NCBI GenBank assembly: GCA_025738555.1
Contig: JAOVFP010000007.1
Span: 434,001 to 498,000 of the forward strand
Length of the DNA: 64,000 nt
From: Cyathus striatus
Lineage: Eukaryota; Basidiomycota; Agaricomycetes; Agaricales; Nidulariaceae
Direction: 5' to 3'
Shown in pieces: positions 1 through 64,000 of the stretch. A model generated the notes under the pieces. That model made no database searches and was not told the origin of the DNA. It saw only the letters and a program-made list of their open reading frames with translations. The position numbers and the translations under genes are program-made. Position 1 is the stretch's first letter, and every line of letters starts with the position of its first letter.

Positions 1-3000
1 CATTGCTCTCTCCTCCTCAAGGCCCACGAAGACACCTGCGCAGGTAGCCGCCTATACTGAGTAGCTAAAGTACGGAGTGCAGGACTCGATAGCGTGTTCG
101 GGTACATGAGTTCATTTGCGATGCTTCCGATACCTTCCCGTTAGCCTCGCTGCTTCCCAAACCTGCGACGAATCCATGTAGAAGATTGAAGGAAGCGTGT
201 TTGGTGGCGCCCGCTATTCTCGGTTGGAAGCTAGGAGATGCCAGGTCGATACGAGGTGCATAGGGTCAGCTTCTAAGCACGTCAATGTACAGCTGGGAGT
301 GCGCGTTTCGCATAACGCAGTTGTAGTGTCTTTACCTCTTCCCGATTTCGTCGAAATGAGTTATTAACTCACTTATGGTCACTTCACAACGATCCCCCAT
401 CCTGCAGTCTTCCCCGCTTCAGAGACTATCCTGAATGGTGTCTATCATTTGTAAACGTAAACTCTACCAGCTAATATCCTTTGTGGTCAATAGACGTAGA
501 AGAATGGTCTCTATCGTCGCACGATGATTCTTGCTGCACTATGCTTTGACGTCGTACCGTTTGACCGATGGGAAGAACCACTTCCATCGTATCGCTTCTT
601 TCAAACTGTGCTGGAAGGTGACTCCATGCCCTCGTTACGATGCATCCCCTTGCCTTACCGTCAAACTTCCGTGTGTTTATGAGAAGGGCTGAGAGGCGAC
701 CACTGATTCTATCATCGCAGTGACGTGTTAGCCCGTTCGCATTATGGAGTCAAGTCAAGTCAGAGGGCAACGTACCTTTCACAGGCCAATCGGACATCTT
801 TCAAACAATGTCGAACTGCATCTTCCCACTCGTCAACAACTTCGCGTACTTGTACCCTCCTTCGCCTCCCGCTGCCCTTATTTCGTTCCGACTTTGCTGG
901 TGTTACATGACGATTCCTTGCTGACAAAGCGAGCGTGGTCATGTGTGGTTTGTGGTGGATACTCTAGTTCTTGTGGGTGTTCTTGGCTAGATCAGGCTGA
1001 CCGGTAAGGTCAATCCCGCCTTTTTGAGTATGGTCAAGATAACTAGCCTTGCGTCCAAGACTTACCTAGGTTTCTACACGAATGTGCTCGGTTCAACTTG
1101 TGCTCACTTGCGCGTGATACGTTGTGATACGTTTGGAAGGGGATACGATTGCTCAGCGTTGGAAGATCTTTTACATTGGTAGTCTGGTAGGTTTAGCTAC
1201 CCCCCTGTTGCGCGTGAATCACAACTAATTTGAAGTAGTTGTAGTAGAACCACCACTATTGTCGAAGGATGAATTGTATTTTAGCCTTGTATCATTCGAC
1301 AGAGGAAGAACCAATTCCCTATGATTGTTTAACTTACGCTGGCCTTTTGAGCAAGGGTTATGGGGTAATTACTTGTCACGACACGTCTTCCTACCTTCAC
1401 ATCCGGCTTCCGCTCCTATAGCAATGAGAGAAGTGAGGTTCTTCACTGAATCTATTGTCGTAGCAGCACACCCGCAGGATTGAGCTGAGGATTTAATGAT
1501 CCAGGGAGACAATATATGTCTGTTTGCGTTGGCGACACATTTCTCTATGTAAAACCAATGTCCACTCCTTCTGCTGCCCCCGAATGAGCTAGGAGGTATG
1601 TGTGTGTGGTTTGAGCATTGTCTCTGGGCTACAGGGAGCTCTAGGTATGTCTATCCATTCTTTCATGGGTTGAAACGGTTCTCTGTATCCTGGTGTGTCA
1701 CGCTACCATATACTCCTTTGCTCCTTGAAGCTTCCTTCTAACTGTAACTGTCTTATAGTAATCGACTTTTCAGGCATGACCTGTGCCCCCTGCCGTTCTA
1801 CGCCTGGAGGAGCTGTCTCTTCAACCCACACTACCCCTTCGCCGCTTCCAACATCGATACTGTCACGTTTAAAACGCTCCTCACAGTACTCGCTTCTTGA
1901 CTTCAATCCGCCTCAGCCTATTATGTGGCGCCGTTTCCCCTCTCTGCACCTACAATGGCGTCCTACGAAGGAGGGTGAGAGGGTCAAGGGTCTCGGTATA
2001 CGTATAACCATCTGCGTCCATGATCGCAAAGATCACGAAGAATACACACGTACCAGCAAGTTCTTTTCACCACACGTATATCAGGTGTTACCTCCAGGCC
2101 AGGCTCCGACTTACAACTTCTATAGCTTCACGTTGAGCGTTCCCAGAGCCCAGACTCATCTCCAGCACCATCTCCTCTGCATACCATAGGATGAGACCTG
2201 TGAAGGCTGTTGAGAAGGGTTTTGGTGATGTGTCTGGGATCGTATCGGCGGAAGTTAAGTTTTGTTGTTTGGATTGTAGTGGAATGGGGAGGGTGACTGG
2301 AGATTCGAGAACGGGGAAAGATGTATTACTCAGAATTCTTCGCACACCGACAACACAGCGATGTTTGTCTTATTCTCTCTGCACATTGTATATTAAGTAG
2401 ATGACGACGTTACGTCTATCTAACTGGGCTTATCTCCTCCGATGCCGATGTTATCAACTCTTCGTAACCTCTACGGTTTCTCTGTTCCTCCGCGTACGAA
2501 GGGGCCTGCACAATAGACAGAGCTACTCAGAGGAATGGAATGTGGGTGCGTGACAGCTACCCAACGTCCTCCTTTTATCCTCTCCAATTCCTCTGGTCGT
2601 TGCGAGACTCGCACTGGGTAAGAGAAGCTAGTTTTTCGTTAGATGTTGCTTTCCCGTTCATTAACACACTGCTTCGTCTTCGATAGGTAGTCTGACACTA
2701 GCAGAGGATGCTGCCGTTAACATTCGGTTACATTACCTCTTCATACTGCTCCGTCCTCATTGTCGATCCGTGCGTCCTCGTTTAACGGCATTCAGAATAT
2801 TCATAACCTCCTCCGTGTCTTAACTTGACGTCCACTAGAACGGCCTGTACTGGTGGTTTATTATTTTGGAATTCGAGGTATGCACAGGTAGTTGAACTCG
2901 ACACTGGCAAGTATATACCTTTTATTGAGGTCGCAGTTAACCCAATAACGTGTAATTTTGGTGTTGAACTTTGGTCTATACCGGGTTGAAGGCACATTAG

Positions 3001-4289
3001 CGGCTTAAACCCAGCTTGAACGACATACATAACTCGATTGAACTTGGATCGTGAGGATCGAGTGTGGTTTTCATCTTATCCACGTGCAGAGCGCACTCAT
3101 CACTAAATCGGTGAAAGTCTCAAATAGCCGCACATTTCTCACGGGCGTTATGAGCGGTTATGCGTTGGTTGTGATGTTAATATCATAGTATGCAACATTC
3201 ATGATCTCACTAAGATATTGTATACTATGTATAAGTAGTTGTAAGCTCACCACGAGATCAGACGCAAATGATACGTGATTATATTCCTATCATCATACCA
3301 TGCTTAACTTACAAGTTTTTTATCATAGTATCTCTTGAGCAGCTTTCGTTATGTTCTTAATTAGAGGAAGACAACTACTGCCAAATCTTGACTGTACATG
3401 TACAAAACCTTAGAGCTCGATGTCAACGCAGTGCATTCCTCGTTCACTTTCTCAAGAGTCGCTGACTGCTCTGTTCTAGGACGTCGACTGTCAGTTGCTC
3501 TACTAGGTAAGTCTGGTTCGCGGTGTCAAACGTCGATGCTAACCCAATATGCCGTCCAACTCCTACTTCTCAGGTCAATTGCTGCATGCTTATTTGCCGT
3601 CTTTTAACGTCCGACCTATGTACACATGCTATGCGCCGTTACCCTGCAGCCGCCAAATGTCTTCTTATCGAGCCATCCAGCCATCTCATATGGTCGATGT
3701 GATAATATATCGCACTCATGATTTCCCATGATCAGCATGAGTGGCCATAAGAAAGAGCTACTTGGGGTGGCCGCAAATTAACATCTACTCCTATATGATC
3801 AAACCATAAGATCACATCAACTCATACCGCGCACATCAACTCACATTACATTACATTCTCACAGGAGATTCGCCCGAATTTAGTGATGCTGTCATGCGCT
3901 TTACACAAATGGAAAGTTGGTTTATACTAGCTAATTATAGGATCGCCCAGTAACTTAGATTTGGTCTCTGACCAGTATGAATGATTCGATGAAGGCTTGA
4001 TTGGATAGGCTTGATGTTGACAAGTATCGATTAACCAGCACGTTCTATTTCTGTTTGATTTCTGTGGTTATCGATAGTCCGGTGGGTTGGGTCAGTTAAA
4101 ATTGTATCGTACGCAGCAAGTGTGTAAGAGGAGCACATGAAGAAAACATCGATGTGAACGGTCCCAAGTTTCGGTTTAGGCGCTTGTAGAAGATCGTGTT
4201 CATAGCTGTTATCGATTTATATTGCGCTCAATAGGTAAGTTTGTTAGCTGTTGATAAGATAAGATGAACACCACATGACGCGTGTGAAA

Positions 4290-4878
4290 TTTACAGCCGT
4301 TTGCAAAAAGGTTGGCACTCGCGCGCGTGAACAAAATGTAAACGTTTAAACATTTGTAATAAATAATGTGATCGAAGCTCGAGCTACCTGCCGCTTTTGG
4401 CCACACTCCACCTTAGTTCACCTCGCGATTTCTGGATATCTGCACTACTGTCCCTTGCTATATTATTCTCCTGGCATACATTCCTTCTAAGCATTAAGCA
4501 CTTTAAAACCTTTTGCATCTAACTTTCTTATAGCCATGATAGTATGTTGTCATACACTGCCGCAATTGGCTAACATAATAAAACATATCCAACATATCGA
4601 GTTCATATAGCCTAATAGCGGCCCATTTGACATCTTTTGATATGGCGAGGTAGCCCATGTTATGTGTTGGTTATGTGTGCTAGAGATTAGCCAGGGGAGC
4701 GATGTTGGTTATAGAGAGTAGCAAGAATATTGGGGTGGAATGAGGCTCAACCAGAGTGTGGCCAAAAGCGGCAGGTAGCTCGAGCCTCGATCACATTATT
4801 TATTATTATTACAAATGTTTAAACGTTTACATTTTGTTCACGCGCGCGAGTGCCAACCTTTTTGCAAACGGCTGTAAA
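4290..4878. mobile_element. Non-autonomous inverted-repeat element (MITE-like), 589 bp
   Basis: Ends are perfect inverted repeats starting TTTACAGCCGTTTGCAAAAA and extending about 115 bp (4,290-4,405 against about 4,758-4,878, the right arm having a few extra TTA units). The long repeat at 62,701-62,740 is unfilled at the equivalent place: it runs straight from GTGTGAAAT into ACGTTCCGAACTTCC, whereas here those two blocks are separated by the element. No coding capacity beyond the arms. The target duplication is short (AT or AAT); the superfamily is undetermined. Confidence 0.75.
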
Positions 4879-5732
4879 TCCAACGTTCCGAACTTCCGAC
4901 GCTGTTCTGATTCGACCTCTCGAATGCCAACCATCTCGACTACATTGACCTTCACTATCCCACTTCTACTACCTCATATGCACCTCTCGTTAAACCATCC
5001 CATGAAGACTTGAAGACACGCTACTTCGACAACGCGGAGCTTCAAATCGCTTTAGGTCCCAGGATCCCACAGTCGTTCGAGAGGTGCATTAAACGTTGGA
5101 TGTTATATGGTAAGAGCCGTATCTCTTCTCCGCTCTTCGTGGCGTGGATGTATAGCTATTGCTTGTTGTGCGTCACTACTTCGTTCACTCACTTTATTCC
5201 TCTCACAGGGCAACGAGAGATTCCCTTACGCAGTCAAACGGCCGACAATCGAATTCGATGAGCCGGATGGGGTGGAATAGGCTCTTACAGCTTTATGAAC
5301 GTGACTGGTGTGTTTACTTCTCCTCTTCTCCTCCACTGCTTACGCTCGCACTTCTCTGTAGCACTTATAACCATTAACATTCAAGAGCGATTCTGCAGAC
5401 TACTCATTTACGGCGTACGCACTGCGATCCCTTCCAGACCGACCACCAATAGGAGGAACAATGAGTAGCTGGGTCCTGACTAGTGACTCCTTACCGCATG
5501 ATATCCCAGTGTCGTTTTCGATGCACGCACCGTCACCGTTCCATACTTCCCTCGAATCATCTGCTCCTTCATAGAGAGTGTCTCTGGCACCTTCCCCAAC
5601 GTCGTTCCCGCTCCTTACGCTTAACATAAGGTACACTAAAACTGGAATGGAGAGCGAATCGTGGTAGGCCACCCGGAGGGTGGCAAATGCCAACGTTGCG
5701 CAGACGGGTGGTACTACGGGTTCTGATGGCGC

Positions 5733-6119
5733 TCAAGTTGGAGTATCAGGGGATGACTCAAGCGGAGAGGCGAGGCGAAGGTAGTCTTGGGTGAAGGGTT
5801 CCTTCGTGGCTGACGTCGTTCCGAACTTTCTACACGACCCCTTGAGGTTAACAGTATCATTTTGCATATCCAAGCAGAGTTGCTCGACTTCTTTTAACTT
5901 TATGATCCGCTCCTCGTTGTCCGTCCTTCGTTCCCTCGCCGCCTGTCGAATGAGCCCAAGACTACGAGGCATGCTAATTCTGCGACATGGAGTACAAATC
6001 ATCTCAAGTCCCGGAGGGTTTCTTCCTCTTGTTGAATACCTACAGCTGCAGTCGATAGAGACTTCGAGGGGATAGAGAAGAGAGAGGAAGTAGCGGTTAT
6101 GTATCGCTGGGGTAAGCAT
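5733..6119 (-). pseudogene. Unrecognised reading frame conserved between repeat copies
   Basis: A 128-codon open frame, basic and coiled-coil-like in the middle (residues about 55-85 are rich in Arg, Glu and Lys). The same DNA at 63,680-63,900 still resembles it on the minus strand, including the blocks around RRIS and (D/N)xVNL, but it is broken by stops there. It may be a remnant of a gene inside the long repeat. I do not recognise the family, and it could be a chance frame in GC-balanced DNA. Confidence 0.2.
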
Positions 6120-6968
6120 TGTCCCCTTTTCCGTTGTTCACGTTCCATCCTCCGTGTTCATGCACCAACGTCTCTTCTCTTAGAACGACGTCTCTTGGAC
6201 GTCTCGTGCTCTTACGCGGAACAATGCGTGAGGATCGAATAGTCACTGGGCTGGGTGTGCTGGCAAATGCTCTAACTGCTTTGCGGAGGTGATAGGTGTG
6301 TGTTTATATTTGACTCTCTTCTCTTCACTCCGTGCTTACGACAGCTCTTAGCTCATACCTCACGCACCATCGTTGACATCCAAGATCTATTCAACAGTCT
6401 CTACGGTGATTGTGTACGTGGCAACAACGACCCTTCCAAACCGGCTGCTAAGACGAGAAAACTCACCCATGGAGCGGCCGTGTCTTCACCACTATCTCAA
6501 TGCCATTTCCTATGCCACTCGTAATGTCTACATCTCCAGCTTGAGTGTTCCCAGGGTTTCCAGAAGTTCCATCTCTTCTCGCTTCCTCCGTCTATGGGGA
6601 CGTGCAAGAAGGATTGAGGAGTGAGGGTGACTCATGACGAACGGACAGACTAGTTCGGGCGAAGGCTACTGTTATGCGCTGGGGGGTATTGGCGGACTTA
6701 TTGGCTTGGGATAAGGATGGGAACAATGTACGCTACCATCTTAGACGACGGGTGTGCGCTTTCTCTGCCCCTTCGCACGTACTTATGACATGATCTGCAA
6801 CGCTGCGCCTATTGAAGCCATATCCTACCCATCTGCCACCCTGACACTCAACGACAAAGACAGTTAGCTATCTTGCACCTTCAGCCTTGCGCCGCCTTCC
6901 TTCCATACGCCAGTTGCAACGCCTGCGTCATCACGTAGATCGTTCAGGAGTCCATACCTGCCTTCTTC

Positions 6969-7256
6969 CTACTCCGTAAGATGCGCTACAATGTCATCTG
7001 CTAGGTGGGCTAAGGGGGGGGGGGATCGCTGGTGCGCGTACGGTCGTGTTGGAGGAAGTTTTTGGTTGTATCGTATGAAAGCTTTCGCGGTTTTTCGAGG
7101 AGAATCGAGGTGGAGTGGAAGGGGATAAAGCTTGGGTCGAGCAGACGGCGTAGGGCTGTTTCCTGGACGACCATCGTGTTCCCTCTGACAATCGTTCACG
7201 AGGTAGATGTCGACATTGCGGCTGTTCAGCGAGGTGTGGTCATAACTTCTAAACAT
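6969..7256 (-). pseudogene. Unrecognised frame with a relative at 59,289-59,576
   Basis: A 95-codon minus-strand frame. It shares a start region of the pattern DHxxxSLNxxNxDI with a 95-codon minus-strand frame at 59,289-59,576 in the other copy of the long repeat, after which the two diverge. Conservation of the same frame in two separated copies suggests former coding sequence. No domain is recognisable, and both are Pro/Arg/Ser-rich further on. Confidence 0.2.
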
Positions 7257-9400
7257 CAGGTATTATCGACACTCGTAGCGCTTCTTCCGTTCTCTAAAGC
7301 GTCTTAATTGCTTTCTCCTCCTTCGAGGCTCACGAAGACGCCTGCACATGATGTGAGGCAGGCAGAGGATATCGTCGCACATGCCATCCAGAACTTTGTC
7401 TTTCATGGTCTCTGATTACTTCTTTTGTTAAGCCCGTACGGGGGGGTTAGGCTAGGAGGTATGTTGCATCTACTAGCTGCCCTATGCTAAGGGAGCCGGA
7501 GTACGGGGTCTCGATCACCGACGAGCGTGTCGATCTTAGTCTCCTCCACTTTACTCATACCCTCTATCTCAAGGTCCTGCTCTCTTCGTTCTCAACTACG
7601 CTGAGTCAGGGCACCCCTCATATCAACCTCCCGCTTCTGTCACGCTCGATCTCGTAAACTCTCTAGGGCAACCACGACCTTTGATCATGGATACGAAGCC
7701 GTTCCTGTGACGATTCGTGCTCCTGGATTCTACGACGAAGGAGGTGCAGTGGGCTGGATATCGACGTACAAGACCACTGCATTTCCGTCTTCGGGCAGGA
7801 TTCAATACAACCTCTTGCAGGCTATCAGTCGTCTTCCAACACGGGTGAGCGTCGTCAACTGTTAGCGCACTCATGCCCTCCCTCGCCGCCTGATGCACCC
7901 ATCCATGTCCACCTTTGCTGGCATTGCATAACGCAGTATTGCTGGCAACGAAAAGGTAGTCATGCTGGATATGATGGGTCAGTGGATGTTCTAGGTTGGC
8001 GCTGGCAGTCGGTAGGGTCAAGTATATTCTATAGTACGCTTACAGCCACTAATCTTTGTCCAAGGCACATCCTGGTGTCGACACGAGTGCGCTCGAATCA
8101 CCAAGAGTTTAATTGCGCACGATATCATATGTTGAAATGGGGGTAGGGTTGGGCAGGTTAGGGGCATATTGGGGGGTCTTTATACAGTGGACATCTGGTA
8201 TGTTCCATCATCACCTGCCTCACAAGGATGATTGCTAATGCAATGTTGACGTGGCAGAGGTCTCTACCATCGTAAGACGATTTGCACTGTGCTGTGCTTA
8301 GACCTCGTATAGTTCGGCCGAGGGGAAGAACCACCCCCTGCCTGTCACTTCTACTGGACCTTTCGAGCCGGGCTAGAGGGCGACCCTATGCTCTCGTAGC
8401 GATGGGTTTCCTTGCCTTCACGACCGCTTTCCATGTGTTTGAGGGAGGGAAAAGGAGATGACCACTAGCTCTATCATCACAGCGTGACGTGGTAGCCTAT
8501 TCGCATGACAGAGGCGAGTAGGTAGGACAACGCAACCTCCAGCAGTATTTTGGTCATCTTTCGAACAACTTCGAACTGCAGCTTTACCCACTTACTCATC
8601 AACACTCCGTGCGCTCGTACCCTCCTTTACTTCCCTCTGCCCATATTTCGTGCCGAGTTTGCTGGAATTCCATGACACTTTCTTAACGGCGAAGTAAGCG
8701 TAGTTGTGCGTAGTTTGTGATGGATGCACTGGGTCTGTGGGTGTTCTGGGCTGGGTCAGGTGTTCGGTAAGGTCAATCCCATCTGTTGAAATACGGTTAA
8801 GACAACTAACCTTCGTTCAAAGCGACCTAGGTGTGCATATAACTGCGATCGGCTCAACTAGCGTTTACTTGCGCGTGATGCGTTGAAAAGGGGGCACTTC
8901 GGGGGTACGGTTACTCAGTGTTGGGATATCATATACTATCATTGGTAGTCTGGCATGTTCAAAGCATCACAAGTTGTGAATGACGATTGCTAACGAAACA
9001 TTGGCGTGGCAGAACTGCCAGACATTTCGAGCAGAGGGGAAGATTATGACATCATAATACATATCTTTGTTTCAATGCGTCTCCTTGTATTCACATTCAG
9101 CCTCTGTATATCTCAGAGACAAGGGTGAGGCAAACACTGCGTCTAACACTGCTCATCTCATTTGAATGATCGAGCTGAGACTGAAGAGGTGACGCTACCA
9201 GACTTCAGTGCTCGGTCCTCCCTTGGCATGTCCATTTCGTTTGACTGTTAAGATGATCTCGCCCATCATGTGCTAATGCAGAGTCAGTTTTCCTCCGTCG
9301 TATAAGCTCCTTTAGCTGTTGATTGATACCCTGCCCTCATCGACCATTACGTTAGCTATGATATACTTATAGTCCATTTTCACTGTTCTTTCGAAATGTA

Positions 9401-10572
9401 GTCATTATTGATAAGTATAAGCGACATTAACATTGGTGTTAGCACGACTACAGGGCAGAGAAAGAGTTTGCATAAGTAGTGTACGACGTAAAAAGATTGA
9501 ATTACAAAAGCTGCTCGACAATGATTTAACAATCGATAGCAGATGGTTGTATCCGATCACAAAATCCTCTCTGAGCAGTGCTAAAAGTCCAGCCGCCAGC
9601 TGAACAGTCTGGATAAGAACGAGACGAGATCTTTGAACAAGACTCAAGGTACCGGTCATCCTATAACTCTGCGTTCAATGACATGAAAGCCAATGTTGCC
9701 AACACAAAAAGCCGCACGTCTGCCATACCCGACGGAGCCCAAGAACACCATGTCGTCAGGACCCTCGAAAACGACCACAAATCCCTAATCCCATAAGAGA
9801 CATTTTGGCGGCCGTCAGGCCGCCCGGCCGCCCGGCCTGATCCAAAAGAGACATTTTGAGGGAGAATTTTGATGCAATCCTTGAGGAGAATTGAAGACAT
9901 TTTTGGGTAAAATGGATATGGTATGATCCGGCTTGTAGACAAATAATGTGTTGTGGCTCAGCGGTTGGATGGCTCAAATTTTTGTTGTAGAATTTTGATT
10001 TTGTGTAACCAGATGTAACTAAATTCGGCTCCTAATAGCTCCTAATAGCTCCTAATCTATCCCCTGACATTAATAATAGCAAGGCATTGCATTGAAACAC
10101 GTGTTGTGATGTGTTGGCTGAGGGCAATTAGCCAATAAATCAATAAGGCCGACAAGCGGCAAGGCCTGCTACCTAACACAACCTGATTCTCTCCAAAAAA
10201 CATATAATATATCATTTATACATGTAGTTAGACCTGTTGAAAGTGCACAAGCAAGTGTATCTCTGAAAGTTTATTGAATGGGACATCACATAAATTTATT
10301 CTTAATGATCCCAGAAATTCCAATCATCCTTCTTCACTATCATCTCGGCCCAATTTCCAGGGCCCACAAGCTACAATCAGTATAAATTGGTGAGGAATAT
10401 ATGGGATCACATAGAGTTCATGAGAGCAGATCCATACTATTATGTTCTGGTGAGGAGACATTATGTCATCAAAGGATAGTCCTGAATGCCTGGTCGATGA
10501 TGCACCAAATACGGTAAGTATGTAGAAGCTCTAAGCAGTTAGGATATGGGAATGACCAATATTTCAAGCTTA
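9401..10572. other. Unassigned stretch with a GC-rich palindrome
   Basis: I see no supported gene. Two adjacent minus-strand frames (about 9,405-9,659 and 9,661-9,942) are short and unrelated to any family I know. At 9,806-9,840 there is a very GC-rich block of repeated GGCCGCCC units that can fold on itself, bracketed by two direct copies of AAGAGACATTTTG. At 10,143-10,175 is a copy of the GGCCGRCAAGCGGCARGGCC motif also found at 39,695 and, inverted, at 44,159. AT content rises sharply after about 9,960. Confidence 0.5.
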
Positions 10573-11486
10573 CACGTGGTTGCCAAAATTAATGGCAATC
10601 ATGCATTTTTCCTACTAAAAATGCGAAGCATTCTCACATTAATTAGAATGTAGCACACTACACTCTGTGCAGACCACCTTGAAATTCTGTATATATACTT
10701 TCCACAATGTATACTGCTGGAACGAAACTGTATAACATAATGGATTTATTTAATGGCATGATATACACAATCTAATTCACCAGCTATATTTGTGTCATAC
10801 AATTTACATATTGGCCTACAGAAGTTGTTCTTGTTGGTATCTCTACATGATATCTTGGACATATGATGTACTATATATGCAGTATAAAATATTTAAGTAT
10901 CAAAGGATACAGGCAATTGTATACTGAGATACTATAATGATATTTATGTGAGCTTTCTTAATTGTTAAACCTGAGAAATTGTATATTTAGCTGCTATATA
11001 GACTAATGTAACACTACAGAAATTCCTGAGGATATGTAGAACTCATGCTTCCGAATAGTACTGTACACACAGTATGATATTTATTGTTAGGATATGAAAC
11101 ACATATATCAATTATGTGTGATCAAACTTATTGCTCTTGTTTTCAGTACAATAATGAAGCAATCTTTAAATCATCTGGATATTATATTAGGTGGTATACA
11201 AGTTATGTCTCAGAGAAATTTAAATTTTGAACAGTTCTGTAGCCCTCAAAGTGCTCTGCTGATCAATGAATCATTTCCCTTAAGAAAATGCGGCTTCATA
11301 GAAAAATTGCTTATAATATGCCACCAAGATATTAAATTCAATCTTAACTTTACATACACGCTTTAAATCTTCGAGGTATTCTGAGCTGTGTGTAACATGC
11401 TACAACCCAGGCCGCTCGACAATGCAAGAAACCATTCTCGTTATATATGGGAATTGTTGTTGGTTGCCATCTTCGGCAACCACGTG
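10573..11486. mobile_element. Non-autonomous TA-flanked element, 914 bp
   Basis: Inverted ends begin CACGTGGTTGCC at 10,573 and at 11,486 on the other strand, each followed by a second, looser repeat of TTGCCA. TA dinucleotides sit directly outside both ends (10,571-10,572 and 11,487-11,488), as expected for Tc1/mariner-type insertion. The interior is AT-rich. A 90-codon frame at 11,094-11,366 has no recognisable domain and is probably fortuitous. Confidence 0.6.
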
Positions 11487-13344
11487 TATTTAAACTCCGG
11501 TTGATGGGAGGTGTTTGCTCTGCAAAAAACGAGTTTTCATCGCCCTACATAACCCTACTACCTTAAAAGGTAGCGGGAATAATCGCATTGTTACAGTGCT
11601 GTTACCTTTTTTGTTCTTTTTCTTTCCTCCCACCCTCAGTGCTCAGCTGTCATCGTTTCCTGTAATATTCACTGCTCTCACAGATAGAGCTACTCACCTC
11701 CAAACACGGCAGTATGATATTATTCCATCTCTGGCTTTCTTATCATGCCTTTCAGCTGCTCCAATACTTCTCAATGCCAATACCAAGTTGAGACTTGAAG
11801 ATGTTGATAAACAACTTTACAGGAAGCTCAGTGAATCTCAAAAGTTGCTAGCAAGCACACTGAAGATATCATGGCAGAGGAAGAAGGTGCCTGTAGGGCT
11901 TGAAAGCAATAAGTGATTGATTATTACTATATTACCTACCATATCTTGTATCTATATATGATCTAGTCCTTCATATACTAAAGTTATTGAAGTCTAAACA
12001 CTGCAGTGGGTGCAAAATTTGAGTGAAATTTGAGGGCTGATCCCACTTTCAGACAAATTTAGGGCTATGAGAGGCCTGATCCATATTTCAGACAAATTTA
12101 TGGAAATTTATGGAGGCTTGATCTCTTGGGGACATTTTTTCTGAAATCACTCAAAATTTTACCAGACAAAACTGTCAGCACCAGGATCATGCCTTTATGG
12201 TCATTTTCAAGGGTCCTATGTTGTCTTCTTTGACTCTCAACCCTCAATCTCCCACTCAGTCCAACTGGAACTAGAGCTGACACTACCACCATACACAGGA
12301 CAACATCCTTCATCATAATGAGCTTACATGCACCAGCAAGACCCTTGTTTCTTTAACCCTCCTTCGCAGATCATGTAGGTGTAGAGAGAGAGGGCATGCT
12401 GGAGAAGGGGCCGAGGACACTTGAAATGAGGAAGTGAATGTTGTGAAGAATGCTCAGGATGGAGATGGTATCAGTGTTAGAAATGGCACTGGGATAGTAT
12501 GTGCTGAAGAGCTAGGGCCTTCATGGTGAGCAATTATAGTCTTCAGAGTGACCAGCTTGGGGGCAGGTCATCATATGGTGAAGGGCACATTAATGGCCGG
12601 AAGGAGTGTGATCATTCAATTACTGTAAGACAGGTCCAGTTAACAGAGAGGTGTAGCAGAGTAGAAGTGAGGTTAATGCACAAGAACACAGAACCATTTC
12701 AACACATTCAGGTCCATTGAGTTTGACTGCCACTGATTTGACTGCATATACAAGTCCGATGTTATCCTGTAAGAAGAGAACAAGTTAGTGTTGGAATACG
12801 AGAGACAACCATATTCAAATGTCTCAATGATCCTTGCTCATGCCACTATATGTTTCATGTATGTCTTCCATTTTATTCTATGCCGCCTAACTATGCCTTT
12901 TATGTACTACATATTTTGTATTTAAATTTGTACATTACATCATTTACCATGTGCATTTACCCCCACAATATATGTTGTCACCTGAATTTATTAGAGCCTT
13001 CAACAGTTAGTTCATGGGGAGATGATGAGTAGATCAACAGTGAAAGTGGAAGGCATGTGATTGTCATATGTATGTTTTGATAGCGGAGAAGGGAAGCTAG
13101 TAAGAGCAGAGGGGGGAGACAGTGCTTACCTTAGTGACACTCAATGCCTACTGCTCCATCCCTTTCTGCCCTTATAAATATCCCTCGAATACAGCTGCCA
13201 GTGTTCAATATGAAAAATATAATGTTCAGAATGGTGAACCTAAAGCAGTCTGGTGCTCAGTGTGCAGGATGTCGAATTGATGTATATTGCCAGTGTGTGG
13301 TCCTGTCAGGCACAGCTCAGTGGTTTGTGCAAGTGACTTGCAAG
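11487..13344. other. AT-rich stretch without a recognised gene
   Basis: Nothing here resembles a known gene. A 133-codon frame at 11,515-11,916 starts inside a copy of the ACTACCTTAAAAGGTAG terminal motif seen again at 41,490 and 42,290, so its start at least is transposon-derived. At 12,014-12,160 a small inverted repeat (AAAATTTGAGTGA against TCACTCAAAATTTT) encloses about 120 bp and may be a tiny MITE. CpG is scarce from about 12,300 onward. Confidence 0.45.
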
Positions 13345-13557
13345 AAGTGAGGCAGGGAGAGAAAGGGGAAGAGATATCATCTCACATGCTGTCCAAAATG
13401 TCATTCTTCATCATCACTGATTGCTTCTTGTGTTAAGCCCATAGGAGGGAGTTAGGCTAAGGGGGTATATTTCCTCTATGTACTAGCTGTCTTATGCTGA
13501 GGGAGCCAGAGTATGGGGTGCAGGTCTCAATCACCTACCAGCACATTTACCTCGACA
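13345..13557. repeat. CpG-decayed fragment of the long repeat
   Basis: It matches 7,345-7,545 in the same orientation, but positions that are CG there are usually TG or CA here (for example, CGTCGCACATGC there corresponds to CATCTCACATGC here). The Tc1/mariner-like element inserted at its right edge. Confidence 0.7.
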
Positions 13558-13559
13558 TA

Positions 13560-16500
13560 CAGTTGGCAACACACAAACACCACAAATTTTATTACAGTAG
13601 GAAAATGAATTTTTTGGGGCAAACTAATTACATATTTGGAATCAGAAGGTCAAAATATGTACAAAAATGATGTTTTTGTGAAATTCCCACAATAAAATAG
13701 GTGTGCCAAATTTTTTGACAAAAAAATCAACATGTTACATAGCCAAATTTAGGATACAATAGCCTCGAGTGCCATCATAGCATGATTTGAGACTTGACGG
13801 TGTTGATGATGTTGCCTAACAGCCCATTCTGCTGCTTCACCTGTTAAACCATGCCTATATGCACTCATAAATCACCATGCTTGGTTTATAAAACAGTGAA
13901 TAACATCCAGAGGACAAGCATCTAGGTATTTCACAACTGCATTTTTTGCATCTTGAAAGGTTCTTTTATCTTCTTCACGATACCTATATTTTGCCCACCC
14001 CCAGTACTGTTGAAGTATATTCTCAATAATTTAGATTTGTAATATTATTAAACATACATACCATTTCTATTGGGTTCAATTCACAATGAAATTTTGGGAG
14101 AAACATACAAATATGTCCAGCATTAGTGATTAATATCTCAAGCATTGACTTCTGATTGACAAAATCATCTTGCTGGCTAAGTAGACGTGCCATGCAGCAA
14201 TCTTTACTTTCAAAAGGACAAACTGGTGAGCACTTTGCATGAAGGTGAGAAACATCAAAACCTTGTTCCTCTAGAACTGTTTGCAGTCCTTTTGGCCTTC
14301 CATCAGGCAGTGTCATCTGCTGGACCTTTCCTCAACACTCAACAGATGGATTTGTCTCAGGAATAAATGTTGCATGTTGAATATGTTGCTTGCCTCCATC
14401 ACACTTATTCATGTCAAAAGCTTTGAGTGCATCTGATGGGAGAGAAGCATGTGCAGATGAGTTGTCAAATATAAATAATGCTTGCTTCATTGGATGAGCT
14501 TCCTCAAAAATGGATATTGCATCTTCCATTTGCTTTAGAAGCTGTGCACAGTCCCACCAGGCATCTCCATTTGCACCTGGAAATATAATCTTCCAGGCAT
14601 TTCTTTTGATGGTCCCATCTTCATTTTTTACAACTAACTGTCCAGTTTCTGGAGTGATGAAATTGGAAACATGGACTATTCTTCCTCTTCCTTTTGAGCA
14701 CATTGGCTGCTTTCCTTTCTCAATCCTGGTGTTAATTATCAGAGTGAATCAATAATATCAATTACCATCTACATACCATGCTTTTGTAGGTGCATCATGA
14801 TGGTGAAAAGAGCTTTCATCATGAAATATAGGGATTATTTCTCTTTCCCCTTCTTCCAGCTGAGGTGCAACTCTAACAAGCTCTGGTCCTTCATAATGAG
14901 CCATCTTACTTTCATATATTTCCATCTCAGGCAGATATGTTCCATCCCGGTATTTCTCCACATCTGGATGATTGTGTCCATCTTTATAAACACCTTTTTT
15001 AACACTTGAATGATGCCACCCCAATGTTAGTAGTCATCATTGAACAGTATGTAAACTGATTGGTTGTTCTGGCTGAATATTCAGATCAGGAAATATTTGT
15101 TGGTTGATTGCTGTCTGAAAATTCTTTGGTGTTACTGTACCGGGCTTTTGACTGCGAAGATAATTTAGAGCCAGCAGTTTAACATTTTCATCATTAAGAT
15201 ATGACTGAGCTTTCCTTTTTCCACCTTGCTTCTCTTCTGGAAGCTGCTCAAAAATCTGGTAATGCCATGCTAGAGACTGAACCCGATGTGCAAACCAAGC
15301 TTGTCCCCTTTCAACATGCCATATACTAGCAATGGATTCACTTGCTTCAATATGAGACATTCCATTAAGACGAGCAGTAGCAAAATTTGAAAGTATCACA
15401 AGCTGATTAATTTTTGCAATAGGAAGAGTATTCTTTTGTTTCTTCAAATCATCATGTATCTGCTTGCGAAGGAAGTTCCAATCTTTTATTTCTGGTGCTG
15501 TACCCTGCAAATTTTCTTCAAGCTCCTCATCCAACATTTAATTCTCATTATTGTTCAAATATTGGTTTATAGAAAATTCAGATGGTAGTTCATCTTCCTC
15601 CTCAAATTGTGCATTTTCATTTATGAGTTCAATGTCACTAATATCATCCAGAGTCTCATCCTGTGTGTATGTTTGCAAGGGAGTCAAAGACTTATGAGAC
15701 TCCTGTACTGGAGAACCAACACTAGACTCCAATAGAATTGGGGAGCAAACACAACTGACACTATTGTCTGATCCAGTATCAACCTGATCTTCAACAGAGC
15801 TAGAGCTTGACTTTATTTCAGCTGCAGAACGCTTCAGTGATCCACTCTTTATTTTAACAAAGCTATCAAGGGTAGACTGTGTCTTCCATGCCTTCTTGTA
15901 ATGAAATCTTGTGTGCTTAGACTTGCTCATAACATCAGGACCTTTCACATATGACTTTGGATGATCTGAACAAGGCTTATTTTAGTATTTCCAATTCCCT
16001 CTATTATAAAATGTGTAATTACCTTTTTTTTCAAGCTTTTCTCTCTTGAGCTTTGGAGGAATCCAATCACTATCATAGGGATCATTTTCTAAAGCCATAT
16101 CTGCAAGCTTCTTCCCAAATTCTTCATCTGCCACATAATTCCAGTCAAGTTCAAAGTCAATCTCCTGAGTCTCCCCCAAAGAATTGTCCTGCAGATCATT
16201 CTCATCTGAACAGTAAGGGTCTTGAAGCAATTCACCATTTTCACTGATTAACTGTGGTTGAGATAAACTTATAGATTCCCTACTGATCACATTTTCAGGA
16301 TTTGTAATGGGCTCTGGGGAGGATATCTGAGTGATATGTGGTGGGGAGGGACTCTAAAGATCAGCTTTTGGCTGATTATTGCAAAGTCCACTGGTATTTC
16401 GACTCTTTTTCTTGGGTCTACCTCTGGGCATGGTGGTTAGAAAGTCGATTTTTAGTGCCCAGTGAGGCGATTCAAAGGCTGGGTTTTTTGCGGAATCATA

Positions 16501-16739
16501 TCACTATCGATGAAAGCATGCTAAAAATACATTTTTTGTGATTTTTACTATTTTTTAAGGCCAAGTGCCAAATTTTTGGGTCAAAAAATCAAAAAATCAG
16601 AATTTCGAAAATTGGCTTGTGGAATATTGTAGATTACATCATAACTATTCTATTCTGATGATTTTCGGAAGCTAAAAGTCAATTTTGGTTGCTAGAAAAT
16701 TTGCTTAATAAATTTGCAGTGTTTGCATGTTGTCAACTG
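13560..16739 (-). mobile_element. Tc1/mariner-like DNA transposon with DDE transposase, 3.18 kb
   Basis: Terminal inverted repeats of about 38 bp start CAGTTGGCAACA at the left and CAGTTGACAACA at the right, with a shared CAAACAC block. TA sits outside each end (13,558-13,559 and 16,740-16,741). One minus-strand transposase gene fills the interior. The ends, the TA target and the acidic triad of the protein agree with the broad IS630/Tc1/mariner group. It lies inside a decayed copy of the long repeat, so it inserted after that repeat was established. Confidence 0.85.
13749..16431 (-). pseudogene. DDE superfamily transposase, decayed, multi-exon
   Basis: The likely start at 16,431 opens with an AT-hook-like MPRGRPRKK. 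A long acidic and Ser-rich N-terminal part follows (to about 15,540), then a helical DNA-binding-like region (15,537-15,037) and the catalytic domain (15,024-13,749). Catalytic acids are visible: Asp in IFHDESSF (near 14,820), Asp in FIFDNSSAH (near 14,460) and Glu in CELNPIEM (near 14,080). After a short intron the gene resumes with YWGWAKYRYRE. It belongs to the DDE endonuclease family common in mushrooms, with the signature HDES...DNSS...NPIEMFWG. Damage: a TAG about 24 codons in, a TGA before FMSAYR near the end, and at least one exon junction near 14,720-14,760 that I could not splice in frame. The triad survives but the copy is probably inactive. Confidence 0.75.
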
Positions 16740-16741
16740 TA

Positions 16742-17245
16742 GTCAAACCATATTCTCTCTATGTTCAGGCAGACAACAGCACAATGCTCACATGCTATTG
16801 CCCACCTTCCAAATACAATCAAACTATATAGCTTCTCCTACTTTTCTGCCAATATTTTGTGCTCAATGATAAACTATATTCTATAGTGTTGAATGGGTTG
16901 TCACTGCTGTAAGGAAAAGGAATGAGGTGCCTATGGCCTGTGAAGGGGGGAATGTGAACTACAGTCTAACCAGACATGTAGCAGTGGTGATAGTGCCTAG
17001 CAAGGCATACATAGGTGTCAGCCAGAGGTAATGATGAGTGAGCCATGCCTGGTGTGGGCATGGGGAAGAGGAAGCCTTGACTCGGGCCAGTGTGAGGGTA
17101 ATAATGTAATGGATTAAAGACAAAGAGCACAATGTATGATACAATGAGCTATCTACATAGGGGTATTTGTACATGTTATAATCCAAAGGGTCCACGAAGT
17201 CTGTTCACTTCAACATATAGTTTGGCTACAATGACTACTCTTTCT
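16742..17245. other. CpG-poor spacer between two transposons
   Basis: No gene is supported. The right end of this stretch (about 17,215-17,250) resembles 8,035-8,062 of the CpG-replete repeat, so it is the left half of the site into which the gypsy element inserted. Confidence 0.5.
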
Positions 17246-17250
17246 TCAAG

Positions 17251-17735
17251 TGTTATGATAAAGTTCTGGATGGGATGTTTATTGTACAAGTCTGATAATC
17301 ACATGATTTACAAGTTCAAGGAACAAGTTAATCAGTTTATCGTGTTCAAGTCTCTATTCATGAGCTCTTAAGTTGTTTAGACTTAAGTACGAGTGAAGTG
17401 AATGAATCAAAGTAGAGCTAGTTTGATTTAAGCTGAAGCTTGAGCTCTACAGCCCAAGTTACTACTGTTTAAATACAAATGAGTTCATACTAATAATAAG
17501 TAAGAATGTAACTAAATAAGTCATGATGCCATGCATCAGCTGCGCATTACTGTGGCGCAGTAGGAAGAAAGAAAGAAAGACTAAGTAAAGTAAAATGACT
17601 CAGAATGAGTCAAAAGAGGATTGACAACTGTGTAAGTAAGAAGTCATGTGTTTGGTGTTGAAGGTAATACCAAACATGTCAATGAAAAGAAAAGAAAACA
17701 TATGTAAATAAAAGAGATAAAAGAAAATCATAACA
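17251..17735 (-). repeat. 3' LTR of the gypsy element
   Basis: 485 bp, TGTTA...TAACA, equal in length to its partner at 24,423-24,907. Differences from the partner are mostly CG against TG or CA. A short GAAA run lies at about 17,565-17,580. Confidence 0.93.
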
Positions 17736-17746
17736 TTATCCCCTGT

Positions 17747-19008
17747 TTAAAGTGTGAAGTTCACCATAACTTCACTAATATCAGTTGCCCAGATAGAAGT
17801 CCCTGAGGATGTCGTAGTTGTCTGGATCCTCTGTCTTGAGAAGGTGTTCCTCCCATGCCTGTTCCCCCGATTTACCATTGGGTTGAATTCTGCAGAAGTA
17901 GAACTTCTCTGATTTGACCTTCCTGCCTCTCTCTCTCTCCTGTCGTTCCTCTCAATGGGAATGGAACCCCTTCCCATTCTTTGACTCCCTCTGCCCCGAG
18001 ATCTTGCTCCATCGTTCTGTGTAGCAAAACCCCTTGTAGTGTGAGGTGCAGCCATCCCTTCCATAGGGATCCAGGCTGATGGACCTAGAATTTGTCTCCA
18101 TGCACTCCTTCGTTCTGGAGTATATGGTGGCAAGGGCATGTCTCTTTGCGGGGGTGTGGTCATTGTGGAGCGAAGTGATTGGGACAAGAAGGGGTGGTGT
18201 GCCCAGGGGCGTTTCAATAACAGTGGTTGCACCTATAGTCTGGGCAGTCCTTCTTAACGTGTGCTGTGCTGCCACAGAGGAAGCAATGCTGATCGGAGGT
18301 GGAGATGGGCTCCTGGATGGGAGGGCACTTGTTGGGTAGAGTGTTGCTGGTGGTGGTGAGATAGGGCGCCAAGGTGTTGCTGGTCGTGATGGAGCCTTGG
18401 GTTCGGATGTCCTTGTACTGTTCGGGAGTGGTACGTTCTCAGAGAGAGTGAGATTGTGGATGGAGGTAGAAACTGCCTCCAATATGACGGACTCCAAATT
18501 TGCTGTTTGGCTTATCGTCCTCAGCTCTCTTACTGCTGCTATCATCAGAGGGGTTGCTTTGGCGTATTAGTGCGAGTCGTTGGTGAGCAAGGGAGGGACT
18601 AGAGGTACCCGGTGTGTCTAAGAACTGTGCTACTTTGGTAGCATGATGCAATCCTGCATCAAACATCCCCTGAATGGCATTGACCTGGTTCCTCCTGCAA
18701 GCATTCTCCATGTTTATAGCTTCTCTGAAAATATCAAACTGGGTAACTAGAGTGTTCCCGTTTGGCAAATTGGAGAGGAAATTTTGAGTCGAAGTTAGCT
18801 GATGGTTGGGTACATTTTGCAAGGCGTCACGATATTTGTTAATGAGTTCAAGGGGTGTGGTAGGTTGGTCAAGTTGGGAGTGTCAGTAGTTGATATTGGC
18901 GATGATAGGGGGAAGCATAAGAGGTTCAGAGGAGTGAATAAAAGTGGGGCGGGCATTTTTGGTAGAAGGGAGAGAACCAGTAGAAGAAGAAACATTGTTG
19001 GAAGACAT
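17747..19008 (-). pseudogene. Extra 3' ORF of the gypsy element with two zinc knuckles
   Basis: This frame begins 57 bases after the pol stop, at MSSNNVSSSTG (19,008), and ends just inside the 3' LTR (NFTL, 17,747), about 420 codons. The N-terminal half is Ser/Pro/Asn-rich with a helical stretch (about 18,790-18,640). Around 18,280-18,210 is a CCHC knuckle (CFLCGSTAHVKKDC) followed by a second Cys/His cluster (CNHC...GH...C). The C-terminus is Arg/Gly-rich (RGRGSQRMGRG). The frame is broken by shifts and stops. Composition and knuckles suggest a nucleic-acid-binding, Gag-like accessory protein. It is not an obvious envelope: no signal peptide or strong membrane segment is seen. Confidence 0.6.
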
Positions 19009-19064
19009 TGTGAAAGGTTTGATATGACTGGTGAATTGTTGGTAGTTTGTGGAAAACTGCCTAT

Positions 19065-22000
19065 TCAATTTAGACCAGCCTTCTTCTTATAGTCTTCTAG
19101 TAATTCTTGAGCATTACTCAAGTTTTCTTCATGTACCCATTCATCCTTTGCAGATGAGTATCCCTTCCATCATATTCTGTATCGCATGACTGGTTCTGTG
19201 CATTGATTCTTCCATTTTTTAGGCATCTTGTGACCCACGATTGCTTCGATCTCCCACTCGGGCTTGGCTTCAATCAAGTCTGGAGGTGGTTCCAAGAAGT
19301 TTTTCCCATGGACAGAGGTTTTGACATATGGCATGAGAAGAACAGTGTTAAAGACGGAGTGAATGGTCCATTGTTCTGGGAGCTCCAATTTGTATGTATA
19401 AGGTGCTAGTTTCTCAATGATCTTGAAAGGTCCTTCATGTCTTGGTGCCATTTTCCTGGATGGGTAAGCTATGGACAAGTTTTTTGTGTTGAGCCACACC
19501 ATATCTCCTACTTTATATTTCGTGAATCCTTGTTTCTGTGCTTCATGAGTCTTTTGTTGCATGATTTGGATAAGGGCTTGTGCTTCTTTTCTTGCTTCCG
19601 CCATGTCATCTATCCTGATTTCTGCTTCTTTGACGTAAGTGGTGTCTCTCACTGTGGGAGTAATGATCAGTTTGTATCCATGTAATAAATAGAAAGGAGA
19701 TCTTTGTGTAATGGAGTTGACCTGAGCATTTCGTGAGATTTCTGCTTCTGGGATGTGGTTTGCCCATTCATGTTGTCTAGCGCTGCAGAAACATCATAAA
19801 TAGGTTTCAATTTCCTAGTTCATCCTTTCTGTTTGTCCATCTGTTTGAGGATGATAAACGGTGGATCCTTTCCATTTTATTTTATAGAAATGAAGTATTG
19901 CTTGGAATACTTCTGCTACAAATCTTGTGTCTCAGTCAGAAATGATTGCATTGGGAAGGCTGTACTGTCTATAGAGTGTTTTCAGATCAGGGTTGCTGTT
20001 CTCTCCACGTTAAGTCCCTTCATGATGCAAGGTTCGAAAATTACCCCCTTAGTAGACCCATGGTCGACCATGACCATGATTGCATTGAATCCCTCAGATT
20101 TAGGAAGATCTGTAATGAAGTCCATAGATACTTGGGAAAATGGTCATGTAGTTTCAGGGATGGGAATGGGATTGACCGGTGGTTTTGGTCGTCAGTCATA
20201 AGCCATCTGTTGACAGGTGGCACATCCAGTTATGTATTGTTTGACAAAAACTCCCATTCCAGGCCACCAGTATTCCTTTTTGACTTCTTTTTCAGTTGAG
20301 CTGCATCCATGGTGTCTGGCAGGTAGGCTGTCATGTTTGAGAGCTACTATGCTTCGTCATAATTCTTTGTCTTCAGGGACATAGACTCGGTCTCTAAAAA
20401 GAATGATTCCACTTTCAATTTGCCAATCGTCTAAAGAGGAGTGAATAGGAGGTATATCTTTGGCTTCAATGGCAGTGATTATTTTTTGAGCCAAGGTATC
20501 CTTTTCAGTTTCATTAACAACTAAATCTCTAAGTTCTGTAGATATCAAATTGATGTGTAGGTCTGCATCTAAAATGTTAGCAAACCAATTATCATGTTCT
20601 GTGTTTAAGGTGCTAATGAACCAATGGTCAGGTAAGATTATCAAACCATTGTTTTCGTTTCCCTTGTCAAGGGGTTAAATTGGGTCGTCGTGAAATCATG
20701 TTGGCTTCGAGGTTCTTTTTCCCTTGTATATGTTGCATGTTTATGTCAAAATCTGAAAGGAAGAGAGACCATTGTGCTTGTCATCTAGTAACCTTTTGAG
20801 GTTCTCGATAGTATTTTAAGTTTTCATGATCAGAGAATATGACTATCTTGTTTGGGTGTCCTTCAAGTAGATGTCGCCATGCTTTGAAACCATGAACAAT
20901 TGCATATAGTTCCTTATCATAAATTTGGTAGTTCCGTTCAGCTGCTGTGAACATGTGGGAAATGTATCCACATGGTTTCCAGAACCTGTTTTCGTCTTCT
21001 TGTTTAAGAACAGCTCCTGTGGCGTAATTGGATGCATCAACCAACATAGTAAAAGGTTTCTCAGGGTCTGGTATCCTGAGAATCAGCTCCTTTAAGAAGG
21101 CTTCTTTAAGGTCATCGAAGGCCAGTTGTTGTTCTTTTCCCCAGTTCCAGATTGTAGTATTCCTAGTTAGTTTGAGAATAGGCTCTATTCTCTTACTATA
21201 GCATGGAATAAATTGGCGATAGAAGTTACAGAATCCTGCAAATGACTGAACTTCTTTTACTTTAGTGGGGGCAGGCCAATTGGTGATTCCGGCAAGTTTC
21301 TTAGGGTCCATAGCAATATTGTTTGGCCTGATGATCATACCAAGATAATCGACTTCTGTTACTTCAAAAGAACATTTTTCAGGTTTTGCAAATAGGCCAT
21401 TATCCCATAATATTTGAAGGATTTCTCATGTAATCTGTCTGTGTAGTTTTAGATTATCTTTTGTGAAGATAAGAATGTCATCTAGGTAAACTCAGACAAA
21501 TCCTCTTGCGATGTAGTCTTCGAGAAGATGATTAATCATTCGCATGAAGGTTGCCAGTGAGTTGCATAGTCCAAAGAACATAACAGTAAGTCTGAAAATG
21601 CCTCTTTTAGTGACAAAAGCTGCTTTTGATCTGTCTTCTTGGACAATTTGTACTTTGTTGTATGCTCCTTGAAGATCCATTTTTGTGAAAAGATTGGCAC
21701 CTTTAAGATCTTCCATAAGTTGTTTTATATGAGGTAGGGGGTACCTGTCTTTGATGGTTCTGTTGTTTAAGTATTGATAGTCCTGGCATGGTCTCATATC
21801 ATCTGTGTCTTTTTTCCCTACAAAGAAGAATCCAGCAGTAATTTCGGCATCTGTTGAATCCGGTAGAACTTCTTTGATATATCCTTTTCAAAGGTTGTCA
21901 TCAATGAATTCATTCATTGCTTTTTCTTCTCATGTGCTGAGAGGATATACCCTACTTTTCTGGGGTAAGAAGTCTTCCTTCATTTGAATGTGGTGATCCC

Positions 22001-22990
22001 ATGGTCGTGATGGTGGAAATTCTTCTGGGGTGTCCTTATCAAATATGTTCTTGTAATCCCAAAGGTGTTTAGGTACCATCTGTTTGAAGGTTTTCTTAAC
22101 ATTTTCGGGTTCATAGGATAGCCGTTGTGAGATCGTCTGTTTTACTCTGATAGGAATTCCATATTTTTCAAATAAGGGTTCCTCCAGTTCATAAGACATG
22201 CCTAGTCCGTTTTCTGATAAAGAGGATCTTCAATTCCTGTCAGGAAGGTTCGTAAATGAATACTTTCAGTAGTCATTTCTTCAAGATCTTCATCTTCAGC
22301 ATCGTTTATTTGCATCCAATATATTTCAATTGGATTCCAGTTATCTTGTAAAGGTAAATCTGGGATTTCTATCATCTTCTCATTGGGGATTCTTGTATCC
22401 TCAAGAGAATACCTGTAATCTTGAGGGAGTGTTTCCATTTGCTCATTCTCCGATTCGTTGGGTATCTCTTCAATAGAGGCCGGTGGTCCTGATCATTTGG
22501 TTTTTATGATGGGTTTCATTATCTTCATTCGAGCAATTGACATAGATTGTGTGAATCTTTGGTTAAATTGCCTGTCTAGCCGCATTTGATCGATTTTTAA
22601 GGTTCCTTCTTTCCAGTTTATTTGAGGGTTTGTTTGTTCCAGGAAAGGGTAGCCCATGATAATTGATTTGTTCCCTAGTCCAGAAAGGTAAAATTGAGTA
22701 GGAATGGTAGCTGTTCCTACTTTTACTTTGTCATCGACATAGTGTGAAATATATCCTTTTTTGTTGAGGGTTCCATCTGTGTTGTATACTGGTGTTAGTT
22801 TTTCCAAAGGTTGTGGAGTGAGATTGAATTTTTTCGCAGTTGCTCAACTCATAAAATTTCCTCCAGCCCCTGAGTCAATCAGGGCTGGAACTGATCCCAC
22901 ATTTCCTAATGTAACAGGTACTTGCATAGTATTTTGTTCAATATCAGCTATTATTACATTGGAAAGTAGAATAGGAGGTCCTACAGTGGG
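19065..22990 (-). pseudogene. pol: gypsy pol: protease, RT, RNase H, integrase, chromodomain
   Basis: In order: aspartic protease with ALIDSGAGGNFM (about 22,890-22,850); reverse transcriptase with FTKMDLQGAYN (about 21,690) and the catalytic VYLDD (about 21,480); RNase H with LVDASNYATGAVL (about 21,030) and DKELYAIV; integrase with the HHGC...CATCQQ zinc-binding region (about 20,310-20,215), Asp in VSMDFITDLP and Asp in MVMVDHGS; and a C-terminal chromodomain ending in WKGYSSAKDEWVHEENL (about 19,145-19,090). The frame stops at 19,065. I see at least nine in-frame TGAs, nearly all where homologues have Arg (for instance between GFV and VYLDD, and in QKVTR-QAQW), plus one frameshift near 22,200. 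Gag and pol may be one polyprotein. Confidence 0.88.
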
Positions 22991-24380
22991 ATTAATAGTC
23001 CTCCTTATTGAAAACCCATCTTGTTGATACTTTCAAAGTATTCAACTTGTTCAGCTCCTGGGAGATCTGCAACTTGAAATCTCATTTCTTCAGCAAGTTC
23101 TTTCCCAGTCATTTTCTTGATGAAGGGATTGTTATTCTTGTTGTTGGTATGAGGAGTGGTCTCCCCTTTGTTTCTGTTTGGGCATTGTCTGGCCATGTGT
23201 CCTTTGGTTCCACAAATGAAGCATTTCCCAGCTTGCAAATATTCTCCTCATGTTTTTGCATCTAGTTGGTTTATCTCCATGTGGTATACATCCATAGCAT
23301 TTGGGTCTCAGGTAGTAGTCTTTGGTCTGGGGGCAAAATATCCCCTTCATCCTGTTTTGTTATATTGCTGTATCTGTCTGTAATTTTGGTCAAATTTCCT
23401 GGCATCATCTTGCCATTTTGCTATGGTGTCAGGAATGTCTTTCTGAGTATGAATACTCTGAAGAAGAGGTCAATTAAGGCCTGCTTTAAACAGATCCATT
23501 TTTGTGTAGTCATTGAGTCCTTCCACGTGGCTGACGAGTATTTCAAATTCAGTAATATATTCATCGGCTGTTCCTTTTCCTTGGGTTAAGTTCTGGAGTT
23601 TGTGGAAGGCTTTGTCTTTCTCGTCAACAGGGTCAAAATTCTTCTTGAAATCTTCTTTAAAAGCCTTCCAAGTTCCTGGGGCTGGTGTGTCAGTTTTAAA
23701 CATTTCGTTTTGTTTCTTTTCTTTCCAGTTTCCAGCGATTCCTCCTCCAATGTATGACATGGCATACATAATTTTTTTAGCATCTGTGTCATAAATCTTA
23801 TCATTTATCAGAAAGTAAGATTCGACATCTCGAAGCCATTTCTTGGATTTCTTTTTGTCTCCCTCGAAGATAGCTGGAGGGTTTAGCCTCAGCTCTTTAT
23901 TGTTGATCTTTGGTGCTTCCGTGCTAGACATACTATCGTCTGATTCATGGTCAAAAATCGTGGAAGGTGTTGTTGATATAGGGAGTGGAGGATATCCTTC
24001 GTCTGCTGTGATGTATTCATCGTTATCAGGTGGTTGGTTTCTTTTTAGGTGTTCAACTAGTTCTTGGGCTAGTGAAGTTTCTGGGATCTGTTGGGTAGGG
24101 TTCCTTTGCGTTGGGGTCAATTCTTTTGAAAAGAATTGTCTGGGTGTGGGAATTTGTGATAGTGTAGGTTTCAAGGTTGTGGTATCAACTACTTGTTTCC
24201 CAATGGGTTTGCTCAAGCTAGCGATAGATGCAAATGGGTTTAAGCTTCCTCCCTCTTGTGGTGAGGTCCATATAAGTCCTTCTGGTTGGGACTTCAGCTT
24301 CTCTTCACCTTCTGAGTCAGAACTCTCTGGAGCTTTGAATCTCCAGGGGGTTGTCGTTGTTTCTGTTCAATGTGTCGGGG
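22991..24380 (-). pseudogene. gag: gypsy gag with CCHC zinc knuckle
   Basis: A capsid-like region (about 23,930-23,470) carries the typical Ty3 Gag pattern KKWLRDVESYF ... TWKAFKEDFKKNF ... DEYITEFEILVS. It is followed by a CCHC knuckle, CFICGTKGHMARQC (about 23,225-23,180). The frame can be followed upstream through TPWRFKAPESSDSEGEEK to about 24,370, but no intact ATG is visible, so the start is uncertain. The protein would coat genomic RNA in the virus-like particle. Confidence 0.8.
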
Positions 24381-24422
24381 TGCTGCACTGAGTAGTGCAA
24401 GCAGTCGGCAAGCTTCAGCTTT

Positions 24423-24907
24423 TGTTACGATAAAGTTCTGGTTGGGATGTTTATCATACAAGTCCGATAATCACGTGATTTACGAGTTCAAGGAACAAGT
24501 TAATCAGTTTATCGTGTTCAAGTCTCTATTCATGAGCTCTTAAGTTGTTTAGACTTAAGTACGAGTGAAGTGAATGAATCAAAGTAGAGCTAGTTTGATT
24601 TAAGCTGAAGCTTGAGCTCTACAGCCCAAGTTACTACTGTTTAAATACAAATGAGTTCGTACTAATAATAAGTAAGAATGTAACTAAATAAGTCATGATG
24701 CCACACATCAGCTGCGCATTACTGCGGCACAGTAGGAAGAAAGAAAGAAAGACTAAGTAAAGTAAAATGACTCAGAACAAGTCAAAAGAGGATTGATAAC
24801 CATGTAAGTAAGAAGTCATGTGTTTGGTGTTGAAGGTAATACCAAACACATCAATGAAAAGAAAAGAAAACATATGTAAATAAAAGAGATAAAAGAAAAT
24901 TGTAACA
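24423..24907 (-). repeat. 5' LTR of the gypsy element
   Basis: 485 bp, ends TGTTA...TAACA. It keeps several CpGs that are TG or CA in the partner LTR, and the reverse is also true. No standard tRNA-complementary primer site is obvious just inside it (about 24,422-24,400). Confidence 0.93.
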
Positions 24908-24912
24908 TCAAG

Positions 24913-25250
24913 GCATGCCCATGTGTCTAACCGATTGCACTCTAATCACCTAGAGCAGTCAGGCTGGAGTTAAGCTGGGGGGTCTTATTGCAGTGGACAT
25001 TTGGTATGTTCCACTATCACCTGCTGAAGGTCAATTGTTAATGAGGTGTTGAAACTTGACTTTGTTAGAAGTGATCTGACACTTCTCTAATTACTAATGA
25101 ACATTAGGTAGACTTAGGTACAGGACCTTGGTAAAGACCTTGGGCCTTGGTTGAGTCCTTGGTAAAGACTTTGAACTTTGGTAGATAGTATATAATCCTG
25201 AGGTCCTACAGTGGCAATCCCCACTTGCTCACTGTACTTTGGACTTCAGG
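24913..25250. repeat. CpG-decayed fragment of the long repeat
   Basis: The first part (to about 25,050) matches 8,063-8,240, including the block around GCAGTGGACATTTGGTATG. The rest (25,050-25,250) is short GGTAGAGTCCTTGGTAAAGACTT-like duplications without coding potential. Confidence 0.6.
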
Positions 25251-25252
25251 TA

Positions 25253-25793
25253 CTGTACCATTTTGAATGGTTCATCACCCCATATCTTGTGTGACATGTC
25301 GAACCAGCAAATATGTTTGTCACTTAGGCAGGCACAGTGTGATGTTTCGAAATTATCATCAGGTGTACATTAAATATTCACAAAATAATAAAGATTGGTG
25401 GCTTACTGGTTGAATATTTGAGAGGATTCTGAGCTCTGAGCATGAGGCTATGGCCCCAAATCTTCAGTGTTGCAACCTTCAATTTTTACTTGAATTAAAA
25501 TGCTAATTACTGGCATCTGGTTCAGGCAAAACTTTACCCAGCTTATAATCATGATGGAAAAATACATTTTTGCTCACACACTGCACTCCTGATGTAAATT
25601 AGGCAAATATTGTACTACTAACAGCTATTAAATGCTACATTTAACTTTGCATTCTGGAGTCAAAATTGGATATTTTTTGTGAACTGCTTGAATGGTTCAT
25701 CAGTTACCTATGTGATGCATGACATGTGCCAAATTTTGGCATGTCAGGTGGGGTGCATGATGCATGACTGCTGAATCATTCAAAATGGTACAG
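25253..25793. mobile_element. TA-flanked MITE, CTGTACCATTTTGAATG family, copy 1
   Basis: Terminal inverted repeats start CTGTACCATTTTGAATG on both ends, with TA outside (25,251-25,252 and 25,794-25,795). A second member is at 49,194-49,898. No open frame of note. The ends resemble Tc1/mariner-type non-autonomous elements. Confidence 0.8.
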
Positions 25794-25859
25794 TATGTTG
25801 TACACACATTACTTCAATCAATCACTTGCTCACTGTACTTTGGACTTCAGTCTTAAGTC

Positions 25860-26275
25860 CTACAGTCACTTCACTGGTTGTACATCTGACAGACTTGGCA
25901 GAAGTCTCTATCATTGCAAGATGATTCTCCTTGCATAGTGCTTGAGGAGCTTTGTACTGTTCAACTGAGGGGTAGAGCCAACTTCACTTCTACTAGACCT
26001 TTAAAGCTAGGCTGGAGAGTGACTCCATGTTCTCCTAATGAGGGATTTCATTGCCTTCATGACCACCTTCCATGTGTTTAAGAGAAGGGAAAGAGTCAAT
26101 CACCAGTCTATCATTGTGATTTGACATGATAGCCTGTTCACATGATGAAGGCATGCTAAGGCAGAGGGCAGTGGAGCCTCCCACAAGCTATCTGACATGT
26201 CATCTTTCAAACAAGGTTGAACTTCTCCTACTTACTCATCAGCACTTCTAAGAGGTTAGAGATGTTTAAAATGGG
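25860..26275. repeat. CpG-decayed fragment of the long repeat
   Basis: It aligns with about 8,262-8,620 (and 515-840). Nearly every CG in the CpG-replete copies is TG, CA or otherwise altered here. No coding sequence. Confidence 0.7.
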
Positions 26276-27470
26276 ATGATAGGCTAGATTATGTAATAAT
26301 AACTACTTACTCCTAAAACAATGTAACAGGGTGGTGAGTTTGGAGGGAATTTTGCAGAAGATCAGTGTTAATGATGCTTCCAGGCAAAAGGGGGTAGAAG
26401 GGGGATGTATAAGAAGGTTAAGGAATAACTAAGTAGTGCTTAGATAACATCTCTGGATATGTACAATGTTATGTGTGATTCTCTATGAGTTTGTGGTTTC
26501 TTCTTACTAGACTCAAATCAAATTACTAAACAATGATCTTGGAAAATATGCTTTATTTCACTACACTACATCAAGGTACTTTATAATGGAAGCTGTGCAG
26601 GGCATAGCTTGGATCTACATGGCAAAACTTGTCTACTTTATATACTGCTGGAAATATGGTGGCTGATGGTACTGCATAGCTGCTGGATAGGTACATTCAG
26701 GGTACTAGGGAGGGTAAACTACATTACTGACAGGGGGAAGCCATTCACTCATGGAGCATGCTGGACAGGGGGTCACATGTCTGTCATAGGGAATTGCATG
26801 ACAGAGGTTATGGTGCTGTGCATGTTCCTTCAGTCAGTACAGGATTGGCTATTTGCAAATGTACTAAGAATAGTGCAAAGATCTTATCAGGGTTCACAGC
26901 TTATCACTTTAATTAAACACACATCGCTTCACTGGTTACCATTTAGTTACTGAGTTTGGCACTGCTGCTTTACTGTCCCTTCTGCATGTAGTACTACCTT
27001 AGGCTTTTCAATATTCACACCCTTGGTAAGTGTACTTCTTAGTACTTTTAACTGGCAGCTTGGGTCTCACTCCAATTCTGTAACTAACCCATGTTTGTTA
27101 CCATTTGGTGAGTACTATTTACATGTATAGAAAAGCTAAAATTCACAACTATAGGTAGTGTACACCCATCAGGCATCTCAACCCATGTACCCATGGGTAC
27201 TGCAGGTAATGAGTCACCTGTGGGTTGCCTCTTATTTTAAGTAGTTTCTTTAATATACAACAAGGGAGTGGGGATAGCAATGGAATTTTGTCACCAATAA
27301 CATTAGTATCATAAAGGGAAGCTTTATTGATTATTAACAAGACTTTCAGTCAAGGTAAAGATGACAAAAATTGATGCATTGGTTATAGACATAAAACAGG
27401 AAAGCCTACAACAAATCAAGCATGATACCAATATAGCAGAGCTATACTACTAAGGTAGAGGTCCTCATGA
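26276..27470. other. No recognised gene
   Basis: A 114-codon frame at 26,609-26,953 has no recognisable domain. The stretch is AT-rich and CpG-poor. I see no repeat structure except a loose resemblance between 27,152-27,230 and the reverse of 30,640-30,715. Confidence 0.4.
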
Positions 27471-28390
27471 ATAAGTATAGAACACCATAACAATATTGAG
27501 AGCATTGTAACAATTTAGAGAGCAGTATAACAAAGTAGATAGTATTTTAACAATTTGGAAAGCAGTATAACAATATGTAGAGCACCAAATTGAAGTAACA
27601 ATGGCCATAAAGAACTAGAGAGAACCATAACAAGTAGACTAAACTGTAATGATGGGGATAGCCATATAAAAATGTAAAGAACATTATCATGAAGTAAAAG
27701 CAAGAACATAGCCACAGAGATCAAGAAATTGGCATTGAGTTGAAGTTAGGACTTCAGAGATGAAATAAGAACTACAGAGAGAGGGAAATAAGTGCATATA
27801 TGAAAAGATAGGCATAGAGATGAATGTATAACTTCAGAGATGAGACTATAAGCACCAAGAGTATGAGAGAACCATGGAAATGAAGGGAAAACCACATAGA
27901 CAAGGACAAGGACATATATCAAGAAATAAGCAACAGTATGAAGATATGGTTTCAGAGAAAAGGGCCAGAACAATTCACAAAGTCCTAGAATGAATTATAG
28001 AGTGCCAAACAAAGTAAATATTCACAAAACATTGCAGAGAGCACTATAATGAAGAATTGAGTTATAGAATGACACATATAGCCCTAAGAATGAAGCCAAA
28101 TGTCCTAAAATAAAGCAGAGTGTCCACAACAAAGTATATGGTCAAAGAATGAATCAGAGAGTTGTAGAATGACATGGATAGTACTAAGAACAAAGCATAG
28201 AGTGCTAGAACAATGCAGAGAGCACTATAACAATGCAGAGAATTCTAGAACAGAACAGAGTGTCCTATAGATGCAGAGAGTCATAACACAAAGCATAGAG
28301 TCCTGGAGTGAGACATAGAGTATTATAATGATGCCACAAAACAGTTGAAGGAGATAGTCTTAGAACCATACAGAGAGATCTAATATTTTG
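27470..28390. repeat. Degenerate purine-rich tandem repeat
   Basis: About 900 bp of imperfect 20-30 bp units on the theme AGAGCACTATAACAATGCAGAG, strongly biased to purines on the plus strand. Units vary in length and sequence, so it is an old minisatellite. The long minus-strand frames across it (for example 27,515-27,973) are hydrophobic by-products of the repeat. Confidence 0.65.
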
Positions 28391-28512
28391 TTGAGTCCAT
28401 GTTGCTAAACCCCATGGATTCAACAAAATACATGATTGGTTTATTATTAGAACATCTTGTACTTACATTATTGAGTAAACTGATAGAATTACTTCACCTC
28501 CATATGTTTTAA

Positions 28513-29554
28513 GGCTCCAACCATATACTATCCCTATACACCTGAAGGGAGTGTTTATAGGGATAGGGTAATTATAGTGTATTTATAGTATAAATAGGGT
28601 TATAGGGTATATTATATATGGTTTATAATTTTCACTAAAAATTACTTAGAAGTCATCACTATTAAAATAATTTAGTTGTTCTTACTGTGTTTTAACTTTT
28701 CAAAATGAATTATATACCATTTTACTATCACTATAAAACTTTCTTCATTCCATTAAGTTATTATATTTAGTGCCTTGTCTGAAATATAATTCTGGGTTGA
28801 AGGTATTCTTAGACAAAGAACTTGGAAGCAGATAGTATTCTCAGGTCCTAGTGAAGTTTCATGAGAAGTTGAACTTGAAAGTGGGGGGAAAGTACCTGGT
28901 ATTAAAAGAATGTAAAGTACTGTACTTAAATACATACAGAACAATGCTAGTCAGCTGATTATTCAACATGAATACAAAGCCAATTCCACAGTAGAGGTAA
29001 ACTGCCTGCTCTACAGAGTGTAAATGTATTATGTTAATTGATATGCAATAGCAGACATGTACCCATAATATTCATTATAGTTCTACTGCATTCCATTGAC
29101 TAATCATCCATACCTATTTGAGTGTTATGATCCAAACCTCTATTAATGCTCATTGAGAAATGTGAACAAGATCCAATAGACACTTTAGTCAATTCTATCA
29201 GTTTAGTGTACATTTTAAGAAGCCTATTGTTTTTCTATATACTGTGTTTGCCACCCTCTGTTATGTTTCTGCAATGAGTGGATGATTGTAAAGGTATGTT
29301 AATGGATTACACATTTATTAGTAATCTTTGAAGCATAACCTCTATTACTACTATATGTGGTTTCTGTAAGCACTACCTAGACTAAATCTAAGCCTAATGT
29401 CATGAAAATCTCCAAATAAAATCTAACCATATACTTACCCTATACACTATAAGATACTGTATACAGAAAAATTAGGAATTTGGGTATAGAAATAGGGATA
29501 GGGATAGAGTAAATACCCTATATATAGGGTATAGTATAATATATAGTTGGAGCC
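28513..29554. mobile_element. TTAA-flanked non-autonomous element, 1.04 kb
   Basis: Inverted ends start GGCTCCAACCATATA (left) and GGCTCCAACTATATA (right). TTAA flanks both (28,509-28,512 and 29,555-29,558), the target preference known for piggyBac-type transposases. Both subterminal regions hold many copies of TATAGGGTA and CCCTATA. No transposase frame is present. Confidence 0.7.
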
Positions 29555-29620
29555 TTAATATGTTTATCATAGCCATTTTATAAGCTATTATACATTTTTG
29601 AACTAACATCTGTTCACAGG

Positions 29621-30607
29621 TAGTGATGAGCAAGGGTACACTATACCCTGGGGGTACAGGGGTAGGGTACAGAGGGGGTATGGGTAAGGGTCTGATTTTT
29701 TTGAAATTCCAAATACCCCTACCCTCCACAAGGGTACAAGGGGTCTGGCTCAGCCCAAGGTCTACAACTGCCATTATTTATGAAGTCATGAGCCAGTAAT
29801 TTCAATGTAACTTCTAGACTAGTAAGTGTAACTATGAACAATATGTGAGAATTAGGGAATAATATCAGAAGTAAGAGGCTGATTAAAGTGGTTAGTTATT
29901 CACTGCAAATACATAAGTACAAGCTACTATTACCCCAAATTTAGAACAAAACAGGGTTTCTGTACACATATAGATGTAAACTATTGTATGGGGTATTTGT
30001 ACCCAAGGTTATATAAAGAAAAGTGGTGATCTGAGTATAACAAATCTGTAACATCACATGAGAGGGAGGAGGAATGACATGGCCAATCATGGTTATCATT
30101 TGCATTACACTACAGGTCATAGGTGGTGTATCTGTACCTGAGCTTATGAAGTAAACAGTGGAGATCTAGGTACACAGAGTCTGTAGCATTTCTTGAGGGG
30201 GAGGGGGAAAGACATGACATATCTTCTGAACAACATGTCCATTGGAATAATTAATTGTGCTACATGACTGGTCATATGAGGTGTATCAATACCTGAGTAT
30301 ACATATGAAACAGTGACAATTTGGGTATACAAAGTCAGTAACACCTTGGGTCAGAATGGGGAGGGAAGAAGGCATGTGCAGATCACCAGAACCTGTGATA
30401 CTTCCTCATGTACAATACAGATGGCATGAGGGCCTAATACAGTGCCCAATTCCAAGATGAATGAGCTTGAATTTATGGAGATGGTGGAGAATTTATGAAT
30501 AATAGTAAATTATTTAAATAAATTTACTATACCCTTTATAAATACTTGGGGGGTATGGGTAAGGGTATGGACTCCAGTACCCTGGGGTATACCCCTGCTC
30601 ATCACTA
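29621..30607. mobile_element. hAT-like non-autonomous element, 987 bp
   Basis: Inverted ends TAGTGATGAGCA(A/G)GGGTA. An 8-bp target duplication TTCACAGG is exact at 29,613-29,620 and 30,608-30,615. An 8-bp duplication plus TAG-initial ends fits the hAT superfamily. The interior holds three degenerate tandem units of roughly 135-155 bp (starting near 29,984, 30,120 and 30,274), each ending in a G-rich block before GACATG or GGCATG. Confidence 0.8.
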
Positions 30608-30615
30608 TTCACAGG

Positions 30616-31264
30616 TATGCATGGGATGTGGGTTCAATGAAGCTGACCTGCACCATACCCATGGACACACTTACCCATGATCCAGGTGGGTTGAGCATAC
30701 CTGTGCACATCCCTAACCATTACTAGCTTATTTCTTGCACATTATACTTAGTGTTTTCAGTTCAATATATTGTTCATTAAGTACATAATAGTAAGATAGC
30801 TATTTATCAACTGGAGTAGCAAACAAGTACATAAATTATGTAATTAGGCCACTGAAATTAAGCAAGATAATTAAGCAAGCAAAAATTGAGTGAAATTCAA
30901 GTAACATTTGAGTAACATTTGAGTAACACTCAACTGGAATTCCTACAGGCCCAATTCATCTGATATGACATATTTTGTGAACATGTTTTTGGTTACTATT
31001 ACTATGAGTGTAGGTAGTTGTTTAAACATAACTATGTGTTCTTTTCACTTACTTATTATGCCATTACATGTCAAATTACTATGTAACACATGACAAAATA
31101 TCACAATTCAGATAAAACAATGAATCACATAGTGATCAAGAGAAATTGTAACACAACTGTGAGTATTTAGTTATAATGGTGTACTACAATGTAGATAAAA
31201 AATGAAACAGCCAGCCTCATAATAATATGATGAATGAAAAAAATATCAAAATATCTCCTTTTCA
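30616..31264. other. AT-rich 3' flank of the NLR gene, no gene seen
   Basis: It contains a small tandem repeat (GAGTAACATTT, about three units, 30,897-30,930) and otherwise featureless AT-rich sequence downstream of the NLR stop codon. Confidence 0.5.
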
Positions 31265-34200
31265 TCATCTGATCGATAAAGAGCAAACACTTGAAGTTTC
31301 TTTCTTCTTGATAGATGACAAATGATGGTCATTGCTTTCTGAATGCTCATGTTCTTTGTCTTCTTTAATAGGATCAGTAACTGCCAATTCATATTTTTCT
31401 TTACCAATATCAGAACTTTCTGATAAATGATCAATGGGAAGATCAAGATGTCTGGGAAGTGTTGGAGAGCCAGTTTTACATTGAGCCCAATCAGGTCCAT
31501 GAACAAAATTTGTAAAATCAACTTGACACAGGTTGTAATTTGGCAATATTTGAACAGTATCAGGACCACACAACTGTTTCCTGTTATTAAAAGGAACCCA
31601 AAATAGTGTATTTTCACTGCTATCTTTCACCCACCCATCTAAATGACAAGATGAAAAAATTTGTGTGCCTCCAAGTGAATGAAGTTTGTTGTAGTGATTT
31701 GAGGTGGGGTCTATATTCCACACATGCAATATATTACCATGTGAGCTGGAGAACACTTGTGTTGCATGAGGAGAAAATGCCACTGATCTCACTGAATCAC
31801 TGTGGCCTTTAAATGGTCCAGCAATGGTTTTTCCACTCTCCACATTCCACATTCTTACAGTTTTGTCATGTGATCCAGACACCACTTGTGTTCCATCAGG
31901 AGAAAATGCCACTGATGTCACATAATCACTGTGGCCTTCAAATGGTCCAGCAATGGTCTTTCCACTCTCCACATTCCACACTCTGACAGTTTTATCATCT
32001 GAGCCAGACACCACTTGTGTTCCATCAGGAGAAAATGCCACGGATATCACATGATCACTGTGGCCTTTGAATGGTCCAGCAATTGTTTTTCCACTCTCCA
32101 TATTCCACACTCTAACAGTATTATCATGTGAGCCAGACACCACTTGTGTTCCATCAGGGGAAAATGCAACTGATGTCACATAATCACTGTGGCTTTCAAA
32201 TGGTCTAGCAATGGTCTTTCCACTCTCCACATTCCATACTCTGATGGTATTATCACATGAGCCAGACACTACTTGTGTTCCATCAGGAGAAAATGCCACT
32301 GATGTCACCCAGTCACTGTGGCCTTCAAATGGTCCAGCAATGGTCTTTCCACTCTCCACATTCCACACTCTGACAGTTTTATTACATGAGCCAGACACCA
32401 CTTGTGTTCCATCAGGAGAAAATGCCACTGATGTCACCCAGTCGCTGTGGCCTTCAAATGGTCCAGCCATGGTTTTTCCACTCTCTACATTCCACACTCT
32501 GACAGGTTTATTACATGAGCTGGACACCACTTGTGTTCCATCAGGAGAAAATGCAACTGATGTCACATAATCACTGTGGCCTTTAAATGGTCCAGCAATG
32601 GTTTTTCCACTCTCCACATTCCACACTCTGGCAGTCTTATCATGTGAACCAGACACCACTTGTGTTCCATCAGGAGAAAATGCCACTGATTTCACATAAT
32701 TACTGTGGCCTTCAAATGGTCCAGCAATGGTTCTTCCACTCTCCACATTCCACACTCTGACAGTTTTATCATCTGAGCCAGACACCACTTGTGTTCCATC
32801 AGGAGAAAATGCCACTGATGTCACATAATCACTGTGGCCTTTGAATGGTCCAGCAATTGTTTTTCCACTCTCCACATTCCACACTCTGACAGTTTTATCA
32901 TCTGAGCCAGACACCACTTGAGTTCCATCAGGAGAAAATGCCACTGATGTCACATAATCACTGTGGCCTTCAAATGGTCCAGCAATGGTTTTTCCACTCT
33001 TCACACTCCACACTCTGACAGTTTTATCATATGAGCCAGACACCACTTGTGTTCCATCATGAGAAAATGCCACTGATGTCACATAATCATGGTGGCCTTT
33101 AAATGGTCCAGCAATGGTTTTTCTCTCCAGATTCCACACTCTGACAGTATGATCACCTGAGCCAGACACTACTTGTGTTCCATCAGGAGAAAATGCCATT
33201 GATGTCACATAATTACTGTTGCCTTGAAATGGTCCAGCAATGGTTTTTCCACTCTCCACATTCCACACTGTAACAGTTTTATCAGATGAGCCAGACACCA
33301 CTTGCATTCCATCAGGAGAAAATGCCACTGATGTTACAGAACCATAGTGGCCTTCAAATGGTCCAGCAATTGTTTTTCCACTCTCCACATTCCACACTCT
33401 GACAGTTTTATCATCTGAGCCAGACACCACTTGTGTTCCATCAGGAGAAAATGCTACTGATGACACCCAAAGTCTGTGGCCTTCAAATGGTCTAGCAATG
33501 GATTTTCCACTCTCCACATTCCACACTCTGACAGTTTTATCATGTGAGCCAGATGCCACTTGTGTTCCATTGGAAGAAAATGCCACTGATGTCACATAAT
33601 CACTGTGGCCTTCAAATGGTCCAGCAATTGTTTTTCCACTCTCCACATTCCATGCTCTGACAGTTTTATCATGTGAGCTAGACACCACTTGAGTTCCATC
33701 AGGAGAAAATGCCACTGATGTCACCCAATGACTGTGGCCTTCAAATGGTCCAGCAATTGTTTTTCCACTCTCTACATTCCACACTCTGACAGTTTTATCA
33801 TCTGAGCCAGACACCACTTGAGTTCCATCAGGAGAAAATGCAACTGATGTCACATAATCACTGTGGCCTTTAAATGGTCCAGCAATTGTTTTTCCACTCT
33901 CCACATTCCACACTCTGACAGTTTTATCCCATGAGCCAGACACTACTTGTGTTCCATCAGGAGAAAATGCCACTGATGTCACATAATCACTGTGGCCTTC
34001 AAATGGTCCAACAATGGTCTTTCCACTCTCCACATTCCACACTCTGATAGTTTTATCATCTGAGCCAGACACCACTTGAGTTCCATCAGGAGAAAATGCC
34101 ACTGATGTCACAGAAATACTGTGGCCTTCAAATGGTCCAGCAATGGGTTTTCCACTCTCCACATTCCACACTCTGACAGTTTTATCACTTGAGCCAGACA

Positions 34201-36381
34201 TCACTTGTGTTCCATCAGGAGAAAATGCCACTGATGTCACAGAACCATGATGGCCTTGTAACAGCCCAACAGTGATCTTTCCACTCTCCACATTCCACAC
34301 TCTGATGGTTCCATCCATTGAGCCAAATACCACATATTGTCCATCAGAAGAATAAGCTACACTATTCACAATTGAATTAGTATGTAATACTGTATACAGT
34401 ATTGCATTCCAGACTCTGTCTCTTCCTTTTCCAATTGAAAGTATGTTTTCAAAGAAAGGTGAGAAATGCTTTATAATCAATGAATTCTCAGGTGCAAATG
34501 ATAATACTGACATATATATATCTGTTATACTCCTTGTGAAGGGAATATAAAAATTTGTAAGAAGACTTATACCATCTTCAATAAAATTCAGTTGATTTGA
34601 GTTTATCTAATTAAAATTAAGTATTTCATTAGTTTTAAATAGTTGATATCATACCTTTGTACATAATGTTAATTTTTTCATCATTTGTTGTGCTGTCTGT
34701 ATCTCATTTAAGATACTCATGACTTCCAACCAATATAAGAACTTGCAATATAAGAACTTATTTAATTCCATTCCCAAAGAAATATAATCACAGTTTTCAT
34801 TTTCCATCATTTCAACATAATGCATGTTCCAATATATGCAACAATATTGAAGGTATGTAGGTATATGCTCATCAATGTTTTTTGTTAAGTTTTCTATGTC
34901 TTTATTTGCTACATATGATGACTTAATATTGCATATATTAAATTTTAGTTTACTGTTGAGAGTTTTAAAAATCATTTTGGTTACTATTGGAACATGTTTG
35001 TTTTTATTAATTTTAAATGTTTCATCATTAAACCCCTCTATTAAATATTCAACAAATGATAGATGATGGAATGTTATATTGTTATCATTTATTGAAATGA
35101 CTGGTAGGAGATGGTGTATTATTCTTGAAACTTCTTTTGCAATGTCACCCTCATTACCATCAACATCAAGAAAGTATGCAATATCCTCTTTTATCAAAGG
35201 GGATTTTGCCAAGAGTAATGTTGCTAATACTTGTCTTACAATTTCTTTTCTATATTCTGTCCATTTTCCAAATGATATTTGAAGCATTTGATGATAGAGA
35301 ATTTCAACTCCATGACCTATCTGCCCAGATAGAACTTGTTGAAGCCTTTCAGTTGGTGAAGGTTGGTCATCTTGCTCTGCAATCATGGTAATGTACTTAA
35401 CTGCAGTAGATGCCCAGATAAATAATCCACCAGCTCTTGTGCACATCATCTGTGACATATCTTCTATTGATTCAAGTTGCAACTCATTTTGGTTATTTTC
35501 AAAACTTTTCTTGAAAAAGAAATATATGTCTTGATTTATCTCTGAGTCAAGTTGGGAATCAGTTTCCAATTTGATAAGCTTGCAAAAAATTTCATTCTCA
35601 ATAACACCTGGCAGAGAACCAGGCCGTCCAGTTAAGATAAGCTTATAGTGCTTAGGAAGTCCAATCCAATCTTGTAAAGTTTTTTTCAGAGATGTTAGCA
35701 GTTCAGATGATTTACATTCATCTAGTGCATCAATAACAAATGCAGGTGGATCCATTTTCAATTGTTCATGATAGGTATTCAGTGGGTCAGCAATTAGATG
35801 TTTGAACTGCCATTCAATTCTTAGAAGTTGGAAGTTGTTATCAAGATGTTCTCCAATCCTTTCTTTCAGAAAAGAATACTTTGATTTGGATGCTAAATCT
35901 GCAGCTATTGTTCTCCAAACTACAGTAGGATCACCTAAGGTGTTATCATCCCTCTTAAAGAAATGGCAGCCACCCAGTCTCTTCCAGTTGTTTGAGTTTA
36001 GAGTTTCAACCAAAGTAGAGGCTATTGCAGATTTTCCTGAGCCAGGACCACCAGTAATCCACATAATGTTTGTAGCAAACTCACCTATGAATGAAAATGA
36101 TGATTTATTTTATGGATGTACAAATATATGAACATACCAAAATCATTCAGCCACTTATAAATATCATTCAGAATAGTAACTCTAGTCCCTTCCATACAGG
36201 GAGGTGGACAATGCAAGTTATGATCAACAGGCTTTAATAACTTAAGTTTTTCAGAGATTTCATCATTTTTTGTCATATAATAATTGATTTGATCATGACC
36301 AACAATATTCAGCTGGCCACCAGATACATTGACATGGTGTGAGTTGGGAAACATTTGAGCATTGGATAGGGTTTGAGCCAT
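31265..36381 (-). CDS. NACHT-WD40 NLR-like receptor, about 1,671 aa, 3 exons
   Basis: Exons 36,381-36,138, 36,084-34,655 and 34,606-31,265 are joined by 53- and 48-base GT-AG introns and give exactly 1,672 codons with one stop. Residues about 1-35 carry the FPNSHHVNVSGGQ motif seen at the front of many mushroom NLRs. The NACHT NTPase has Walker A GGPGSGKS (about 93-100), Walker B FVIDALDEC (about 197-205) and GRPGS (about 234-238). From about residue 600 there are 21 WD40 repeats of 43 residues, 20 of them near-identical, then a DGWV...LFWVP segment and an acidic, charged tail. Proteins of this design act as cytoplasmic sensors in fungal self/non-self recognition; the ligand here is unknown. 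An alternative start three codons upstream (36,390) is possible. No stops interrupt it, although CpG is scarce throughout. Confidence 0.9.
31710..34390 (-). repeat. WD40-encoding tandem array, 129-bp unit x 21
   Basis: Each unit encodes 43 residues on the pattern GHSDYVTSVAFSPDGTQ...SGSDDKTVRVWNVESGK. The first unit (NSIVNSVAYSSDG) and the last are divergent. Differences among the rest cluster at repeat positions 3-5 (HSDY/HSDW/HHGS/HRLW/HYGS) and 22-25 (SDDK/SHDK/SCNK/SWDK/SYDK), while the framework is fixed. Twenty-one units would make three seven-bladed propellers. Confidence 0.9.
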
Positions 36382-36500
36382 TATATACACAGGTAATTCA
36401 ATGTTGAACTTGTATGCTGTTGAGGGCTTGAGCAGTGAGGGATTGAAGAAGAGGGGGGGGGAGTGTTTATGTTAACGAACTATATAAAGTTATGCAGTGC
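36382..36500 (-). promoter_or_regulatory. Probable NLR promoter region
   Basis: Upstream of the NLR start, a TATATAA-type block lies at 36,480-36,487 (it reads CTTTATATAG on the gene strand), about 100 bp before the ATG, followed by a C-rich run on the gene strand at about 36,453-36,463. The normal CpG level resumes at about this point. Confidence 0.35.
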
Positions 36501-36680
36501 ATTTGACACGGGTTGGTAAATGTGTTTAGAGCCAAAGAATCGGAACGAGTGACTATTCTTGTCTTCTCCTCTCGCGAGATTCAACTATAAAAGGATATGC
36601 CTTTATGTTCTATGTATATCCGGCATCGCATTTGCAGCCTTATCTAGCCTTATACCTTACGTGTGTTGTCGTCAAAAATA

Positions 36681-36770
36681 GGCTATTGTTCGGTAGTGGT
36701 TAGAGCGTATCGATGGGAAATCAATAGATTGTTGTAGGCCCATTTCGCGCTGCGCGGTACTTAGCTCACA
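36681..36770 (+). tRNA. tRNA-Ser(GGA)-like relic, probably non-functional
   Basis: A D-arm/A-box-like TCGGTAGTGGTTAGAGCG is followed by ATCGATGGGAAATCAAT, which matches the anticodon arm of fungal tRNA-Ser(GGA), then a variable-arm-like stretch. The residue before the anticodon is G instead of the invariant T, the B box (GGTACTTAGCTC) is poor, and the acceptor ends do not pair. It could be a tRNA pseudogene or the head of a tRNA-derived SINE. Confidence 0.35.
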
Positions 36771-39689
36771 TCCATATGCACCCCCCTCCCCCCATTCTTA
36801 CCTCTGTAAGGCCTGCCAGAATCCACAGGATCTTGATGAACCCATCAATCTACACCTTCTGTCATCATCCCCTTCAGCATCCCGCGTCTTCCTCGGTTCT
36901 TTCTCCCTTCCCATCGCACAAGTACCTCATCTCCATATCGCCTCAATCGAATTAACCCCAAGACCAACGTGTTAGTGGATGTGAAAAGATGATGCAAAGC
37001 GCAGATACGATAAGTATCAAGAATGGATCAAGACCACGAGCAGGCATGCCTTCCCAGAATGTTAATAATAACTCCTTATGGCCTGGGTACAGATGGATAC
37101 AATAACTGACGAACTGGGAAATGAGAGGCCCGATGCAGTAGATCTGTACGTTCTCGTATCCTTACCAACACGTACGATACTCCCGCTTTTCCTTGCAGAA
37201 AGATAGCTAGACCTGCACCGCCCATATCCCACCACTAGCAAAGATTCGACTATTCTTGGATCCTAGGCGGATGTTTGCTCCTGAATTTGGAATCACGAGC
37301 GCTGGAAGGGTGTGAACGAAGGCAGTGAACGACAACATGTCTCATCCCATCCAGGCTGACACTTGCCCTTCAATTAGCCCAATGCCTCATCTTCAAATTC
37401 CGGGTGCCATCACGCTTGCGTTCATTCACAACCAGGCTAGTCCCTCTCACTCCATCCACCATCCTCAATGTCGATACGCGTGTCGAGTTCCACCTCCTGT
37501 AGTCTTATTGTTTCTTTGTATAAGGCGTCAAACACTATTTAGAACAGTGAATTCCTTTTTGCTTCCGAACGCGAAACTACGGGATCAGAAGAGCCCCCTT
37601 TTGGAGATGGCAATTAGTTAGGCATTTCGCCCTCGATAGTAATCCTCCTGATTTACCCTCCCTGCCTACAGTTCTACCTATACATCTCAAGATAATACGT
37701 GACATACTTCCTGTTTCTCCATTCGCGTTGTAAATCTCACACTCGGATCTAGTTCTCATTTTTCACCTAGTTTCTAGCCCGGAGCGAGTTTCTTTTTTAA
37801 TGTTAAGCGTTGGATGGGTATAATCATCGACTCGACGAAATCATGTGTATGCCTATAGAGGTTATAAGCGAGAAAACTGTATTGTGAACGAAAACTTTGC
37901 GACCTCTTTGTTGCGGTTCTTTATGTAAATATACCATCACCATGTCCGTGCTCCTGTGGGTATGCTCTCAAATCGCCCACCAATCATGATATCCTTATTG
38001 ACACCACTACATCCCACTCGTGTTGCAGCTATCAGAGTGCTACTTGCCTCCTCCCCGCCCCGGAACCGTCTCGAGATCGAAATTTACATTTCGAACATCA
38101 TACAGCCTGTGTTCGTCTATTTCCCCTCTTCAGTTCTCCCCTACGCTAAAATCCGTAACAGGTGTCTATTAATCATATCTACATGCTGTAAAATCGATTG
38201 GCGCCGCTAAGGATATACGGTTCGTTGACTGGACGTACTTATGACGAACATTGAGATGTTGTTGGGCCTTGGGTCTGCGTTAAGGTTTACCATTAACGAG
38301 GGCATAGCATGATGTGATTTTCCTTTCTTCAACTCGTTACACGTGTTTTCGTGTAGTATAGTACCATTTTTAATTGGACTTCGGAAAGTTGCTTTACCCT
38401 TCTTTGTCCTCAAGTGTCAAGCACCACCTCTTGATTGGTACAAGTGCACCCGATTCGTGTAGCAGCCGTTCCGTTCGAGAATTTCCACTTTCCTCTGTGT
38501 TTTAATTATTACTTCACTTAGCGAACTGTACTCTTCCAACGTTATATCTTTGACGTCCATAAGCACAAGCCGTGTGGTAGGCTTATTCTGGAATCGATAT
38601 GCGCAGATTGGGTGAACACACCGCTGGAAAATGCGTACCTTACGTTACGGGAACCACTAGATAGGGTGACCTTTATAATAATTCACTGCAATTACAGTGG
38701 GAACGTTATGTATACTTGACTGTAGTTACAGTGTATGTACTTACATAACTAACAGTAAACTACACATTATATCAACGCGTGTACCCGATAGATCTGGGCC
38801 TGCCGCACAAATTACCGCAATGAGCACCGGTCAAGCACCGGTCAAGCACCGGTATGTGCGGTCTTGGGGCGCGCCTTCAGCCTCGTGGTAAACCTTCTGA
38901 GAGTTCTAAATAATAACTATTTGATGAACTTCAGACGTAATCAGCTCCTGCTCACATTATGAAACTCGGTGCGCCATTTGCAACTTTGGTATGTTTTCAA
39001 TTTGACGATATGGACCTGGTTTCCAAGGATCTGAAATTCTGTTATTTTAAATTCAGTAACTTAGTTAATTGGTTATTTTATGTAAAATAAGCAGATGATG
39101 TAATAACAACCTGTTTGCTATCGTATTCATATCTACAAAGACATATACAATGTAGAAATGTGGAGGGGCGGGGATGTAGCGGGAATTGGGCGGGGTCGTC
39201 CGGCAGGGCGGAATCCACCGGGGATATCTGAGGCAAGATCGAAGTTCGAAGATATCGGTGATAGATATCTTCACGTGATATATAGAATCCATCGCTCCGG
39301 TCCCTGGATGCCGTATCATATGGAGGTTTGGAAAAGTGAAAACAATTGATTTATGGCCATTTTTTGAATAAAATCTCTAATAAAAGTGGCAGATTGTATG
39401 ATGTTTTAGTTATGGAAGATTAAAAATGCGACTTATAAAGTCCATAGGATTACTTTGAGTTTCTGTCTGACGAAACTCGAAAGTCTTAGGAACTTATTGC
39501 TTTAATGTATACGGAACTTTGTTAAAACAGATGCTCAGTACTCACCTAGGTATTGCTCAAATTATTTTAACATTGACAGCAGTACATCAATTTATTTCCA
39601 TAACTAATTGACTCTACTGTAGAGTAGAATGTATCAATATATGTCATTACTATTGGTTTCATATGTTCTTGACAGTAAAAAGATAAAGT
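36771..39689. other. CpG-replete stretch without a recognised gene
   Basis: Short frames occur on both strands, but none has a recognisable domain or a plausible multi-exon extension. At 38,824-38,852 an 11-bp unit CACCGGTCAAG is repeated 2.6 times. At about 38,683-38,735 two CACTGYAATTACAGTG-like palindromes resemble those at 41,900-41,955. I see no other structure. Confidence 0.45.
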
Positions 39690-39724
39690 AATAAGGCCGG
39701 CAAGCGGCAGGGCCCACTACCTCA

Positions 39725-40251
39725 AGAATTTGATGGATAATGGATAATATCTACTGATGAGCCATTGAATATAAAAAATATATGTAAGAATCTTAACCCA
39801 ATCTGTCGTTGAAGGAGATAGTAGCAGCAGGTACAATAGCAGGTGCAGCTAATGCTATCCTTGCAGTCCAGGTTGAGGGATAGCCGATATGTTCAAAGTT
39901 GGTTCAAAGTACGAATGCAAGGGCAGTATGGCGCTGTGATGGATAAAGGGCTGAAGGAAATCATGTATGATGTGGACCACAGGGGATTATGAGAAGATAT
40001 TGGGTTCGTTCTATCCTTCTCTCTTTATCTCCCCTCATTCGCTGACGAAGATATATGTTACAGTTGCACGTGAGATTCCCGCATACACTCAGTGGGTAAG
40101 CTTCAAGTTATTCCTTGAAGTATGTGTTGGAGTTGGTCTTTAACACATGTAGGTTCTATACAGGTATAACTTTGGGGGAAAAGTTTACATTCTCGAAATG
40201 TAAGTTTGCATAGACACATGGGAAAAAACTTACATTAATGATCTCGACGAG
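39725..40251. other. 3' flank of the MFS fragment, no gene recognised
   Basis: The plus strand has a short Ala/Gly-rich frame (AAGTIAGAANAILAVQ, about 39,825-39,880) that ends at a stop and is not recognisable. The rest is non-coding by inspection. I see no sequence corresponding to the missing C-terminal half of the transporter. Confidence 0.35.
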
Positions 40252-41275
40252 TTACATCTCTACGACGAAAATGTACCAGTAGATTCTCCATGCATAGAAA
40301 AACATAAGGGTAAATTTCTTATTTGTCCATGTGCGAGAAGGGAACACGGGATCTTTGACTATCTGCTCGATTACACGGAATATGCCAAGGAGGACAACTG
40401 AGAGAACAAGTGTGGCAATGACGCGTGCTGATCCCCAATCTGATAAGTATGAATGTTGGTTAGTGCTTCAAGAATAACAGACATAAGGACTACAAACCTG
40501 CGGCGCTGCCTTCAGTGAGGGTGAGGATGAAGAGAACAAGACTGGCTGTAAGTGAAGAAACACCTGCCCAATCTATGCTCCTTTGAGTTTCAAGTTCAGG
40601 CTTCTGATGGGGTAGGAGGATAAACCATGAGATTGCTGCCAGAGGCGTCACTGCAATAGCCAATAGATAAAAGACTAAAACACGGTAAGTAGATTGAATG
40701 ATAAGAGGATGAATTAGAACCTACCCCATCTCCACGAAGCTTGAGTGGTATGAACACCACCAATAACTAAACTGCAGACATTGCCAATTGCACCAAATAT
40801 AGCGTACACATGACTACGCTTGTTGGGATCCATGATGTTCATGTTGATGAGCGCCATAGCTGAAGGGATGTTCACCACTGCACCTAGATTACAACGTTCA
40901 TTTAGAAAAGGTTCCTCAGATGCGATTAGGAATACTTACCTATCCCTTGAATAGCATGGAATATGATGGCCATGATCGAATCAATGCTCACTCCGACTGG
41001 GATGGCAAGTAGTCCAATAACCAAGAAGCTGATTGTGAAGACCAGCTTGGGATGTATTATATCTGCAATACGACCAGCTACCAGCATGAATGCAGCAAAC
41101 ATAAGGGAATGTGTAGATAAAATCCATTGGATGGTGCCTGCAGAAAGCTGAAGGTCTTTACTAATCTATTTATGAACAAGATGAGATATGATAAAAAAAT
41201 CGAATAAATAATATTTACTTTGGGGAGGGACACAATAGCAGAAGCAGGCAAGGAACAATGTCCAAACCAGGGTGT
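40252..41275 (-). pseudogene. MFS drug/H+ antiporter-type transporter, truncated at both ends
   Basis: Five exons on the minus strand (41,275-41,219, 41,165-40,940, 40,883-40,725, 40,674-40,498, 40,439-40,252) splice in frame through GT-AG introns of 50-60 bases and give 268 codons. Recognisable MFS blocks: IVSLPK-ISKDLQLSAGTIQW, LVAGRIADIIHPK (the loop 2-3 Gly-Arg-Asp motif), AIQGIGAVVNIPSAMA and HTTQASWRWVFYLLAI. Homologues of the 14-helix DHA2 type are about 500-550 residues. Here the first helix with its ATG is missing and translation stops at FVVEM, so the C-terminal half is absent. Sequence beyond about 41,340 is interrupted by an inverted-repeat element at 41,390, which may have caused the 5' truncation. 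It would have exported small molecules at a membrane; this copy cannot work. CpG content is normal, unlike its right-hand neighbours. Confidence 0.75.
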
Positions 41276-41389
41276 CTGATGAAAGATTGATTGCTCAAAT
41301 GATTCACAGAAAATCAATACTTACAAGTGCCCTTTGTCACAGAATGTCACAAGTGATCGAATGATCTGTCTACCAACCAATCACAGAGT

Positions 41390-42405
41390 GTAATGGGGCT
41401 TTGGCCAATCATATTTCCAGAATGTGAGATCCCGACCGCGATCCACAAATTGACTTATAGGGAAATCCAGAGGTCCCTATAACCCAACTACCTTAAAAGG
41501 TAGTGGGAAAATCAACATTTTTTCTGTTTAGAGAGGTCTAAACATTGATTAAGAATGCTATTAGTACTAGTATAAACATACATGTACACTGTGTATTTAC
41601 ATAGAGGTGTGCTGAGCTCTCAGCTATAAGATATAGTATCATATGTTATTTCTAATTCTACCATATGTTTTTATTTCAAGTAAGGAAGAAAGTGTACAAA
41701 GGTTTAAAGAAGCACTTAACAAACATAATCAATCCTGACAGAGTAAATGAAAACCATTTCTTTGGGAAATGTCACATGAAGGGCAGGAGAGGGCATGATT
41801 AATAATCTGTTGCTAAGGATGAGCATGCATCAGCTTCTGGGAACACATGTATCACCACGCTTAGAAACAGACTCTCATTATGCTTAATAATAATGGGCTG
41901 CCACTATAACTACAGTGATGTATATATAACCATCCCACTGTAATTACAGTGGAATTATGCATAAAAATCACTGTACTGTCCCTACCTGTATGGATGCAAT
42001 GGGGTTTTGAAGCATGACACAAAAATTTGGTGTGAGCTAAGCAATGAGTGCCAGATTTTGCATGACAATTTACAGAATTAGCAACCTGACAGGGGAATTT
42101 TAGGGTAAAAAGCTTACTTTTTGATCTATTCATCAACCTGTCACACATCCTGCTAAGCAATGGGGCCACCATTATGCATGACCAAATGCTGTTTTAGCAA
42201 CACAATGGGGTCAGTGTTATGCATGACTGTTGCATCCATACAGGTAGGGACAGTATGGCCTGCAGGAACAAATTAACATTTTATTCCCACTACCTTTTAA
42301 GGTAATTGGATTATAGGGTGGTCTTGATTTCCCTATAAGGTGATTTTGGGATCTTGAACAGGATCTGAGTCTGATTGGCTGGAGCCCTGTGATGGTCTGT
42401 GACCA
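41390..42405. mobile_element. Non-autonomous element with about 120-bp inverted ends
   Basis: The left arm (about 41,390-41,512) and right arm (about 42,283-42,405) are imperfect inverted copies, including TTATAGGGAAATC and ACTACCTTAAAAGGTAGT, itself a palindrome. A related arm lies at 11,545-11,575. The outer boundaries and target duplication are not certain. A smaller TA-flanked element is nested inside. Confidence 0.6.
41976..42253. mobile_element. Nested TA-flanked MITE, 278 bp
   Basis: Perfect inverted ends of about 24 bp starting CTGTCCCTACCTGTATGG, with TA on both sides (41,974-41,975 and 42,254-42,255). It sits within the larger inverted-repeat element, so it arrived later. No coding sequence. 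Confidence 0.8.
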
Positions 42406-44130
42406 CTGACAAATTTCACTTGTCTTAGATCCACCTTTTATCATCCCCAGTCATCAATATCCCTCTTGTATTCTGTTGGTATTCATCTTCACTGACACTG
42501 GCTCTTCTCACATCTCTTTCACTTTATAGCTCTGAACTTTTGGCTTTGAAGTTCAGGCCTTCAGCTGTTCCCAGACTTGCACCACTAGCATTCATTACAA
42601 TTATGTCAGACAGTCAACTGCTAGCATCATTCTATTTCTTCTGCTCCATCCACCTCCAGTTTCCATGATCTCTTACTCAAGCCTTGTCAAAAGAATGTTT
42701 TTGTAATGTAGTCCACCTGAAGCATCATTGGATCTGATTGCCAACCACAATTGAGCAAAGCACCTACTGCAAGCATTTCAAATAACCTGACATCAAAGCA
42801 CAAACCTCAAGAAGTAGTGGTACTACACTCTCACTCACCCACTGCTCTTACCCATATGCAGAGCACATGCTGTTTTATGCACTCATATGACCTCAACAGT
42901 ATGGGGGAGAAGAATGTTACAGAGGTTCAGCATGGCAGATGTTGGGGAGGGGTTTGCAGAGTATAAGCTTATCAACTGATATGTTCTTTCTTCATTCAGC
43001 TACCTGGTCATTTGATGTGTTAGGGTGGTTGGGAAGCAGGAGAGTGATTTGGTGGTTGAGCTTGGGAGGATGAACTATGGAATGTGGGAAGCTATGGTCT
43101 GTTGGTTTTTCCATCTCTCTCACTTTACCTTGCTAACAACAACACTGTGACAGAGTTTAGAGATACCTGACTTTGGGTACTCAATGACCCTCAACCTTAC
43201 ACAAAGCTGTGTGCAGGCTCAACTGCCATATCCTGCCACACTACCTCCCACCATCACACTATCTGAAATCCTTGTTGCAGCTCATCAATGCCATCAAACA
43301 TGTAGAGATACCTGAAAGTGTTCAGTATAAGAAGTTAATGATGTTACCAATTCTGCTGAATGTGCTGCTGAAGGCCATGGAGGAATGACCTCTTTTCCAT
43401 GCATCTGTCACTCCCTCCTCAGATCCTTCTACTAAACTGACACTTGCTATTGGTCCGAATGCAGGTATCTCAATAGCGACTTATATACATCAACAATTCA
43501 GAATGTCAACTCACAATCATGTAAAACATCTCTCCCATTTAGGCTGCTGAGTTCCCTCACAACTAACACCCAAAGAGATGCCAAAATGTGGCAAGCAATA
43601 ATGGTATCCAATGTAGGTGAAATAGGTGCGAGTGACTTTGCCCATCCCATTCTTGTCTCAGGAGGTGGAGTAGCAATTGTAGCTCTTGAATGCACAAAGT
43701 AGGTATGGGATGTGACAGATGACTACTGCTATGGGTGGCCCAGTGAGGATGAGATGGGTGAGGGTAATCATGAGATGCTGGTTAAGAACAGGAAGATACT
43801 GGGGGAGAGGAGGAAGATGGGTGTTGGCTGGAGTGCAGATCATCAGGTTGTGGAGGGTGCTGAGATGGCTGTGTTTGTTGACTGTTGGAGGGGGTGGATT
43901 GAGAGTCCTGAAATGATGATCATGACTTGTGTGTAGGGGGAAGTGGATCTGACTTTATGTATGTTTTTTGGTAAGAAGTGCAATGTGGGTTTTTGACTTG
44001 CAGATTTACTAGTAGTAGTGACTCCAGAACTGTTGTGCCTTCTGTGGGACATGTAACATGATGAAATATAACTGCATACACAATCTTTACCTGTTCTTTC
44101 TTTACTAATTGTAAACACCTGTTAAATGAG
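42406..44130. other. CpG-depleted stretch without a recognised gene
   Basis: Several short frames on both strands (for example 42,751-42,966, 43,498-43,695 and 43,712-43,936) have no recognisable domain. The base composition is TG/CA-rich, as in other decayed parts, so a former gene could be present but unreadable. Confidence 0.4.
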
Positions 44131-44361
44131 AAGGTAGTGGGCCCTGCTGCTTGCCGGCCCTATTCTTTATTTTAATAAATGTGTTTAATCAGTGTGTGAG
44201 ATTGAATGCAACTGGCAACATGAACAATATATACTCACTTACCTCAACTGACTTCAATTGAACTTTTGTGCAGCTCAAGTGTGGTTCATGTTACCTCTTT
44301 ACACTATGCACAGAGTTTACTTATACAAAAGTGAGCATTAAAGATTACCATGGGCATGCAC

Positions 44362-45053
44362 TAGGGCTGGTCATGGATAGATCTGGATGAATCCGGATAA
44401 TATCTGTCGGATAAAATAAAATTCGGATAGAGATCAGATGGTATCTGCAGATCTCGGCTCTCATCTGTGCTAGCTTACCTTAGCATAGAGATACAACTTA
44501 ATTCTAATTTATCTATTGTAGTTCTTTACCAATTTCCATGATTTTTAGGTCGTTGAAGTCGTAAAATAGCAGGGCTCATATTTACATACCATAAGCACAA
44601 AAATTCAATACAAAAATTCAAAAGAGCTAAAGTTGCAGTATAAGCCTTGAATTGTACTTCGCCTATTTGCAATTGAATTGAATTACATAAAATGTATGCG
44701 ACATTTATTAAAGTGATAGCCCTGATTACAATGTGTGACTGGTCCCTTTCATGTCACGAATTCTATGAAATTCTGAAAATGACACTTATTTAAACATAGA
44801 AATACAATGACTGGTTTATTTCTTAGAAAAAGTATGTAAAATAGAAGAATACATTTATTATTTTATATATATGATTTTAAAGTGGGGTATAAGCAGATAA
44901 TAGTCAGTATGCAAGGAAATTAAGGTATGCATTGAGCAGATATCTGCGGATTATCTGAATATCTGTGGGAAGATATCTGTATCCGATCTGACGGTACCGA
45001 AAACAGATAATATCTGCAGATATTCGGATACTGGCTATCTGTGACCACCCCTA
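44362..45053. mobile_element. hAT-like non-autonomous element, 692 bp
   Basis: Inverted ends TAGGG(C/G)TGGTCA, and an exact 8-bp target duplication GCATGCAC (44,354-44,361 and 45,054-45,061). Both subterminal regions are packed with GATATCTG / CGGATAATATCTG-like motifs, resembling clustered transposase-binding sites of hAT elements. The interior is AT-rich and non-coding. Confidence 0.85.
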
Positions 45054-45094
45054 GCATGCACTTTGTACAAAGTTAGTTTGTAGGATTGCTCATA

Positions 45095-45720
45095 CTTACA
45101 TTTGGTCTCTGACCAGTGTCAATGATTCATCAAAGGCTCGATTTCATCATCTTGGTGTTGCAAGTATCAATTAACCTGCCCACATTCCATTTCTGTAGTT
45201 ATCAATAGCTATCAGTAGTCCAGTATGTTGGGTCAGAGTGCATGTGGAAGACATGTATACAAATGGTCCCATGGTCCTAAGTTTCAGTTCTGGTGTTTGT
45301 CAAAGTACATAAATATACATATAGATGACATGGATATGATCTTTGTGTTTATCTCCATAGTTGAATTGATTCATAGATGCACCAAAGGAGGTGCATGTGT
45401 GCTTGCAGTGACTTGACAGTGCTTGTTGCCAATAAGATAAGATGAGCATCACATGATGCATGTGAATCAAACATTCTGAACTTTCGACATTGTCTAACCT
45501 CATCACTAAATTCAGGTGAATCTCCTGTGAAAATGTAATGTAATGTGAGTTGATGTGCACAGTATGGGTTGATGTGATCTTATGGTTTGATCATATAGGG
45601 GCAGATGTTAATTTGCAGCCACCCCAAGTAGCTCTTTCTTATGGCCACTCATGCTGCTCATGGGAAATCATGAGTGTGATATATTATCACATTGACTGTA
45701 TGAGATTGTAGTGAGTCCCC
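45095..45720. repeat. Rearranged, CpG-decayed pieces of the long repeat
   Basis: 45,095-45,470 matches about 3,955-4,285 in direct orientation. 45,490-45,720 matches about 3,690-3,885 in inverted orientation. CG in the intact copy is mostly TG or CA here. No coding sequence. Confidence 0.7.
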
Positions 45721-46569
45721 ATTAAATTGTGAGTTCAATAAAATCTGTCAGTGGTATTATGATTTTTATGCACAACAGTATTGCTCTTATTCTCTCTTTC
45801 CAATAAAATGGATACAGGATGTATGCAATAGCAGTGGAAATTTGTAATAAGATATATTTTTGCCTATATACTTGTACATAGTACCTGCATAGTACTATGA
45901 AATACTAAGTCTAGGGAATGAAGTGCACCTTTCTGGCCTCCTCCTTTACTACTAAAGCTCCTCTGCCTATCAACCAGCCTGTGACAGAGTTTTGGAGTGG
46001 AAGGAGTGACAAATGTGTGACATACTATTAAATGGTAAAGGTCAGAAAGATACAATGAACACACTGAAGCTCTTGCAGACTTACTCTTTGTGCCCTTCAC
46101 ACAAAATAACCCAGGAATCTGTGACAACACTGAAACAAGTAGGCACCTAGTAAACAACTTGGATGAAGATTTAAGGGAAAGAAATGGATAATGACATACT
46201 TATGCACAAATAAACATTGAGAAACTTGAGGAAGATTTGGTAAGACTCGAGAGGGTAGACTAGAAATGCAGGATGAAAATCCAAGGTATTGAAGGGTGGT
46301 ACATATATTGCATTTGTTATTGCCAAACAGGGTATTTTTGCTTGCCCAAGGTGGGATTTGGCAAGATGGGTCTTGAAGGCTGAGTGACTGTGACTTCAAA
46401 CTGCTGTTGGTCTTTCCAAGTACATATATTGTCCAATTACCCAGATTGGTCAGTCATGGGACTGCTATACTGATGGTACCAATGCCTTGTGATCACTGAT
46501 GCCTGCTCAATAACCACCGAGAACAATGTCGGAACATGGTCAGGCTTCTTACTTCATGGTTAGACACTT
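45721..46569. other. No recognised gene
   Basis: Two overlapping minus-strand frames (45,864-46,157 and 46,097-46,399) have no recognisable domain. Nothing else seen. Confidence 0.4.
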
Positions 46570-47110
46570 TCTTTGGAAATGCTCAGCTGGATGGCTTGAT
46601 AGGAGGACATTTGGCAGCTGTAGGGTAACAGCACATAGCATGTGTATATAGGTCAGATGTTAAAAGACAGCAAATAAGCATGCAGCAATTGACCTGAGAA
46701 GTAGGAGGTGGACAGCACATAGCATCAATGTTTAACACCACAAACCAGACTTACCCAGTAGAGAAACTGATGGTTGATGTCCTAGAACAGGACATTCAGT
46801 GACTCTTGAGAAAGTGAATGAGAAGTGCACTGCATTGACATCAAGCTCTAATGTTTTGTCCATGTACAGTCAAGATTTGGCAGTAGTTGCCTTCCTCTAA
46901 TTAAGAACACAATGAAAGCTGCTCAAGGGATACTATGATAAAAAACTTGTAAGTTAAGCATGGTATGATGATAGGAATATAATCATGTATCATTTGCATC
47001 TGATCTTGTGGTGAGCTTACAGCTACTTATACATTGTATACAATATCTTGGTGAGATTATGAATGTTGTATACTATGGTATTAACATCACAATCAACACA
47101 TAACCACTCA
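46570..47110 (-). repeat. Inverted, CpG-decayed copy of 3,125-3,690
   Basis: Continuous similarity to the reverse complement of about 3,125-3,690, with the usual CG to TG/CA changes. Together with 45,095-45,720 it shows that this copy of the long repeat was inverted and broken. Confidence 0.7.
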
Positions 47111-47154
47111 TAACACCTGTGAGAAATGTGCAGCTATTTCAGTACTTTACCCTC

Positions 47155-48235
47155 CCCCCCAATTTCTGGACAGACTCCAGATGGACAAGAAAATGTCTGG
47201 AATTTCTGGGTGGACTCCATATCAAAACTGGATTTTCTGGATGGAATCCACATGGAACACAGATTTTCCAGATGGAGTCTGGATGGACATGATAATTTCT
47301 GGACAAAGTCCACATTGAGTCTATGTTAAAGAATATTTTTTCCGGGTGGAATCCAGGTGGAATGAGAAATTTTCCAATTGATGGAAATGAAATATAACTT
47401 TGTTTTCCCATAGTCACATCAAGTGTGACACTATGTGTTGAGTGTGACACTATTTGTTGAGTGTGACACTATGTGAAAGTAGCTGTGATGACTGAAAAAC
47501 TGTGAGACACATAATATTATGATACTGCAACACTATGCAACATTGTGATGCCTGTGTGTCACACTCAACACATGGTGTCACGAAGTGTGACACTAAGCGA
47601 AAAGTGTGACACCATGTGAAATGAGTGTCATTATGTAAAAAGATACTGTGACACTATGTGAAATTGACAAGTGTGATACTAAGTGAACATTGTGATGCCT
47701 GTGTGTCACACTTGACATGTGGTGTCACACTCAACACATGGTATCACAGGTGTCACACTTAACACATGGTGTCACACTCAATGCATGGTGTCACTCACAT
47801 GGTGTCACTCAATGCATCATGTCACACTCAACACACATATCACACTCAATGCATAGTGTCACACTCCACACACCATGTCACACTTGACATAGCCATAATA
47901 GAAGTTGTGGACTGTACAGCATGTGCACACACACTATGGTGTGAATGAATGTTATGTAATCATCACAACAATATTGGTTCAAACTATGCAACTATGCCAT
48001 GCTCTACAAATTTATTTATAATACAAGTAAAGTAAGTAATAAACCACCAGTTAATACAAGCTACCTGGAATCCAGTATAGTAAATTCCTTCAGAATTCTG
48101 GCTGAAAGGTGGAATTTGGCCAATAATCCAGATTCCATGTGGAATCCATCCAGAAAACACCTGGACTGGAAAACTAAAATTTGGCAGGTATCTCTGCCAA
48201 AACAAGTCCATCTGGAGTCCAGACAGAATTTACAG
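47155..48235. mobile_element. Possible inverted-repeat element containing a minisatellite
   Basis: The ends are related inverted sequences: CAGACTCCAGATGGACAAG at about 47,170 and, inverted, CTGGACTCCAGATGGACTTG at about 48,220. Several further TGGATGGAATCCAC-type copies lie inside each end. The core is a TGTGACACTATGTG minisatellite. The ends and target duplication are not sharply defined. Confidence 0.4.
47400..47885. repeat. GTGTGACAC minisatellite, both orientations
   Basis: About 20 imperfect units of 15-22 bp. In the left half they read GTGTGACACTATGTG. From about 47,555 they switch to the opposite orientation (TGTCACACTCAACACATGG). The switch makes the whole block able to fold on itself. 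Confidence 0.75.
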
Positions 48236-49191
48236 TGCCATCATTTTTGGTAAAACTTAAACTACATTTTATAATTGTATCCTTTCACTTCAGAAATACA
48301 TTTAATGGCATTAGATAGACTAGTTCTAATGATGATGTGCTTCCCAAGTTGATTGGACAACTTTTTTTCTTTTTTTCCCCAGGTGGCCAGAAAAATGAAA
48401 CATGATGTATTATGTAATAATTAATTACCATATATGGTATGCATTACATAATCACACCACCTCAATTCTAAGCTCGAGTGATGATGTCCATCCAAATACT
48501 TTGAGGTATACAAATGTGTAAAGTATATTTTTTAATCATGTATGCATCCTGTTGGATGTTAAGTTCAATTCTACAGTGCCATCAGTCACTTCTCAACACC
48601 TGATTTGGCAGGGAGCCATCAATTTTTGTCAAACTCAAACTACATTTTGGCAACTTATTTAATTGTCACAGAATCATGTTTAATGGTGATATATAGGCTA
48701 GTTCTATCTTTACTGTGCTTTTCAAGTCAATCAGATGAATTTTTTTCTTCAGCCTTGGAAAAAGTGAAGCAAGACATATTACATAATATTATTATGTAAT
48801 ATATGCAAACATTCTCATGCTAAAGCTACAGTGTGTTGTTATGTGTTAGAAGGTGACCCCAGTACTGTGCATCATCCAGCATCACAAGAACTATTTCAAT
48901 GAGGACCTATTGGAGAAGGCGGTGCACATTAAATATGTTGGTTACTGCTGGGGTGGAAGGTGGTGGGAACCTTGAAAGGTATTGGGTCTTCACTGTTGTT
49001 TGTGTCTTTGTTTATACAGTAAGGGTCCCTGTAAACTATGTTTTTGGAGTTGAAGGTTACAAGTTAAAGGTTTTGGGTGAGGGAATGATGCTATCAGCTT
49101 AAGATGTCCTAGACTCTGCTTGGTGATGGCTCAATGTACATGCCTGGATTCCTGAATCTAAACCAGCCAAAGATATGTTCATGATATTGGC
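48236..49191. other. AT-rich, no recognised gene
   Basis: Two related blocks (about 48,240-48,420 and 48,600-48,800) both contain AATTTTTGTCAAACTCAAACTACATTT-like text and resemble each other, suggesting an old duplication. Short open frames show no domain. Confidence 0.4.
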
Positions 49192-49193
49192 TA

Positions 49194-49898
49194 CTGTACC
49201 ATTTTGAATGATTCATCACCCCAAATCCTGTGTGACATGCCAAACCAGTGATTCTGTTCATCACTTAGGCAGCTGCAGCATGACACTTAGAAATTTTCAT
49301 CAGGTGTACAGTACATTTTCAATAATTAACAAGCACTGGTGGTTTAACAGTAAAGTTTCTGTGAGTATTAATGACTGCTGTCTGTGAGGTTTCAGTTTCA
49401 ATTCTTTACCATTGCAATAAGTTTTACCTGTAATAAGTAGCACTTGTAACTTGCAATTACTGCTGGTTACTGCTATTCACCGGTATCCTGAACTTATGAT
49501 CATGATGGAGAATTCATTTTCTCTCTCACACACTGTGTGCATACAACTATGGCTACTCCTTCAATACCCAATCACATTTGCTCTATCATTCTTCCTAACC
49601 TCAAGCTCTGGGAAACGGAAGCACAAGGCAAACACACATTACCAGCAATTTTGGCACCATCATGATGAAGATGGCTCAGATGTTGATTAAGTAAACTTTA
49701 TATTAATTACAAGTAACTAACAGAGCTGTATACTACATTTGACACGATTTTTGCATTCTAGAACTCAAAATTGAGCATTTTCTATGAACCATTTAATTGG
49801 TTCGTCAGTTGCCTCTGTGATGTGTGACATGAGCCAAATTTCGGCATGTCAGGTGGGGTGTGTGATGCATGACTGCCGAATCATTCAAAATGGTACAG
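49194..49898. mobile_element. TA-flanked MITE, CTGTACCATTTTGAATG family, copy 2
   Basis: Same inverted ends as 25,253-25,793, with TA at 49,192-49,193 and 49,899-49,900. It is longer (705 bp) because of extra sequence in the middle. The 79-codon frame at 49,451-49,690 is not shared with copy 1. Confidence 0.8.
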
Positions 49899-49900
49899 TA

Positions 49901-51100
49901 CCTCTTGTCTGTTCTCCCTTTCCCTATATGCCTTTTCGATTTTCCGAAGTTCCAAGCAGTGCTCTGCCACCTAAGGTCCTCTCTTGAACCTCCACTGCAG
50001 CAGCTACATACCTTAAATGGCAATAATTCATTCAAATACCCATTCTGAGTGATGAGACCACTATTTCATGATATTTCATTAGTATTTTAGCCTAGTACAT
50101 CTGGAAATAACTGTGATTGATCCCCAATTTTTTTCGGTCAGCCATAGAAAACTGAAACACCGTGGGAAAAAACGAGATCACACCGTAAATCGCGTTTTTT
50201 TTGGTGGGTTTCCTTCCCAAAAAAATATCAAAAAAATGTACAAAAATTTTCTTAATCTAAAACGGGATGTGTAAGGGAGGTGCCCATTGGCACTGTAGGG
50301 GGGAGGGTAAAGACCTCAGCTATTTGAGACTTTCACCAATTTAGTGATGCTCATCCAACCTCCAGAGTAGGTATTAGGGGAATTCAAATATGGCTGTTTT
50401 GTAGCGTCAATACAGATCAGTTGTTACAACCCTGCCGAAAAAATGATTAAAATTCAGACGGAGAGTCAAATAAGAGTCAAACCTTTCACACTCTTCGCTT
50501 TTACTTTATCTCACTTACAGATAGCTCTAAAAATTAGAGATTTGAGCTAATATTAAGCTATTCGTTGTTTCTATCTACTATACTTATTTTTTTTTGGACA
50601 GGACGGAAGTAATATGGGTAAGTAGTCAGTAAGTGAAATCTCAAGCTTATGAACTCCGAAGTGATTGCCAAACACTGTTGCTAGGACACATTACAAATTC
50701 GCCTGTATCATATCGCATATCGCCGATTTTGAATTCCCCTATTGTCTTAGCTTGCTATTTTGTCTTTCCACTCCTATTTCTTCAGTGGAGAGACTTGATA
50801 TTGATGCAGCTACTTGTATGAACTACCCGTTGAGAGTGCTTGAGAAGACCATCTAAATGAACACCAATTCGAAATCACATGCATGTAGCACTGGAATAGA
50901 CTTAGGTCCTGCAGGTTCTCTTTTGCATGTTGAACACTGGAAGCTGCAGCTAATGGAGAGTGAGAAGGAGTAGAGAAAGTGGTGTTGTGTGTGTCTGAAG
51001 TATGCACTGTCTCTCACTCTGCACTTCGTTTTTCATTCTTCAATGTCGATATTGCGCGCCTTTCACTTTCACTGTCGGTCGATCTATCATTACTTCGTGT
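49901..51100. other. Left flank of the integrase-kinase element
   Basis: No gene is recognised. CpG reappears around 50,150-50,480. From about 50,905 the DNA resembles 62,885-63,041 of the long repeat (for example CATGTTGAACACTGGAAGCTG against CATGCTGAACGCCGGGAGCTG), which identifies the target into which the next element inserted. Confidence 0.5.
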
Positions 51101-51108
51101 ACTAACTT

Positions 51109-51644
51109 ATGGAAAGCCAGACAACCATGCTCAACTAGATCAAAGCAGTTGAACTCCGACATTCGGCAAGACAGCAGTCGCTTAGATATGTTCTTAGGCG
51201 CATCTTGTTTGGCCAGAATTTCGGTTAACCGCTTAGTCCAAGCTTCAAGTCCTACTGTATTCGGATGCAAATGTAAGACTTGGTATTACAATAGAGTACT
51301 ATAGCATGTGTCGTTACTAATTATTTTGTACATTCACTTAAGTTCAATAGATACAATTAAGAAATAAGATGTTAAAAAAGTGTTTATGTTGTATAAACCT
51401 AGCTTTGAGATGAGACTCGTAACCTGAAAAAGCATACAGAGTGCAGTAGCATATGTCTACTGCTATTTTTCTAGTGAGTTGTTGGAATAGGGTTGATCAT
51501 GTCTGCAAGAATAGTCCACTGAATTTGTGTGTAATAGCTTGATGCGCACAGCAGGAGTTGAACTCGAGATCGAATGCGTGGGAGTTTGTCGCGTGATGTA
51601 AAAGTCACGAGCGTCGTTTCCTCCATGGAAACGATGCTCGTGAC
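51109..51644. repeat. Left terminal inverted repeat, 536 bp
   Basis: Starts ATGGAAAGCCAGACAACC at the outer end and finishes in a 41-bp hairpin (51,604-51,644). It retains many CpGs. The differences from the right arm that I found by eye are mostly CG against TG/CA. Its minus strand holds a coding-like frame (51,040-51,270) also present in the right arm. Confidence 0.93.
51604..51644. other. Hairpin at inner end of left terminal repeat
   Basis: Two 18-bp arms, GTCACGAGCGTCGTTTCC and its near-perfect complement, are separated by 5 bases. The same hairpin, in opposite orientation, ends the right repeat at 57,898-57,938. Confidence 0.85.
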
Positions 51645-51856
51645 TTACTCAAGTGTTGAGCCAGGTGCATTTCTTACAACACTGGCACATTGATTTTCAT
51701 TCATATTATAAATACATCATTGCTTATGTTCATTTAGAGATTGCATATTTCAATAGATGTACTGTGGATTGTTTCAAGTGGTAATAATACCTATCTACAG
51801 AGCTATTCTAATTGAAGTATCTGCAAGTACATATAACCAGCATATCAATTAATTTT

Positions 51857-53798
51857 TCACCAAGTACCATCTCCATTGATTGAGTCATCCTCATCTGAAG
51901 TGAAATTAACTTCAATTTCTGGAAATTCATGCTCCTCATAAATAACTGGATGGTCTGCATTCATCATAGCATCAAGCTGTGCTGAATGAGATTCATCTGG
52001 ACACAGCAATTTGTCAGAAAGTGAAGTATATATATTGAATACTTTCATTTACCTATTCCCCTCCCATTGTTCACACCACCCATGTAATACAATCCCTCTG
52101 CTGTAGCATTTTCAATCCCTCCTTCTAACTCTGAAAGGCCAGGTAATAAATCCATGGTATCATGATGATCACATAATGAAGTCCTAATAATTTCAGTCCA
52201 GGTATCCTGAATGCCAGGTGGGATGTCAATTCCTGACTGAATATCATTAAGGATTAACAAGTAGATATCCCAGACATTGTTCCTAGTAATAACTGGTGAA
52301 CCATGCCGTGAATATATGTCCTGAGCCAGATTAGAAAATGTTTCTGGTACTAGCTGGAATACAGAATCATTAGGTGGTGAAAACAATGCACATGCTTCCT
52401 GAATAGCCTCCATATTGACTGGTATCTTGCATACTGTTAGCATAAGAAATCATTTGTAAAAACGATAACTCACCTTGAAATCTAAGACACCATATTCATT
52501 TGGATTTTCAAAAATGTCATTAGGTATACCATGAGGAAGCACTTTGTTATGATCAGCACACTTTGCTGTATTGTTAACCCGGTCTTTGTAGCCATCAAGC
52601 TCACCCTGTAGCCAAGGAATAAATACCCATCGGAATACCATGCTATTGTGATAACTTGTAAGAATAAATATATTTTATATTATAGAAAATCACGAATGCT
52701 TCAATAGTATGGTCTGGGTGATACAAGTCTTCATTAATGCCCCTGTCAAGGATATCTTCAAATCCAGGAGTGAACCTTCGATGAAGCTGTGACCATGTTA
52801 TCTCAGATTTAACATTCTTCTTTGATCGCATCCAGCGGTGTTGAAGTGTTCCCTGAAGTGCAGGATCATGAAGGTGACGAAGAAATGTATGTCCATTGGC
52901 AAGTCCAAAATTTTCGGAGCCAGGGTCACTCTGAGTAACCAGAGGCATTGCTACATATATTTATTAATAATGGCCAATCTGAACAAAATTTTAAAAGGCT
53001 TACCACCAAGATTCTCAATAGTTTCAAGATAATATGCAAGAATAAGTTTAGGGTTACTATTAGTATGCCAAACCTTCAACCAATGAATCTTTCCAGCAAA
53101 TGGGTCGATGCTAGTATGTAAACCCAGACCAAATTTGTATTTCCACTTGTCGTGCTGATCCACTGCAATTATATCATTCACACCAGCAGCCCACCACCTC
53201 TTTCGACGCAGCCTTTGTGCATGCCGCTGCTGAACAAGCTCAGGCTCATAGAGAGCAAAGTATGATGTAACAATTTGCCTGAAATTCATAATAGTAAGTG
53301 AATGAAAAATTTGACATCAATAACATAAACAGACCTAGAGACTGCCATGTTCTCCTCATGAAATAGCAAACTCACCATCTCACGAGCACCAGCTTTTGGA
53401 TACTGAGTTCATAAGCAAATCATTGCTGGCCGGATGCTCTTGACATCATGATTTTGCTTCTGAGTTCGAAAAAGCCCCATTTTCTCATGCATTTCAATAA
53501 ACCTGGTCAAACTATTCATTTAATAAGTGTAAGCTTGATATATAATGTGAATAATAGTGAGCATAAAGTTACACAACTTACCCTAATCCATAACGAGTAT
53601 TATCCATGTGTTTTGTCCTCAAGTAATGAAGTATGTTCTTATCAGTGAGACACATTTTCCAGTACCTAAGTATGTGTGGGGCAATGTCATCGATAGGAGC
53701 TATGGCATAGAGAAATTAACAATGGTAAAACAATAAGTACACATGAATCCAAACTTACGGTTAGGATTATATTGATTTTTGCGTCCTGTTCTAGCCAT
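51857..53798 (-). pseudogene. Integrase core-domain (rve-like DDE) protein, near-intact
   Basis: The start at 53,798 (MARTGRKNQYNPN) splices through a 60-base-scale intron into PPIDDIAPHILRYWK. Further exons are separated by introns near 53,580-53,515, 53,340-53,280, 53,005-52,950, 52,690-52,640, 52,490-52,440 and 52,050-51,995. The catalytic core shows Asp in IIAVDQHDKWK (about 53,165), Asp in TQSDPGSENFG (about 52,930) and a Glu in HTIEA before FRWVFIPWLQ (about 52,710). It ends NGDGTW (51,857). This is the mushroom family annotated as integrase core domain protein, here likely the transposase of the element. One in-frame TGA (53,409-53,411, before TQYPKAGAREM) fits an Arg CGA decay, and I could not splice the junction near 52,640-52,690 cleanly. 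The copy may therefore be inactive or may have an exon I misread. Confidence 0.8.
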
Positions 53799-54839
53799 AA
53801 TTTCGATGTTGGTAATGACAGCAAGTAGTGTATACATGTGAGTGAATGAAGAAACAGTTGATTCGATTTTTTACTGTACCCCAAAGTATTTATATTGTCA
53901 ATCTTCTCTAAAAATACTTTGCAAGGCAGCTGTGCATAGCAAATCTACATAAAATAAATGTGCTACACATTACATAAAACATAAGCACTTTACCAGTCTG
54001 TATCTTTACAAATTTAATGATTACTCAGTCTAATAAGCGAAGATCCTATTACCAAGTTCCAATTTCATACTCACACAATGGGAAGTAATTAGTATTTAAT
54101 ATTAGCCATTGTTTTAGTTTCCTCATGCCTTACCAGGAGTCTTTTATCGCACTTCATGATAATTACTCTGGCCAACCTGTCAGTATCAAGCACATTGTAT
54201 TACATTCAGGTAACCACTAGCTGGTAATTATACTAAATCAAAGTAATTGGAGTTGATCATTCTCGGCTCTTGAGAGTCTTAGTATCACAAATGACATCAC
54301 AATCAGTCAAAATCTCTTAATATTTGCTGCATTGCCTTCGACTATACTATTTTATTTTGCTTCACACTCATTCAAAATATACACAATGAGCAAAATTTAC
54401 ATTTGGGTTATTTAACATCTTACCGTGCTCAACATCAAGCACATTATATTATGGTCAAGTAACTGCTTGCTTGTAATTATATTGAATAAGAGTAATCAGA
54501 GTTGATCATTCTCGGCTCTTGAGAGTCTTAGTATGGCAAATGACATAAAAATCAGTCAAATCCTTTTAATATTTGTTGCATTGCCTTCCACTATACTATC
54601 TATATTCCACTTCACGATCATCCAAAACGTGTGCGCTGGGTAAAATTTATGTTTGTTTATTTAATATCTTACCATGCGACATCACACATGAGGTATTTGT
54701 GAATTGTCGTGATTTCAGAACATCTGACTTATGATACGAGACATGATCTCACTAAAAATATAAATACCTTGTGAAATTCATCATATCTTCTCAGCAGCAC
54801 CTTTTATCCCACCACTTTCACTCTTTCATTGCTATCAAC
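53799..54839. promoter_or_regulatory. Divergent promoter region with tandem duplication
   Basis: The 1.04-kb spacer between the two start codons is AT-rich and contains a tandem duplication of about 249 bp: unit 1 about 54,185-54,433 and unit 2 about 54,434-54,682. The best conserved core is GTTGATCATTCTCGGCTCTT then GAGAGTCTTAGTAT. The two units differ at roughly one base in five. A TATAAATAC block at about 54,759 lies 80 bp before the kinase ATG. Confidence 0.6.
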
Positions 54840-57658
54840 ATGAACTTTGGTAATGCTGAAGCTATTGCTAAATTCACTGAAGATACACATGCAAGTGAAC
54901 CCATCCCATGTGGTAGAAGCAGCTGCTCAATCATTCTCCAGCCTGGTGACAGCAAGCACTATATTGCAGGTGGTACTCGCGGTAAATTTGTTTGTGATGG
55001 GTGCTTTGAATATTATGCAAAGAAACCAGATACACTTCTGAGTAAGTCTGAATTATTATTAGTATATGATGAAAATTTTCTCACACCAGATAGGGCCTGA
55101 TGTTGCAAGTCGCTTATCCAGTACAAATCGACAACTACCCACAGACTCCATCATAAGTATGTCTTTTATATTTTCATTTAACAATAATATACTAATATAC
55201 TTGATGTTTAGGCCCTGAAATTTCAGATCAGCTCAGTTCTGAAATTTATGAACAGAATTCAGTGGCTTCACGATCCAGTACTGTTGATGTACAGTCTATC
55301 AGAGCTTCTGTAAACCAGGCTCAAAGAAAAGGTATGTAATTAAATATTTTAACCATGATGTTTTTTGATATTTTGTTTAGATTCCAGTTTCCTTGCATGA
55401 AAGGTTACACATCTTCCAAATAGCCTTCCCTCAGCAGTACTGCAGCAATGGTCACATACACCTGATTCTACTCGTCAACTGCCAGCTGTGGGAATACCAA
55501 GTTCATGGTCAGCAAATGGTGGAAGCTATGCAGTGTCTCAACAAATTACTTCTTCAGGGTACTCTGGTTCACATTCACTCTATAAGACAGAGCAGGACAA
55601 GTACCAGCGATTTAGTTACCAGGGATGCCAATTTGAAACAATTAGCATTATAGTTCAGGCAGTCCGTGAGATTTCTGGTAAAACTAGGCCTGAGTTGATT
55701 TCGGTTTGTAACTAAATTATATTTTACTGTGAACACTATTGCTAATATACTTTGAGTAGAATCTACAAGAAGGCCACCAGAATATCCCAGCCATCATTAC
55801 ACCTTGGGACTTAATCAAATTGGTAGAGGATACAATGCTACCTCAACTTCGGAAGGCGATGCATTGGTTTCCATTTCAAACCAAGTCACTTACCATTCGT
55901 GAGCTTTGTAATTGGACAGATCTTGCATGCATGCAACAAGACCAGCCATATTTCTATAATCACTGTCTTGGACAAGGACAAGGCAAAGACAAGAAGAATG
56001 TATTCAAGATACCTTCAAAGCCATTTATATTAGGGCTTGTTGTTCCAGCATATTTGTGGGAAGAAAGCTTGGACTATGTTGCTGCTCAGGAGGTAGGAAG
56101 CACTACTAGTTTGTTTATATTCAAGCTAATCTTATATTGCTTTTATTTAGGATGTTAAAGTATGTCTATTTGTATAGACAAGTTCTATTAATGCTGACAT
56201 GCATTTCCTAGTTGCAAAATGAGTCCAATGATTTCAGTATATCTGACCAATTTGATTCCATGGTCAATGTAGACTCTGGTAGTACTCTGAACAATGCAAA
56301 AACCAGTCATTCAACTAGCTTGAATGGCAGCACTGCAGCTATTATGACACCAAAGAAGTCATTTGATTCAAAGAAACAAACTCATACAGTATGTATACTC
56401 ATTAATTATGTATGCAGTAGCACATCTAAACTTATTCCTAGAATACACTAAGCTCCTTGGAGTTATCACCAACATCTGCTCCATTAAAGAAGCGTATACA
56501 CACTTCAATTCCATATAAATCTCCAGATAGACTTAAGATCCATGAAGCATTAAAAGTTGGTGGACTATCAGCTAATATACAAGCTAATTCTGGTAAGCAG
56601 TTTATTCACATAATAACTATGCATACAAAATCACTAACACTCATATAAGCAAAATACAGAGTGGAGCAAATCCAGTTTTATACAATTCCTGAGATCAGTC
56701 TGGCAGAGCTTCTTGCTGAAAATACCAAAAAGTCCTTCTCTTTAATGGACCCATGTCCTGGTACACTAACCATCAATCATCTTGAGTCTATTGGTATTGG
56801 AGCTTGTAAAACTGCACATAAAGGGCTCCTTACACTCACTCCAATAGCAGAATCTGGTCTTGGAGATACATTAAACCAGCCTGTTGCTGTAAAGTGAGTT
56901 TACTTTCAGGATGATAGAAAAAGTACAAGAAATAGCTCTTCTCAGACAGGACTATCAATTGGACGGTTTGCAATTGATTCAGAGCTGACAAAGACACTAG
57001 TCAAGGCCAATGTTACCTACTGGGCAGCATCTCTACTGTCTTATTTGTATTCATACATCTCACAGGTGATATCAACCAAAGGAGAGCCTCCTTTCAAAAT
57101 CCCTGAGATACGCTTTGTGAAGGCTGGTGTTGGCATTGTTCATGACACTGCTGGTAGTAAGCCTGGTGGAAAGTCAGCAACAATGCACAATGTCTACTTG
57201 CTAGAAGAGTTCATCGAGAATGAAGGAAATGACTTCATAAAATTCATTCACAATGGTTCTGCTCGTCCTCTTCTAGATGGAAGTGATCCACTTTATGCCA
57301 TCGCAGAATTTCTCTGTTTCATGCAGCATATTCAGTATGAAAAAACTGATTCCTTGGTATATGTATCAGATCTACAAGGTGTGCAGTTTTACCATTTTAT
57401 TTTGAGTGTTCTTATATAATTTTTTATAATACAGGGAGTGCCACACTTTTATCTGACCCACAAATAATGACCGCACCGTGAGTTTATTTTTCAGCTACTC
57501 AAAGAGATAGAGTAACATTTCAATTAAGATCACTTGAAGATGATGCTGCCCTGTTTGGCCAGGGGAATGTGGGTTCTGCATTCAATAATTTTGCATCTGA
57601 GCATATTTGCAACAATTACTGTGAATGGTTTAACTTAACAACTCTCAATACAGCATAA
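54840..57658 (+). pseudogene. Alpha-kinase (MHCK/EF2K type) protein, near-intact
   Basis: The ATG at 54,840 (MNFGNAEAIAKF) opens an N-terminal Cys-rich module (CGRSSC ... FVCDGCFEYYAKKP) typical of mushroom alpha-kinase proteins. About ten exons follow. A low-complexity Ser/Thr-rich middle (56,200-56,600) leads to the kinase domain (about 56,660-57,658): a Lys in NQPVAVK, then FIKFIHNGSARPL, QHIQYEKTDSLVYVSDLQG, the catalytic LSDPQIMT (about 57,450) and the zinc-binding end FGQGNVG...SEHICNNYCEW (about 57,555-57,630). These are the hallmark alpha-kinase blocks. The stop is at 57,656-57,658. Defects: a TGA at 55,398-55,400 and an apparent frameshift at about 56,975-56,990, between YQLDGLQLI and SELTKTLVK. 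The protein would phosphorylate Ser/Thr; the substrate is unknown. It is divergent from the integrase gene and enclosed by the same terminal repeats, so it travels with the element. Confidence 0.82.
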
Positions 57659-57897
57659 AAATCTAGTGCCTTGCATGCTGTTACAAATTTGGAGTCATGT
57701 TAAGGATCTGTATGACCTTTTTATATGAGCTTGTAGGTACTTTGATTAGAATCACTCCATAAATAGGTCAATTATCTACTACTATGTTTGAAACAATCTA
57801 TAGTACCTTCAGTGAATTGTGCAATTTCTAAACAATGCATTACTGAATGATAATATTAATGGAGACGGTACTTGGTGAAAAATTAATTGTTATAAAG
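57659..57897. other. 3' flank of the kinase, with an inverted copy of the integrase gene end
   Basis: At 57,855-57,888 the sequence is the inverted copy of 51,847-51,880, that is, the last codons (INGDGTW, stop) and 3' flank of the integrase gene. On the left side 202 bases lie between this block and the hairpin; on the right only 9. Confidence 0.75.
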
Positions 57898-57938
57898 GTC
57901 ACGAGCATCGTTTCCATGGAGGAAACGACGCTCGTGAC
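57898..57938. other. Hairpin at inner end of right terminal repeat
   Basis: Inverted counterpart of 51,604-51,644, with arms GTCACGAGCATCGTTTCC and GGAAACGACGCTCGTGAC. Confidence 0.85.
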
Positions 57939-58433
57939 TTTTACATCACGCGACAAACTCCCACGCATTCGATCTCGAGTTCAACTCCTGCTGTGCGCAT
58001 CAAGCTATTACACACAAATTCAGTGGACTATTCTTGCAGACATGATCAACCCTATTCCAACAACTCACTAGAAAAATAGCAGTAGACATATGCTACTGCA
58101 CTCTGTATACTTTTTCAGGTTACGAGTCTCATCTCAAAGCTAGGTTTATACAACATAAACACTTTTTTAACATCTTATTTCTTAATTGTATCTATTGAAC
58201 TTAAGTGAATGTACAAAATAATTAGTAACGACACATGCTATAGTACTCTATTGTAATACCAAGTCTTACATTTGCATCCGAATACAGTAGGACTTGAAGC
58301 TTGGACTAAGCGGTTAACCGAAATTCTGGCCGAACAAGATGCGCCTAAGAACATATCTAAGCGACTGCCGTCTTGCCGAATGTCGGAGTTCAACTGCTTT
58401 GATCTAGTTGAGCATGGTTGTCCGGCTTTCCAT
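57898..58433. repeat. Right terminal inverted repeat, 536 bp
   Basis: Reverse complement of 51,109-51,644 with about four differences. The outer end reads GGTTGTCCGGCTTTCCAT. The plus strand contains the coding-like frame TVGLEAWTKRLTEILAEQDA (from about 58,275) that is also readable in the left arm with two amino-acid changes. Confidence 0.93.
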
Positions 58434-61400
58434 ACTAACTCACCCTCTTCTCACAGGACAACCTCAGATCCCCTTACTCAGTCGGGTCGGTCGCAGTCGA
58501 CTCGAGTCTCGGTGACCGGGGTGGGCTGAAATGGTTCCATGAGGTCTGGTGCGTCAGCCCAACCTTCTACTCTTTCATTCCTCTCTTCTAACTTACAGTA
58601 ATCAAATGATTACACTCGTTCCAGGCCTAAACTGTGCCCTCTGCTGTACTATGACTCTCCTTCCAAACTCGTCATTCCGAAGACGATAACCCCCCAGGTT
58701 GGAGGAGATAAGTCTTAAACGCATGGTATCCCTGCGCCACTTTCAACACCGATACTATTTCTGTTAAAAACGTTCCTTGCAACAATCACGCCTTTACTTT
58801 AAATGTCCTCAGCCCCTTCTGTTGTGTCGTCCTCTCTATCTACACCTACAATATGACATGCGAAACCCGGTGTTATAACGAAGGCTATCATTGCACGTGT
58901 GGTGGAAGTGTCGTCTCTCTAGTGCAAGTTGGAGTGAAAGGAGGGTTGAGGGTTATGGGCCGAAGAAGATGTAGGGTGGACCTGGATTTGCCTGGATGGA
59001 CCTGGTTTCCGTCCTTAACGACGGACGTGCACTGCTCCTTCACGCGTACGCACGAGGTGAACGGCATCGTCGCACATATTCAACCAGGATACATCTTTAT
59101 CATCCACCTCTCGTAGCTCATAAATCCTCCTCGGTGCCTTGCGCTCAATGATAACGACAACCACCTCGACAACCACAGCCACCCTACGACTCTTGCCACT
59201 AAGAGTGTGAAGGCAGGATCGTTACCTTCACCGCACGAGTTTCCTCAGACACCTGTATCGTCTCCATTATATGCGCCTCTTGCAACTCCTACGCTTCAAG
59301 TACTTGGGCAAGACCCGGCTTCCGCCCCTTCTCTGCTCCATATGCTACAATGAACATTGAGGCCCGCGAGGACTGAAATATGCGTCGGAGTGCGTAGGAT
59401 TGCGATGCGGGTTGTGGTTGTTGTGCCGTGTGGGAATTGTCGGGGTTATTGATTAAGGTGGAGCGGAAGGGGGCGGAGGCTTGGAAGTCGGGACGGCTCA
59501 CGAAGCATATGTCAATGTTGTGCCTATTCAGTGAGGTGGGCTCATGGTCGCTGAAGCTTATATCTTCCATTCTCACAGCGCTTCTTACGTTCTACATGGG
59601 CTCGATCGCCTTCACCTCTTCCTAAGCTTATGAAGAGACCGGATGATAGCGCCTACTTTCTTCAAAATGGCTTTCCTTATCGTCTCCAATTACTTGCATT
59701 GCTATCAGGCCATAGGCTGAGGAGCAAAGCCAGGAGGGTAGACTGCATTTGGACGCAGTCGAGGATCTGAATGACGTGGAATGCCGGGTCTATAACAGAT
59801 GCATACCTTGAGTCTTATTCAGAGATCGACCATCAATTGATTGTTTTCGTTTTTATCTGTGGTGCTGCGCGTAGGATCGTAGCAGTGAAAGATATTGTTG
59901 TTTACGCGGATGTAACATGGGCCCTGTTGAGAGGGTTGACCTGAAGGGGGATGGAGGATAAGGGGCCAAGTCGAGTACGGTGTAGGGTGGTCCCGGGTTC
60001 CGTCCTATCGTGTTCAGAAACCTACGATCATTAGGGGAAATCAAAGCTGGTTGTTTTGTTGTGCCAAGATATTTAATCGTTTCGTGTGAACCAGCTCTAG
60101 CCTCGGACAACCCAGTCGTTTTGTTTCACCCTTGATTTATTTCGTTTTGCCAAGAGGCTAGCTTTGATTTCCCCTATTTTCAGTGTCTCCGTCACATTCT
60201 CCGTTCTCTTCGCCACTTCCTACACCCACCGTGAATCCATATGGTAGAATGAAGAGAGAGTCTGTTTGATAGTGCCGCTATACTTCGCTGGGTGCTAGAT
60301 TCTGCAGTGGGATTAGATTTAAGAGCAGATGCTGGATGGTTCAACTTGTGCTCACTTGTGCGTGATGCGCTATGGTATGTTTGGGAGGGGGACGGTTGCT
60401 CAGCGTTGGGGGATCTTTCATATTGGTAGTCTGGTAGGTTCAACCACCCCCTGTTGCGCGTGGATCACAACTAATTTGAAGTTATCATAGCAGAACCACC
60501 ACTATTGTCGAAGGTTGAATTGCATTTTGGCCTCGTATCATTCGACAGAGGGGAAGAACCAATTCCCTATGACTGTTTAACTTACGCTGGCCTTTCGATC
60601 AAGGGTTATGAGGTAATTTCTTGTCACGACATGTCTTCCTGCCTTCACGTCTGGCTTCTGCTCCTGTAGGGATAAGAGGAGTGAGACTCTTCACTGAATC
60701 TATTACTGAAATGTGGCCTAGCAGCACGCCTGCAGGATTGAGTTGAGGATTTAATGAGCCAGGGAGACAATATATGTCCATTTGCGTTGGTGACACATTT
60801 CTCTTTGTAAAACCAGTGTCCACTCCTTCTACTGCCCCCCGATTTAGCTAGGAGGTATGTATATGTGGTTTGAGCATTATCTCTGGGCTACATGGAGCTG
60901 TAGGTATGTCTATCCATTCTTTCATGTATTGAAACGGTTCTCTGTATCCTGGTGCGTCACTCTACCATATACTCCTCTGTTCCTTGAAGCTTCCTTCTAA
61001 CTGTAAATGTCGTATAGTAATCAACGTTTCAGGCATAACCTATGCCCCCTGCCGTTCTACCACTGGAGGAGCTGTCTCTTCAATGCACGCTACCCCCGCG
61101 CCGCTTCCAACATCGATACTATCACGTTGGAAACACTCCTCACAGTACTAGCTTCTTGACTTCAATCGGTTTCAGCCTATTATGTGGTACCGTCACCTCT
61201 GTACCTACAATGGCGTCCTGCAAAGGAGAGTGAGAGGGTCAAGGGTCGCGGTATACGCTTAACCACAACCACTCTGCGTCCATGATCACAAGGATCACGA
61301 AGAATGCACACGGACCAGTAAGTTCTTTTCACCACGCGTATATCAGACAGTGTTGCCCCCAGGCCAGGCTCCGACTTCCAACTTCTATGATGGCTTCACG

Positions 61401-64000
61401 TTGAGCATTCCCAGAGCCCAGACTCACCTCCAGCACCATCTCCTCTGCATACCATAGTATGAGACTTGTGAAGGCTGTTGAGGAGGGTTTTGGTGGTATG
61501 TGTAGGATCGTATCGGCGGACGTTAAGTTTTGTTGTTTGAGTTGTAGCGGAATGGGGAGGGTGACTGGAGATTCGAAACGAGGAAGACGTAATACTCAGA
61601 ATTCTTCGCACACCGATGTTTGTCTTATTCTCTCTGCACGTTGTATATTAAATAGACGAAGACATTACGTCTATCTAACTGGGCTTATCTTCTACGACGC
61701 CGATGTTATCAACTCTTCGTAACCTCTACGGTCTCTGTCTCTCGACGTACGAAGGGGCCTGCACAATAAACAGAGCTACATAGAGGAATGGAATGTGGGT
61801 GCATGACAGCTACTCAAGGTTCTCCTTTTATCCTCTCCAATTCCTCTGATCGTTGCGAGACTCGCACTGGGTGAGAGAAGCTAGTTTTTCGTTGCATGCT
61901 GCTTTCCCGTTCATTAACACATTGCTTCGTCTTCGATAATTAGTCTGACACTGGCAGAGGATGCCGCCCTTAATATTCGGTTAAATAACCTCTTCATACT
62001 GTGCTCCGTCCCCATTGTCGATCTGTGTGTCCTCGTTTAAGGGAATTCAGAGTATTCATAACCTCCTCTGTGCCTTAAGTCGTCTTTGATTTTGCGAATT
62101 GCAATCTTCACGGGCCAATGTTCGATTGTTGACATCCACTAGAACGGATCGTGTACTGGTGGTTTATTATATTGGAATTCTAGGCATGCCACACAGGTAG
62201 TTGAACTCGACTAACACCAGCAAGCCTGTATGTACCTTTCGTTGTGGTCACGGTCAGCCCAATAACGTGTAATTTTGGTGTTGAACTTTGGTCTATACCG
62301 GGCTGAAAGGCAAATTAGCGGCTTAAGCCAAGTTTGAACGACATACGCTACATACCTCGATTGAACTTAGATCGTGCGGATCGAGTGCAGTATTCGTATC
62401 ATCCACATGCAGAATGCACTGTGAGCATGCGCTTTGCACAAATGAAAAGTTGGTTTATACTAGGTGACCAATTATATGATCGCCTAGTACTTACATTTGG
62501 TCTCTGACCAGTGTGAATGATTCAACTAAGGCCTGATTGGATCAACTTGATGTTGACAAGTATCGATTAACCAGCGCGTTCTATTTCTGTGGTTATCGAT
62601 GGTCCAGTGGGCTGGGTCAGTTAAAATTGTATCGTGTGTAGCAAGTACGTTGGAGCGCGAGCGCTCTTCACTTTGTAAATTTGTTAGTGCCGATACGATA
62701 AGATAAACATCACATGATGTGTGTGAAATATGAACGTTCCGAACTTCCGGCGCTGCTCCGATTCGACCTCTCGTCGCTCGAATGCCAACCACAACATCCG
62801 GGCTACAATGATCTGGTAATGACCTTCACCGTCCCAATTCTGCTACTCTCTTTAGGTCCCATGATCCCAAAGCTCGTATTCCCATGCTGAACGCCGGGAG
62901 CTGTAGTTATTCGAGACTTAAAGGAGTAGAGAGGAGAGGAACAGTCATCGTTGGGCATTATATGGTAAGTTTCGTCTCTCCGCTCCGCTCCTCGTGGTGT
63001 GGATGCACAGTCGGAGCTCGTTTTGCATCACCACTTCATTCACTAACTTTTCGTCCTCTCGCAGGATAAGGAGAGATTCTCTTACGCAGTCAACTAGCTG
63101 AAAATCGAACTCTATGAGCCGGATGGGGTGGAATGTACTCTTGCAGCTTTACGGACATTACTAGTGTGTTCACTTCTCGTCTTTCCTCTCTCCCAGCTTA
63201 CGCTTGCACATCTCTGTAGCACTTATTAACATTATCAACCAAGACTTGTTCTATACACTCTCAATTCATGCCTTATGGCCTACGATCCCTCCCAAACCGA
63301 CCACCAAGCTGAGGAACCAGAAGCAGCGTTCTCATCACGTATCATGCCCAAGTCGCTTTCGGCACCTGTCCCGTGGCCGTTCCCTAAGCTCCTCGAAACG
63401 CCTACTTCTTCACAGAGAGCGTCTCCGGTCCTTTCTCTGGCGTCCTTCCGGCTTCTTATACCTACGACGAGGCTCATGAAGAATTGAAGTGGAGAGCTAA
63501 CCATAGTAGATCGTCTGGAGTTTGGTGGAAGCCAACGCTGTACGTGTGGGTGGTGCTGCAGGAGCTGCCGGTGCTGAGGCTAGGTTGGAAGGGGAGATAA
63601 ACTCGAGAGACGTAGACATCGGTAGTTCTGGATGAATGGTTCCTTCCTGCCTGACGCGCTCTGTACGTTCTGCACGTTACTCCCGAGGTTAACAACATCG
63701 TTTCGCCGTTCCAAGCACATTTTTCGACCTCTTTATGATCCGCTCTTTGCTGTTCATCCTCCTTCCTCTAGCCACCTGTTGAGTGAGCTCAAGAAGACTA
63801 CGAGACCGCTAATTCGACGATATGGAGTATCAAGTTGTCTCAAACCTTGGAGGTTTCTTCCGTATGTTGAATACCAATAGCTACAGTCGATGGAGATTTC
63901 GAGGGGTTGGGTGGGCTGGAGAAGACTCTAACGGCTTTGCGGATGCGACAGGTGTGTTTTTCTTCGTAGATCATCTCTTCACTTTGTGCTTACGCTTAGC
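58434..64000. repeat. Long degenerate dispersed repeat, second CpG-replete copy
   Basis: It matches the left end of the window in order and orientation (60,180-60,330 with about 100-250; 60,330-62,350 with 1,080-3,060; 62,440-62,810 with 3,900-4,960 minus the inserted MITE; 62,940-64,000 with 5,100-6,340). CpG is abundant. No gene is recognisable; open frames at matching places (59,289-59,576, 60,599-60,823, 61,396-61,611, 63,204-63,880) are short and not conserved as proteins, apart from two weak cases noted under 5,733 and 6,969. It runs off the end of the window. Confidence 0.7.

What the first reader, a model, noticed from the sequence alone, without database searches (positions are those of the whole stretch)
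51109..58433. A transposon that carries a protein kinase: integrase-like gene plus alpha-kinase inside 536-bp terminal repeats
Seen directly: near-identical 536-bp inverted ends, an 8-bp target duplication (7 of 8 matching), and two divergent multi-exon genes that exactly fill the space between the ends. Known: alpha-kinases are atypical Ser/Thr kinases related to myosin heavy chain kinase and eEF2 kinase, and both they and the integrase-core protein family are numerous in mushroom genomes. Inference: the two families may be numerous because they spread together as one element, with the kinase serving regulation of transposition, host manipulation or element survival. I know of no described superfamily with this gene pair.
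Basis: partly seen in the sequence, partly recalled or inferred. Interest (0 to 1): 0.88.

Follow-up and report, generated by a model that had tools for sequence, protein, structure and literature searches.

The report
Jumping gene carrying a protein kinase
This is a real cut-and-paste jumping element of a mushroom genome, fitting a known group called IS3EU, that travels with its own protein kinase; the pairing has been mentioned briefly in print, but here the kinase looks like a long-standing working part of the element rather than a chance passenger.

Summary
In the same 107-Mb genome, 12 of 16 copies with both tips in hand show a 6/6 duplication, and so do 4 of 4 more divergent families. 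Termini are TATGG..CCATA. These are published marks of the IS3EU superfamily, and Kojima 2025 already states that TET-carrying fungal IS3EU families have a transposase and an alpha-kinase in opposite orientations. So 'no described superfamily' is wrong. New here: 37 of 43 loci of this integrase clade have the kinase within 10 kb, 37 of 37 head to head (0.55 expected); kinase and integrase identities fall in step (Spearman 0.94); the kinase is constrained between families (dN/dS 0.11-0.19). A more distant family adds TET-like and JmjC-like genes (weak domain calls). Best reading: the kinase is a core gene serving the element, perhaps by countering silencing or licensing transposition; this role is inferred. 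The window copy is interrupted in both genes; another copy has both frames open.

The parts
51102..51107 (.). left target-site duplication CTAACT
   Evidence: identical to 58435-58440
51108..51644 (+). left terminal inverted repeat, begins TATGGAAAG
   Evidence: 537 bp, 4 mismatches to right arm
51842..51880 (+). inner 39-bp inverted repeat arm over the integrase 3' end
   Evidence: 92% to 57855-57893
51857..53798 (-). integrase/transposase gene (PF24764 rva_4), 8 exons: 53759-53798, 53582-53699, 53335-53502, 53004-53278, 52698-52950, 52474-52642, 52053-52425, 51857-51996; window copy has one premature in-frame stop
   Evidence: exons projected from copy L014, open for 511 aa; exon boundaries chosen by eye (GT-AG) and not checked against transcripts; Pfam
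54180..54350 (+). first of two 171-bp direct repeats between the divergent genes
   Evidence: family D1
54429..54599 (+). second 171-bp direct repeat, 85% identical
   Evidence: family D1
54840..57658 (+). alpha-kinase gene (PF02816), 11 exons: 54840-55041, 55094-55156, 55212-55331, 55381-55703, 55760-56092, 56151-56159, 56212-56388, 56442-56592, 56650-57378, 57435-57477, 57529-57658; window copy has two premature in-frame stops
   Evidence: exons projected from copy L014, open for 759 aa; exon boundaries chosen by eye; Pfam
57855..57893 (+). inner 39-bp inverted repeat arm next to the right TIR
57898..58434 (-). right terminal inverted repeat, ends CTTTCCATA
58435..58440 (.). right target-site duplication CTAACT

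Best explanation
The feature is a 7,327-bp copy of a terminal-inverted-repeat DNA transposon of the IS3EU kind. Shown: its ends, 6-bp duplications, copy number, two-gene architecture, and the head-to-head pairing of an integrase-fold transposase with an alpha-kinase in five families read in sequence in the same genome (main, L029, L030, C8, C23). Inferred from the fold family: the transposase binds the TATGG..CCATA ends, cuts, and joins them to target DNA with a 6-bp stagger. Inferred: the kinase is a core element gene, active as a kinase in intact copies, that works in trans for the element, most likely by phosphorylating a chromatin, repair or transposase protein so that the element escapes silencing or is licensed to move. 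The window copy itself is an inactivated insertion. Probability about 0.93 for the identity as an IS3EU-like kinase-carrying transposon, about 0.6 that the kinase serves the element, about 0.3 for silencing escape in particular.
Against: No direct evidence for kinase activity or any substrate. In short derivatives that keep the ends and the catalytic half of the kinase without integrase, the kinase is relaxed (dN/dS 0.86, 0.69 and 0.42 against L014; L027 against L028 is 0.21) and holds stops, so movement in trans does not need a working kinase in cis. Within the main family the values are higher: kinase 0.18-0.70, integrase 0.28-1.4 on few changes, as expected of decaying copies. 32 of 69 kinase loci have no integrase of the clade nearby. 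4 of 16 copies lack a perfect duplication. Several synonymous distances are near saturation, and the C8 integrase used holds stops. The kinase structure model was poor (mean pLDDT 41.6).
Confidence: 0.85

Rival explanations
1. The kinase is a passenger: a host kinase gene captured by an IS3EU element and carried along without serving it.
For: Kinases also occur without the integrase (32 of 69 loci); in three internal-deletion copies read the kinase decays; 11 further PF02816 loci lie outside the set found with this kinase.
Against: Same gene, same head-to-head order in families down to 44% identical in the kinase and 49% in the integrase; identities fall in step; purifying selection between families. 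Of the 6 of 43 integrase loci without a kinase hit, four were read: two keep kinase pieces (L019, L035) and two have only one element end in the stretch read and no kinase (L025, L036).
Confidence: 0.2
2. The kinase benefits the host or manipulates it (signalling, mating, development), and the transposon persists through this effect.
For: Alpha-kinases are active enzymes in known families (recalled); kinase constraint.
Against: The element is multi-copy and mostly inactivated: 14 of 15 long copies examined have at least one gene broken. Whether any copy is fixed at a conserved host locus, or expressed, was not examined.
Confidence: 0.12
3. A different long-TIR superfamily with an integrase: Polinton/Maverick or Ginger.
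For: Polintons have long TIRs and 6-bp duplications with a retroviral-like integrase (recalled).
Against: 7.3 kb with two genes; in the stop-to-stop ORF list no frame outside the two genes exceeds 101 aa, though polymerase and capsid families were not searched for. TA..TA ends and TAYGG fit IS3EU.
Confidence: 0.03

Closest known systems
IS3EU superfamily, fungal TET+ IS3EU families (Kojima 2025, PMC12730594)
   Same: 6-bp TSD, TAYGG..CCRTA termini, transposase and alpha-kinase in opposite orientations (passages)
   Different: No TET/JBP gene is seen between the two genes in the window element, and its ends are 537 bp (the paper says longer than 30 bp); the host is a mushroom, where the TET+ IS3EU passages seen name rusts and Tuber
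IS3EU/GingerRoot as described in Kojima and Bao 2023 (PMC10045372)
   Same: TA..TA termini, usually 6-bp TSD, DDD/E core without HHCC (passages)
   Different: 'kinase' has 0 occurrences in that text
Styx of Zymoseptoria (PMC10853768)
   Same: About 7.9 kb, 6-bp TSD, IS3EU-like transposase (passages)
   Different: 36-bp TIRs, four coding sequences; 'alpha-kinase' has 0 occurrences
Alpha-kinases with solved structures: TRP-related kinase 1ia9, myosin heavy chain kinase A, eEF2 kinase
   Same: C-lobe stretch DLQG, TDPQ, Gx(G/A)N and H-C-C
   Different: Only the C-terminal stretch aligns (profile 589-663 of 664); the N-terminal cysteine motif and the middle domain have no match there

Membership tests
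IS3EU | 6-bp target-site duplication | tested here: met
   12 of 16 main-family copies and 4 of 4 other families
IS3EU | TA..TA termini, TAYGG..CCRTA in fungi | tested here: met
   TATGG..CCATA in 16 of 16 copies and 4 of 4 other families; definition
IS3EU | DDD/E transposase of integrase fold | tested here: met
   catalytic residues assigned by inference
IS3EU | transposase clusters with Repbase IS3EU/GingerRoot in a tree | not testable with these tools
   no Repbase sequences on hand
TET+ IS3EU (Kojima 2025) | divergent transposase and alpha-kinase | tested here: met
   37 of 37 linked pairs divergent
TET+ IS3EU (Kojima 2025) | TET/JBP gene between transposase and kinase | tested here: inconclusive
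   none seen in the window element by reading its ORFs; the PF12851 search of the genome rang nowhere, controls included. A TET-like gene lies by the left end, not between the two genes, in the C23 family
Alpha-kinase (PF02816) | Pfam score above cut-off | tested here: met
   56.9 bits against 21.3 for the joined window pieces
Alpha-kinase (PF02816) | kinase activity | not testable with these tools
   sequence motifs only
Zisupton/KDZ | 8-bp TSD | tested here: not met
   flanks match over exactly 6 bp in 12 of 16 copies; 0 of 15 fit a 7-bp register; 8 bp for Zisupton is from a passage
Polinton/Maverick | polymerase and capsid genes | not tested
   no dedicated search

The most novel reading that the evidence does not exclude
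The kinase belongs to a transposon-borne counter-silencing kit: in related IS3EU elements of the same genome the transposase and kinase are joined by a TET/JBP-like DNA dioxygenase and a JmjC-like gene, so one element would attack DNA methylation, histone methylation and, by phosphorylation, silencing or repair proteins together; and the large alpha-kinase expansions reported in rusts, and the many kinase loci seen here, would then be mostly transposon genes.
Probability: 0.25. Interest if true: 0.78.

Novelty: new member of a known kind. Interest (0 to 1): 0.52.

Why it matters
It shows an alpha-kinase as a stable, selected partner of a DNA transposase over deep divergence. In the library searched, the pairing appears in two adjacent sentences of one paper (one other paper listed, PMC13294678, was not opened). 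Expansions of alpha-kinases in fungi (for example rusts, PMC4469406 passage) may need re-reading as transposon load. It also gives a tractable question: what does a transposon phosphorylate?

Tried and rejected
Kinase-only short elements as a sign that the kinase helps in cis: rejected, their kinases are relaxed and interrupted. Intact integrase-only relatives: 6 of 43 integrase loci lacked a kinase hit; L019 and L035 keep kinase pieces, L025 and L036 show one element end and no kinase; C1:2234231 and C17:622166 were not read. Tet_JBP search of the genome: no hit, but the 14 controls were silent too. Kinase structure: poor model; Foldseek gave no hit at E<=0.001, the middle domain resembling ubiquitin-like and Ras-binding folds only at E 0.15 and weaker. 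PDB sequence searches with the TET-like and JmjC-like proteins: nothing significant (best for JmjC-like a lysine demethylase at E 0.39). PDB sequence search with the integrase profile: no match at E<=1; the fold match came from the model. L031 TIR: not found at first because the left end lay outside the stretch; found.

Rows left out: L022 and L026 aligned badly (identity 0.84 and 0.87), so their stops were left out of the 44-of-52 count; both were kept in the 14-of-15 count. L018, L019, L024, L025 and L026 were left out of the 16 because a tip was missing or unread, and the 16-kb element at C14:2437739 was not fetched. The 27 other rva_4 loci were grouped by eye from 60 hits (150 of 217 candidates scored). 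The contig-length pairs were matched by eye.

Papers: PMC12730594 abstract, outline, passages and Discussion part 1; PMC10045372, PMC10853768, PMC4469406 and PMC5295586 passages only; the others search listing only. The names Polinton, Ginger and TRPM7, and the reading of HRD..HSN and HxWHID as dioxygenase marks, are recalled.

Full report
Observation. The window (G000:C7:434001-498000) holds two 537-bp inverted arms at 51108-51644 and 57898-58434 with 4 mismatches. Comparing copies fixes the ends: the 16 copies with both tips read TATGGAA..TTCCATA, so the palindromic TA belongs to the repeat and the target duplication is 6 bp. In the window it is CTAACT on both sides.

Mobility. The TIR gives 57 hits in the genome, 40 long and 17 of about 45 bp; this is a lower bound, since 40 of 176 candidates were scored. 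I fetched 20 further stretches. With the window, 16 copies have both tips in hand: 12 have a 6/6 duplication, one 5/6, and three match at 4, 2 and 1 of 6 positions; of those, L023 has inverted instead of direct flanks. L018, L019, L024, L025 and L026 were not counted because a tip was missing or unread.

Genes. The minus-strand gene is an integrase (PF24764) and the plus-strand gene an alpha-kinase (PF02816) (joined window pieces). Copy L014 is open in both: 511 aa and 759 aa, with exon boundaries placed by eye. Of 15 long copies examined, 14 have at least one gene interrupted. In the 12 of those 14 that align well, 44 of 52 premature stops fall at codons that are CGA in L014 (counted; many are shared between copies, so they are not independent events). 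Of 141 differences between L014 and the window copy, 71 are transitions at CpG sites, 50 with the CpG kept in L014 and 21 with it kept in the window. This fits decay of a methylated repeat; methylation was not measured. The window copy has one stop in the integrase and two in the kinase.

Transposase. A model of the Cyathus relative P0010 from 44 sequences (mean pLDDT 79.4) matches integrases and DDE transposases: IstA, TnsB, retroviral integrases. No solved structure was found by sequence. Conserved D124, D184 and E225 sit in the matching region; that they are the catalytic triad is inferred. Kinase: the C-terminal stretch of a profile of 8 relatives aligns to the TRP-related kinase and myosin heavy chain kinase A, and the motifs seen there are kept in L014, with SDPQ for TDPQ. 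The kinase model was poor.

Linkage within the genome. Merged hits give 69 kinase loci, some of them short fragments, and 43 integrase loci. 37 of 43 integrase loci have a kinase within 10 kb, against 0.55 expected from random placement; 37 of 37 are divergent. Of 27 other rva_4 loci from the family search, 1 has a kinase within 10 kb, a weak hit. So one integrase clade, not the whole domain family, carries the kinase.

Deep association. Across the 37 pairs, kinase identity to the query runs from 44 to 100% and integrase identity from 49 to 97%, with Spearman 0.94; the 21 pairs I placed outside the main family give 0.95 (rows entered by hand, spans differ and copies are not independent). Three other families read in full have TIRs of 865, at least 313, and 301 bp and perfect TSDs. 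The most divergent, C23:197115-211897, is 14.8 kb; its right end was found where two copies stop matching and its left end by pattern, with CTTATA on both sides.

Selection. Nei-Gojobori on the long kinase exon gives dN/dS 0.11-0.19 in the 6 comparisons among L014, L029, L030 and the C8 element; a seventh, with L031, is saturated. The integrase gives 0.04-0.13 in the 7 of 14 comparisons where dS was finite; the C8 integrase holds stops. Within the main family (L014 against L010, the window, L024 and L017) the kinase gives 0.18, 0.21, 0.70 and 0.43 and the integrase pieces 0.28-1.4 on few changes, as expected after insertion. Short elements with ends and half a kinase but no integrase (L023, L027, L028) give 0.86, 0.69 and 0.42 against L014 and carry stops, so their kinases do not look maintained; L027 against L028 is 0.21. 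L027 and L028 still have perfect TSDs, so they probably moved in trans.

Other species. In the protein collection, 9 of 28 kinases share both species and contig length with an integrase among the 120 of 506 listed: Tephrocybe rancida (consecutive locus tags), Mycena vitilis, M. olivaceomarginata twice, M. filopes, M. polygramma, M. galericulata, M. citricolor and Cyathus striatus. For the other 19 no match was seen in the listed part. Equal contig length is a proxy, and 3 of the 9 contigs exceed 1 Mb, so it shows the same contig rather than adjacency. The closest integrase (89%) is from Cyathus striatus, so the host is probably a related mushroom.

Comparison with the known. IS3EU: TA..TA ends and usually 6-bp TSDs (PMC10045372); [quoted passage not shown] Those sentences cover the window's architecture apart from the TET gene. 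It was the only paper held that has both 'alpha-kinase' and 'IS3EU'.

Extended relatives. The C23 element has, besides the pair, a gene by its left end and a further gene upstream of the integrase. For the first, 1 of 3 relatives scanned gives Tet_JBP as its one Pfam hit at E 0.015, under the cut-off, and the other 2 give nothing. The second has an HxWHIDSRGxGT stretch that I read as JmjC-like by eye; Pfam gives nothing for 3 of 3 scanned and the PDB search only E 0.39. Both genes recur with the pair at C10:2594746-2607944 and C16:1987730-2000925; the JmjC-like gene also with the pair at C10:117366-124147; and both at C3 and C5 without a detected pair. If the domain calls hold, these elements carry several chromatin-acting genes.

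How it works. Shown: ends, duplications, architecture, constraint, linkage. Inferred: cut-and-paste by the DDE protein; kinase activity; benefit to the element. Silencing escape is weakly preferred because copies decay through CpG sites and relatives carry dioxygenase-like genes, but nothing here excludes licensing, passenger status or a host effect.

Noticed in passing
L041:265-1163 (C23:197264-198162); C10:2594746, C16:1999529, C3:4794450, C5:2623408: TET/JBP-like dioxygenase gene (HRD..HSN..R motif by eye; Tet_JBP E 0.015 for one of three relatives) beside the left TIR of a 14.8-kb IS3EU relative and in four other places.
   Followed up: partly
L031:563-1054 (C23:204362-204850); C10:117366, C10:2601172, C16:1994063, C3:4803128, C5:2611205, and more distant hits on C16, C18 and C9: JmjC-like gene inside the same extended elements, upstream of the integrase; the domain call rests on motif only.
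   Followed up: partly
C3:4794450-4803610 and C5:2611205-2624523: TET-like and JmjC-like genes together without a detected integrase or kinase of this clade; perhaps another transposon lineage sharing the cargo.
   Followed up: no
L023 (C9:2518542-2521488): Flanks are inverted, not direct: AGTGCTTCAGTA left, TACTGAAGCACT right, so the inverted repeat runs about 10 bp past the element's TA end on each side.
   Followed up: no
window 51733-51880 and 57721-57893: Inside the 99%-identical TIRs the two ends remain homologous but diverged (74% over 112 bp, 92% over 39 bp covering the integrase 3' end), as if one end had been copied onto the other and only the outer 537 bp kept homogeneous.
   Followed up: partly
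window 54180-54599: Two 171-bp direct repeats, 85% identical, between the divergent genes; candidate regulatory repeats.
   Followed up: no
G000:C10:1220401-1224898 and C10:1501170-1505666; C10:2603629-2607944 and C16:1987730-1992048: Pairs of element loci with identical kinase and integrase search scores, suggesting very recent copies or segmental duplication.
   Followed up: no
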